Below, piece after piece: positions 1 to 42,016 of a stretch of 42,016 nt of DNA (positions are counted from its first letter, which is position 1; each line of letters opens with the position of its first letter). Source of the stretch: Firmicutes bacterium M10-2. GTDB lineage: Bacteria; Bacillota_I; Bacilli_A; Erysipelotrichales; Erysipelotrichaceae. The translations under genes and the position numbers were made by a program. The notes under the pieces are model-generated. The model was not told where the DNA came from. It saw only the letters and a program-made list of their open reading frames with translations, and did no database searches. The stretch is taken from contig KE159681.1 in the NCBI GenBank assembly GCA_000403415.2, forward strand, positions 411,637-453,652, given 5' to 3'.

Positions 1-791
1 CTTTGATGAAGCTTTTGTACCTTGAGCTTTTGTTTTTGGATATTTTTTTGAGTAGACTCTCCTTTCTTTGTATTTTCTAACTTGCGCGAAAGACTTCTTT
101 GCTCTCTACGCAGTCGTTTTTCGAGTTTTTTTATTTTTGCTGATTTATTGATGTTTTTATAAGCCTTGCCATCGGAAACAATCGCAAGATCCTTCAATCC
201 CAGATCAATTCCGATGCCTCCATTTTCGTTGTTTTTAACCGAAGGAGAGTCATCTATTTCTACCACCACCGAGGCATAATATCTTCCTGCCTTCATGGAA
301 ACGGTGCCGCTTTTGATCACCATTCCTGTTTTTGTGGTAGGAAGATACCCTTTTTCTTTCAGTCTTACCCATCCTAAAGTCGGGATCTTGATCCTGTGAC
401 GTTCGCAATAGATGACGGCCTTGGCATCCGTCTTAACAAAGTACATCTTTACATCGGATGTCCCTTTTTTCTTGAATTTAGGAAAACTGGTTTGATGTTT
501 GAAAAAGCTTCGGAACGCTTTATCGGCATTCATGATACTCTGTTTGACGGATTTGGAACTAACATCCTTGATCCATGAAAATTCAGGATGCTCTTTCAAA
601 TAAACATTATTGAGCCATTTTTGAAAATCCATGCCGGAGACAAATTTCTTTTCTGCTTCATAGACTTCTTTGTTATGCGAAAGGTAAAAGTTATAAACGA
701 ATCGGCATGTTCCGATCGTTTGATGGATCTTTTGTTTCTGTTCCAAAGTCGGATCAATTTCCGTTTTGAAGCTCTTTAGCAATCTCCTCAT
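1..791 (-). CDS. tnpB: TnpB RNA-guided nuclease (IS607 type), cut by window edge
   Basis: This is the 5' portion of a transposon-encoded TnpB/OrfB; about 263 codons are visible and the stop lies left of base 1. It starts at the ATG at 791, overlapping the end of tnpA by 38 bases, with a GGGAGG sequence just before it. The N-terminus has the typical TnpB opening, with a run of the type IDPTLEQKQKIHQTIGTCRF. The first RuvC motif is visible as GIGIDLGLKDLAI, with the catalytic aspartate at about residue 196. The later RuvC acidic residues and the zinc finger are not in the window, so activity cannot be judged. TnpB proteins are known to be guided by an RNA from the element's end; that RNA region is also outside the window. 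Confidence 0.9.
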   Translation of the reverse strand, partial: MRRLLKSFKTEIDPTLEQKQKIHQTIGTCRFVYNFYLSHNKEVYEAEKKFVSGMDFQKWLNNVYLKEHPEFSWIKDVSSKSVKQSIMNADKAFRSFFKHQTSFPKFKKKGTSDVKMYFVKTDAKAVIYCERHRIKIPTLGWVRLKEKGYLPTTKTGMVIKSGTVSMKAGRYYASVVVEIDDSPSVKNNENGGIGIDLGLKDLAIVSDGKAYKNINKSAKIKKLEKRLRREQRSLSRKLENTKKGESTQKNIQKQKLKVQKLHQ

Positions 792-1392
792 CCTCCCTGA
801 TTTGTTTCTTATACTTTCGTAAACCATATAATCTGCAACTGAATACGTGTAGAATAGAAACAATGTCCTGCACCAGTTCTTCATTTGGCGAAAGAGTTTC
901 GTTCTTTACCACGATGATCTCCGTATTGAATTTTTCGCAAAAGCTTTCAAACCAATCATAGCCAAAACGAACAAATCTGTCTTCATTCGAAATCACTATT
1001 GTTTTTATTTTGTTTTCCATGACTTCTTCGAGCAGTCTGTTCCATTTCTTGCGGTTGTAATTCAATCCGCTTCCAAACTCTTCAATACATTGATTTACAA
1101 TAACACCTTTAGCATTACAGAATTGTTTTAAAAATTCTACTTGATTATGTAAATCATCTTTTTGATTTCTTGTAGAAACCCTTGCGTAAATGACAACATC
1201 TCTAACATCATTTTCTGTTTGTATTCCTTTGAATTGTAGATACTGGTCGTAAGTATAATATCTTCTATCAGTAGGAGTTCGATGAGCCTTCAATATTTCT
1301 TCTCTGTCCCATCTCTGCAATGTCTTGACTGATACACCCAATAACTCGGCAAAATCTTTAGGTTTATAGTTTGTGATATTCTTTGTGTTCAT
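754..1392 (-). CDS. tnpA: IS607-type serine recombinase TnpA
   Basis: The protein is 212 aa. It has an N-terminal MerR-like helix-turn-helix (about residues 10-60: FAELLGVSVKTLQRWDREE) followed by a serine resolvase/invertase catalytic domain. The nucleophile motif YARVSTRNQKDDL places the catalytic serine at residue 73, and the conserved EEFGSGLNYNR and VISNEDRFVRFG blocks follow. This order, HTH before the catalytic domain, is the reverse of resolvases and typical of IS607 transposases, which mediate excision and insertion with little target specificity. The gene appears intact. Its end overlaps the start of tnpB, so the two are probably translationally coupled. Confidence 0.93.
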   Translation of the reverse strand: MNTKNITNYKPKDFAELLGVSVKTLQRWDREEILKAHRTPTDRRYYTYDQYLQFKGIQTENDVRDVVIYARVSTRNQKDDLHNQVEFLKQFCNAKGVIVNQCIEEFGSGLNYNRKKWNRLLEEVMENKIKTIVISNEDRFVRFGYDWFESFCEKFNTEIIVVKNETLSPNEELVQDIVSILHVFSCRLYGLRKYKKQIREDEEIAKELQNGN

Positions 1393-1453
1393 AAATACAA
1401 CCCTTTCTTTATGAACACATTATGCCGTATTTATACACTTTTTTCTATATTTC

Positions 1454-3568
1454 TTATAACTTAACATATCCTCCTTTCAGCATCAAGCTTAGTGTTTTAT
1501 TTTCCTGTTTTCGCATCATAATGCTCATAACGATCCAGTCCAAGAGCAGAAGAATTGAATAAATCAGAAATCCGAATAGACTTTGCCGCATAAGGATCAG
1601 CGCGCATACTCCTAACAATCCGTTCACTGCTTCATTCATCCATTCGTTTGAATACCGGAGCCAAAACGAATATCCGAGAATCTTTTTCACGAATATTTCC
1701 TTTTTTCGGATCGATAAAACAATCAACGTCAAATAATAGGATGCGAAAAGATCGACAAGAAAAAGGAATCCGACCGCACTTGCCATAAGCAATGACGATC
1801 TTTTCATTCCGTCAATCGTAGTTTTAAATACGGCATCGTATATACTGGCAAATTTTACATTGTTTTCGCTCAATCCGGCTTGATCAAGCGCTGTTCTTAT
1901 CGCTTTTATGTTTTTTTCGGTTTCATTGATTCGAATCGGGTTGGATAAAGACTGACTATCCAATCCGATCCAAGCTTCGGGCACCGAATTGTTCAAACAG
2001 ACAAAGACAGGATCTTCCACAAACGGATAACCGTGATTGATCAACAGCATATTTTGTGTAAAGACCGGTGAGTTCTTGGCGTGATATGTATATATTTCAG
2101 TCTTTATCTCTCTATTTTGAACTTCCCATGGATATTTAATCGCATCAATGATTAAATCACGAACTGTATCGTTCATTGTGTCAGGAATCAAAATTGCTAT
2201 TCCTTCGTTTTGAAAATAGGTTCCAACCGGCTGATCAAACCATGAGGAATACAAATTGAGTTCATTTTCGTTGACATTCATTACAACAATTGGTTCAAAG
2301 TCTGACGGAACAGATTTGTGAACACCGCGAAAATAGGATTGATCATACAATACCGGATTCATATAACGGGCATTTGCTGTTTTTTCGACTTCTTCGAAGA
2401 ATTCTTTCATTTTCTTTGCAACCACATCATTTCCGTTCAGTTTTTTCTGAAACTCATCTTTGACAAAATCATATTCTTCTATCGTCATTTCTGTCGCGCT
2501 TTTTTCAAACGCAGAAGCTGCTTGCACCTGATACGATAAGGTTTGAAAAAGAGTGATCAAAGAAGGAATAAGAGCAATAAACAAAATAAATGTTGCCAAT
2601 TTCAAAATTACACTGATCCAATAAATCAGCATTCCATGATGATTTCCGTTCAAAATCGAGTGAAGCGTATATTGATGAATGATCCGCATAGATATGGTCG
2701 AAAGGAAAATACATCCTGTCAGCAATCCAACCTGCAGCAAACATGCTCGTACAATATAGGGTATCGTGATTCCCGAAACGAAAATAAACTGAGCGAAAAC
2801 ATTGAAAACGACAACGATTGATCCTGCAATAAAAACCAGACTCAAAAGATAAAACCATATTTTTATTTCCGAAAAACCAAGCAGTTTGTATATTCCGATC
2901 CTTTTGATCTGACTGACGGGATAAAACAAACACATGAGCACAAACAGCAAACCCAGTACGACCATACCGACAATCATGATTTTCACCGGTCCTTCATCGT
3001 ATTGTTTAAACGAATTTATATTCCGAAGTTGTTCGACTGTCGTATCCAATGCAGCTGCGAGCTGAGTCAACACTTCGTTTTCATTTTCTGCCGGACAACA
3101 GAGAAAATACAGTCCTTCTCCGTTTTCCGGATAGGTATGCCAATATTGAAACAAGGATTGAAATCGTCTTGGATCATCCTCAAACAGATCGGCCATAACA
3201 CCTGTTTGATGCGGATCCTCTGTTTGATATGTTGCGATATATTGTTCGTTGTTTTGCGGAATCGTTCCGTTTTTCAGCGGAATTCTCGAAAAAACATTTA
3301 AATCTGAAACCGATCGAACGGTTACTGTTTTTCCGGACTCTTCCATAATATCTTCCCGTACAAAATAGCAGTCGAATTTCGATTGAAGTTCTTCCATTTC
3401 CTCTTGTAGTTTTCGGGAAGAACAAGACGGAATCTGAATACGAGTCCAGTGTTCTTTTAGTCCTGTTGTTTCCGCTTTAAGCAAATCGGCATATTTTTCC
3501 TGCATTCCAAATATACAACCGATCAACATTGACATGAATATCATCAATCCTATAATTGTCTTTCTCAC
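1454..3568 (-). CDS. Bacteriocin-immunity-type / FtsX-like membrane protein
   Basis: This 704-aa membrane protein resembles the Firmicute family annotated as bacteriocin-associated integral membrane (putative immunity) proteins, the permease halves of MacB/FtsX-type ABC systems. It has an N-terminal membrane anchor (residues 1-22) and a large extracytoplasmic domain. A three-helix block follows at about 195-300, where SQIKRIGIYKLLGFSE is the typical permease loop. A further helix, a second extracytoplasmic domain (about 340-580) and C-terminal helices complete it; IRKKEIFVKKILGYS repeats the loop motif. A strong GGGGGGAG site precedes the start. No ABC ATPase gene is adjacent: the next thing downstream is the IS607 element. 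The divergent LytTR regulator suggests peptide-responsive control. Family assignment is from recognised architecture only. Confidence 0.7.
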   Translation of the reverse strand: MRKTIIGLMIFMSMLIGCIFGMQEKYADLLKAETTGLKEHWTRIQIPSCSSRKLQEEMEELQSKFDCYFVREDIMEESGKTVTVRSVSDLNVFSRIPLKNGTIPQNNEQYIATYQTEDPHQTGVMADLFEDDPRRFQSLFQYWHTYPENGEGLYFLCCPAENENEVLTQLAAALDTTVEQLRNINSFKQYDEGPVKIMIVGMVVLGLLFVLMCLFYPVSQIKRIGIYKLLGFSEIKIWFYLLSLVFIAGSIVVVFNVFAQFIFVSGITIPYIVRACLLQVGLLTGCIFLSTISMRIIHQYTLHSILNGNHHGMLIYWISVILKLATFILFIALIPSLITLFQTLSYQVQAASAFEKSATEMTIEEYDFVKDEFQKKLNGNDVVAKKMKEFFEEVEKTANARYMNPVLYDQSYFRGVHKSVPSDFEPIVVMNVNENELNLYSSWFDQPVGTYFQNEGIAILIPDTMNDTVRDLIIDAIKYPWEVQNREIKTEIYTYHAKNSPVFTQNMLLINHGYPFVEDPVFVCLNNSVPEAWIGLDSQSLSNPIRINETEKNIKAIRTALDQAGLSENNVKFASIYDAVFKTTIDGMKRSSLLMASAVGFLFLVDLFASYYLTLIVLSIRKKEIFVKKILGYSFWLRYSNEWMNEAVNGLLGVCALILMRQSLFGFLIYSILLLLDWIVMSIMMRKQENKTLSLMLKGGYVKL

Positions 3569-3849
3569 TTCTCTCCCCCCTTATATGCTGAAGAAGCCAC
3601 TTATTCAAGCGACTTCTCGGAAATCATTTCTTAATTGTCGACTTAATTTGTCGATTCTCCTTTCTTTTGCTGTTTTAAAAATAACGTTATCTTTAATTTA
3701 AATATAAAACATATTTCGAATTCGTAAATATTCCATGACATAAGAGAACCGTATCTTGTATAAAGCGCCGTCTATTCAAAAATATAGTTTTATTTATTTG
3801 TTTAATTTCTGTTTTTTTTATATCATTTAATAGAAGAAAAGGAGTTTTT
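3569..3849. promoter_or_regulatory. Divergent intergenic region with candidate promoter
   Basis: This 281-bp AT-rich region separates the divergent permease and response regulator. A plausible plus-strand promoter for the regulator is ATGACA at 3735-3740 and TATAAA at 3759-3764, spaced 18 bp. A short direct repeat of TTGTCGA occurs at 3635 and 3648 (13-bp period), near the permease side. I could not recognise clear LytTR-type direct repeats with the usual spacing. No supported small peptide gene was found; a 32-codon frame on the minus strand lacks a ribosome binding site. Confidence 0.4.
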
Positions 3850-4551
3850 ATGTTTAATATCGGTATTATCGAGGATTGTGAATACGATCAAATGAATACA
3901 AAAAAGTTAATCGACGATTTTTTTAAAAACAAAAAAATACAGATTAAGATCCATTCTTTTGCATCCCTTCCAAAAGATCTTTCCGTTTTTAATAATTTTG
4001 ATTTGTTGTTTATAGATGTAAAAGTGAAAGATAAAAACGGAATCGATTTCTGTAAAAACATAATTCATTATTATCCCGATATCACGATCATCATTACGTC
4101 CGCTCATCCCCAATATCTTATCGATGGATATCGGATCCATGCTTCCAGGTATTTTTTAAAGCCGATCGATCCGGATGTTTTTACATTCGAAATGGAGGAA
4201 GTGATTTCCGGATCCGATTTTATACGTCATTTCGGCATTACAGATTCAAGAATCGCTCCTTATAAAATTCTTTTTTCCGAAATTCTTTATATTGAATATC
4301 TTGATCGTAAAACGCATATTGTACTGACGGATGGCAAAAAAATAGAAACGACAATTTCCCTTAAAGAATGGCTGTCTATTGTTGATGGATATGGTTTTGC
4401 GCAACCTTATAAGTGTTTTCTGGTTAATCTTCAATATGTGCATTGCATTTTGCCAAAAGATATTCTTGTAAAAGATGTGAAAATTCCGCTTTCAAAACAT
4501 TTCAAAAAAGAATTCACCATTGCGTTTGACCGATCAAGGAGAAGTGCATGA
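3850..4551 (+). CDS. LytTR-family response regulator (AgrA/ComE-like)
   Basis: This 233-aa regulator has an N-terminal receiver domain (about 1-120) and a C-terminal LytTR DNA-binding domain (about 135-230). In the receiver, the acidic pair E8/D9, the phosphoacceptor D56 in LLFIDVKVK and the lysine of FLKPID are all present, so it should be phosphorylatable. The LytTR part carries EILYIEYLDRKTHIVLTDG and the YKCFLVNLQYV block. A clear GGAG site lies 8 bases before the ATG. The stop overlaps the start of the next gene as ATGA. Regulators of this type commonly control bacteriocin and quorum-sensing loci, which agrees with the divergent immunity-type permease; the actual target is inferred. Confidence 0.88.
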   Translation: MFNIGIIEDCEYDQMNTKKLIDDFFKNKKIQIKIHSFASLPKDLSVFNNFDLLFIDVKVKDKNGIDFCKNIIHYYPDITIIITSAHPQYLIDGYRIHASRYFLKPIDPDVFTFEMEEVISGSDFIRHFGITDSRIAPYKILFSEILYIEYLDRKTHIVLTDGKKIETTISLKEWLSIVDGYGFAQPYKCFLVNLQYVHCILPKDILVKDVKIPLSKHFKKEFTIAFDRSRRSA

Positions 4552-5399
4552 TCACCCGTTTCGATTGGATGCAAATTCCTTTTTGTGATTTCGCCGATAT
4601 TTTACAGATGTGCTTGCCGGTTTTCGTCTTGCTTTTGAAAGACTGTTTTCTTTTTATTGTCCGTACTTTGAAAGAAAATGAATTTCTGTCCTTTCGATTT
4701 GCCGCTTATATCGTAGGTCCTTTATTGTTTGCTTTCGGATTCATTTTCTATATGTCCAAAACAACATCAAATGGCGGGCTTGATGTCCTCCTTATTACCT
4801 TTTTATTGTTTTTGAGCAGCTGGAGCTTCTTTTCAGTCGCAAAAGAATTGAACAAAATCAAAGAAAAACATATGGAGGCCCGCTTTGCGTGGATGAAACA
4901 TTCTCTTGATGTGCATACGAATTTTCTGCATGACGAGCTGCATCGCTATCAGGAACTTCGAAATCTGCTCGATCATGAAAAAATCGAACAGGCAAAAAAC
5001 AAGCTTGACGAATCCTCGGATCAATTGACAAAGCTGTTTCACGATCTGGCCTGCAATTCCCTTCCTTTGCGTCTGGTATTGCTGGAGCGTAAAACGGAAT
5101 TAGAAAATAATGGGCTGAAAATTTCGACAACTATTATTGATCCCGATCTTCCTAATCTTTCTCTTCCGACCCAGTTTGATTTTTATTCCTCTATTCTGGA
5201 TTTTATTATCGAACATAGTTGTCAGGGAGTTTTATCTATTCGTCAGGAAAAAAGGGAAACCCATGTATTGCTGACCATTTTATTTTCCGTGAAAGAAAAC
5301 GAACATACCCAACCTTCTCAAATCGTATATATTGCCGGCTTTCCTGCCATGTTCAGTCAAAACAGCCACAAAGGAAGATTAGTTTTTCATATTTTGTGA
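4548..5399 (+). CDS. Degenerate HPK10-like sensor histidine kinase
   Basis: This 283-aa protein is coupled to the LytTR regulator by an ATGA overlap. It has hydrophobic segments at roughly 18-40, 52-70 and 78-98, then a helical linker and a cytoplasmic domain. The segment FLHDELHRYQELRNL (H128) aligns with the RHDY-x-N phosphoacceptor region of AgrC-like kinases. The downstream catalytic region is abnormal. Where an N-box such as ILxNLLDNAIEA is expected, the sequence reads SILDFIIEHS, without the essential asparagines, and no G-box is visible before the C-terminus. At 283 aa it is also much shorter than usual AgrC-like kinases (about 430 aa). It may be a pseudokinase, a phosphatase or a decayed partner. 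Confidence 0.6.
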   Translation: MITRFDWMQIPFCDFADILQMCLPVFVLLLKDCFLFIVRTLKENEFLSFRFAAYIVGPLLFAFGFIFYMSKTTSNGGLDVLLITFLLFLSSWSFFSVAKELNKIKEKHMEARFAWMKHSLDVHTNFLHDELHRYQELRNLLDHEKIEQAKNKLDESSDQLTKLFHDLACNSLPLRLVLLERKTELENNGLKISTTIIDPDLPNLSLPTQFDFYSSILDFIIEHSCQGVLSIRQEKRETHVLLTILFSVKENEHTQPSQIVYIAGFPAMFSQNSHKGRLVFHIL

Positions 5400-5442
5400 A
5401 TTGCATATTTCTACTGTACATAGCTGTTCGTATCTGAAAAAC

Positions 5443-5486
5443 AAAAAACCGGATCTTGATCATTTTCGTATAAGATCGTCCGGTTT
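5443..5486 (+). terminator. Imperfect terminator-like hairpin
   Basis: CCGGATCTT at 5449-5457 can pair with AAGATCGTCCGG at 5472-5483 with a three-base bulge, flanked by A-rich and short T-rich sequence. It lies between the kinase-like gene and the SDR gene and would end the former. A -10 like TATAAT for the SDR follows at 5492-5497. Confidence 0.5.
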
Positions 5487-5524
5487 CGCATTATAATAAA
5501 ACCATAAGAAAAGAGGCAAAAATT

Positions 5525-6322
5525 ATGCGATTAAAAAACAAAGTTATTGTTGTGACTGCATCCACTCGGGGGATTGGTTGGGCAATCACACAAGCGTGCG
5601 CCAAAGAGGGTGCAATCGTGTATATGGCGGTACGTCGAGTAGAAGACGCAAAAAAACAAGTGGAAGCACTAAATAAAGAAGGACAAACGATCAAGGTCGT
5701 TTACTGTGATGCATTCAAGCACGAAACATATCGTTCCATGATGGAAACGATCATGAAAGAGGAAGGACATCTGGATGTGCTGATCAATAATTTCGGTACA
5801 AGCCAGCCAAAAACAGATAAAGATATCGAAAATACGGATTACTCCGATTTTATTTCGACAATCGATGCCAACTTGGCAAGTGTCTTTATTACCAGCCAAG
5901 AAGCTATTAAGTTCATGAAGAAAAACCGTGGCGGAAGCATTATCAATATTTCTTCGATTGGGGGCACTGTACCGGATATTTCGCAAATTGCATACGGTAC
6001 AAGCAAAGCATCAATCAATTATCTGACTAAGTTAATTGCTGTTCAGGAAGCAAGAAACAATATTCGCTGCAATGCGATCTTGCCGGGAATGATCGCAACA
6101 GATGCGGTTGCAGGCAATTTATCCGATGAATTCAAGGCGTTTTTCATAAAGCATATTCCTTTGAATCGTATGGGTCATCCCCAAGAAATCGCGGCTCTGG
6201 CCGTATATTTGGCGAGCGATGAAAGTGCTTATACAACCGGACAAATCGTAGAAGTTTCAGGTGGTTTCGGTATTCCGACTCCGGTTTACGGAGATCTGGC
6301 CGATACGGATCAAAAACGATAA
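5525..6322 (+). CDS. SDR oxidoreductase, likely 7-alpha-hydroxysteroid dehydrogenase
   Basis: This is a 265-aa classical short-chain dehydrogenase. The nucleotide-binding motif TASTRGIG begins at T11, NNFG is at 88-91 and the tetrad asparagine is N116. The catalytic serine is in NISSIGG (143/144), and the active-site YGTSK gives Y157 and K161. Beyond the general fold, stretches such as VTASTRGIG, DISQIAYGTSKASINYL, AVQEARNNIRCNA and TTGQIVEVSGGFG closely match, from memory, the 7-alpha-hydroxysteroid dehydrogenases of bile-acid-transforming clostridia. These oxidise the 7-alpha-hydroxyl of cholate and chenodeoxycholate. Arginines after beta-strand 2 (VRR, 36-38) suggest NADP(H). It is monocistronic: AGAGG lies 9 bases before the ATG, TATAAT is at 5492 and a terminator follows. 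Substrate specificity is inferred. Confidence 0.8.
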   Translation: MRLKNKVIVVTASTRGIGWAITQACAKEGAIVYMAVRRVEDAKKQVEALNKEGQTIKVVYCDAFKHETYRSMMETIMKEEGHLDVLINNFGTSQPKTDKDIENTDYSDFISTIDANLASVFITSQEAIKFMKKNRGGSIINISSIGGTVPDISQIAYGTSKASINYLTKLIAVQEARNNIRCNAILPGMIATDAVAGNLSDEFKAFFIKHIPLNRMGHPQEIAALAVYLASDESAYTTGQIVEVSGGFGIPTPVYGDLADTDQKR

Positions 6323-6330
6323 ATTTATTT

Positions 6331-6357
6331 TCTCTGTCTAAGCGGCAGAGATTTTTT
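6331..6357 (+). terminator. Rho-independent terminator of the SDR gene
   Basis: TCTCTGTC at 6331-6338 pairs with GGCAGAGA at 6344-6351 (one wobble, 5-base loop) and is followed by six T's on the plus strand. It overlaps the end of the convergent ribokinase gene; the minus strand has no U-tract, so it acts mainly on the SDR. Confidence 0.85.
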
Positions 6358-7276
6358 AATTTTGTCTGATCGGACAAATATCGGGGTTTTGCGCGATCTT
6401 CTCTTTTACCGCATCGAGTTCGGGTATCGAAGAAGCTGCTCCCGGCATCGTTACCGCAATGGCTGAAGCGGCCGAAGCATACCGCAATGCCTCTTCGACC
6501 GTATACTCCTGATCAAGCATGGCACAAAAAAATCCTGTATACGTATCGCCGGCCCCTGTCGTATCTTTCACATCGACTTTGAATGCGGGCATGAACAAAA
6601 TCCGCTCCTTGTCTGCATACATCGAACCTGCCGAAGACAAAGTAAGCACGATCGAAGATTCGGGATATTTTTTCAGCCACTCTTTGCATAGAAATTCCGG
6701 AACGCCTGTCTTTTTGAGCAGCTCTTCCACTTCCACTTCATTCACCACAAGGCAAGATACAAATGAAAGATCGGCCGGAATATCCTTTGTGACCGGTGCC
6801 GGATTGAATACCACGAAACAGTCTTTCTTTTTCAGAAGCTGTGTGAGCTCTTCCAGATTCGAAATTTCATTCTGGATCAGTACAATATCTTTAGGTCCTA
6901 CATGTTCCAATACTCTTTCGAAATCCTCTTTTTCAAACGTATGATTTGCTCCCGGATCTAGAAGGATACAGTTTTCTGCCATTTGATCTCTTTGAATGAT
7001 GGCTCGTCCGCTCAATGAATTCTTTTCAACTTGAACAAACGATGTATTCACGCCTGCTGTATGCAATGTATCTAGCAGAAGCTGCCCGTCTGGGCCTGTT
7101 TTGCCGGCCATCCACGTTTTTGCTTTGCCTTTCGCACACGCACATGCCTGATTGAGTCCCTTGCCTCCCGGAAGCACTTCTGTATGTATGGGCATCAGTG
7201 TTTCTTTGGGACGAACAAAATGTTCCACATCAAAAAACATATCAATATTCATCGAACCAATCACGTATACTGCCAT
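6356..7276 (-). CDS. rbsK: Ribokinase (PfkB family)
   Basis: The protein is 306 aa, the usual ribokinase length. It opens with VIGSMNIDMFF, has the first PfkB signature GGKGLNQACACAKG (37-50), and the second signature VDVKDTTGAGDTYTGFF with the catalytic aspartate in GAGD. It should phosphorylate ribose, or a similar free sugar, at O5 for entry to the pentose phosphate pathway. A GAAGG site precedes the ATG, and a TATAAT-like -10 lies at 7305-7310 on the minus strand. No ribose transporter or repressor gene is adjacent, so it is a single-gene unit. A related PfkB substrate cannot be excluded. Confidence 0.85.
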   Translation of the reverse strand: MAVYVIGSMNIDMFFDVEHFVRPKETLMPIHTEVLPGGKGLNQACACAKGKAKTWMAGKTGPDGQLLLDTLHTAGVNTSFVQVEKNSLSGRAIIQRDQMAENCILLDPGANHTFEKEDFERVLEHVGPKDIVLIQNEISNLEELTQLLKKKDCFVVFNPAPVTKDIPADLSFVSCLVVNEVEVEELLKKTGVPEFLCKEWLKKYPESSIVLTLSSAGSMYADKERILFMPAFKVDVKDTTGAGDTYTGFFCAMLDQEYTVEEALRYASAASAIAVTMPGAASSIPELDAVKEKIAQNPDICPIRQN

Positions 7277-7340
7277 ATTCAGACCTTCTTTCCTATTTAT
7301 GATTATTATACTGTATTCGCAACATACTTTGTGAAATACA

Positions 7341-7364
7341 AATAAAAGCTCCCGAAAGAGCTTT
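7341..7364 (-). terminator. Terminator downstream of the CapA-type gene
   Basis: Read on the minus strand, AAAGCTC (7364-7358), a 6-base loop and GAGCTTTTATTT form a clean hairpin with a U-rich tail just after the stop of the CapA-type gene. Confidence 0.8.
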
Positions 7365-7372
7365 GGATATCT

Positions 7373-8575
7373 TTATTTAAGGAGGATGGGAATTTGCGAA
7401 TCTTCATACACGGACACAACTTGATCGGTGAGCCACTGCTTTGTGAACAAATCCGAATACTGTCGCTGTGAATGCATTTGAGCAAGCTCTTCAGTGTAAT
7501 TCTTCAAAGGATACAAATGAAAATTGGTGTATTCTCCTTCAAAGTGATTAACAATCGGAATGATTTCCGGATCGAGCACTTCTACATTGTTCTCTTTGGT
7601 CTTTTTCAGCGTAAATTGCGCAATTGCTCCGACCTCATACATATTCTGAAAAGTTTCATCAGCCCGATCGACTGTGTATGCCGAAGAAATAAGATTTCCG
7701 AGCGAATAAAAACATAAAGTTTTATTTCCGTTGGTGCCTGTAAGCCAAGTTGCCGGCTGAATAGTATGAGGATGATTTCCGACAATCACATCCGCACCGG
7801 CATCGGCAATTTGTTGGGAAAGTACAGTTTGCGCTTCATCAAGCTCATATGTAAATTCAACACCCCAGTGCATACACACAATAACACAATCGCTTTCCTG
7901 CTTTGCTTTGGCAATATCTTCCATCAATACCGGGATTCTGGTGCTGTATGTGTCGAAAAACTGGTTGACGCGCCAGTCTGTATCAGCCGCCTGATTGGTG
8001 GCGTACGTCCAAGATACGATCCCGATACGGATACCGTTCACATCTGTAAACGACACTTTGTTTCGATCTTCTTCCTGCAAAAACGCACCTGTATGACCGA
8101 TCCCGTTTTCATCGAGATGCATGATCGTTTTTTCCAATCCTTCTACGCCTCGGTCCATCGCATGATTGTTTGCCAAAGTAACGTATTCAATCGAGTTTTC
8201 ACGAATATTGCCGGCTGTTTCCGATGGGGCATTAAAACAATAGTCGGACCCTGCCAGACCGAGCTCATCGCCTGCAATGGGGACTTCAAGATTTGCGAGT
8301 GTCCAGTCGTCTTGAGCAAACCAAGAAGAGAGATCACTCATATAATTGCCCCAGCTTCCTTTTTGAAATGCGTTCACGAATCCCTCTTCCAGAAGCATAT
8401 CTCCGGTAACGGTGATCCGTGCTGTTTCATCTTTTGTATTTTTTGAAGGTTCCTCTTTTTGTGATGATGTCATGTGGCGAATTCCGGCATGAATTCCCCA
8501 ACTTGCACAAGCAATGATCGCGAGTACCACACAACATACCAATACAACCCTTCCTTTATGAATTTTTCTTTTCAT
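7373..8575 (-). CDS. CapA-family metallophosphatase-like protein
   Basis: This 400-aa protein has an N-terminal membrane anchor (about residues 8-28) and an extracellular PGA_cap/CapA domain. It carries the usual blocks in order: ITVTGDMLLEEGF, TLANLEVPI, YVTLANNHAMDRG, IVCMHWGVEFTYE and IVGNHPHTIQP. The conserved Asp, Asn and His residues typical of this metallophosphatase fold are present. Family members are linked to poly-gamma-glutamate capsule synthesis, but no capB, capC or capE is nearby, so capsule synthesis is not supported here. A solo CapA of this kind is common in Firmicutes and its function is unclear. The gene lies just downstream of a degraded gene remnant and has only a weak ribosome binding site (AAAGGAAT). 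Confidence 0.82.
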   Translation of the reverse strand: MKRKIHKGRVVLVCCVVLAIIACASWGIHAGIRHMTSSQKEEPSKNTKDETARITVTGDMLLEEGFVNAFQKGSWGNYMSDLSSWFAQDDWTLANLEVPIAGDELGLAGSDYCFNAPSETAGNIRENSIEYVTLANNHAMDRGVEGLEKTIMHLDENGIGHTGAFLQEEDRNKVSFTDVNGIRIGIVSWTYATNQAADTDWRVNQFFDTYSTRIPVLMEDIAKAKQESDCVIVCMHWGVEFTYELDEAQTVLSQQIADAGADVIVGNHPHTIQPATWLTGTNGNKTLCFYSLGNLISSAYTVDRADETFQNMYEVGAIAQFTLKKTKENNVEVLDPEIIPIVNHFEGEYTNFHLYPLKNYTEELAQMHSQRQYSDLFTKQWLTDQVVSVYEDSQIPILLK

Positions 8576-8596
8576 ATTTTTACTTTACTGAATCTT

Positions 8597-8851
8597 TTAT
8601 TCCTTTTCAATATCGCAAAAGCGATATTTCCCTTTTCCGTGCCCAAATACAGGTTCGATAATTCCTTTTTCCAACATCTCTTTCAAAAGTGCGGAACTTC
8701 TTGTGGGTTTCAAGCCGAGAATTTTTTGAACATCCGATCTTCCGAAAATATCTGATTTGATTTCTTGAGATAAGTTCCGAACTTGAGAAGCCGTCTTGGA
8801 AGAGAATAGGGTTTCAATGTTCGCTTTTTCGGGTGCTGTTCGTTCAACAAA
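8597..8851 (-). pseudogene. C-terminal remnant of a Fic-type or similar winged-helix protein
   Basis: An open stretch of about 84 codons with no start codon ends at a TAA at 8597-8599. Its translation contains DVQKILGLKPTRSSALLKEM and IIEPVFGHGKGKYRF. This reads like the C-terminal winged-helix tail found in Fic-family proteins and some transcription-linked AMPylators. The catalytic part is gone: upstream, in the same frame, lie the tandem stop codons of the GNAT gene. I treat it as a deletion remnant. The family identification is tentative and rests on pattern recognition of the tail only. Confidence 0.5.
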
Positions 8852-8857
8852 AAATTA

Positions 8858-9397
8858 TTATTCGTTTTCCCATTCTTCTTTTGTCAGACAAGACACATGT
8901 TCTGTGCGAAGAAGTCCGGGAATAACACAAGGGACATTTTCCGTAGTATGATGATATGTAAATCCGCATTTTTCCTGAACTCTTTTCGATTTTTCGTTCC
9001 CGTCAAAGTAACCACACCATATTTTTTCAAGATGCTGATCTTCAAAACCGTGACGGATCATTTCACGAACAGCTTCGGGAATCAGCCCTTGTCCCCAATA
9101 CGGAACCCCAATCCAATACCCGATTTCTCCTTCGGTATCGGAATTGCTTTGATGCGATGCTTTGCCGATCATTAAACCTACGCTTCCGATTGGTTCGTTT
9201 GTTTCTTTCAAAACAACCGCATATGTATTTGGCGCCGATAATACACGATCGATAATTTCTTTGCTGTGATCTACACTTGTATGAACAGGAAATCCGGCTA
9301 TCGGACCGATATCCGGATGACTTGCATATTTATAGAGTGCTTGTGCATCGCTTTTTTGCCATGGGCGCAGGATCAGTCGTTGTGTTTCCAATTGCAT
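8858..9397 (-). CDS. GNAT N-acetyltransferase, RimJ/RimL type
   Basis: The product is about 179 aa starting at the ATG at 9397, chosen because AAAGGAG lies 8 bases upstream and the protein then opens with the family-typical [17 protein letters not shown] longer upstream frame exists but lacks support. The acetyl-CoA-binding region is visible as [20 protein letters not shown], followed by [20 protein letters not shown], typical of acetyltransferases acting on protein N-termini or small amines. The substrate is unknown. The gene stands alone, ahead of the Fic-type remnant. Confidence 0.85.
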
Positions 9398-9611
9398 AAT
9401 TTCATTCTCCTTTACTTTGTCACTATATGATACCATTTTCTGATTATTTTCCTTCAAAAAAGTTAAATCACAATAAATCAAACTTTCCAAACACATGCAA
9501 AGTTGATGTACCAAGCATGGTGTACATACACACCTTTTGAGCTTGTTAAGACCTTTTGCATATTTTACTTCATTGTTCTCCTGTAATGAAAAAATCGATC
9601 TGTATTCGAAA

Positions 9612-9646
9612 ACAAAAAGCCTGAAATCATGTTAGATTTCAAGCTT
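9612..9646 (-). terminator. Terminator of the sugar-catabolic operon
   Basis: On the minus strand AAGCTTGAAATC (9646-9635) pairs over 12 bp with GATTTCAGGCTT (9628-9617), with one wobble and a 6-base loop, and is followed by TTTTTG. It lies directly after the last gene of the operon. Confidence 0.88.
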
Positions 9647-9653
9647 GGAACAT

Positions 9654-10916
9654 TTACTCTGTTTTTTCCAATAAAACAATCACATCCCTGTGAAACGGAT
9701 GCATCGGCAAAATATTCGTATCTTTTGTAAACACTGTGCTCGATACGTAACGCGACTCCAAATCAAGAATTGTTTCTTTATATCCCTTTAAAGAAAAATT
9801 TAATTTTAACGGCACATTATACGGAATGTACATCACGTAAAAGCGCTCGTTTTTCGAAATCCGAACTTGTTCGTTTTCATTTGCGAAAAGATTCGTTACC
9901 GGTACAAGATTATACAATTTATACTGCTCGATCCAATACTTCATATAAGAATAATCCCAAGCTCCTTGAAAATTGATTGCATCCTGCCAAGGCTTCGGCG
10001 AAGCAAAACCTTCACCAATCAAAGAACCGAACGTCGTATTTGCCAAATGCCAAGAATAGATGCCCGCAGCACCGTAAGTAATCCCGGCACCCGCCCCCGA
10101 TAAAAGGCTTTCCCAAGCAGCTCTTACAATATCTTCCTGATGCCAGCGTCCGCTTTTTCCGCCCGAAAATCCCATCTCTTCATAACATGGTTCGCTATTG
10201 ATCAATGGTTTATTCGGATACTTCTCACGCATTTCAAGTGCTAATTTATAAGGCATGGCCAAATCATTATGATTGTGACCGCTTTGATACATGAGAAAGT
10301 CCAACCCTTCAGCCAGCTTCTTCGGGATGATTGTATACCGCCCTTTGATATGCGTCGTGAAAAGGCAATCCGGTGCCTTTTCCTTTAATCTTTCAAATGC
10401 CTCGATATAATACGATTCGCAAAGAGGCGTATTGAAATCCGTATCTCCGCTGATTACATAAATCGGATCGAACTCTGTAAACGTTTCATGAACTTTCTCG
10501 ATATAAGAAGCAATCTCTTCTTTTGGCATGACCCCTTTTTCGTAAAACCTGCTCGCCCAAGTATCCGGCACAAAATTGCACCACAATACGACAAGCGCTA
10601 ACTCGAAACCATATTCTTTCGCGGTTTCGCACATCTTTTTCGCATGCTCGAAATATTCGTTTTTGATCTTCGAATAATCCCAGCATCCGTTAATCTGCTC
10701 GAACGGCTCATGACATAAAGTTGTCGGCGAAGCATCCCATTGCGGCAAGATATTTATCTGCAGCACATTGAATCCTTGGGCTTTTCGCTTTTCCAAATAA
10801 TAGATCCAGTCCAACTCATTGATATTCGTAAAAGCCGACCAGCATGTATCTGCCAAATAAAAGAACAGTTTTCCATCCTTTTCCATATTGTTTTTCGAAG
10901 CTGAAATGCTCAACAT
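9654..10916 (-). CDS. DUF4038 / GH140-like glycoside hydrolase (apiosidase-like)
   Basis: This 420-aa TIM-barrel glycosidase is of the DUF4038 type, whose characterised GH140 members release apiose. It opens with KLFFYLADTCWSAFT, then GFNVLQINILPQWD. Candidate catalytic residues are the aspartates of YVISGDTD (158/160) and the glutamate of LINSEPCYEE (E242). The C-terminal 80 residues form a beta-rich domain. There is no signal peptide, so it acts in the cytoplasm on an imported glycoside. The start has AGAGGAG 8 bases upstream and overlaps the isomerase gene by 7 bases. It is the last gene of the operon. The apiose substrate is an inference; a different glycosidic pentose is possible. Confidence 0.72.
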   Translation of the reverse strand: MLSISASKNNMEKDGKLFFYLADTCWSAFTNINELDWIYYLEKRKAQGFNVLQINILPQWDASPTTLCHEPFEQINGCWDYSKIKNEYFEHAKKMCETAKEYGFELALVVLWCNFVPDTWASRFYEKGVMPKEEIASYIEKVHETFTEFDPIYVISGDTDFNTPLCESYYIEAFERLKEKAPDCLFTTHIKGRYTIIPKKLAEGLDFLMYQSGHNHNDLAMPYKLALEMREKYPNKPLINSEPCYEEMGFSGGKSGRWHQEDIVRAAWESLLSGAGAGITYGAAGIYSWHLANTTFGSLIGEGFASPKPWQDAINFQGAWDYSYMKYWIEQYKLYNLVPVTNLFANENEQVRISKNERFYVMYIPYNVPLKLNFSLKGYKETILDLESRYVSSTVFTKDTNILPMHPFHRDVIVLLEKTE

Positions 10917-12331
10917 ATCTTTTCTCCTCTTAAGATCGCATCCATCTTTTCATCATTCGTGTCATAGTAATCACTTCTCAAATCAGGAATGAATTTAAGT
11001 GCCTCGTGAAGTACCGGAAGCACATTTGCATGAACACCGACACAATGATGAATATAAGGACCTTCTACGATCTTTGCTTCCAATTTTTTTAGATTCTCGA
11101 CCTCAATCCACACATATGTTCCTTGATTTTTCGGACCTTCGATTCCTTTTGCATGTCCCATCAGGAGTTTATACTCGCCATTATCCCCGTCAAAACGGAC
11201 AATACTCATATCCCCTCCGACAATCTCTCCGTGCAATGCACCAGGATGCGAATAATCGAACGCAAACGGCGCTCCGAAACTCGGCATTTCCTTCATCAAA
11301 GAAGCCGGCCAAGGGCCGCAATGCTGCAGAAGTTCCCCATTCTCATTGGTCGGATGCGGTACAGTCCAATCCGCGAAAAACGGCACATGCTCCCCGCAAG
11401 ATGCTGCCTGCACCATTAACGAAGTGATCGCTCCGTGAATATCCGTTTCACATACGACCGGATATCCTTCTTCATTCAGAAGCGAATTCGCGACACACGG
11501 AAATAAGCCAATATGCCCTTGAAGCGCATTCCAGCATTGTATTGCAGCCGCCTTGCATCCAAACCGATCCATCAGGCGTTTCATTGCGCATTTCAAAGCG
11601 GCTGTCTGTCGTACCGCCTCATCACTTACATTGATCTTCATCGTTTTTTTGATCGTATCTATCGTTTCTTCGATCTCGTCTAGATCGACCTGTTCCATTT
11701 CTTCTTTAAGTTCCGGCAGTGCAATCGGATGGATTCGAATATTGAATTTTTCGATCAGTTCTCCTTCGTTGGCCATAACTGTCCAAAAGCCTGCCGGTCT
11801 GGTTCCGATTTGAAGAATCGTCATCCCATCCAATTCTTTCACCACTTGCGCAGCCCGCAAAAAATTATCCAGACGCCATGCAAAGTACGGATCTGTCAGC
11901 CTGCACATATTCATATAGGAAAAAGGAACTTTAAAACGTCTGAGAATTTTCCCTGTCGCAAACAATCCACATTGTGAATCGCGAAGCCTTGCACCGTTTT
12001 CCAGTGGTGCTTCGTCCCGCGGACCCCACAAAAGCACCGGCTTGCTGACGGCTTTGGCAACTTTTGCCACCAAATCTTCGGTTCCGAAATTGCAGTGCGG
12101 AAAAAACAAAGCATCGACCTTTTCCTGTTTTAAAAAATCGACAATCGCCTCGACATCTTTTTCATTAAACAGCAAACCTTCTTCGTTAATGTGCGTGATA
12201 TCGACAAAATCAATTTCAAGCTCTTTCAGTTTTTCAAGAATAAGATTATTGTATTTTAAGGCATCTTCCCGGCTGAAAATATCTCGCCGAGTCCCTACAA
12301 CACCCAACTTTAAATTATATTCCCGTTTCAT
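10910..12331 (-). CDS. L-fucose/L-arabinose isomerase-family sugar isomerase
   Basis: This 473-aa protein is of the FucI-like family. It has an N-terminal Rossmann-like half (VDALFFPHCNFGTEDL, VLLWGPRDE) and a C-terminal metal-binding half. CETDIHGAITSLM supplies the expected Glu/Asp metal ligands, PFFADWT a second aspartate, and YIHHCVGVHAN a histidine. It should interconvert an aldose and a ketose using a divalent metal. In the operon it sits between the FGGY kinase (17-base overlap) and the DUF4038 glycosidase (7-base overlap). That places it as the step feeding the kinase, for example apiose to apulose or an aldopentose to a ketopentose. It is shorter than canonical FucI (about 590 aa), as are many uncharacterised relatives. 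Confidence 0.8.
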   Translation of the reverse strand: MKREYNLKLGVVGTRRDIFSREDALKYNNLILEKLKELEIDFVDITHINEEGLLFNEKDVEAIVDFLKQEKVDALFFPHCNFGTEDLVAKVAKAVSKPVLLWGPRDEAPLENGARLRDSQCGLFATGKILRRFKVPFSYMNMCRLTDPYFAWRLDNFLRAAQVVKELDGMTILQIGTRPAGFWTVMANEGELIEKFNIRIHPIALPELKEEMEQVDLDEIEETIDTIKKTMKINVSDEAVRQTAALKCAMKRLMDRFGCKAAAIQCWNALQGHIGLFPCVANSLLNEEGYPVVCETDIHGAITSLMVQAASCGEHVPFFADWTVPHPTNENGELLQHCGPWPASLMKEMPSFGAPFAFDYSHPGALHGEIVGGDMSIVRFDGDNGEYKLLMGHAKGIEGPKNQGTYVWIEVENLKKLEAKIVEGPYIHHCVGVHANVLPVLHEALKFIPDLRSDYYDTNDEKMDAILRGEKIC

Positions 12332-13775
12332 TATCCTTTTCCTCTTTCTTTATATTTGCCAACATGAGTGCGCAATCAATCGCGCGATGATAACGCTCCA
12401 GCCGTTTTCTTCGGACCTCTTCGGACATATTCGGAAAATAAGTTCTCGTCGTTTTTTCGAAATCTGTCTTTTTCGATCCCGCAAGCCATGCCCCCATCGC
12501 CGAAAGATCCGGATGATTACACACTTCGATCGGTCGATTCGATAAATCGGCAAGCAGCTGCATGATCTGTTTGTTTTTGGAAAGCCCGCCATCAACATGA
12601 ACCGAATGATCATTCACTTCAAAACAAGAGAGGGCATCACACAATTGGCACACGATCCCTTCCACGATTCCTTTCAAAAAATCACGAGGCGTGCTTTGTC
12701 TTTCGATCCCGATAATCATACCTTGTGCGACCGGGTTCCAATACGGCATCGACAATCCGGTCAATGCCGGCACAAATAAAACCGATGTCGGTTTTTCGAA
12801 TAAATTCTCATCCAACTCGTTGTAATCGGAAAACAATTTCATATCCTCTTTGGCCCAGTTCAAACTTTCTCCGTTACAGTTGACAATCCCTTCTACGCCG
12901 TAAGTCTGATCCGCTTTCATTTTATACCCGAGCACATTGACCAATCCGTTGATGCGCGGTTTCAATTCCGAAACGTTCATCATAATCGAACTGCCTGTGC
13001 CAAGTGTCATCTTGATATCGCCTTCATGAACACATTGCTGAGCATAGAAAGCTGCCTGACTGTCACCCATAACCCCTCGAATCACGACCGGCTCATTCAG
13101 GATTCCGCTTAAATCCGTATATCCGAAAATTTCATCCGAGCATTTGATTTCAGGAAGCATTGTCTGATCAATTCCGAAAAGCCCACACAACTCATCATCC
13201 CATGCTCCGTTTTCAAGATTATAAAGCAAAGTTCTTGAAGCGTTGGTATGATCGGTCGCATGAACTTGCCTGTTCGTAAGGTTATAAATAAGCCATGAAT
13301 CGATTGTTCCGAATTTTGTTTTGTTTCGATCCACCTGTGTATGATCCAAAATCCACTTCATCTTGGTCGCCGAGAAATACGGATCAATCTTCAATCCGGT
13401 TCTTTCAAGCACAAGAGGCTCATATCCTTGTTTAATGAGCTGTCTGCACAGTTCATGTGTGCGCGAACATTGCCATACGATCGCATTATAAACAGGCTTT
13501 CCTGTATCTTCATCCCAACCGACGACTGTTTCGCGCTGATTGGTAATACATACACACGTTACATTTATCTCATTTTGATGCACCTTCATCAATTCATAAA
13601 TGCATTCCATCACTTGTTTTTGAATTTGCTCAGGATCATGTTCTACCCATCCCGTTCGAGGATAAATTTTATCGTGAATATGTGAACGTTCATCAACAAT
13701 TTTTCCGAATTCATCAATCAAATATACTTTAGAAGCTGTCGTACTCTGATCAATCACAATCGAAACAGATCTCAT
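12315..13775 (-). CDS. FGGY-family sugar kinase
   Basis: The protein is 486 aa with the two-domain ASKHA fold. The phosphate-1 motif is IDQSTTASKVYLIDE at the N-terminus. Glycerol-kinase-like blocks follow: GWVEHDPEQI, CITNQRETVVGWD, VYNAIVWQCSRT and IDPYFSATKMKWIL. The C-terminal ATP-binding half has VHVDGGLSKNKQIMQLLADL. Its overall pattern is closer to glycerol kinase than to xylulokinase, but the substrate is probably the ketose made by the adjacent isomerase. It overlaps the transketolase C gene as ATGA. Apulose kinase, xylulokinase or a related ketose kinase all remain possible. Confidence 0.82.
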   Translation of the reverse strand: MRSVSIVIDQSTTASKVYLIDEFGKIVDERSHIHDKIYPRTGWVEHDPEQIQKQVMECIYELMKVHQNEINVTCVCITNQRETVVGWDEDTGKPVYNAIVWQCSRTHELCRQLIKQGYEPLVLERTGLKIDPYFSATKMKWILDHTQVDRNKTKFGTIDSWLIYNLTNRQVHATDHTNASRTLLYNLENGAWDDELCGLFGIDQTMLPEIKCSDEIFGYTDLSGILNEPVVIRGVMGDSQAAFYAQQCVHEGDIKMTLGTGSSIMMNVSELKPRINGLVNVLGYKMKADQTYGVEGIVNCNGESLNWAKEDMKLFSDYNELDENLFEKPTSVLFVPALTGLSMPYWNPVAQGMIIGIERQSTPRDFLKGIVEGIVCQLCDALSCFEVNDHSVHVDGGLSKNKQIMQLLADLSNRPIEVCNHPDLSAMGAWLAGSKKTDFEKTTRTYFPNMSEEVRRKRLERYHRAIDCALMLANIKKEEKDNETGI

Positions 13776-14698
13776 AACATTTCCTCAATCACAGGCACGA
13801 TCTTATCGGGAACCAAACCGTAATATTCGAAAAGTTCGGCACTTTCTCCGGTAATGAGCGACTCATCCGGCAGCCCAAGTACCTTTACAGGGCATACGGC
13901 ATGTTCACACACTACTTTAGTGACCATCGTCCCCAGGCCATTGGTCACATTGTGTTCTTCCAGCGTGACAATCTTTCCGGTTTCTTTGGCAGCTTGAATG
14001 ATCGACTCTTCATCAAGCGGCTTGATCGTATGCAAATCAAGCACTCGCACATCAATTCCTTTTTCTTTGAGAAGATCGGATGTATCACAGGCAGTTTTGA
14101 CCATTTCCCCGGTTGCGATAATTGTTGCATCGTTCCCTTTTCGAAGCGTAATTGCCTTGCCGATTTTCAAATCAAAATCTTCGTTTTCATGCACTTGTTC
14201 GATCGGATTGCGGCCAACCCGGATGTAAGTCGGAATTGTATCCTCCATGATCTGTTCCATCATCTTTTTTGTTTCGATAAAATCTGCCGGAACAAGAATA
14301 CGAATATTCGGAATCGCACTTAACACCGCAAGATCCTGCAAAGAATGATGCGACATACCAAGCGCTCCGTAGCTAACGCCCGCACTGATTCCGATCAGTT
14401 TTACATTGACATTGGAATAAGCGACATCCACCTTGATTTGTTCGATAGCCCGCATTGTCAAAAAGCTTGCCGGCGAAGCGACAAAGGGCTTTTTGCCTAC
14501 ACTTGCCATTCCGGCAGCGATTCCAACCAAGTTTTGTTCGGCAATACCGACTTCGACTGTCCGTTCTGGATACGTTTTTGCGAAGGGGGTCAGCGAAGCG
14601 GAACCTCGTGAATCGGAAACAACAATCACAAGATCGGAATCCGTTTTTGCTCTTTCAAGCAATGCATCGCAAATTGCGGCTCGGTTGGCTTTTTTCAT
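13772..14698 (-). CDS. Transketolase, C-terminal subunit
   Basis: This 308-aa product holds the pyrimidine-binding and C-terminal domains of a split transketolase. The cofactor-activating glutamate is in VEVGIAEQNLVGIAAGMASVG, FASPASFLTMRA-type sequence follows as FVASPASFLTMRAIEQIK, and the C-terminal domain carries VRVLDLHTIKPLDEESI. It works as a heterodimer with the upstream subunit (ATGA overlap), transferring two-carbon units with thiamine diphosphate. Because it sits inside a sugar-specific operon, it is probably dedicated to that sugar phosphate. Split transketolases of this form act on apulose 4-phosphate in some bacteria; that assignment here is inference. Confidence 0.88.
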   Translation of the reverse strand: MKKANRAAICDALLERAKTDSDLVIVVSDSRGSASLTPFAKTYPERTVEVGIAEQNLVGIAAGMASVGKKPFVASPASFLTMRAIEQIKVDVAYSNVNVKLIGISAGVSYGALGMSHHSLQDLAVLSAIPNIRILVPADFIETKKMMEQIMEDTIPTYIRVGRNPIEQVHENEDFDLKIGKAITLRKGNDATIIATGEMVKTACDTSDLLKEKGIDVRVLDLHTIKPLDEESIIQAAKETGKIVTLEEHNVTNGLGTMVTKVVCEHAVCPVKVLGLPDESLITGESAELFEYYGLVPDKIVPVIEEML

Positions 14699-15510
14699 TC
14701 TTGTTCCTCCAATTCTTTTATCGCTTGTTCATATTGCTCCTCATTGAGTACGCCATGATGCCATGAAGCGATATTTTCCATGAACGACACACCTTTTCCT
14801 TTGATCGTATGGGCTAAGATCAAGGTCGGTTTTCCTTTTGTGTGCCTTGCGATCGTAAAAGCTGCCATCAGATCCTCATAGTTATGACCATCGATTTCGA
14901 TCACATTGAAACCAAAGGCTTCATACTTTAGACGAATATCTTGCAAAGCCATAACTTCTTCGGTATTGCCTGAAATCTGTAAACCGTTGCGATCCAAAAT
15001 CAGAACAAGATTATCAAGCTTGTAGAACGCAGCTGCCATTGCCGCTTCCCAGACACTGCCTTCGGCTTGTTCTCCATCGCCCATCAGACAATATACACGC
15101 CAAGGGCTTTGATCCATCTTGCCGGCAATCGCCATCCCTACTGCCACACATACACCATGACCCAAAGCTCCGGTATTCATTTCGATTCCGTCAATTTTAT
15201 TGTTGGGATGACCAATCAGTCGGGAACCGAAAGCAGAAAAGGTAGCAAGCTCCTCTTTTTCGATATAACCTTGTTGTGCCAACACCGCAAACAACGATTC
15301 GGCAACGTGCCCTTTGCTCAATACGAACCGATCTCGTTGAGGCCAGTTGGGTTCTTTCGGACGATGCTTCATTTCCGCATTGTATAGGGTGTTTAAAATA
15401 TCAATCGAAGACAACGAACCGCCGACATGACCGGCTTTCGACTTGAAGCACATTGTCACAATCTCTTTTCTCAATGCGTTTGCGCTTCTTTTCAGTTCCC
15501 TTGTTTCCAT
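14695..15510 (-). CDS. Transketolase, N-terminal subunit
   Basis: The 271-aa product is the thiamine-pyrophosphate-binding half of a split transketolase. Visible motifs are AGHVGGSLSSIDILN, DRFVLSKGHVAESLFAVLA, GALGHGVCVAVGMA and the diphosphate/Mg motif GDGEQAEGSVWEAAMAA with the downstream LDRNGLQISG. It forms the functional enzyme with the next gene, to which it is coupled by an ATGA overlap. The start at 15510 has AGGAG upstream and lies 14 bases after the esterase stop. Full-length transketolase is not seen in the window. Confidence 0.88.
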   Translation of the reverse strand: METRELKRSANALRKEIVTMCFKSKAGHVGGSLSSIDILNTLYNAEMKHRPKEPNWPQRDRFVLSKGHVAESLFAVLAQQGYIEKEELATFSAFGSRLIGHPNNKIDGIEMNTGALGHGVCVAVGMAIAGKMDQSPWRVYCLMGDGEQAEGSVWEAAMAAAFYKLDNLVLILDRNGLQISGNTEEVMALQDIRLKYEAFGFNVIEIDGHNYEDLMAAFTIARHTKGKPTLILAHTIKGKGVSFMENIASWHHGVLNEEQYEQAIKELEEQE

Positions 15511-15524
15511 ATTTTCTCCTTTGT

Positions 15525-16424
15525 TTATTTCATAAAATCAGGATTGAATGGCATCATGCCATACATTCCTTCCTCTTTATCGATATATTGGCTCAGCCAT
15601 TCCTCGCAAAGTTCAAACCAGTGATATACATGGGCATTTTTATGAGAATCTTTGCGGGCTGTGGTCCGATCGGCTAGTGCAAGCCCGTGTTCCCCCTTTT
15701 CGAAAATGTGCAGTTCAAACGGGATATTGTGCTTTCTCAAATTCCAGGCCAGCTCGATAGAATTGGCGACATCGACAAGCTGATCTTCATAGGTATGCCA
15801 TATAAACATGGGCGGAGTATGCTTGCTCACCTTATTGAGGCAGTTGTACGCTTCCACCTCTTCGTCGCTTGGATCGTCGCTTCCGAAAAAACGCATATTC
15901 CCGCTCTGTTTCGCATGCAGCGCAAGAGGTCCGGCCTCTCCTTTGGGCATTTTTTCGGCTTTCCCGGCCGCATAACAAGGAATCGCAAGATTGACCTTCA
16001 GCCATTCCGAATCACAGTCCAGCTTCTTGGCAATCCAAGGTTCATGCCACATCGTGGCACATTCAATCGCAAGATGTCCTCCGGCAGAAAATCCGCAGAC
16101 AATAATTTGATCCGTATCGATCAAATATTCTTTGCTGTGTTCCCGTACCCATTTAATTGCTTTCATCGCTTCTTCGAACGCATTTCTCGGTACATTTGCG
16201 ACTTGATCGTGGGTGGTATACCACAATATTCCTGCATGACAACCGATTGCGTTGAACCGTAATGCGATCGGTTCAGCTTCTCGGTCGGACGTAAAAGCGT
16301 AAGCACCTCCGGGAAGCACAAGCACAAACGGTCGTTTTTTTCCGACATTGTACTCATTGGAGTTATTCAGGATATACGTATCGAGATGTGCAGTTTCATT
16401 AAGAAAAATTTCCTGACAAATCAT
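15525..16424 (-). CDS. Alpha/beta-hydrolase esterase (BD-FAE / acetyl esterase-like)
   Basis: The product is about 299 aa starting at the ATG at 16424, one base after the EIIC stop; an upstream in-frame start overlaps that gene and is not needed. The oxyanion loop is VLVLPGGAYAF, the nucleophile elbow is IVCGFSAGGHLAIE, and the acid and base are likely in WHTYEDQLVDV and FEKGEHGLAL. There is no signal peptide, so it is cytoplasmic. Such esterases remove acetyl, feruloyl or related acyl groups from plant sugars. In this operon it would deacylate the imported glycoside before or after the DUF4038 enzyme acts. Confidence 0.82.
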   Translation of the reverse strand: MICQEIFLNETAHLDTYILNNSNEYNVGKKRPFVLVLPGGAYAFTSDREAEPIALRFNAIGCHAGILWYTTHDQVANVPRNAFEEAMKAIKWVREHSKEYLIDTDQIIVCGFSAGGHLAIECATMWHEPWIAKKLDCDSEWLKVNLAIPCYAAGKAEKMPKGEAGPLALHAKQSGNMRFFGSDDPSDEEVEAYNCLNKVSKHTPPMFIWHTYEDQLVDVANSIELAWNLRKHNIPFELHIFEKGEHGLALADRTTARKDSHKNAHVYHWFELCEEWLSQYIDKEEGMYGMMPFNPDFMK

Positions 16425-16425
16425 G

Positions 16426-17733
16426 TTATGCCTCTTGTGCCTTTCTTTCGTATTCTTCGATAATTTCCTCCATTGTTTCGCCTTGTTCTTCTTTATACAT
16501 CTGAGCATCCGAAATTTTGAAGAACGGCAGCCAGATCAAACATCCTACAACAATATCTATGATTTGCATCAAGGCTGCAGTCCAGCCACCCGCCATAAAT
16601 CCGTTAATAACCACAGGAACTCCAAACGGAACTTGGACTCCGGTCAGTGGCGGAATCAAGCCTAATGATGTTACAAAATAAGGAATCAGCAATTGCACGA
16701 TCGGCGTGATAATAAACGGAATCGCCATGATCGGATTCAAGATTAACGGATACCCGAATACAATCGGTTCGTTGATCACGAAGATTCCCGGAATTCCCGC
16801 TAACTTGGCTAATTCTTTGTTTTGTTTCGATTTTGCGAACAAGAACATGATAATAAGCAGAGAAAGGGTTCCTCCCGCACCTCCGATGCCGGCATACAAG
16901 GAATAAAATGTATTTCCCAAAATATGCGGCAGTTCGCTTGCCGGTGTCCCGGCTGCATACAATTCCATATTTTCCAAAGCCATTGGCATATAAACGGCAT
17001 TGATCACGGTTCCGACAACGAGCGATCCATGAATTCCGAAAAACCACAGGAGCATTTGCACAAGAACAATCGCAACAAGAGACCAGATGCTTCCTCCCAC
17101 ATTCATTAACGGTGTGGCAACAAGCGTGTAAACCATTTCGGCAAACGATCCCCACGGAGTATATGAGAAGATGACTGCGATTGCGATAAAGATCAAACCG
17201 ACGAAAATAGCCGGGATCAATGTTGAAAAGGTCGTGGCAATCATGCCCGGAACGCTTGGTGGCATTTTGATCTTGATTTTGTCGCATTTCATAAGTGCAC
17301 CGTAAATACGTGTTGCCAACAAAGAAGCAATCAATGCGGTAAACAATCCTTGGGCACCCATATAGCTCATGGTTAGCGCTCCATCAGTCAATGGAGTGGC
17401 AATAAAAAACGCAAAGACAGAAATGAGTCCGGCCGGAATTTCATCAACTTGCAAGTGATGAGCAAGACGATATCCGATCAGAAATGAGGCGTAAATCGAA
17501 AGACAGCTCGTTGTGACTGTAGAAGCAGCAAGCAAATAAGGAGTAATACCGATATTTCCGATCAATTCGGACCATGCCGGTATCGGCAAAACGGCAAGCA
17601 GCAAAGCGATCGATCCGATCATCGTGATCGGCAATGTTCCCATCAATCCTTTCGAGATTGAATCGAGATAAATGTTGGTCTGAAATTTACCGGCGAATTC
17701 CAGGATCTTGTCAATGGTTTTATTGTTTTCCAT
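16426..17733 (-). CDS. PTS permease, lactose/cellobiose-family EIIC
   Basis: The product is about 435 aa starting at the ATG at 17733, chosen because AAGGAGGAG lies 7 bases upstream; an 11-residue longer frame has no such site. It is a polytopic CelB/ChbC-type EIIC with about ten membrane segments. Typical family stretches include KGLMGTLPITMIGSIALLL, FFGIHGSLVVGTVINAVY, YSLYAGIGGAGGTLSL and FVINEPIVFGYPLILNP, the last being the substrate-binding region. It phosphorylates and imports a sugar or glycoside using phosphoenolpyruvate-derived phosphate. No EIIA or EIIB gene is present in the operon, so it must borrow them from elsewhere. It is the first gene of the operon. Confidence 0.92.
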   Translation of the reverse strand: MENNKTIDKILEFAGKFQTNIYLDSISKGLMGTLPITMIGSIALLLAVLPIPAWSELIGNIGITPYLLAASTVTTSCLSIYASFLIGYRLAHHLQVDEIPAGLISVFAFFIATPLTDGALTMSYMGAQGLFTALIASLLATRIYGALMKCDKIKIKMPPSVPGMIATTFSTLIPAIFVGLIFIAIAVIFSYTPWGSFAEMVYTLVATPLMNVGGSIWSLVAIVLVQMLLWFFGIHGSLVVGTVINAVYMPMALENMELYAAGTPASELPHILGNTFYSLYAGIGGAGGTLSLLIIMFLFAKSKQNKELAKLAGIPGIFVINEPIVFGYPLILNPIMAIPFIITPIVQLLIPYFVTSLGLIPPLTGVQVPFGVPVVINGFMAGGWTAALMQIIDIVVGCLIWLPFFKISDAQMYKEEQGETMEEIIEEYERKAQEA

Positions 17734-17751
17734 AATCTCCTCCTTCGGTTT

Positions 17752-17766
17752 TGGAACCGTTTTCAT
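17752..17766 (-). promoter_or_regulatory. cre site (CcpA catabolite-repression element)
   Basis: The minus-strand sequence ATGAAAACGGTTCCA matches the cre consensus WTGNAANCGNWNNCW at every defined position. It starts a few bases after the predicted -10 box, so it lies in the first part of the transcript where CcpA acts as a roadblock. It also overlaps a short CGGTT/AACCG palindrome. This indicates carbon catabolite repression of the operon. Confidence 0.8.
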
Positions 17767-17772
17767 ACTTTC

Positions 17773-17800
17773 ATTCTAGCAAAAAAAAAGCTGAAAACAA
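17773..17800 (-). promoter_or_regulatory. Operon promoter (PTS EIIC and downstream genes)
   Basis: Minus strand: TTGTTT (17800-17795), 16 bp, TAGAAT (17778-17773), with an upstream TG one base before it, an extended -10. It overlaps the terminator of the lacI gene, so the catabolic operon has its own start. Confidence 0.65.
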
Positions 17801-17811
17801 GAATTTCAGCT
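17781..17811 (-). terminator. Terminator of the lacI-type gene
   Basis: Minus strand: AGCTGAAA (17811-17804), a 7-base loop and TTTCAGCT, followed by nine T's. It separates lacI from the catabolic operon. Confidence 0.88.
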
Positions 17812-17830
17812 AAATTTTATATTTATTTCA

Positions 17831-17857
17831 ACTAAATATTTTTATATTTTATTTAGT
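17831..17857. promoter_or_regulatory. Inverted repeat, candidate LacI-type operator 1
   Basis: ACTAAA (17831-17836), 15 bp, TTTAGT (17852-17857); the arms extend to a perfect 10-bp repeat TCAACTAAAT/ATTTAGTTGA. It overlaps the lacI stop codon and lies about 30 bp upstream of the operon's -35. The same arms with the same 15-bp spacing recur upstream of lacI. Confidence 0.55.
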
Positions 17858-18841
17858 TGATTCTCGTTCGATCACGCGCGTATTGACTAGAATTTTCATG
17901 GATTCTTCCGGTCTTTCGAATTTTGCGATCAAACGTCTGACTGCAATATTTCCGAGATCTTCTTTATTGACCTGAACAGTCGTCAAGGTCGGATCGTTGT
18001 AGCGTGCCATTTCGATATCATCAAATCCGACAATCGGAATCGATAAACCTTCCTTTTTTATGGCGCGAAGCGCACCAAGAGCGATATAATCGTTCATCGC
18101 CGCAAAAGCATCCGGATAAGGAATGTTCAATTCCTGCTGCTGAAGAAGGTAAGCGTGAAAATCATCCACGCTTTCTTCAATGCTTGGTTCGACAAAGATC
18201 TCATTATCCCCGTTAAACAAAAGATTATTATCGGAAAGCGCCTGCAAAAAACCAAGCTTTCGTTCTTTGAAGTTATTGATCATGCGCAGGGAATTGATCA
18301 GTCCAATGTTCTTATATCCTTTTTCTATGAGCAGTTTTGTCGCTTCATACATCCCATCCTTATTATTGATTGCGACAAAATCGCAATTTTCCATGATATA
18401 CGCATTGTCCACAATCACAAACGGAATTTTGAAATGGCGGAATTTTTCCACATCCTTGAAATGCATTTCGGTTCCGATAATCAGCAAGCCATCGCTTTCG
18501 CTGATATCATCAAGAGCCACAATGGCTTTTTCATCCTGACTTGATACTTTTCGTATGCGAAGCTGATAATCGTTTTGATGACAGCTTTCTTCCATGCCTT
18601 CAATCAACGCGGAGAAAAACGGCTGCTCCGATCGAACGATCGTTTCCCCTGCATCATACAGAACCAAAGTAATGACCCCGGTCCGTTTTCCTTTTTTAAA
18701 GTATCCGAGCTGTTCGGCAACTTGAATAATTTGCTCACGTTTCTTTTCGCTGATTGCTCCTTTTCGATTGTTGAGTGCGTTGCTGACCGAACCGGGAGAA
18801 ACACCGGCGACTTTGGCAATTTGGGCAATTGTCACTTTCAT
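17849..18841 (-). CDS. LacI-family transcriptional regulator
   Basis: The product is about 330 aa starting at the ATG at 18841, where GGAGG lies 9 bases upstream; the longer frame adds only five residues. The N-terminal LacI helix-turn-helix and hinge are visible as TIAQIAKVAGVSPGSVSNALNN. A periplasmic-binding-protein-like sensor domain follows, with IVGFDDIEMARYNDPTLTTV near the C-terminus. It lies directly upstream of the catabolic operon on the same strand and is its likely local repressor, responding to an imported sugar or phosphosugar. Its own promoter carries a cre site and a matching inverted repeat, which suggests both catabolite repression and autoregulation. Confidence 0.9.
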   Translation of the reverse strand: MKVTIAQIAKVAGVSPGSVSNALNNRKGAISEKKREQIIQVAEQLGYFKKGKRTGVITLVLYDAGETIVRSEQPFFSALIEGMEESCHQNDYQLRIRKVSSQDEKAIVALDDISESDGLLIIGTEMHFKDVEKFRHFKIPFVIVDNAYIMENCDFVAINNKDGMYEATKLLIEKGYKNIGLINSLRMINNFKERKLGFLQALSDNNLLFNGDNEIFVEPSIEESVDDFHAYLLQQQELNIPYPDAFAAMNDYIALGALRAIKKEGLSIPIVGFDDIEMARYNDPTLTTVQVNKEDLGNIAVRRLIAKFERPEESMKILVNTRVIERESTK

Positions 18842-18854
18842 AAATAAAACCTCC

Positions 18855-18881
18855 ACTAAAATTTTTGTTTCTCTATTTAGT
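18855..18881. promoter_or_regulatory. Inverted repeat, candidate LacI-type operator 2
   Basis: ACTAAA (18855-18860), 15 bp, TTTAGT (18876-18881). It has identical arms and spacing to the repeat at 17831-17857 and also shares an ATTTTT just inside one arm. It sits between the predicted lacI transcription start and its ribosome binding site, an autoregulatory position. Confidence 0.55.
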
Positions 18882-18887
18882 GAATAT

Positions 18888-18917
18888 ATTGTAATCGCTT
18901 CCTTTTAGAAAAATCAA
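18888..18917 (-). promoter_or_regulatory. Promoter of the lacI-type gene with overlapping cre
   Basis: Minus strand: TTGATT (18917-18912), 18 bp, TACAAT (18893-18888). A 15-base plus-strand sequence at 18889-18903, TTGTAATCGCTTCCT, matches the cre consensus WTGNAANCGNWNNCW at every defined position and covers the -10, so CcpA could block initiation. Confidence 0.65.
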
Positions 18918-18947
18918 TAAAAAAAATAAAAAGCGCAAATTGTTTTG

Positions 18948-18977
18948 TTGACTTTTTCGAAAAATTTTTGATAAAAT
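18948..18977 (+). promoter_or_regulatory. Promoter of the DUF2798 gene
   Basis: TTGACT at 18948-18953 and TAAAAT at 18972-18977, spaced 18 bp, facing the DUF2798 gene. The predicted transcript meets a strong terminator hairpin almost at once (see next entry). Confidence 0.65.
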
Positions 18978-18993
18978 CAGTTCGTCAATCAGC

Positions 18994-19033
18994 AAAACCG
19001 CGTAGAATTTTGATGCTTCTGCGCGGTTTTTTT
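18994..19033 (+). terminator. Strong terminator/attenuator in the DUF2798 leader
   Basis: AAAACCGCG-T-AGAA (18994-19007) pairs with TTCT-G-CGCGGTTTT (19017-19030) with a single internal mismatch, followed by an unbroken T-tract to 19033. It lies between the promoter and the gene at 19060, so it either attenuates that gene or ends a very short transcript. No competing antiterminator pairing was obvious. Confidence 0.7.
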
Positions 19034-19059
19034 GTCTGTATTTTAGAAGGAACGAGAAA

Positions 19060-19584
19060 ATGGATTTTTACATGAAATTACCGAGAAATAAAAAAGAATT
19101 TGCTTTGTTCATGGGGATCATTTCGATCATCTCCGTGAATATCATCGCGCCGCTGATCACCTGTTTTGAAGTCGGCTTCCATCTTTATGTATGGAAAGAT
19201 GTCTTAACAATGCTTCCTTTGATTTGGCTGAGCGTGATCGCAATCGTTTTGATCACATACTTGCCCGCCGAAAAAATGACGGGTTGGATCGTTGACGAAA
19301 AAGACAGTTTCCGCTCTCATATCATCGTCAATATTTTGTGCACAGTGTTGATGATGTCCATCTTGCTGACCGTAATCGGAACATGGATCGGTACACGCTC
19401 CATCACATGGGAACCAATCCATATGTTCTTTTACAAATGGCCGAGAAACTTTGCGATTTCTCTCTTTGTGGAAATGTGTATCGCTCAGCCTGTCGCACGA
19501 TTTGCGCTTTTACAGCTGCATATGAAACTGGATGCGAAAAAAGACGATTTGAAAGCCGGAAATTTCGTACCGCAGGACAATTAA
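19060..19584 (+). CDS. DUF2798-type integral membrane protein
   Basis: The product is a 174-aa protein with four predicted membrane segments arranged as two similar halves, about residues 12-38 and 45-68, then 84-112 and 125-150. This is the tandem DUF2798 arrangement, and each half has a helix pair with Asn/Pro-containing motifs (VNIIAPLITC; WPRNFAISLFVEMCIAQP). The molecular function of the family is unknown. AGAAGGAACG lies a few bases before the ATG. The gene is alone, preceded by a strong promoter and a terminator-like hairpin, so its expression is probably conditional. Confidence 0.75.
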   Translation: MDFYMKLPRNKKEFALFMGIISIISVNIIAPLITCFEVGFHLYVWKDVLTMLPLIWLSVIAIVLITYLPAEKMTGWIVDEKDSFRSHIIVNILCTVLMMSILLTVIGTWIGTRSITWEPIHMFFYKWPRNFAISLFVEMCIAQPVARFALLQLHMKLDAKKDDLKAGNFVPQDN

Positions 19585-19592
19585 ATTGTCCT
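19574..19592 (+). terminator. Hairpin at the end of the DUF2798 gene
   Basis: AGGACAAT-TAA-ATTGTCCT is a perfect 8-bp stem whose loop is the TAA stop codon. The downstream sequence is only moderately T-rich, so termination may be weak. Confidence 0.5.
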
Positions 19593-19735
19593 TTGTACCT
19601 TTTTCCGGTTTTTTTTAATAAATTTTGCACCTTTTTCCATACGAACAATCCTGCCAGTGTGTTCGAGTTGATCAATAACCGGTATTTGGCAATATCTTAT
19701 GTTCACCAATCTTGATAATCTTTGTTTTGATCCAC

Positions 19736-19766
19736 AAAGAAAAAGGACGTTCTAATCGTCCTTTTT
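19736..19766 (-). terminator. Bidirectional terminator after the alpha/beta-hydrolase gene
   Basis: AAAAAGGACG (19740-19749) pairs with CGTCCTTTTT (19757-19766). T-runs flank it on both strands, so it can end transcripts from both sides. The rest of 19593-19781 shows no gene. Confidence 0.85.
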
Positions 19767-19781
19767 ATCTTCTCGCTTTTC

Positions 19782-20645
19782 TTAAAAATACTTTTTAATG
19801 TATTCATGGATAAGTGTGTCGAACTGCTGCATTTGATCGGGATCATTGAGCAAATAATGATCACTGTTGGGAGCGTACAAGATTGTATGCGGGACATTGT
19901 TGGCAGTCAACACATTTTCCAACAATTGCCCGTGTTTTGTTCCGATGATCGTATCCGATAACGGATAAACAGCCAAGGTCGGTACGCTTTGTTCGTTAAT
20001 ATAGGTGATTGGAGAACGTTGTTGTTCTTCATTGACAAAATAATCAAGGAGCAGCGAGTTCTCGGCTTCCTGCCAATCCGAACGAATCATGGAAACCGGC
20101 GCTGAACGGACAAACACGAAACGGATTGGGATCGGGCTGTCCATAGAATACGCATACAGCAAGCTCAATTGGCTGCCGGCCGAAAACCCGCCCAAAGCAG
20201 CTTCATCAACCGAAAGATCAAAAGAGCGAAGTTGTTCGTTGATGTTTTCCATTACCTGCGTGATATCGTTCAGCTCATCGTCCTGACTGAATCCTTCCGA
20301 TAAAAAGACGTAATTCATCGTGGCGCAAATATATCCTTCGCTCATATATTGCTGACATTCAGCCGTAAAATAGCTCTTATCTCCCATATACCATCCTCCG
20401 CCATGTATAAACAGCAGCAGCGGATATGACTTTCCTTTTTCCAATCCTTGAGGAATGTACAAATCATACGTTTCATTGGGATTTTCCCCATAAGATAAGT
20501 TTTCCAAGACCTCTTGACGAGATAGGGCGATCGGTTCTTTTCCTCCGCCAAGATCAATTGGCGTCGCAAAATAAAAGACAAGCATTAAACATACAGATAT
20601 AAGGATATACAATCTCGTATAATTTCTTTTTCTTCTTTTCTTCAT
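19782..20645 (-). CDS. Membrane-anchored alpha/beta-hydrolase (carboxylesterase-like)
   Basis: This 287-aa protein has a basic N-terminus followed by one membrane segment (about residues 10-26), with the catalytic domain probably outside. The HGGG oxyanion motif is LFIHGGGWYMGDKSYF, the nucleophile elbow is ALGGFSAGSQLSLLYAY, and the C-terminal acid and base lie around YPLSDTIIGTKHG and PNSDHYLLND. It belongs to the hormone-sensitive-lipase-like/carboxylesterase group, and the substrate is unknown. Its ATG overlaps the stop of the TIGR04076 gene (ATGA), so the two are co-expressed. Confidence 0.82.
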   Translation of the reverse strand: MKKRRKRNYTRLYILISVCLMLVFYFATPIDLGGGKEPIALSRQEVLENLSYGENPNETYDLYIPQGLEKGKSYPLLLFIHGGGWYMGDKSYFTAECQQYMSEGYICATMNYVFLSEGFSQDDELNDITQVMENINEQLRSFDLSVDEAALGGFSAGSQLSLLYAYSMDSPIPIRFVFVRSAPVSMIRSDWQEAENSLLLDYFVNEEQQRSPITYINEQSVPTLAVYPLSDTIIGTKHGQLLENVLTANNVPHTILYAPNSDHYLLNDPDQMQQFDTLIHEYIKKYF

Positions 20646-20947
20646 TCATCGATTCCTTCCAACAAAAAACTCATTGGCCGAAAACCATCATTGCAGCTGA
20701 TCATAGCCGAATTCTCGTTTTTCATCCAACCGGAGTAAATATCCTTTCCTCCATACGCCAAGACCATCACAAACGGATAGAGGGTTTGCCATGCACTTTC
20801 GCAAAATCCATCAGGCTTTTCGAGATTTTCGCAAATATACATTTGTCCAACTTCCATCGTACAAGGTTCAGAGATAGGATTTTCGTATCGGTCGATCAGA
20901 TCTTGATGAATGACTTGTTTCACAGATGTTATTTTGACTTTCTTCAT
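20642..20947 (-). CDS. TIGR04076-family small protein
   Basis: The product is about 101 aa, starting at the ATG at 20947 because family members open with MKKVKIT. A few in-frame ATGs lie just upstream and no start has a well-spaced ribosome binding site, so the start is uncertain. Recognisable features are EPCTMEVGQMYI, KPDGFCESAWQTLYPFVMVL and AMISCNDGFRPMSFLLE, with conserved cysteines and aromatics. The family's function is unknown. It is translationally coupled to the alpha/beta-hydrolase and lies after the terminator of the DeoR gene. Confidence 0.78.
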   Translation of the reverse strand: MKKVKITSVKQVIHQDLIDRYENPISEPCTMEVGQMYICENLEKPDGFCESAWQTLYPFVMVLAYGGKDIYSGWMKNENSAMISCNDGFRPMSFLLEGIDE

Positions 20948-20963
20948 GCCCTTCATCATAACA

Positions 20964-20988
20964 TAAAAAGCCGATGTTCTCGGCTTTT
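20964..20988 (-). terminator. Terminator of the glycyl-radical/nanE/deoR operon
   Basis: Minus strand: AAAAGCCGA, a 5-base loop and TCGGCTTTTTA form a perfect 9-bp stem with a short U-tract, 12 bases beyond the DeoR stop. Confidence 0.85.
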
Positions 20989-20999
20989 CTTTTGATTTT

Positions 21000-21758
21000 T
21001 CACTCGCAGACAATCACGTTTTCCACACGTTCTTCTATCGGACAGGTATCCATAAAAATATTCTGAAATTCATCGATCCTTGCCCATGTGCACAAGGCTT
21101 GCTGACCAATCTTGGTACTGTCGACAAGCAGTCTGGCCTGCTTGCATCTTTTCAATACTTCTTTTTTCACTTCGCCAATCTGAAAATCGAAAACGCTCAC
21201 TTCTCCAAGCTCGAAATTGATCGAATTGGTGGTCAAAAACGCAATGTCGAAATTGAACTGTTTAAGCATTTGAATCGCCAGAGGTCCGTATACCATATCT
21301 CTTTTCAGTCCGAATTCCCCGCCAATCAAATAAATCGTTCCGGGAAATGTGCTTGGCAATTTTTCAAGAAACAACGTATTAGGAGTAATGATCGTCACGT
21401 TCATATTGGCAACTTTTTCAATCAAAAACAATACGGTCGTTCCGCCATCAATATAAATGCAATCCCCTTCATGAATGATCCGCGATGCCTGTCGGCAAAT
21501 GATCCGTTTCTTATCGGCATTGATATTTTCCTTTTGTCTTGTCGCAACTTCCAAAGTGCTTGTCATTGTCGCAGCTCTCGTTTTTAATACGGCACCTCCG
21601 CGTTCCCGAATGACGATCCCTTGATTTTCAAGTTCGATCAGATCTCGCATCGCACTTGAACGCGACACATCGAATGTTTCCATGATTTCTTTCACGGACA
21701 CAAACGTGTTTCTTTCGATCATTTCTTTAATCATCATCAATCGTTGCGCACTTACCAT
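21000..21758 (-). CDS. DeoR/GlpR-family transcriptional regulator
   Basis: This 252-aa regulator has an N-terminal DeoR winged helix (about 5-57: FVSVKEIMETFDVSRSSAMRDLIELENQG, read in two parts) and the family IRERGGAVL turn. The C-terminal DeoRC sugar-phosphate sensor carries IYIDGGTTVLFLIEK, TIYLIGGEF and VDSTKIGQQAL. It is the last gene of the operon with nanE and the glycyl radical enzyme, 40 bases after nanE. It probably senses a phosphorylated intermediate of that pathway and acts at the operon promoter, where 10-bp direct repeats are found. Confidence 0.88.
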   Translation of the reverse strand: MVSAQRLMMIKEMIERNTFVSVKEIMETFDVSRSSAMRDLIELENQGIVIRERGGAVLKTRAATMTSTLEVATRQKENINADKKRIICRQASRIIHEGDCIYIDGGTTVLFLIEKVANMNVTIITPNTLFLEKLPSTFPGTIYLIGGEFGLKRDMVYGPLAIQMLKQFNFDIAFLTTNSINFELGEVSVFDFQIGEVKKEVLKRCKQARLLVDSTKIGQQALCTWARIDEFQNIFMDTCPIEERVENVIVCE

Positions 21759-21798
21759 ATGAATTACCTGCCTTTTTATTTATTTTAACACATTTTTT

Positions 21799-22551
21799 TT
21801 AATGCTTCGCTTTTTCCGCATCACGCCAGTTGTCTTGATAGCCACTCAAAAGATCGGTGAATCGTTTGGTCGTCAAATGCGGACGGGTAATGGCGCTTCC
21901 GACAACAACACTGTGTGCCCCAAGAAAAATACACTTCATCGCATCTTCCGGCGTATAAATATGGCCTTCCATCATCACGTAGGCATCGTCTTTGAAGTCC
22001 CTGCACATTTTCGCAAACATCCGCATATCCGGCTCTTCGATATGCGCCGTTTCTTTTGTATATCCGTAAAGAGTCGGTGCGACAATATCAGCCCCGTTTT
22101 CAATGGCACGCTTTGCTTCTTCGTAATTAGAAATATCCGCAAAAACGATCGCTTCGGGAATTTCTTTTTTGACCTCTTTAATGAGATCCCATGCTTGTGT
22201 TCCTTCATGAGTCGTTTGCGCCGTACAATCGAGCGCGATAATTTCAGCTCCCGCTTCCCATATTGCTCTGACCTCTTTCATGGTCGGAGTAATGAACACA
22301 TCCGTATCGTCATGCCATACTTTCCAAAGACCGATCATCGGCAATTCGGGAACAGCTTTTTTGATCGCTTTGATTTGTTCGGGAGAGTTGGCACGAATTC
22401 CTGCCGCTCCTCCCCAGCGGGCAGCTTCAGCCATTTTAACGACCATATCCTCCGTATAAATCGGATCGTCACGCTGAACTTGGCAACTGACAATCAGCCC
22501 GCCTTTCATGCTTTCCAAGATTGCTTTTTTTCTTTCATCTGTAGTTTTCAT
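21799..22551 (-). CDS. nanE: NanE-type N-acetylmannosamine-6-phosphate 2-epimerase
   Basis: The product is about 250 aa starting at the ATG at 22551, where AGAAGAGG lies upstream; the longer frame overlaps the activase gene. This TIM barrel follows the NanE pattern: GGLIVSCQVQRDDPIY at the N-terminus, GAAGIRANSPEQI, GLWKVWHDDTDVFITPT with the catalytic-lysine region, and VVGSAITRPHLTTKRF at the phosphate site. It is strongly NanE-like. However, no sialic acid lyase, ManNAc kinase or GlcNAc-6-P deacetylase is adjacent. Its partner genes are a glycyl radical enzyme and its activase, so an altered sugar-phosphate substrate is possible. Confidence 0.85.
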   Translation of the reverse strand: MKTTDERKKAILESMKGGLIVSCQVQRDDPIYTEDMVVKMAEAARWGGAAGIRANSPEQIKAIKKAVPELPMIGLWKVWHDDTDVFITPTMKEVRAIWEAGAEIIALDCTAQTTHEGTQAWDLIKEVKKEIPEAIVFADISNYEEAKRAIENGADIVAPTLYGYTKETAHIEEPDMRMFAKMCRDFKDDAYVMMEGHIYTPEDAMKCIFLGAHSVVVGSAITRPHLTTKRFTDLLSGYQDNWRDAEKAKH

Positions 22552-22570
22552 AAGTGTTTCCTCTTCTTTC

Positions 22571-23470
22571 TCATCCACCGATTCTTACTTTGATTCCTTT
22601 TTGTTTTCCTAATTCGATATAGGGCAATAGTTTTTCTTTTTCCATCATCTTTTCATTTTCGTATGGGTAGCGTTTCCCCAGCTGGATCCATTTGGATTTT
22701 CCCAACGGATGAAATGGCAAAAGATCGACTTCGGCAATATGATTGTCTTTGGCAAAATCCAGAATCGCTTCAATCGTTTCTTTATCTTCGTTAAAGCGCG
22801 GAATCACAGGTGTGCGGATAATCACTTTTTCAGGATGTTCTTTAGCCAAATATTTAAAGTTTTCGAGTACGCGCTTGCCGTTTCCTCCGGTTACTTGATT
22901 GAGCTTGACAGGATCGATATGCTTGAGATCCATTAAAAACAGATCCACGTCATTGACGACTTCTTGAAGCTTTTGATTGGAGTAGCTTCCGCTCGTTTCC
23001 AAAGCGATATGAAGATCATGCTTCTTTAACTGTTTGAGAAGTTGTTTGAGCTCTTCGAACTGCATGAACACTTCTCCTCCGGAAAGGGTAATTCCGCCAT
23101 GACTTTCTATATAAAAATCTTGATCTTTCAATGCGATCTTCACAAGTTCCTCGATTTCGTACGGCTGCCCGCAAAATGAGATTGCTTCGTTCAGACAATC
23201 TTCTTCGCACGCTTTACATTGCGTGCATTTTTTCTGATCGTATGTCCATCTTCCTTCTTTGAATGCGATCGCTTGTGCCGGACATACTTTTTCGCATCGA
23301 CGACAGGATGTGCACTTTTTCAAGTCATGCATTAATACAGGTATTACAGACCACGTTTCGGGATTGGAACACCACGGACAATGCAATGGGCAGCCTTTGA
23401 AGAAGATGGTAGTCCGAATTCCCGGACCGTCATGGGTCGCAAACCGTTCGATGTTCGAAATACTAATCAT
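22571..23470 (-). CDS. Glycyl-radical-enzyme activating enzyme (radical SAM)
   Basis: The product is about 299 aa, starting at the ATG at 23470 that overlaps the glycyl radical enzyme's stop codon; the protein then begins MISISNIERFATHDGPG, typical of PflA-like activases. The radical SAM cluster motif is FFKGCPLHCPWCSNPETW. An inserted ferredoxin-like domain has two further cysteine sets, CTSCRRCEKVCPAQA and CTQCKACEEDCLNEA. The two-cluster insertion marks activases of the non-PFL glycyl radical enzymes. It generates the glycyl radical on the adjacent enzyme using S-adenosylmethionine. Confidence 0.93.
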   Translation of the reverse strand: MISISNIERFATHDGPGIRTTIFFKGCPLHCPWCSNPETWSVIPVLMHDLKKCTSCRRCEKVCPAQAIAFKEGRWTYDQKKCTQCKACEEDCLNEAISFCGQPYEIEELVKIALKDQDFYIESHGGITLSGGEVFMQFEELKQLLKQLKKHDLHIALETSGSYSNQKLQEVVNDVDLFLMDLKHIDPVKLNQVTGGNGKRVLENFKYLAKEHPEKVIIRTPVIPRFNEDKETIEAILDFAKDNHIAEVDLLPFHPLGKSKWIQLGKRYPYENEKMMEKEKLLPYIELGKQKGIKVRIGG

Positions 23471-25727
23471 ATAAAGTCCTGCTGAGCAGTTCTTCCTGCA
23501 CATCTTTTGTCAGATTAACGAACACAGCACTGTAACCAGCCACACGAACAATCAAATCCGGATAGTTTTCGGGATGTTTTTGAGCATCTTCCAATACACC
23601 ATGATCGACAACAGTCACCATCAGTTGGCATCCTCCGTTCTTAAAATATGTCCGGAACAGCGCTTTGACTTTTTCTTTGTCTTCGTGCATCATTCGCGGA
23701 GTGAATTTAATATTTTGTACGCTTCCCCCGTGGTATTTGGCATTAAATCTCGACAAAGACCGAAGAACGGCGGTCGGCCCGTTTTTAGAGTTTCCTCCTT
23801 GCGGATTGTTGGCAGGATTCATATATACGCCTCGTTTTCTTCCATCCAAAGATGCATCCGTTTCATGACCCCAGTCCGTGTTGGTCTGATTGTTGGAAAT
23901 CACGATTAAATAATAATCCATGTTGTTGTCGATCCCTTTGTTGCGGATCCCTTTTGCGACATATTCGAAAAGATCATTTGCAAGTTCGTCGCATTCTTCT
24001 TCATCATTACCGTATTTCGGCAAACTCATGATGTCTTTATGCAGTTTTTCATAGCCGGAAAAATTGTGAAGGGCAGCTTCATTCAGCTGATCGAGAGTGT
24101 ATTTCTTTTCATCGAATACGAGTTTTTTAATTGTGTACAGCGCATCGCTTGCATTGATGTTTCCGTATGTTTCGTTCGTTCCGCCTAAAATTTCCACACC
24201 ACCGTCCAAGAGAGCTTTTTTTCGTTTAAGACAGTCATCCATCAAAATGGAGTTGAACAGAAAAGACACTTCTTCGTTCATCACTTCATAGCTGTGTTTT
24301 TGGGCATATACACTTAATTCGAAATAGTAATCAAGAAGTTCTTTGTACTGGTCATAAAACTGCTCGAATGTTTTAAAACGATCAAGCGGTTTAACAAATA
24401 CGGGTCCCGCTTTATATTTACGATCCATCGGATCGATTCCCTGATTGAGGGCTATCTGCAAGATCTTAACAAGATTAAGCAAAGTATTGGGTGTTCCTAC
24501 GCTTTTTCCTTGGATGACAAATTCTCCGCAGCCAAACGGGATGTATTGTTTTGCGGTTTCGCGATCGATACGCATCGCATATTCAACAGCCGGAACATTG
24601 ACATCGTCGTTGTAAAGGGTTGGATAAGTTGCTCCGGACGCGATGCATTCATAAGCCAGATCCATAATATCTTTTGGCGTCTTTTGATCAAATCGCAAAG
24701 TGAACTGAGGTTCGACATAACGGGTATCTTTGCAGACGCGCAGGCAAATCTTGGCAAAAAGGTCGCATGCTTCCACGTCTTTTCTTCCCTGTCCTCCGAC
24801 AATGATGCGTCCGTTGACAGTCGTTCTTCGATTTTCGATCATTTTCCATAAAGAGCGCAAGATATCGTAGGCTTCCTGTTCGGTTAAAAGATTGTTGTCG
24901 ATATCGTGTTTGAGATAAGGCCCAAGCACAATATCGAGTCGTCCGTAATTGATGGCACCGGCACAAAGGGCATAAAGCCACATCAATTGCAGAGCCTGAC
25001 GGAATGTTTCGGGTTTATGGTCGAGAATATATTCGAGGTCTGCCTGCATTTGTTCAAGCTGTTCGATTCTTTGTTCATTGGCATTTTGTTTTGCCTGATC
25101 GACTTTTTCGATTTGATTTTTAATAACTTGTTTAAAGAGATGTAGGGCTTCAAGGCTTGCATGCATGAATTCATTGGTGTTATGGGCTTCGATTTCTTCG
25201 ATAAGGCCGTTGATTCCTCGGCCGACAAGCTTTTTATAGTCAAGCATCATACCGGAAAGTCTTGCGGTCGCCATCAATGGATATTTGCAGTCGATGAAGC
25301 GTCCGGTCGTCGTATCGTTGAGCACATCTTGGCAATAAATCGCTTTTATATCGTGGTCCTGCCAGAAATCGTAAAGAAGATCGACCCGATATCGCTGATC
25401 TTCGGGTAGCTGTTCCTTGAATTCGCGAAGCTTATGGAATACACAATAGTGTCCAACACCCCCGATGCTTGTCACCGAACCGAATCCGATAGGCAGAAAA
25501 TCTAACCGTCCCGCAATCAAGTCATCGTCTTCGATTGAGCGAAACAATACGGGAAAAATAGTTTTCAGGCATTCGATTTCGCGAATTGCTTTATTGTCGT
25601 TGATATGCTTTTTATAGGCATTGGTATAATTTTCCATGATTTCGAGTTGTTCTATCACAGGTTTTTCACATGGAATCTTTTTTGAGATTTCCACGTTTTG
25701 GGCCCCATCGATATTGATTCGTGCCAT
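23463..25727 (-). CDS. Glycyl radical enzyme of uncertain substrate (GCGE type)
   Basis: This 754-aa protein spans the full PFL-like barrel. The C-terminal glycyl radical motif is VRVAGYSAVFVNL, with the radical glycine at about G731. The catalytic cysteine loop reads YIPFGCGEFVIQGKSVGTPN, giving C400 and a glutamate at 402. Characterised eliminases and lyases usually have GCVE at this site and PFL has adjacent cysteines, so GCGE is uncommon. Conserved family blocks LDIVLGPYLKHDI and ATYPTLYNDDVNVPA are present. It is the first gene of an operon with its activase, a NanE epimerase and a DeoR regulator. That points to an anaerobic step in amino sugar or sugar-phosphate breakdown, but the reaction cannot be read from sequence. 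Confidence 0.88.
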   Translation of the reverse strand: MARINIDGAQNVEISKKIPCEKPVIEQLEIMENYTNAYKKHINDNKAIREIECLKTIFPVLFRSIEDDDLIAGRLDFLPIGFGSVTSIGGVGHYCVFHKLREFKEQLPEDQRYRVDLLYDFWQDHDIKAIYCQDVLNDTTTGRFIDCKYPLMATARLSGMMLDYKKLVGRGINGLIEEIEAHNTNEFMHASLEALHLFKQVIKNQIEKVDQAKQNANEQRIEQLEQMQADLEYILDHKPETFRQALQLMWLYALCAGAINYGRLDIVLGPYLKHDIDNNLLTEQEAYDILRSLWKMIENRRTTVNGRIIVGGQGRKDVEACDLFAKICLRVCKDTRYVEPQFTLRFDQKTPKDIMDLAYECIASGATYPTLYNDDVNVPAVEYAMRIDRETAKQYIPFGCGEFVIQGKSVGTPNTLLNLVKILQIALNQGIDPMDRKYKAGPVFVKPLDRFKTFEQFYDQYKELLDYYFELSVYAQKHSYEVMNEEVSFLFNSILMDDCLKRKKALLDGGVEILGGTNETYGNINASDALYTIKKLVFDEKKYTLDQLNEAALHNFSGYEKLHKDIMSLPKYGNDEEECDELANDLFEYVAKGIRNKGIDNNMDYYLIVISNNQTNTDWGHETDASLDGRKRGVYMNPANNPQGGNSKNGPTAVLRSLSRFNAKYHGGSVQNIKFTPRMMHEDKEKVKALFRTYFKNGGCQLMVTVVDHGVLEDAQKHPENYPDLIVRVAGYSAVFVNLTKDVQEELLSRTLYD

Positions 25728-25755
25728 ATTTCATTCCTCTTTTCTTTCCATTTTT

Positions 25756-25783
25756 AATATATCACTTTTAATCATAATATCAA
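25756..25783 (-). promoter_or_regulatory. Promoter of the glycyl radical enzyme operon
   Basis: Minus strand: TTGATA (25783-25778), 16 bp, TATATT (25761-25756). A GAGG ribosome binding site and the ATG at 25727 follow. No CG dinucleotide and therefore no cre site is visible in this intergenic region. Confidence 0.7.
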
Positions 25784-25792
25784 CTCTTTTTG

Positions 25793-25822
25793 ATTCATAT
25801 TTATTCATTTTTATTCATAAAT
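25793..25822. repeat. Three 10-bp direct repeats, candidate DeoR operator
   Basis: ATTCAT occurs at 25793, 25803 and 25813, an exact 10-bp period (ATTCATATTT, ATTCATTTTT, ATTCATAAAT). The block lies between the divergent promoters of the glycyl radical enzyme operon and the ECF S component. DeoR-family operators are often such helically phased short repeats. Confidence 0.5.
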
Positions 25823-25914
25823 CAATCTGTCATCTATTTATTTTTAAGAATTGTCTATTTTTTAATAAACAGATATTTGATAACATAGAGCCATCCACAG
25901 AGAGAGGTAAGAGT

Positions 25915-26418
25915 ATGAAAACAAAATATACGACAAGCGAAATGGTGCTGACAGCACTTGGTATGGCTTTGGTGTTCGTGGCAACTTTGGTGATCAAAAT
26001 TCCGAATCCGATTGACGGGTATTTCAATTTGGGAGATGGATTTATTATGTTGTTTGCAAGCATCCTGAATCCGTTTTACGCGTTTCTGGTTGGCGGTCTG
26101 GGGTCTGCATTGGCGGATGTCGCAGGCGGTTATGCGTACTATTTTATTTGGACACTGCTGATTAAAGGGATCGAAGCGTTTTTGATCAGCGAATTGTTCC
26201 AAAAATTCGGACCGAAATATCGCTTGGGATATTATGGCTTGGGTTCTGTGGTGATGGTGATCGGATACTTCTTTGCGAAGTGGTTCTTAAAAGGAAGCGC
26301 GATCATTGCGCTTGGCGGGATCCCGGAAAATATCGTGCAAAGCGTAGTGGGTATGGCGATTGCGATCGTTGCGTTGCCTTTGATCAACAAAGCGCTGGAA
26401 AGAACCCATTTGCGATAA
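25915..26418 (+). CDS. ECF transporter S component (substrate-binding membrane protein)
   Basis: The product is about 167 aa starting at the ATG at 25915, after AGAGAGAGGT; the upstream in-frame extension covers intergenic sequence and is rejected. It is a small polytopic protein with about five or six membrane segments. The typical S-component blocks are EMVLTALGMALVFVATLVI, YFNLGDGFIMLFASILNP and VGGLGSALADVAGG. Such proteins bind vitamins or small metabolites and share an ECF ATPase/T module encoded elsewhere. The gene is divergent from the glycyl radical enzyme operon and shares its regulatory region, so its ligand may relate to that pathway. The specific ligand cannot be named. Confidence 0.85.
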   Translation: MKTKYTTSEMVLTALGMALVFVATLVIKIPNPIDGYFNLGDGFIMLFASILNPFYAFLVGGLGSALADVAGGYAYYFIWTLLIKGIEAFLISELFQKFGPKYRLGYYGLGSVVMVIGYFFAKWFLKGSAIIALGGIPENIVQSVVGMAIAIVALPLINKALERTHLR

Positions 26419-26450
26419 AAAAAACGGTAAATGAATCCTTTACCGCTAAG

Positions 26451-26474
26451 AGAAGTCCCGGTGGACTTCTTTTT
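26451..26474 (+). terminator. Terminator of the ECF S gene
   Basis: AGAAGTCC (26451-26458), a CGGT loop and GGACTTCT followed by T's make a strong terminator. A weaker hairpin, CGGTAAA/TTTACCG, precedes it at 26425-26445. Confidence 0.88.
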
Positions 26475-26738
26475 ATGCTTTTGAAGCATCAACATAGAAA
26501 ATAACTCGTGAAAATCGAAAAAATCCAAAACATATGCACTTATTACACATACATTTTGGATATTAGCCATAAAACTTGCTCTTAATGATTTGCGTTAATC
26601 GACATCAAAATACAAATTTTCGAGAATCGGAACTAAATTCAATGGATTTCTCTTCCGAATCAAAAGGCTCCGTGCCAAGCCTAAGTCAGCTCATAACAAA
26701 GTATTTTCGGTATCTCCCTAGCAAATTATGAATGCCGA
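26475..26738. other. Gene-free spacer with a long inverted repeat
   Basis: No coding region is supported. ATCCAAAACATATG at 26523-26536 can pair with CATACATTTTGGAT at 26548-26561 (12 of 14 positions, 11-base loop), a hairpin without a U-tract. A short ATGCTT/AAGCAT hairpin lies at 26475-26489. This could be the left edge of the accessory island that follows. Confidence 0.4.
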
Positions 26739-27730
26739 TCAATAACACTTCTTGCATGGCTCATATCCCCAAGATTGGGCTTGAGATAATGAAACCTGAC
26801 TTGGATTTTTCATATTGGAACAGTTGGGATTTGAATGATATTTGCTTCCTGTTCTGGGAATCCAAACCTGGGATTCGATCGATTGTACTTGCTGTGCACG
26901 CAAGGCCGCTTCTTCCGCAGCAATCCTTGCTTCTTCGGCTAGGCGAGCTTCTTCTGCACGTTGTTCTTCTTCAAGACGGGCTTTTTCTGCCTCTTCCGCT
27001 TCTTTTTTCAAGTCGCGAATTTCACTGGTTTGTTTGTTGATTTCAAAATTCGGCTGTTCATTATATACATAAGCTTTAAACGATAGCTCATCGTCTTCGA
27101 CAGAGCGGGCCTGAAGAATAATTCCGTTGCACAAGGCAGCGTTTTCTTCATAGATCGGATCGGCGCGTACCAGAACATGATTGTTCGTTTTTTCCAAATA
27201 GTCTTTAATCAAAGATTCCCAATGCGACATTCCGCGTTGGAAAGATGGAGTTGCGGTAATGGTGATTTGTTTTTCCAAACTTATATCGGACAATTTGCTT
27301 GGGAGCAGTTTGCTTTTAACGAAAAATACGCCTCCGTCAATATTTTCGGATGTTGTATCGGTAAATCCTGTCGGAACGATTGATTCATTCACATGAGAAC
27401 TTTCTTCGAAACTTTTTTGATCCAATGTCACAATGGCAGAGCCTACATGATCTCCTTCTCCTTTAATCGTTAAAAATTGTACCGGCAAAGTCTGATCTAA
27501 TGAAGATTCCTCTAATTCTACATATTCTTTTTCCTGATCAAAATCGGGAATTTCTATATCTTCTTTTTGTTCAAGGCTTTCAAGCCGACTTCACGCCATT
27601 CTTTTGCGGGTGTGCTTTCTACGATTTTTTCTTCATAAATCGGTTGTTCTGGAGTTTCCGGATCTGAAAGCATTCCTAAGGCACCTGCACCAAGGATGAA
27701 TGCCAGACCCAATTTTACTGATTTCTTCAT
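26739..27730 (-). pseudogene. Frameshifted secreted protein with catalytically dead EndA-like domain
   Basis: Two frames belong to one gene. The first (from the ATG at 27730, after GAGGAAGAGAG) encodes a hydrophobic signal or anchor (KLGLAFILGAGALGML) and ends early at 27554. The second, from about 27600 to 26739, encodes the rest. A -1 shift at the five-base A run (T's at 27564-27568) joins them, as if one A of six was lost. The second part contains an EndA/DNA-entry-nuclease-like stretch: GMSHWESLIKDYLEKTNNHV then SVEDDELSFKAYVYNEQP. The catalytic His region (normally RCHL or DRGH) reads FFVKSKLLP. An alanine/glutamate-rich coiled coil and a C-terminal Cys motif (YHSNPNCSNM, EPCKKC) follow. 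It could be a decayed gene or a programmed frameshift. Confidence 0.6.
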
Positions 27731-27847
27731 TCTCTCTTCCTCTTTTCTCTTCAAAAGAATAATATCTCACATGATCAGTGAAGAACAACAAAAAAAGAGT
27801 GATTGTATGCACAATAAATTTCTTTAAGCAAAAAAGATAAAATACCC

Positions 27848-30094
27848 TCAATCCCATTCGATATCTTCTTCCGCAATATTATAGATTATTGTTCTATGTT
27901 CGAAATTGATTTCATTCACGATCCATCCATGTGCAATACAGCGATTGATAAAATCCGTATATCGGTTTTTGCCGTGAATTTCTTTCAGCGTGATCACGAT
28001 TCCGAAATCAATATCCTCTCCGTATTTTTCATCCTGTCTTTCTCGTTCATTGATCTTAATGCCCCAGAAGCCGTTCTCTGTCATCGCTTTCACATCTTTT
28101 GATTTTTCATTTACTTTTTCTTCAAGATGTTTCACATTGTCCCATTTCCGAAATGTTTTTCGGGCAGTTTCTTCATAGCATACATGAATTCCGTCTTCTC
28201 CTTGGTGATTGGCATTAATGGCTCTAATCCGAAAATTTCCTTTTTCATCCTCATACACTCTTCCGAAATAAATATCAAGTTCTGTACAGGAATAATCAAC
28301 ACCATTGTAGCGATCGCATTTTGGAAAATATGTCATTGTTACTTTTGCTTTAAACGGATGCTTTCCGTCAATCGCATTCACCGGAAGACGATGAGTATAT
28401 ATTTCCGTATTTTTCATTTTTCCGCTCATTACGAATCGAATTTCATTCTCTTTTGATTGAAGAACATCATATACAGAAACAGGAACAATTCCATAACCGA
28501 CTTCAAATTGTTGTTGGGTGCCCCAGTCTGCTGCGCTATCGATCAGCAAAGCTTTTGTCACTTCGCGGCAAATCCCCATTTTCTCGATCAAATAGGAAGC
28601 TTTTCGTGCAATCCAAGGAGCTGCGTAACTCGTACCCATAGCTTGTGTGATTTCTCCGGAAGCACTCACAACATTTATAGGTTCTTCTGCCGTTCCTCCA
28701 TAATAGGAAAGATCAGGTTTTATAAAAAAAGACAGCACTGGACCTTTGCGGGCGTATGGGGGCACCTCCTTTTTTAAGGATACTGAATTGACAACGATCG
28801 AATTCAGAGAATCTGCAGGGCTACCAATTCGATAAGGCTTATCGGTAATCCTTCTCGGTTTATTGGTTCCTGCAACAATAAACAAAACATCATATTTGAA
28901 TTGCAGTTCGTCTAGTAAAGCACCCTGAACAGACATATAATTTCGGGATACTTCCAATTCTGATCCTAACGAAATATTCCAAACCTTTATATCCAGATTA
29001 TTTTCCACAATGTCACGAATTTGTTTTAGAGCAGTCGAATTGTTTAATTTTCCACTTGCCCCGATTCCAAAGTGGCGAACGCGAAAACGACCACAATGAT
29101 CATCTAAATGAGGATTCAGAGATGGTCCGTCTACAATGATGGAACTCACTCGGGTTCCATGTTCGTAATCTGTATCATCAAGTTCAATCTCGTCGGAAGT
29201 CACTCGTTTATAATCGACCCATCGATCAAAATAAGTTGTTCCCTTTTTAAAATGCATATCGATAACTCCGATCACCGGCTCATCATCCGGATCCGGTATT
29301 TCTTTCAACTCATAGATAGGTTTGGAGAGTTGGAACTGGATCGGACTCACTTCATTCAGATCTTTTAAACCCATAGAAACAAGATACGGAACTTCTTTTA
29401 AGATCACATCCATGTCGCGTTTTGAAAACACATAAGTTTGCTCATCAATCTTTTCTATATTCAACAGATCAATATTGAGCTTCTCAAATAAACAATCCAG
29501 ATCGATCGAAGTTTTATAGAACGTAAGCATATGATTTCCGTTTTCATTCAACACTTCTTTTTCTATAGAAAAAGATTCAATTTCTTTTAAATCAACAAGA
29601 CCTTGAACAAACTCTGAATAGCTGTAAATATTCTGTTTAAAAAAAGGTTTTAACTCTTTGATATTTTTTTCCGTAGCCGTTCCATTAAATTGAGTATCGG
29701 TTATATATTCCAGAAATTGTAAAAGTTGAATTGTATCCGTTAATTGTTCGATTGAAATATAATAAGTAATGATATGCGCCCTGCCAATATTGTTTTCATC
29801 AAACCTTTTATATTTTGCTCCGCAAATAAATTTAGAACTTCGTTTCGATTTTGTACCCAGAATACGATTTACACGACTTGATTTCGGAATCTCTCGTTTA
29901 TAATGGATGCTTACTAAAGCTCCATCCAGATATTTTTCATATTCCCAAAATCGTCTGATCTTTTCAAGCTGGATCCTGAATTGCCGAATCGTCTCTATTT
30001 CTAATTTAAGTCCTTTTAATTGTGGTACAGGATTGTTATTTTTCGGCTTGCTCGAATTCAGCTCTCCTCGTAATTCAAAAATATTATTCATCAT
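27848..30094 (-). CDS. Subtilisin-like S8 serine protease, IetS-like
   Basis: This 748-aa cytoplasmic-looking protease has no signal peptide. An N-terminal region of about 270 residues precedes the S8 domain (about 272-505). The catalytic triad is intact: D279 in VIGVIDMHF, H312 in YEHGTRVSSI and S489 in MGTSYAAPWIA. The oxyanion asparagine is N411 in IVAGTN. A C-terminal domain of about 240 residues follows. Its start overlaps the AAA ATPase stop (ATGATG), with AAGGAGAGA upstream. An AAA ATPase plus subtilisin-like protease pair of this layout is the IetAS type, known from plasmid incompatibility and as a phage-defence system. No third gene is coupled. Confidence 0.85.
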   Translation of the reverse strand: MMNNIFELRGELNSSKPKNNNPVPQLKGLKLEIETIRQFRIQLEKIRRFWEYEKYLDGALVSIHYKREIPKSSRVNRILGTKSKRSSKFICGAKYKRFDENNIGRAHIITYYISIEQLTDTIQLLQFLEYITDTQFNGTATEKNIKELKPFFKQNIYSYSEFVQGLVDLKEIESFSIEKEVLNENGNHMLTFYKTSIDLDCLFEKLNIDLLNIEKIDEQTYVFSKRDMDVILKEVPYLVSMGLKDLNEVSPIQFQLSKPIYELKEIPDPDDEPVIGVIDMHFKKGTTYFDRWVDYKRVTSDEIELDDTDYEHGTRVSSIIVDGPSLNPHLDDHCGRFRVRHFGIGASGKLNNSTALKQIRDIVENNLDIKVWNISLGSELEVSRNYMSVQGALLDELQFKYDVLFIVAGTNKPRRITDKPYRIGSPADSLNSIVVNSVSLKKEVPPYARKGPVLSFFIKPDLSYYGGTAEEPINVVSASGEITQAMGTSYAAPWIARKASYLIEKMGICREVTKALLIDSAADWGTQQQFEVGYGIVPVSVYDVLQSKENEIRFVMSGKMKNTEIYTHRLPVNAIDGKHPFKAKVTMTYFPKCDRYNGVDYSCTELDIYFGRVYEDEKGNFRIRAINANHQGEDGIHVCYEETARKTFRKWDNVKHLEEKVNEKSKDVKAMTENGFWGIKINERERQDEKYGEDIDFGIVITLKEIHGKNRYTDFINRCIAHGWIVNEINFEHRTIIYNIAEEDIEWD

Positions 30095-31125
30095 TCTCTC
30101 CTTAATTCACGATCAATCGCACTTCTTGACTTCTGAAGCAATACTTCCGATTCCCGAATAGTAAAACCTTGTTCTTTTAGAATTTGAGCATCCGGAATCG
30201 AATGTTCAGTAACCAAACCATATAGGCGAACAAGGTAATCCGATTCATCCTGAGGGTCGCTAAAGGCAATCGCAGTCCGAATGATATTTTTTAATTCCGC
30301 AGGTGTTTCAGGAAGATGTAAATTCAATATTTTTTTGAATAAGCGCAAATTCTTTGTTGTAATTTGTGCTTGTGCCAAATAACGATTTAATAATTTTTCA
30401 GCAAGCTCGATTCGGTCCTGCTTGGAATATCGGTCAAACGATACGACTTTATCAAATCTCCTTAATAATGCTTTGTCCAACTGTTTCAACAAATTGGTTG
30501 TTCCGATAATCGTGGCACGATAATCAAGTAGGTCAAATTGTTTTAAAATCGTAGATGTAACCCGACTCATTTCCCGAACATCTTGCTGATCAAGTCGATT
30601 CGAAACCAAAGAATCGATTTCATCAATTAAAATAATAGAAGGTTCAAATTTAACTAATTGATTGATCTCTTTAAAAAGCTTGGATATATTTTTTGACGTT
30701 TGTCCTAATTTGCTGTCGATCAAAGCTTCAACATTCACATTATATACAGCACGATTCAATATCCTGCCTAACTGTTTACCTGCTTCCGTTTTTCCTGTTC
30801 CGGGTTTTCCTACAAATAAGAATTTGTTAACACCCATATTTCGATTTGCCGCATTCGCAATACCCATAATTTCGTTCATAATCGGTTCCGGCAGCAGCAA
30901 CGGCTCTCCATTCCCCTCAACTTGATCTAAAAATTCATACGTATGATTGGTCTCCATCGGAATCCAAGTTTGCGAGCTTGAGAGAAACATCATAATATAT
31001 TGAGCTAATTCCTGATCCCCTGATTGACTAAATTCCTTTGCGACCGAATAAGCTTCAGATTTAAAAGCTTTTTCATTTTTTTCAAAATGATATTTTATTA
31101 AATTCAACACCGATTTCTTTTTCAT
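30091..31125 (-). CDS. AAA ATPase, IetA-like partner of the S8 protease
   Basis: This 344-aa ATPase has an N-terminal helical region (1-80) and an AAA core. Walker A is GKPGTGKT at 106-113, Walker B is IILIDEID at 164-171, sensor 1 lies in ATIIGTTNLL, and the arginine-finger region is ALLRRFDKVVSF. It ends with a helical lid and a short C-terminal helix. The gene directly precedes the protease with a 4-base overlap, so the two proteins are made together and probably form one complex. It is preceded by GGAGAGAG and a promoter at 31153-31180. Its role is inferred from the conserved IetA-IetS pairing. Confidence 0.85.
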   Translation of the reverse strand: MKKKSVLNLIKYHFEKNEKAFKSEAYSVAKEFSQSGDQELAQYIMMFLSSSQTWIPMETNHTYEFLDQVEGNGEPLLLPEPIMNEIMGIANAANRNMGVNKFLFVGKPGTGKTEAGKQLGRILNRAVYNVNVEALIDSKLGQTSKNISKLFKEINQLVKFEPSIILIDEIDSLVSNRLDQQDVREMSRVTSTILKQFDLLDYRATIIGTTNLLKQLDKALLRRFDKVVSFDRYSKQDRIELAEKLLNRYLAQAQITTKNLRLFKKILNLHLPETPAELKNIIRTAIAFSDPQDESDYLVRLYGLVTEHSIPDAQILKEQGFTIRESEVLLQKSRSAIDRELRRE

Positions 31126-31152
31126 TACCTTACTCTCTCCTCTTAATCATAT

Positions 31153-31180
31153 AATATATCCAATCGGGACAAAAATTCAA
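31153..31180 (-). promoter_or_regulatory. Promoter of the IetAS-like operon
   Basis: Minus strand: TTGAAT (31180-31175), 16 bp, TATATT (31158-31153), upstream of the ATPase gene. Confidence 0.6.
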
Positions 31181-31229
31181 TTTTTGAGACAAAATTTATC
31201 TATTTAAATTTTTTTCCTCTGCCTAGAAT

Positions 31230-31347
31230 ATGTACAAAGTCTAGAAGGAACAAAACAACAGCTTATGACAAAGAATTCAAAGAACAAGTTATCCAATACA
31301 TGATCAATCATTCTCAAACTTCTTATCCAAAAGCAGCCCTTGAAAAC
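31230..31347 (+). pseudogene. IS3-type orfA remnant
   Basis: About 35 codons read RRNKTTAYDKEFKEQVIQYM and onward to YPKAA, the opening of an IS3-family OrfA (helix-turn-helix transposase subunit). An ATG at 31230 would be in frame only if one T is removed (ATG-T-ACA AAG), so it is frameshifted. The frame stays open to about 31480 but no longer resembles OrfA. The rest of the element is missing. It marks the right edge of the accessory island. Confidence 0.6.
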
Positions 31348-31500
31348 ATAAAAAAGCCAAAACTTTTTTCAATGAACGTCGATATTTTTTTGAAATTCAC
31401 AAATCAAATCGATAGTTACACTTGCATATTTGAAAAAGATGCACAATTGGTGCATAATACGATCAATCAGAGTGCATGATCTAGAAAGCGAGGAAAGAAT

Positions 31501-32364
31501 ATGTCTTTTCCGAACAACTACTGCATCCTCGATTTTGAAGGATCCGGAAACAACTCCGAAAATGACGGGATCATCGAAGTCGGGATCATCCGATACAAAA
31601 ACCAAAAAGAAACAGCTCGCTTTTCCTCCTTGGTAAAGCAAAACGTTTCTCTTTCATGGCGCATAAAAAAGATGACCGGAATTACCGATCAATTGTTGAA
31701 AAACAAGCCGACCATCGATCAGATCGCTCCCTCCATGCTCGAATTTATCGGCAGCGATCCCGTCCTTGGATTTGGAATCAATTACGATCAATGGCTCATG
31801 AAACACGAACTGAAAAAGCTCGGTCTGCCCCCTTTTCAAAATCAATGGATCGACCTTCAGCCAATGATCAAAATGCTCACCAACGACGAAAACGTAAGAA
31901 GCTTAGCCCATTATGTCGAACTATACAACTTTCCGATCGAAACGAACCATCGAGCCATTTTCGATTGCGAATCGACCCAAGCATTGTTTCTGACCATACG
32001 AAAACTTGCTAAAGAACAATACGGAAACGAAGATGAATTTCTTAAACAGTACCAAGCAAAAAAACCACTCACCTTTCAGGAACGATTGGAAAAATCACGA
32101 TTCTGCCATAAGAAAATTTTCCTCTTTGAAGCACGAAGGATCCAAAAAAAGATGGAGAATGCGCAAAAGGAAGGACTGATCCGGCTGACCGGATCTTTTG
32201 AATGCGATGTTTTGATCTTCGGAAGCCAGATTACAAAAAAAGAAAGAAACAAGATCATCCATACACTTGATCAAAGTGATCCTTTTCCCGAAATCTTTAC
32301 AGAAAAAGAGTTTCTCGCAGCTTTAAAGAAAGAAAATTGTTCCATCCGGAAAGAGTTGTCATAA
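31501..32364 (+). CDS. DEDDh 3'-5' exonuclease-family protein with BRCT-like tail
   Basis: This 287-aa protein has an N-terminal DEDDh exonuclease domain (1-165). The first acidic pair is D11 and E13 in CILDFEGSG, the second motif aspartate is about D96 in FGINYDQWLM, and the third motif NHRAIFDCEST gives H150 and D155. All four acidic positions and the histidine are present, so it is probably active on DNA or RNA ends. The C-terminal region ends SFECDVLIFGSQITKK then IFTEKEFLAAL, resembling a BRCT fold as seen in some PolC-epsilon-like exonucleases. GAGGAAAG lies just before the ATG. It forms its own unit. Confidence 0.82.
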   Translation: MSFPNNYCILDFEGSGNNSENDGIIEVGIIRYKNQKETARFSSLVKQNVSLSWRIKKMTGITDQLLKNKPTIDQIAPSMLEFIGSDPVLGFGINYDQWLMKHELKKLGLPPFQNQWIDLQPMIKMLTNDENVRSLAHYVELYNFPIETNHRAIFDCESTQALFLTIRKLAKEQYGNEDEFLKQYQAKKPLTFQERLEKSRFCHKKIFLFEARRIQKKMENAQKEGLIRLTGSFECDVLIFGSQITKKERNKIIHTLDQSDPFPEIFTEKEFLAALKKENCSIRKELS

Positions 32365-32370
32365 AGACGT

Positions 32371-32402
32371 AAAAAGAGCCTGCTATTTGAAGTAGCCGGC
32401 TC
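32371..32402. terminator. Bidirectional terminator between exonuclease and PAP2 genes
   Basis: GAGCC-T-GCTA (32376-32385) pairs with TAGC-C-GGCTC (32393-32402). On the minus strand the stem is followed by five T's, so it is a good terminator for the PAP2 gene and a weaker one for the exonuclease gene. Confidence 0.8.
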
Positions 32403-32429
32403 AAATTTATCAATCACAAAAAAAGGAAT

Positions 32430-32957
32430 TCAGCGAACTCCTTCTTTTCCTATTTTTATTTTGTCCAAAACGAACCATACCCCGTAAGTGATCAAAGCCG
32501 AAACAATAATTCCTCCAAGAATATCTGTCGGATAATGCACACCCAAATACAACCTTGTAAATGCGATCAGGCACGCGTACACAAAAAGCGGACAGATCCA
32601 TTTTTTCTGTTTACACCACACACTCATCCAAGCCAAAGAAAACGCGCTTAACGTATGACTGGACGGAAAGGAATACCCACTTGGTCTTTCTCCTGCATAA
32701 GCCAACCCTTTCACCACATCAAAAGGTCTTGAGCGATGAAAAAGAGGCTTGATCAAAAACGTATTGAGCAACAGACAAACGCCAAAGCCAATCAAAACAT
32801 AGATTGCGAACTTCCTCGTCTTTTTAAAAAAAAGCAGGCAAACAAATAAAGCAATCGCATAAGGAATCGTCCCGGTCAAAAAAAGAATGATCGGATTCAA
32901 AAAGCCGTTACGAACATTGGCTTGGATCCACAACAAAATTCCCCCATCCAAACTCAT
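32430..32957 (-). CDS. PAP2-family membrane phosphatase
   Basis: This 175-aa membrane protein has about five helices and the three PAP2 phosphatase motifs: KPLFHRSRPF (K-x6-RP), SFPSSHTLSAFS (PSxH, with Ser in place of Gly) and TRLYLGVHYPTDILGG (R-x5-H-x3-D). It is the size of undecaprenyl-diphosphate or phosphatidylglycerophosphate phosphatases and should recycle a lipid phosphate at the membrane. The exact substrate cannot be set. Its ATG overlaps the end of the upstream small gene by 4 bases. Confidence 0.88.
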   Translation of the reverse strand: MSLDGGILLWIQANVRNGFLNPIILFLTGTIPYAIALFVCLLFFKKTRKFAIYVLIGFGVCLLLNTFLIKPLFHRSRPFDVVKGLAYAGERPSGYSFPSSHTLSAFSLAWMSVWCKQKKWICPLFVYACLIAFTRLYLGVHYPTDILGGIIVSALITYGVWFVLDKIKIGKEGVR

Positions 32958-33211
32958 AAATATTTATTCCTCCAAGCATAATAATCCACATCTTTTTCTT
33001 CATCGATCCCGTCTTCCTGTTCAACAACCACAAAGTGAAGCTCCCGAAACAGCGTTTTGAATTCCTGCATCGATAAAGATAAATGCCATTGCGGGTGGCT
33101 AATCAAAATTCGATCGTCTTTTTGTCTGATCAAGATTGGCTGTTCCACACTACGCAATGTATATTGATCTTGAAGTTTATTTTGCACCGCATTCATTGAT
33201 AAGATTTCCAT
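32954..33211 (-). CDS. Small conserved-looking hypothetical protein
   Basis: This is an 85-aa protein with no family I recognise. It has a mixed composition, an acidic C-terminal part (EQEDGIDEEKDVDYYAW) and no membrane segment. It is coupled to the PAP2 gene by an ATGA overlap, which supports it being real. The start is ambiguous: the ATG at 33211 has no clear ribosome binding site, whereas an in-frame ATG at 33196 has GGAAA about 8 bases upstream. Confidence 0.6.
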   Translation of the reverse strand: MEILSMNAVQNKLQDQYTLRSVEQPILIRQKDDRILISHPQWHLSLSMQEFKTLFRELHFVVVEQEDGIDEEKDVDYYAWRNKYL

Positions 33212-33322
33212 GCTTTTAAGTTTAGCATATTTTTACGCGCAAAATTCCAAACAAACTCTTAAGATTTTGAAAAAATCATTTCAAATAGGAGCGTTTTTGA
33301 GGTTTTTTTCACAGACAACCCC

Positions 33323-33399
33323 TATAATAAACTTGTGAACAAAAAAAGTTTACATTCACTCATCTAAGAACGAAATGTTGCAGCATCTCGTTCTTTTTT
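33323..33399 (+). ncRNA. Candidate small RNA with own -10 box and terminator
   Basis: TATAAT at 33323-33328 (weak -35) would start a transcript near 33335. A first hairpin (AAACTT/AAGTTT, about 33329-33351) follows, then a strong terminator: AAGAACGA (33366-33373) pairs with TCGTTCTT (33388-33395) and a T-run ends at 33399. No plus-strand gene precedes it within 950 bases, so the terminator is not explained by an upstream gene. The transcript would be about 65 nt. No known RNA family is recognised. Confidence 0.45.
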
Positions 33400-33400
33400 C

Positions 33401-33823
33401 TTATTGATGATCGACAAAATATTTACACATATCTTTAGGGATTACGAAATCATAGGTTCTAGGATCTAGCAGCAGCCCCTTACATTCCGGTTCTTCTGAA
33501 GCAATCTTTGCCAACCGCATGAGCGGAAGGGTAATTACATGAGTGCGGATTCCTAATTTTTCACCATAAACAAGCCGAGTAAAAAAAGGAATAAAGCATG
33601 CCCCTTCCTCTGTTGTCATTGTCTTGATCGTATAACCGACAGGCTCGTTTTTTTCATTATAGCGGTATTCGACCGGCACAATTCCTTCTCCATTCGCTTT
33701 GAAAATCTTAAAAAGATGATCGAGCACATTGTAAGGTGTTCCGTTCATTTTATCCGCTTTCCATTCCCATATAAGTTGTTCAAGCTGCGGATAAGCAATT
33801 TCATGAATATGTTCGTTTTGCAT
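33401..33823 (-). CDS. SseB N-terminal-domain-like protein
   Basis: The product is about 140 aa, starting at the ATG at 33823 because GAGGAACTTT precedes it; an ATG four codons upstream has its AGGA too close. The sequence has the SseB pattern: an N-terminal helix pair (YPQLEQLIWEWKADK), GTPYNVLDHLFKIFKANGEG, CFIPFFTRLVYG and the C-terminal GLLLDPRTYDFVIPKDM. SseB-like proteins are small cytoplasmic proteins without an assigned enzymatic role. It is alone, with a terminator just before it on the opposite strand. Confidence 0.7.
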   Translation of the reverse strand: MQNEHIHEIAYPQLEQLIWEWKADKMNGTPYNVLDHLFKIFKANGEGIVPVEYRYNEKNEPVGYTIKTMTTEEGACFIPFFTRLVYGEKLGIRTHVITLPLMRLAKIASEEPECKGLLLDPRTYDFVIPKDMCKYFVDHQ

Positions 33824-33851
33824 AAAGTTCCTCATTTCCTTGTTTCATTGT

Positions 33852-33880
33852 ACAAAAAAAGGAGCAAAAGTTCACTCCTT
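33852..33880 (-). terminator. Terminator of the rubrerythrin gene
   Basis: Minus strand: AAGGAG (33880-33875), a 10-base loop and CTCCTT followed by seven T's. Confidence 0.85.
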
Positions 33881-33901
33881 CTTTTCATTATTCTCTTTTT
33901 C

Positions 33902-34453
33902 TTAGCAATCGTAATCTTCAAGCAATTGGAAGTTGGCTTGGCTGTTCTGGCATACAGGACATTTCAAAGGTGCTTCTTTCGCTTCGCAAATGTAACCACA
34001 CTTCAAGCACATCCAACGAACTTTTTCCATTCTCTTGAACACAGTTCCGGCTTCTACTTGTTGAAGCATCTTCTCGTATCTGTTTCTATGATGATGTTCG
34101 ATTTCTCCGACATTGCGGAATGCAGCAGCCAATTGAAGATTTCCTTCTTCTTCGGCATCTTTCGCAAAGTTTTGATACATCGTTTCCCATTCGTAGTTTT
34201 CTCCGGCATAAGCGTCTTTCAAGTTTTCTTCTGTATGAGGAACTTCACCACCATGCAATGCTTTGAACCACATTCTTGCGTGTTCGTTTTCATTTGCAGC
34301 CGTTTCATTGAAAATATCGTACAATACACGGTATCCGTCTTTCAATGCTTGGTTGGCATACCATTGATATTTTGTATATGCCATAACTTCTCCGGCCAAA
34401 GCGGTCTTCAAATTCGCAATTGTTTTTTCACCTTTAATATCCATTTGGAACAT
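33902..34453 (-). CDS. rbr: Rubrerythrin
   Basis: The product is about 183 aa from the ATG at 34453, with GGAGG 10 bases upstream. The ferritin-like diiron domain shows the expected ligand clusters: LAGEVMAYTKYQWYA, NENEHARMWFKAL and GEIEHHHRNRYEK. The C-terminal rubredoxin iron site is CLKCGYICEAKEAPLKCPVC with four cysteines. It reduces hydrogen peroxide in the cytoplasm of anaerobes, taking electrons from rubredoxin or a flavoprotein. It is a single-gene unit with its own terminator, typical of oxidative stress genes. Confidence 0.95.
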   Translation of the reverse strand: MFQMDIKGEKTIANLKTALAGEVMAYTKYQWYANQALKDGYRVLYDIFNETAANENEHARMWFKALHGGEVPHTEENLKDAYAGENYEWETMYQNFAKDAEEEGNLQLAAAFRNVGEIEHHHRNRYEKMLQQVEAGTVFKRMEKVRWMCLKCGYICEAKEAPLKCPVCQNSQANFQLLEDYDC

Positions 34454-34520
34454 AATATTGTACCTCCGTTCTTGTTTCATTTTATGCTTTTGAATAGAGG
34501 AATACAAAAGTTTCGACCAC

Positions 34521-34551
34521 GAAAAAACGACACGATCTTTCGATCATGCCG
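34521..34551 (-). terminator. Terminator with GAAA tetraloop
   Basis: Minus strand: CGGCATGATC, GAAA, GATCGTGTCG and six T's, a 10-bp stem with two wobbles. It ends the pyrophosphatase-like gene. Confidence 0.9.
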
Positions 34552-34566
34552 CCCGTTCATTGCATA

Positions 34567-34956
34567 TCAGTCACTTGCCGCCCACGAAGGCATTTCCGTT
34601 CCCCGGCGAACAAGGATGGCTTTTTGGAATTGTGTCTGGTTCAAAAACTGTAAGATCAAATCAATTTCTTCTTCTGTACATCCAACCAGCAATTTGACCT
34701 CGCAATCTTTTTTCAATATATCTGCTGAAATGGCGATTGCCTCTACATTGTTGGCTTTTTTCGATCCCTTGAACAAATCGATCGGACTTTGATCAGATCC
34801 GACCGTATCGGCGAGAAAACCATAATCTACCGGATAAACGAGATTCGAATATTTAAAATGACTCGATCCTTTCGGACGATCGATCGTGCATGTACACGAC
34901 AGAAGAAATGTATCTAGTTTTTGCCAGAAATATACATTATTCTCCAACGCTTTCAT
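34567..34956 (-). CDS. Inorganic pyrophosphatase-like protein
   Basis: The product is about 129 aa, starting at the ATG at 34956 after GGGAGG; the longer frame is rejected. It resembles the short Family I pyrophosphatase-like proteins of Firmicutes: FWQKLDTFLL, CTIDRPKGSSHFKYSNLVYPVDYGFL (read in parts), IDLFKGSKKANNVEAIA and DILKKDCEVKLLVGCTEEE. It is shorter than E. coli Ppa (176 aa), and the usual DGDPLD metal-binding motif is replaced by SDQSPIDLF. Activity is therefore uncertain. It stands 121 bases after the acetyltransferase gene, with a TATAAT-like -10 at 34990-34995. Confidence 0.78.
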   Translation of the reverse strand: MKALENNVYFWQKLDTFLLSCTCTIDRPKGSSHFKYSNLVYPVDYGFLADTVGSDQSPIDLFKGSKKANNVEAIAISADILKKDCEVKLLVGCTEEEIDLILQFLNQTQFQKAILVRRGTEMPSWAASD

Positions 34957-35077
34957 TAAAAGACCTCCCAACGATATGTCCGTTTCATTATTATACATCT
35001 TAACTGAAAATTTTTCATTCTTTTTTTGAAATTGTTTTTCAGCTATGAAAACACAGCAAGATCTTTTTATCGCGCTT

Positions 35078-36226
35078 TCAAAAATAATCGGCAAATACGA
35101 TCGGATTTCTCACAACAGCCTGTTTAAACTTTTCCCATACTTCTTTTTCCACATCCAGATCGCAATGATCCACATTTCCGAAAAAGACTTTCGCAAACAT
35201 CGGAGCATCCATTAAGATTACAGGCATATTCGTTTCAAATACCTTTTTGATCTTCGTACTGTCTTTTTTATGCTCGATCTCGTAAATGCCGACATTCCAA
35301 GGACAATACGGATCTTCGCGTATCTCGATTGCGACTTTCAGCTTTCTCATAAACGGATACTGTTTTAAAAACGCTTCCATATCCACTACCCTTGCCATCA
35401 TTCCCGGACGAAGGACAATTTGCGACCGAACACTCTTATCCTCGAGAATCTCGCACATTTCATTCAATCGAGGCGTGCTCGTATAAGTCACCTTCTCGAT
35501 TTCGTCCCACTTTTTGATTTCCGCAAGAAAAGCACAAAGAACATCCTTATTTCCGACGAATTCAAAAATCGAAATTTCCGTATCTTTTTTTAAATAGGCC
35601 ATATAACCGATTGGCTCATCCTTTTGAAAACAAATCATGAAATCATAAGGTTTTCTCAGGAAAAATTTATATTTTTCCCACCAAGGCTCGCGAACCATCA
35701 TCCCTTGATTGCACATCGCATTGTTTTCGTACAGTTTATGAAGGATGTCTTTTGCGTGCTGCCAATCCATCGAGTCAATCCGGTAGGAATGATCCTTGAT
35801 TGGCAAGTCGCTTGGATCAATCGTAAAATCAAGCATATCGAAAACTTTTTCGTATCCGAATCGGCGATAAAAGCGATAAGAAAACGGTGCAAGAAAAGAT
35901 AACACACATCCTTTTCGATAAAGAAACTCGAAAATCGAACTCATCAGATCATCAATACGGTGTTGATGCTGATAGTGTTGCGAAGTTGCCACAAATCCGA
36001 TTCCCGCCATCGAATATTTCGTATTGTAAAAGTTGATCGTATACGGTGTGGAAATGATCTGGCTAGCCAATACATCGCCTTCAAAAGATCCAAATGAATC
36101 GGAATGATCTGCCAGCAAATCAAACCGCTCTTTCATTGCAGATGGGGTATTCCAAGGAAACCCTTCGCAAATCAGTTCAAGCTGCGCCTTGCGATCGTTT
36201 TCTTTGAGCTGCCTTACATACTTCAT
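35078..36226 (-). CDS. Eis-type GNAT N-acetyltransferase
   Basis: The product is about 382 aa, starting at the ATG at 36226, two bases after the HAD stop. It has the multi-domain Eis pattern: an N-terminal GNAT domain (MAGIGFVATSQHYQHQHRID with the acetyl-CoA loop), a second GNAT-like half starting near FSYRFYRRFGYEKVFDM, and a C-terminal sterol-carrier-like domain from about residue 275. The terminal residues end in VADYF-type sequence (IVFADYF), as in Eis. Family members acetylate amines or protein lysines, some of them aminoglycosides; the substrate here is unknown. It is the last gene of the glycerate kinase operon. Confidence 0.82.
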   Translation of the reverse strand: MKYVRQLKENDRKAQLELICEGFPWNTPSAMKERFDLLADHSDSFGSFEGDVLASQIISTPYTINFYNTKYSMAGIGFVATSQHYQHQHRIDDLMSSIFEFLYRKGCVLSFLAPFSYRFYRRFGYEKVFDMLDFTIDPSDLPIKDHSYRIDSMDWQHAKDILHKLYENNAMCNQGMMVREPWWEKYKFFLRKPYDFMICFQKDEPIGYMAYLKKDTEISIFEFVGNKDVLCAFLAEIKKWDEIEKVTYTSTPRLNEMCEILEDKSVRSQIVLRPGMMARVVDMEAFLKQYPFMRKLKVAIEIREDPYCPWNVGIYEIEHKKDSTKIKKVFETNMPVILMDAPMFAKVFFGNVDHCDLDVEKEVWEKFKQAVVRNPIVFADYF

Positions 36227-36227
36227 A

Positions 36228-37106
36228 CTATACAATACCTACTTTCAAAAATTCTTCGTTGCCATCAAGCAATTGGTCGATCACAAGCCCGATTCCGTTT
36301 TCATCATTTGTTTTGGTGACGACATTGGCCACTTCTTTTGCCGCATCCATTCCGTTCCCCATCGCTACGCCGATTCCGGCTTGTTCAAGCATCGCAAGGT
36401 CGTTTTCGGCATCACCAAACGCCATCACATTATCCATTGTATATCCGAGCTTTTCCGCTATCTTGGAAAGAGCAGATGCTTTCGAAACCCCTTTCGGCAT
36501 GATTTCAAGCCATCCGGGACCAACCAGCAATACATCGTAGTCTTTCAGATCATGCTTTAAATTTTCCAAATTCTTTTCGAAAAACGCCGGAGTATGCACC
36601 AGGCACACCTTATTGATATCTTGGGTCAGAATTGTTTCTTTATAAGGCAGATCGATAAAATTCCGATATTTTGCGCCCGACTTCAATCCATAATCGACAG
36701 CTTCGCCCAACACGACATTTTTGACTGTTTTTTTCAAACGGCCAAGCCGCGAAATATAGCTGTAAAAATCGTATCCGCAGCAAAAGATGCCTTCTACATT
36801 ATATTTGCGGCACACCTGCTGAATCTTTACTCCGTCTTCCGGAAGCAGCACATCATCCAAATCGTATTCTTTATTGGCAAAATCGTAAATGATCTGACCA
36901 TTGACAAGAGCAAGAAAGTTTTCTCCGTTTTCGAGTCCCAAAGGTTCATAAACAAATTTACAGCCATTCTTGTCCCGGCCGGATGCAATCACGATATGCA
37001 TTCCCGCCTCCATTGCTTTTCGGATCGATTCTTTCGTTCTCGGATCGACCGTCTTATCTGAACGGAGCAATGTGCCATCCAAATCAAACGCAAGTATTTT
37101 GATCAT
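36228..37106 (-). CDS. HAD-superfamily Cof-type phosphatase
   Basis: The product is about 292 aa, starting at the ATG at 37106 after AAGGGAT. Motif I is LAFDLDGTLL with the nucleophile and general acid aspartates, motif II is IVIASGRDK, motif III is the lysine near MPKGVSKASAL and motif IV is MAFGDAENDLAML. It is a class IIB Cof-like phosphatase acting on small phosphorylated metabolites such as sugar phosphates or flavin precursors. It lies 16 bases after the asparaginase gene in the same operon. Confidence 0.9.
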   Translation of the reverse strand: MIKILAFDLDGTLLRSDKTVDPRTKESIRKAMEAGMHIVIASGRDKNGCKFVYEPLGLENGENFLALVNGQIIYDFANKEYDLDDVLLPEDGVKIQQVCRKYNVEGIFCCGYDFYSYISRLGRLKKTVKNVVLGEAVDYGLKSGAKYRNFIDLPYKETILTQDINKVCLVHTPAFFEKNLENLKHDLKDYDVLLVGPGWLEIMPKGVSKASALSKIAEKLGYTMDNVMAFGDAENDLAMLEQAGIGVAMGNGMDAAKEVANVVTKTNDENGIGLVIDQLLDGNEEFLKVGIV

Positions 37107-37122
37107 TGTGTATCCCTTCTTT

Positions 37123-38094
37123 TCAATAATATTCAAATACGCGCTGCAAAGCCTGATCGTCATAACCGTTGGCTAAGGCAACCATCAGCAGGATTCTCGC
37201 TTTATGCGGAGAAAGACGATAGGCCGGAATCGTTTTATTCAAAGGATCAAACACTTCAGAATCAAATACAGCGCCTTCCAAAATGCGCGATGAGCGCACG
37301 ATTTTCGCTTTTCCCATATATGCGTTGATCACATCCTGTGTCGTTTTCGGATAATTTCCCGAACCGCTTCCTGCCAATACGACTCCGTCGTAACAATCAA
37401 GCATCCACGATAAAAGCTCGGGATCGCAACACGCATGCACATAATAAATACCAACTTTCGGCAAAATTTGATAGTCTTTTTTCGCAAATTCGCTCTGATA
37501 CGTATGTAAACGATAAGGCATATTTTGCAAATACACTTTCTCATCCCGCATATACCCCAAAGTACCGAATTCTCCCATCTTGAATGCATCCGTCTTGATA
37601 CTATTGGTTTTCGTGATATCCCGACCCGAATAAATCGTGTCGGAAAAGACCGCAAGAATTCCTGCGTCTTTGGCTTGTTCATCACATGCCAAAGCGACCG
37701 CTTCATACAAATTCATCGGTCCATCCGCACTTGTTGCGGTTGCCGGACGCATTGCACCCGTCATCACAACCGGCTTGTCGATATCCAATGTCAAATTCAG
37801 GAAATACGCGGTTTCTTCAAACGAATCGGTGCCGTGCGTGATCACAATTCCATCAACACTTTCATCATTTCCTAACGCGTAGCATAAATTGCGCAGATCC
37901 AGCCAGTCTTTTTCAGACATATCGTTGGAATCTTTTTGACATAAAGAAATTAAATGCAAGTTGGCCAGCTCGTTGATCCGAGGAATGCTTTCTATGATCG
38001 AGTTCACATCAATTTCGCCGGCCTTATAGTTCGAAGCACTTCCTTGCCCTGCGATCGTTCCTCCGGTCGCTATGATCGCAATCGTTTTCATCAT
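37123..38094 (-). CDS. L-asparaginase
   Basis: The product is about 323 aa, starting at the ATG at 38094, which overlaps the stop of the thioredoxin-like gene by one base; GGAG lies upstream. Both signature threonines are present, in IAIIATGGTIAG near the N-terminus and in IVITHGTDSFEETAYF. VVMTGAMRPATATSADGPMN is the other hallmark. There is no signal peptide, so it is cytoplasmic. It hydrolyses asparagine to aspartate and ammonia. It is part of the operon that starts with glycerate kinase. Confidence 0.92.
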   Translation of the reverse strand: MMKTIAIIATGGTIAGQGSASNYKAGEIDVNSIIESIPRINELANLHLISLCQKDSNDMSEKDWLDLRNLCYALGNDESVDGIVITHGTDSFEETAYFLNLTLDIDKPVVMTGAMRPATATSADGPMNLYEAVALACDEQAKDAGILAVFSDTIYSGRDITKTNSIKTDAFKMGEFGTLGYMRDEKVYLQNMPYRLHTYQSEFAKKDYQILPKVGIYYVHACCDPELLSWMLDCYDGVVLAGSGSGNYPKTTQDVINAYMGKAKIVRSSRILEGAVFDSEVFDPLNKTIPAYRLSPHKARILLMVALANGYDDQALQRVFEYY

Positions 38095-38606
38095 TAAGAT
38101 TCCAAATACTCCCAAACCCCGATCGTATCGGCTTTATCCCAATCGATTGTCGAATCCACATTCCATAAGCTCATCTCTTCCTGTTCGGAATTGTATCCGA
38201 TCGCTGCTTCGGTAATTTCACCTTCATCAATTTTGTAAATGGTCGGCGTGTATAAAAAGTAAGGGAAAGTTTCCAAAAATTTCTTTCCGTCGGCATGATC
38301 GGAAATCAAGGTCGTATCCTCTTCCTTTTCGCGTTTGAACTCAAAATCGGTCACATCCAGCCGATAGACTGTCACTCCATGATTTTCCTTCGTATCTTCA
38401 ATATACTCGTTGAGTTGTTCGCAAAACGGACAATTATCACGTTCTACAAGAAGGTTGAACGTATCGCCGTCTTTTATTTTTTGTTCGACCTCATCCATCG
38501 TCACATCAATCTGCTTATACGTATGGTCTGCTGCACAACCAACCATTCCCAAACACAGCGCAAATCCAATCACACCCGCAAACAGTAAATTTTTCAGTTT
38601 CTTCAT
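38094..38606 (-). CDS. Thioredoxin-fold lipoprotein
   Basis: This 170-aa protein has a lipoprotein signal peptide with the modified cysteine at C24 (LGMVGCAAD). The thioredoxin-like active site is RDNCPFCEQL, C59 and C62, preceded by a strand and followed by the helix. It resembles bacteriocin-transport accessory or thiol-disulfide proteins of Gram-positive bacteria and would act at the outer face of the membrane. AAGGAG precedes the ATG, which overlaps the glycerate kinase stop (ATGA). It is coupled to the asparaginase gene downstream. The redox partner is unknown. Confidence 0.82.
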   Translation of the reverse strand: MKKLKNLLFAGVIGFALCLGMVGCAADHTYKQIDVTMDEVEQKIKDGDTFNLLVERDNCPFCEQLNEYIEDTKENHGVTVYRLDVTDFEFKREKEEDTTLISDHADGKKFLETFPYFLYTPTIYKIDEGEITEAAIGYNSEQEEMSLWNVDSTIDWDKADTIGVWEYLES

Positions 38607-39745
38607 TGTCTTATCTCCTTAATTCCTGTTATCAGTTTTCCAATCGAAAAGGCCAAAGATTCGAGTTTTTCGCTTCCGCATGATAAAGCCGTTTTAAAAT
38701 CCATGGCTCGATCGGCCGTTGAAAAGATCCCAATCACCCCTTCATTATAAAGTGGTTCATACCCAACCCCAAGAGCTCCGCTCAAACAAATGACAGGAAC
38801 TTTATGACGGGAAGCAATTTGAGCAATACCATACGGCACCTTTCCGTAAAGAGTCTGCGCATCCGTTTGTCCTTCTCCCGTAAAAATGAGATCGGCCTTT
38901 TTTACGGCTTCTTCGAATTTTGCGTATTCCATACACACTTCAATACCCGGTTTCATACGTGCCTTGAACACTCCGAGCAAAACGCCTCCGATTCCTCCGG
39001 CAGCGCCGGATCCATCTAAAGCATCCATATTGACATGAAAAGTCTGATCGATTTTTTGATTGTATTGCGTCATCGCAAGATCGATCCGTTTCATCTGCGA
39101 AGGAAAAATTCCTTTTTGTTTCCCGAACGTGTAAGTGGCCCCCTGTTTTCCAAGGAGGTGGTTTTTTACATCACATGCCACAACAAGTTCTACATAAGGA
39201 TCAAATGAAAAACCACGCTTGTCGATAAAGGCGATCCGCTCGAGATTGTATGCATTCGGACTTAACCGTTGACGCTCGCAATCGTAAAACTTCGCCCCGA
39301 ACGCCTTTAAGATCCCCATTCCTCCGTCATTGCTTCCCGAGCCTCCGAGTCCGATAATCATTTTTCGGCATTTTCTTCTCAGGGCATCTTTCATCATGAG
39401 CCCCACTCCGTAAGAGGAAGCAGCCAACGGGTTACGATCTTCTCTTTCATACAAATTAAGACCCACACAACTTGCCACATCAAGAATCGCTAATTTTCTT
39501 TTTTCATTCCATGCATAATGGGCAGTGATCTTTCTTCCGAGAAGATCATACGTTTGCACTTTGACCATTTCGCCATGAATATATCCACACAACACTCTCG
39601 CAAAACCTTCTCCTCCGTCAGCCATGGGATATGTCATGATGTTCCAGTGCGGATTTGCTTCCTTTAAACCTTCTTTGATACTGCGACAGGCCTCGTTACT
39701 GGCCATACAACCTTTGAATGAGTCGCAGGCAACTAAAATATTCAT
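38603..39745 (-). CDS. Glycerate kinase (GarK/GlxK family)
   Basis: This 380-aa protein starts with MNILVACDSFKGCMASNEA, the invariant opening of the family. Further blocks are PMADGGEGFARVL, MIIGLGGSGSNDGGMG, GSGAAGGIGGVLLGVF and DLIFTGEGQTDAQTLYGK. It phosphorylates glycerate to phosphoglycerate, linking organic acid breakdown to glycolysis. It is the first gene of the operon. No Shine-Dalgarno is visible, and a TG-G-TAAAAT extended -10 ends only 6 bases before the ATG, so the mRNA may be leaderless. Confidence 0.92.
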   Translation of the reverse strand: MNILVACDSFKGCMASNEACRSIKEGLKEANPHWNIMTYPMADGGEGFARVLCGYIHGEMVKVQTYDLLGRKITAHYAWNEKRKLAILDVASCVGLNLYEREDRNPLAASSYGVGLMMKDALRRKCRKMIIGLGGSGSNDGGMGILKAFGAKFYDCERQRLSPNAYNLERIAFIDKRGFSFDPYVELVVACDVKNHLLGKQGATYTFGKQKGIFPSQMKRIDLAMTQYNQKIDQTFHVNMDALDGSGAAGGIGGVLLGVFKARMKPGIEVCMEYAKFEEAVKKADLIFTGEGQTDAQTLYGKVPYGIAQIASRHKVPVICLSGALGVGYEPLYNEGVIGIFSTADRAMDFKTALSCGSEKLESLAFSIGKLITGIKEIRQ

Positions 39746-39854
39746 AGATTTATTTTACCATGCAAAAATAAATATGGAAATCTCTCCGTGACGATCGTTT
39801 TTGTTCAAAAATGTAAAAAATCATGAAACTTCGGCTTTTCAAGAAAATGAGCAG

Positions 39855-39883
39855 TTGGAATCGTCCAATCAATGATTTATAAT
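39855..39883 (+). promoter_or_regulatory. Promoter of coaBC-coaX
   Basis: TTGGAA (39855-39860), 17 bp, TATAAT (39878-39883), a near-consensus promoter facing coaBC. Confidence 0.8.
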
Positions 39884-39935
39884 GGGAAAAATAGGAAAGG
39901 AATCAACATCAAATACGATGAAAAGGAAACGATAA

Positions 39936-41141
39936 ATGGTTAAAAAACATATTGTTGTGGCAGTGACCGGAGGCATTGCCGCCTATAAAGCATGTGACCT
40001 TGTCAGCCGATTGTCAAAGAAAGACTACGAAATCAAAGTGATTATGAGTGAACATGCGATGAAATTCGTTGCTCCGATCACATTTGAAGCTCTTTCGCAC
40101 AATAAATGCGAAACTTCCTTGTTTGACGAAACCAACGAAGATCCAATTGCGCACATTACGCTGGCAAAGTGGGCCGACGCTTTCGTGATCGTTCCGGCGA
40201 CTGCCAACATCATCGCAAAAGCCGCTCACGGTTTGGCCGATGATCTTGTTTCAACAACAGCTCTGGCCTGCTATTCGAAAAAGCTGCTCTGTCCGGCCAT
40301 GAACGTACATATGTACGAAAACGAAACAACCCAACTCAATCTTGAAACATTAAAAGAGCTTGGCTGGCAAATTGTCGAACCGCAAGAGGGCTTGCTCGCT
40401 TGTCAGGACGTAGGCAAAGGAAAGCTGGCTGCAGTCGATACGATTGAAAAAGCGATTGACAATCTCTTTGCGAAACCGCTTCTTCAAGGAAAGAAAGTGA
40501 TGGTCAGCGCAGGGCCGACCTGTGAATCGCTCGATCCGGTACGATTTATTTCTAATCATTCGTCCGGAAAGCAAGGATATGCGATTGCTCAAGCTGCTAA
40601 ACAAATGGGTGCAGAAGTCACTTTGATCCACGGGCCGGTCAATTTACCCGATCTTCATGGTGTAAAGATGATCGAAGCGCAAAGCGCACAAGATATGTTC
40701 GATCGATTCAAAGAGAGCTATGCCGATCAGGATTATATTATCATGGCAGCTGCCGTTTCCGACTATCGGCCAAAAGAAATCCATGCTCAGAAGATGAAGA
40801 AAAAAGAAGATGAAATGACCATCGAACTCGTAAAAAATCCGGATATTCTGGCGTGGCTTGGCCAACATAAAAAAGAAGGACAGATTTTGTGCGGATTTGC
40901 GATGGAAACCGAAAATCTGGAACACAACGCCAAAGAAAAACTGAAAAAAAAGAATTGCGATCTTTTAGTGGCCAACAATTTGTTTACCAAAGGAGCCGGT
41001 TTTCAAACGTCAACCAATGTCGTCACGATCTTCTTTCCGGACAAAAAGATCGATCTTGAGCCAATGAGCAAGGAAGAAGTTGGCCGATATATATTAACAA
41101 CAATGAAAGAACTTGAGGAAAAACATGTTAGTTGCGATTGA
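39936..41141 (+). CDS. coaBC: CoaBC, bifunctional coenzyme A biosynthesis enzyme
   Basis: This 401-aa protein is full length. The N-terminal flavoprotein decarboxylase half (1-185) shows VAVTGGIAAYKACDLVS, and PATANIIAKAAHGLADDL with PAMNVHMYE. The C-terminal ligase half shows VMVSAGPTCESLDPVRFISNHSSGKQG (read in parts), IMAAAVSDYRP and VKNPDILAWLG. It joins cysteine to phosphopantothenate and decarboxylates the product to phosphopantetheine. AAAGGAAAC precedes the ATG. It overlaps coaX by 17 bases, so both CoA genes are made together. Confidence 0.96.
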   Translation: MVKKHIVVAVTGGIAAYKACDLVSRLSKKDYEIKVIMSEHAMKFVAPITFEALSHNKCETSLFDETNEDPIAHITLAKWADAFVIVPATANIIAKAAHGLADDLVSTTALACYSKKLLCPAMNVHMYENETTQLNLETLKELGWQIVEPQEGLLACQDVGKGKLAAVDTIEKAIDNLFAKPLLQGKKVMVSAGPTCESLDPVRFISNHSSGKQGYAIAQAAKQMGAEVTLIHGPVNLPDLHGVKMIEAQSAQDMFDRFKESYADQDYIIMAAAVSDYRPKEIHAQKMKKKEDEMTIELVKNPDILAWLGQHKKEGQILCGFAMETENLEHNAKEKLKKKNCDLLVANNLFTKGAGFQTSTNVVTIFFPDKKIDLEPMSKEEVGRYILTTMKELEEKHVSCD

Positions 41142-41901
41142 TGTAGGAAATACAAACATTACTATTGGAGTCTTTAAGAAGGATGAATTGATCACAAGTT
41201 ATCGGTTAACGACAAAGATCCGCCGAACTTCAGACGAATACGGATCAAGTCTGGTTAACTTTTTAACAGCAGCCGGAATCGATACAAAAGATGTTCATAA
41301 TGTGATTGTTTCAAGCGTTGTACCTAAGATCATGCACAGCTTTCGCAATGGGATCATCAAATTTTTCGATATCGATCCGATCATTGTCGGGCCGGGAATC
41401 AAAACAGGAATTAGCGTCCAGCTCGAAAATCCAAGAAGTGTAGGAGCCGACCGCATTGCCGATTGTGCCGGAGCCTACCATGAATACGGAGGTCCGGTCC
41501 TAGTTGTCGATTTCGGAACCGCAACCACCTATGACTACGTAACAAAAGAAGGCCATTTCAAGGCGGGTGCCATTGGTGTGGGAATCGAGTCCGGAGCCAA
41601 TGCCTTATGGGGTCAGACCGCACAGCTTCCGGAAGTGGAAATCAAACGTCCGGAAACAATTTTGGCAAAAAACACTCAATCCGAGATGCAGGCAGGAATC
41701 TTCTATCAATTTCTGGGCGGATTCGAAACAACCGTCAAGCAATTCAAAAAAGAATTAAAAGAAGATTTCAAGGTCATTGCGACCGGCGGATTAGGCCGTG
41801 TGATCTGCGATCATACCGATCTAATCGATATTTACGATCCGAATTTGATCTTCAAAGGATTAAAAATCATTTACGAAAAAAACAAAGAACCTAAAGAGTA
41901 A
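41125..41901 (+). CDS. coaX: Type III pantothenate kinase
   Basis: The product is about 258 aa, starting at the ATG at 41125 after GAGGAAAAAC. The ASKHA-fold motifs are LVAIDVGNTNITIGVF at the N-terminus, GIKTGISVQLENPRSVGADR in the middle and VVDFGTATTYDYV for ribose and metal binding; IATGGLGRVI is the C-terminal adenosine site. It phosphorylates pantothenate without feedback by CoA. It follows coaBC in a two-gene operon and is ended by the structured terminator at 41907. Confidence 0.95.
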   Translation: MLVAIDVGNTNITIGVFKKDELITSYRLTTKIRRTSDEYGSSLVNFLTAAGIDTKDVHNVIVSSVVPKIMHSFRNGIIKFFDIDPIIVGPGIKTGISVQLENPRSVGADRIADCAGAYHEYGGPVLVVDFGTATTYDYVTKEGHFKAGAIGVGIESGANALWGQTAQLPEVEIKRPETILAKNTQSEMQAGIFYQFLGGFETTVKQFKKELKEDFKVIATGGLGRVICDHTDLIDIYDPNLIFKGLKIIYEKNKEPKE

Positions 41902-41906
41902 ACGAA

Positions 41907-41964
41907 GGGGCTGTAACGAATAGGTGATTTTTAGAAATCACTAGAGCGTTGCAGCTCTTTTTTT
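41907..41964 (+). terminator. Branched terminator after coaX
   Basis: GGGGCTGTAACG (41907-41918) pairs imperfectly with CGTTGCAGCTC (41947-41957), followed by a T-run. A second hairpin, GTGATTT/AAATCAC (41924-41941), is nested inside the long loop. The remainder to 42016 shows no gene. Confidence 0.75.
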
Positions 41965-42016
41965 CTTTGCTTCTTTCGAAAATGACAGGATCTATGACAA
42001 AAAGAAAAGCGCGCCC

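What the first reader, a model, noticed from the sequence alone, without database searches (positions are those of the whole stretch)
27848..31125. IetAS-type AAA ATPase plus S8 protease pair, probable defence system
Seen: an AAA ATPase with intact Walker A and B and an S8 protease with intact Asp-His-Ser triad, overlapping by 4 bases, on their own promoter. This pairing is known as IetA/IetS and listed among phage-defence systems. It lies in an island bounded by an IS3 remnant and a broken gene, as defence systems often do.
Basis: partly seen in the sequence, partly recalled or inferred. Interest (0 to 1): 0.7.

Follow-up and report, generated by a model that had tools for sequence, protein, structure and literature searches.

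The report
Self-regulated IetAS toxin-antitoxin/defence pair
Two overlapping genes make an ATP-driven regulator and a protein-cutting toxin of a known bacterial toxin-antitoxin and phage-defence family, and the regulator carries a DNA-binding tip matched by a paired DNA site in front of the genes, which shows how this poorly understood family is probably kept under control.

Summary
An AAA+ ATPase (30091-31125, minus) and an S8 protease (27848-30094, minus) overlap by 4 bases, with intact Walker motifs and catalytic residues. They match the IetA/IetS profiles of PADLOC (3e-37, 3e-68). They fall far below NCBIfam's equivalog cut-offs for the tested anti-phage pair. The family is also a demonstrated toxin-antitoxin system in mycoplasmas, SGI1 and pTiC58, so defence is one of two documented roles.

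The new part is control of the operon. IetA ends in a helix-turn-helix (residues 313-343). Its promoter carries a tandem repeat TGTCyC-N14-TGTCCC (31166-31191), straddling the -35 box. Of 86 different relatives, 83 have at least one TGTCCC-type site and 80 have the pair, always 20 or 21 bp apart. A DNA-only scan of 392 genomes found the pair in 11, and in 9 it lies directly before an IetA-type gene. Three lineages that lost or changed the helix-turn-helix have no TGTCCC site. In the window's own genome the exact pair occurs once.

Best reading: IetA represses its own operon and restrains the protease IetS. The repression is inferred and untested. This is a new member of a known kind with an apparently undescribed control element.

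The parts
30091..31125 (-). ietA: AAA+ ATPase (Vps4/spastin/PAN-like core) with C-terminal helix-turn-helix; predicted antitoxin and autorepressor
   Evidence: PADLOC IetA 2.9e-37; Pfam AAA 1.1e-26; AF2 model pLDDT 86; Foldseek Vps4/spastin
27848..30094 (-). ietS: S8 (subtilase) protease, 748 aa, predicted toxin/effector
   Evidence: PADLOC IetS 3e-68; Pfam Peptidase_S8 2e-27; AF2 model pLDDT 84, pTM 0.86; Foldseek pro-Tk-SP 2e-20
30091..30094 (-). 4-base overlap of ietA stop and ietS start
   Evidence: operon order kept in 92 of 95 loci by BLAST, the other three being partial loci
30097..30189 (-). codons of IetA residues 313-343: three-helix C-terminal helix-turn-helix
   Evidence: AF2 helices 313-318, 323-330, 334-343, pLDDT about 91-94 over 321-340; Pfam HTH_38 and other HTH families, sub-gathering; conserved in nearly all of 90 homologues
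30787..30810 (-). Walker A of IetA, GKPGTGKT
30619..30636 (-). Walker B of IetA, IILIDE
29258..29260 (-). IetS catalytic D279
   Evidence: 100% conserved in 92 homologues
29159..29161 (-). IetS catalytic H312
   Evidence: 100% conserved in 92 homologues
28862..28864 (-). IetS oxyanion-hole N411
   Evidence: 100% conserved in 92 homologues
28628..28630 (-). IetS nucleophile S489 (GTSYAAP)
   Evidence: 100% conserved in 92 homologues
31186..31191 (-). operator site 1, TGTCTC (consensus TGTCCC)
31166..31171 (-). operator site 2, TGTCCC, 20 bp downstream of site 1, inside the -35/-10 spacer
   Evidence: the only exact TGTCYC-N14-TGTCYC in the 2.4-Mb genome
31153..31180 (-). predicted promoter: -35 TTGAAT (31180-31175), -10 TATATT (31158-31153)
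   Evidence: consensus match only

Best explanation
This is an IetAS-type two-gene module. IetA is an AAA+ ATPase that (a) restrains or controls the cytoplasmic subtilase IetS and (b) represses transcription of its own operon, by binding its C-terminal helix-turn-helix to two TGTCCC half-sites 20-21 bp apart (two helical turns) that straddle the -35 box. When IetA is lost, titrated or diverted (loss of a carrier element, or infection), repression and restraint would both lapse and IetS would cleave cell proteins and stop growth. That would give element stabilisation, exclusion of rivals, or abortive phage defence. Shown by sequence: both genes, intact catalytic residues, operon order, the HTH, the conserved operator, and co-loss of HTH and operator. 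Shown in relatives by others: IetS-type toxicity and neutralisation by the ATPase. Inferred: repression, the inhibition mode, the trigger, the protease substrate, and any defence role of this copy.
For: Profile matches and an operon kept across diverse hosts. HTH in the AF2 model, conserved in about 90 homologues, sub-gathering Pfam HTH hits; distant proteobacterial and enterococcal IetA also end in HTH-like tails. Operator: 80 of 86 different upstream regions carry the TGTCCC pair at 20 or 21 bp, expected 0.0 in shuffles; 62 of 66 exact pairs in 2.08 Mb lie within 130 bp upstream of ietA, and one of the other four precedes ietA at -186. DNA-only scan: 9 of 11 genomes with the pattern have it directly before an IetA-type AAA gene, including distant members with 32-37% AAA identity; reversed control 1 hit in 392 genomes. 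HTH and operator vary together: 94 both, 4 neither, 1 HTH without an exact site; sisters L068 (both) and L172 (neither). Single exact site in the own genome. Toxin-antitoxin function of relatives: PMC8562856, PMC5006074.
Against: No binding, repression, toxicity or phage data for this copy. Individual Pfam HTH scores are below the gathering cut-off. The HTH regex was written after seeing the sequences, and the Fisher p ignores relatedness (about three independent changes). The window's IetA is a long branch (1.47) that differs at several otherwise 97%-conserved positions, so relaxed function cannot be excluded. In viral contigs the DNA pattern alone gave 0 of 80 hits next to IetA, so the motif is not diagnostic in very large collections. 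Another host factor could bind the site.
Confidence: 0.78

Rival explanations
1. The pair is primarily an anti-phage system: infection triggers IetS, which kills the cell or cuts a phage protein, and the operator is only housekeeping regulation.
For: PADLOC/NCBIfam anti-phage label. Some relatives neighbour other defence genes (DpdF, ThsA, TIR, methylases) or prophage/plasmid genes.
Against: Equivalog cut-offs not met. No other defence system in this window. The mechanism is still called unknown in the literature (PMC9958689).
Confidence: 0.4
2. Pure toxin-antitoxin (addiction/incompatibility) module with no defence role, like mycoplasma T133/A132 and SgiAT.
For: Toxicity and neutralisation shown for relatives. 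Lengths (353/757 aa in M. mycoides) match this branch. The M. hyorhinis homologue is in the same branch.
Against: The window copy is chromosomal with housekeeping neighbours, so an addiction role is not obvious here. TA and defence roles are not exclusive.
Confidence: 0.4
3. TGTCCC repeats are bound by another (host or element) regulator, and the IetA HTH does something else, for example protein contacts or non-specific DNA sensing.
For: Binding was not shown in any call here; the HTH itself scores only below Pfam's cut-offs, and HTH folds can act in protein contacts (general knowledge).
Against: Same site in hosts of several phyla, unique in the own genome, and lost with the HTH in three lineages. 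No third conserved gene nearby.
Confidence: 0.1
4. AAA+/HORMA (TRIP13-type) or other AAA defence component.
For: TRIP13 profiles match at 6e-16.
Against: IetA profiles score far better. The partner is a subtilase and neither HORMA nor cyclase is present in the window.
Confidence: 0.01

Closest known systems
IetA/IetS of Agrobacterium pTiC58 and the PADLOC/NCBIfam anti-phage IetAS (IteAS)
   Same: AAA ATPase gene followed by S8 protease gene, catalytic residues, size; distant IetA proteins also end in HTH-like tails
   Different: IetS about 21-27% identical over part of its length; below NCBIfam equivalog cut-offs; TGTCCC tandem operator not seen upstream of the proteobacterial loci examined
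Mycoplasma AAA-ATPase/subtilisin-like TA pair (TA132/133; homologues in M. bovis, M. gallisepticum), PMC8562856
   Same: Same order, similar lengths; a mycoplasma homologue (M. hyorhinis) is in this branch at 37% (IetS) and 45% (IetA) identity
   Different: M. mycoides sequence not in hand; the M. hyorhinis IetA has lost the HTH and its promoter lacks the operator
SgiAT of Salmonella genomic island 1, PMC5006074
   Same: AAA antitoxin / subtilase toxin operon that stabilises an element
   Different: Proteobacterial branch; regulation stated there as unknown

Membership tests
IetAS | AAA ATPase matching IetA profiles | tested here: met
   PADLOC PDLC02196 2.9e-37 over residues 3-286
IetAS | S8 protease matching IetS profiles with catalytic D, H, N, S | tested here: met
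   PADLOC PDLC02197 3e-68; residues 100% conserved in 92
IetAS | adjacent, co-oriented, overlapping ietA-ietS | tested here: met
   4-bp overlap; kept in 92 of 95 loci
NCBIfam IteA/IteS anti-phage equivalogs (NF042959, NF042956) | bit scores above curated cut-offs 510 and 900 | tested here: not met
   102 and 181.7 bits
IetAS | anti-phage activity | not testable with these tools
   no experiment
AAA/subtilase toxin-antitoxin | protease toxic alone, ATPase neutralises | not testable with these tools
   shown for relatives only
AAA/subtilase toxin-antitoxin | antitoxin gene first, no intergenic gap, DNA-binding antitoxin autoregulating a promoter operator | tested here: inconclusive
   gene order, HTH and conserved operator found; binding not tested
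TRIP13/HORMA CBASS | HORMA and cyclase partners | tested here: not met
   none among the 38 window ORFs scanned with PADLOC

The most novel reading that the evidence does not exclude
IetA is a DNA-anchored AAA+ sensor. Its HTH-operator binding is mechanistically coupled to restraint of IetS, so that extra operator copies or foreign DNA titrate IetA and release the protease. This would explain plasmid incompatibility, element stabilisation and phage defence by a single mechanism.
Probability: 0.2. Interest if true: 0.75.

Novelty: new member of a known kind. Interest (0 to 1): 0.5.

Why it matters
IetAS is widespread, but how it is controlled or triggered is described as unknown in the papers read. 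A helix-turn-helix at the end of IetA and a strongly conserved tandem operator in a large, mostly Gram-positive branch give the first testable handle found here: EMSA, reporter assays, and swaps of recognition helix and operator. They also suggest that the 'incompatibility' effect could come from operator titration.

Tried and rejected
Single-protein searches of genome contigs and viral contigs found nothing; the alignment search worked. A same-genus genome (G185) lacks ietAS but shares only the broken neighbour gene and no synteny, so no empty site could be read. IS3 remnant: no Pfam match. A third conserved gene in the module: none among flanking ORFs. A regulon of the operator in the own genome: no second exact site. 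Phage contigs carrying the operator as a decoy: 80 hits read, none next to IetA, several inside coding repeats or tandem repeats, about what chance predicts. A possible altered operator in Macrococcus (TSATAT repeats 20-21 bp apart in L018/L019) was seen by eye only: two related AT-rich sequences, not counted. LexA control: excluded for sgiAT in Salmonella by others (PMC9927553), not tested here. Yamamoto 2009 (PMC2704731) is not held, so prior mention of autoregulation there cannot be ruled out.

Full report
WHAT IS THERE. The window lies in a 2.4-Mb genome. Its order includes Thomasclavelia (Coprobacillaceae), because G038 contig 51 and NZ_JMLH01000052.1 have the same length and the same match; the host is therefore a member of the Erysipelotrichales. 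Two minus-strand genes overlap by four bases: ietA 31125-30091 and ietS 30094-27848. IetA matches PADLOC IetA (2.9e-37) and Pfam AAA (1e-26). IetS matches PADLOC IetS (3e-68) and Peptidase_S8 (2e-27). NCBIfam's anti-phage IteA/IteS models are the best or only family hits, but at 102 and 182 bits against cut-offs of 510 and 900. The locus is therefore in the family but not an equivalog of the tested pair.

RELATIVES. Only 5 of 316 genomes of the order match IetS. A profile search gave 386 relatives in genome contigs, the best 80 at 40-45% identity, mostly gut Firmicutes but also contigs from Mollicutes, Spirochaetes and other phyla. Further relatives lie on Carnobacterium and Macrococcus plasmids, in Mycoplasma hyorhinis, and in phage or prophage contigs. 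The two-gene order is kept in 92 of 95 loci; the other three are partial. D279, H312, N411 and S489 of IetS are invariant in 92 sequences, and the Walker residues and R222/R223 of IetA are conserved in at least 97% of 90. No other gene recurs beside the pair in more than 7 loci, so the module is two genes. Neighbours in relatives include some defence, mobile-element and housekeeping genes. In the window no other convincing defence system is present. No IetS structure is solved; the nearest solved proteins are other subtilases. The IetA core resembles Vps4, spastin and PAN.

HELIX-TURN-HELIX. IetA homologues end in a short conserved element, GFTVREIEILTGISKSQVSRELKE. In the AlphaFold2 model of the window's IetA it is three helices (313-318, 323-330, 334-343) at pLDDT about 91-94. 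Pfam HTH families match these tails, all below their gathering cut-offs. The more distant Agrobacterium, Acidovorax, Enterobacter, Enterococcus and E. coli phage IetA proteins end in similar HTH-like tails. The PADLOC IetA matches end before residue 290, so this element is not seen by those profiles.

OPERATOR. Upstream of ietA lies a tandem direct repeat, TTTGTCCCAA ... TGTCCCAA, with the -35 box between the copies and the second copy between -35 and -10. Of 86 non-identical upstream regions, 62 have an exact pair within 130 bp, 16 a pair with one mismatch (the window is one: TGTCTC/TGTCCC), 1 with two, and 3 a single site. Of the remaining 4, L057 has an exact pair at -186 and three have no site. 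Among the pairs with at most one mismatch the spacing is 20 bp (61) or 21 bp (17) and nothing else. Shuffles give 0.0 such regions. Of 66 exact pairs in 2.08 Mb of these loci, 62 lie in the 130 bp before ietA. The exact pattern occurs once in the window's genome, at this promoter.

TWO TESTS OF THE LINK. First, a scan by DNA alone: TTGTCCCA-N13/14-TGTCCCA in 392 genomes of the phylum hit 11 genomes, and in 9 the site is directly before an IetA-type AAA gene. Two of the nine are distant members (32-37% identity), one with four tandem copies and its own S8 gene; the reversed control pattern hit once. Second, co-variation: in 99 loci, 94 have canonical HTH and operator, four have neither, and one (L086) has the HTH with CGTCCC twice. 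The four are two Macrococcus plasmids with a changed recognition helix, M. hyorhinis, and L172, whose HTH is lost. L172's sister L068 has both. Fisher p is 1.3e-6, but the tree allows only about three independent events and the HTH pattern was defined after reading the sequences, so the p value is nominal.

MECHANISM. In mycoplasmas, deletion of the ATPase gene alone is lethal while deletion of the pair is tolerated, and the subtilase is toxic and neutralised by the ATPase (PMC8562856). SgiAT of SGI1 behaves likewise, and its regulation was left open (PMC5006074). With the HTH and operator, the simplest model is an antitoxin that also represses its own promoter, as in classical type II systems (established knowledge). 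Whether the copy here defends against phage is unknown; the papers read call the mechanism of IetAS undescribed (PMC9958689).

LIMITS. Nothing was tested at the bench. The window's IetA is a long branch and differs from the family at several highly conserved positions, so this copy may be changing. The motif by itself is not diagnostic in large viral collections: 0 of 80 hits were next to IetA. The 2009 pTiC58 paper could not be read, and subscription papers are mostly not held, so 'undescribed' means not found in the open literature searched.

Noticed in passing
window 26739-27730 (-): Frame-split copy of a gene that is one intact 335-aa frame in a same-genus genome (G185); DNA about 70% identical; small predicted exported or lipid-anchored protein without a Pfam match. 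It could be a real pseudogene or a sequencing error.
   Followed up: partly
L161 6291-7400 (G386, mollicute-like genome): Distant IetAS pair whose promoter carries four tandem TTTGTCCCA copies at 20-21 bp spacing, like plasmid iterons.
   Followed up: partly
L160 4633-5658 (G518): IetA-like AAA gene with HTH and operator but no S8 ORF of 150 aa or more downstream under table 11: possibly an orphan antitoxin or a decayed toxin gene.
   Followed up: no
L018, L019 upstream of ietA (Macrococcus plasmids): No TGTCCC, but TSATAT direct repeats 20-21 bp apart near the -10, together with a changed recognition helix: possible altered-specificity operator.
   Followed up: no
L008 1175-1456: A short N-terminal piece resembling a CBASS-type nucleotidyltransferase follows ietS in a family relative (G067); noted from the sequence only.
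   Followed up: no
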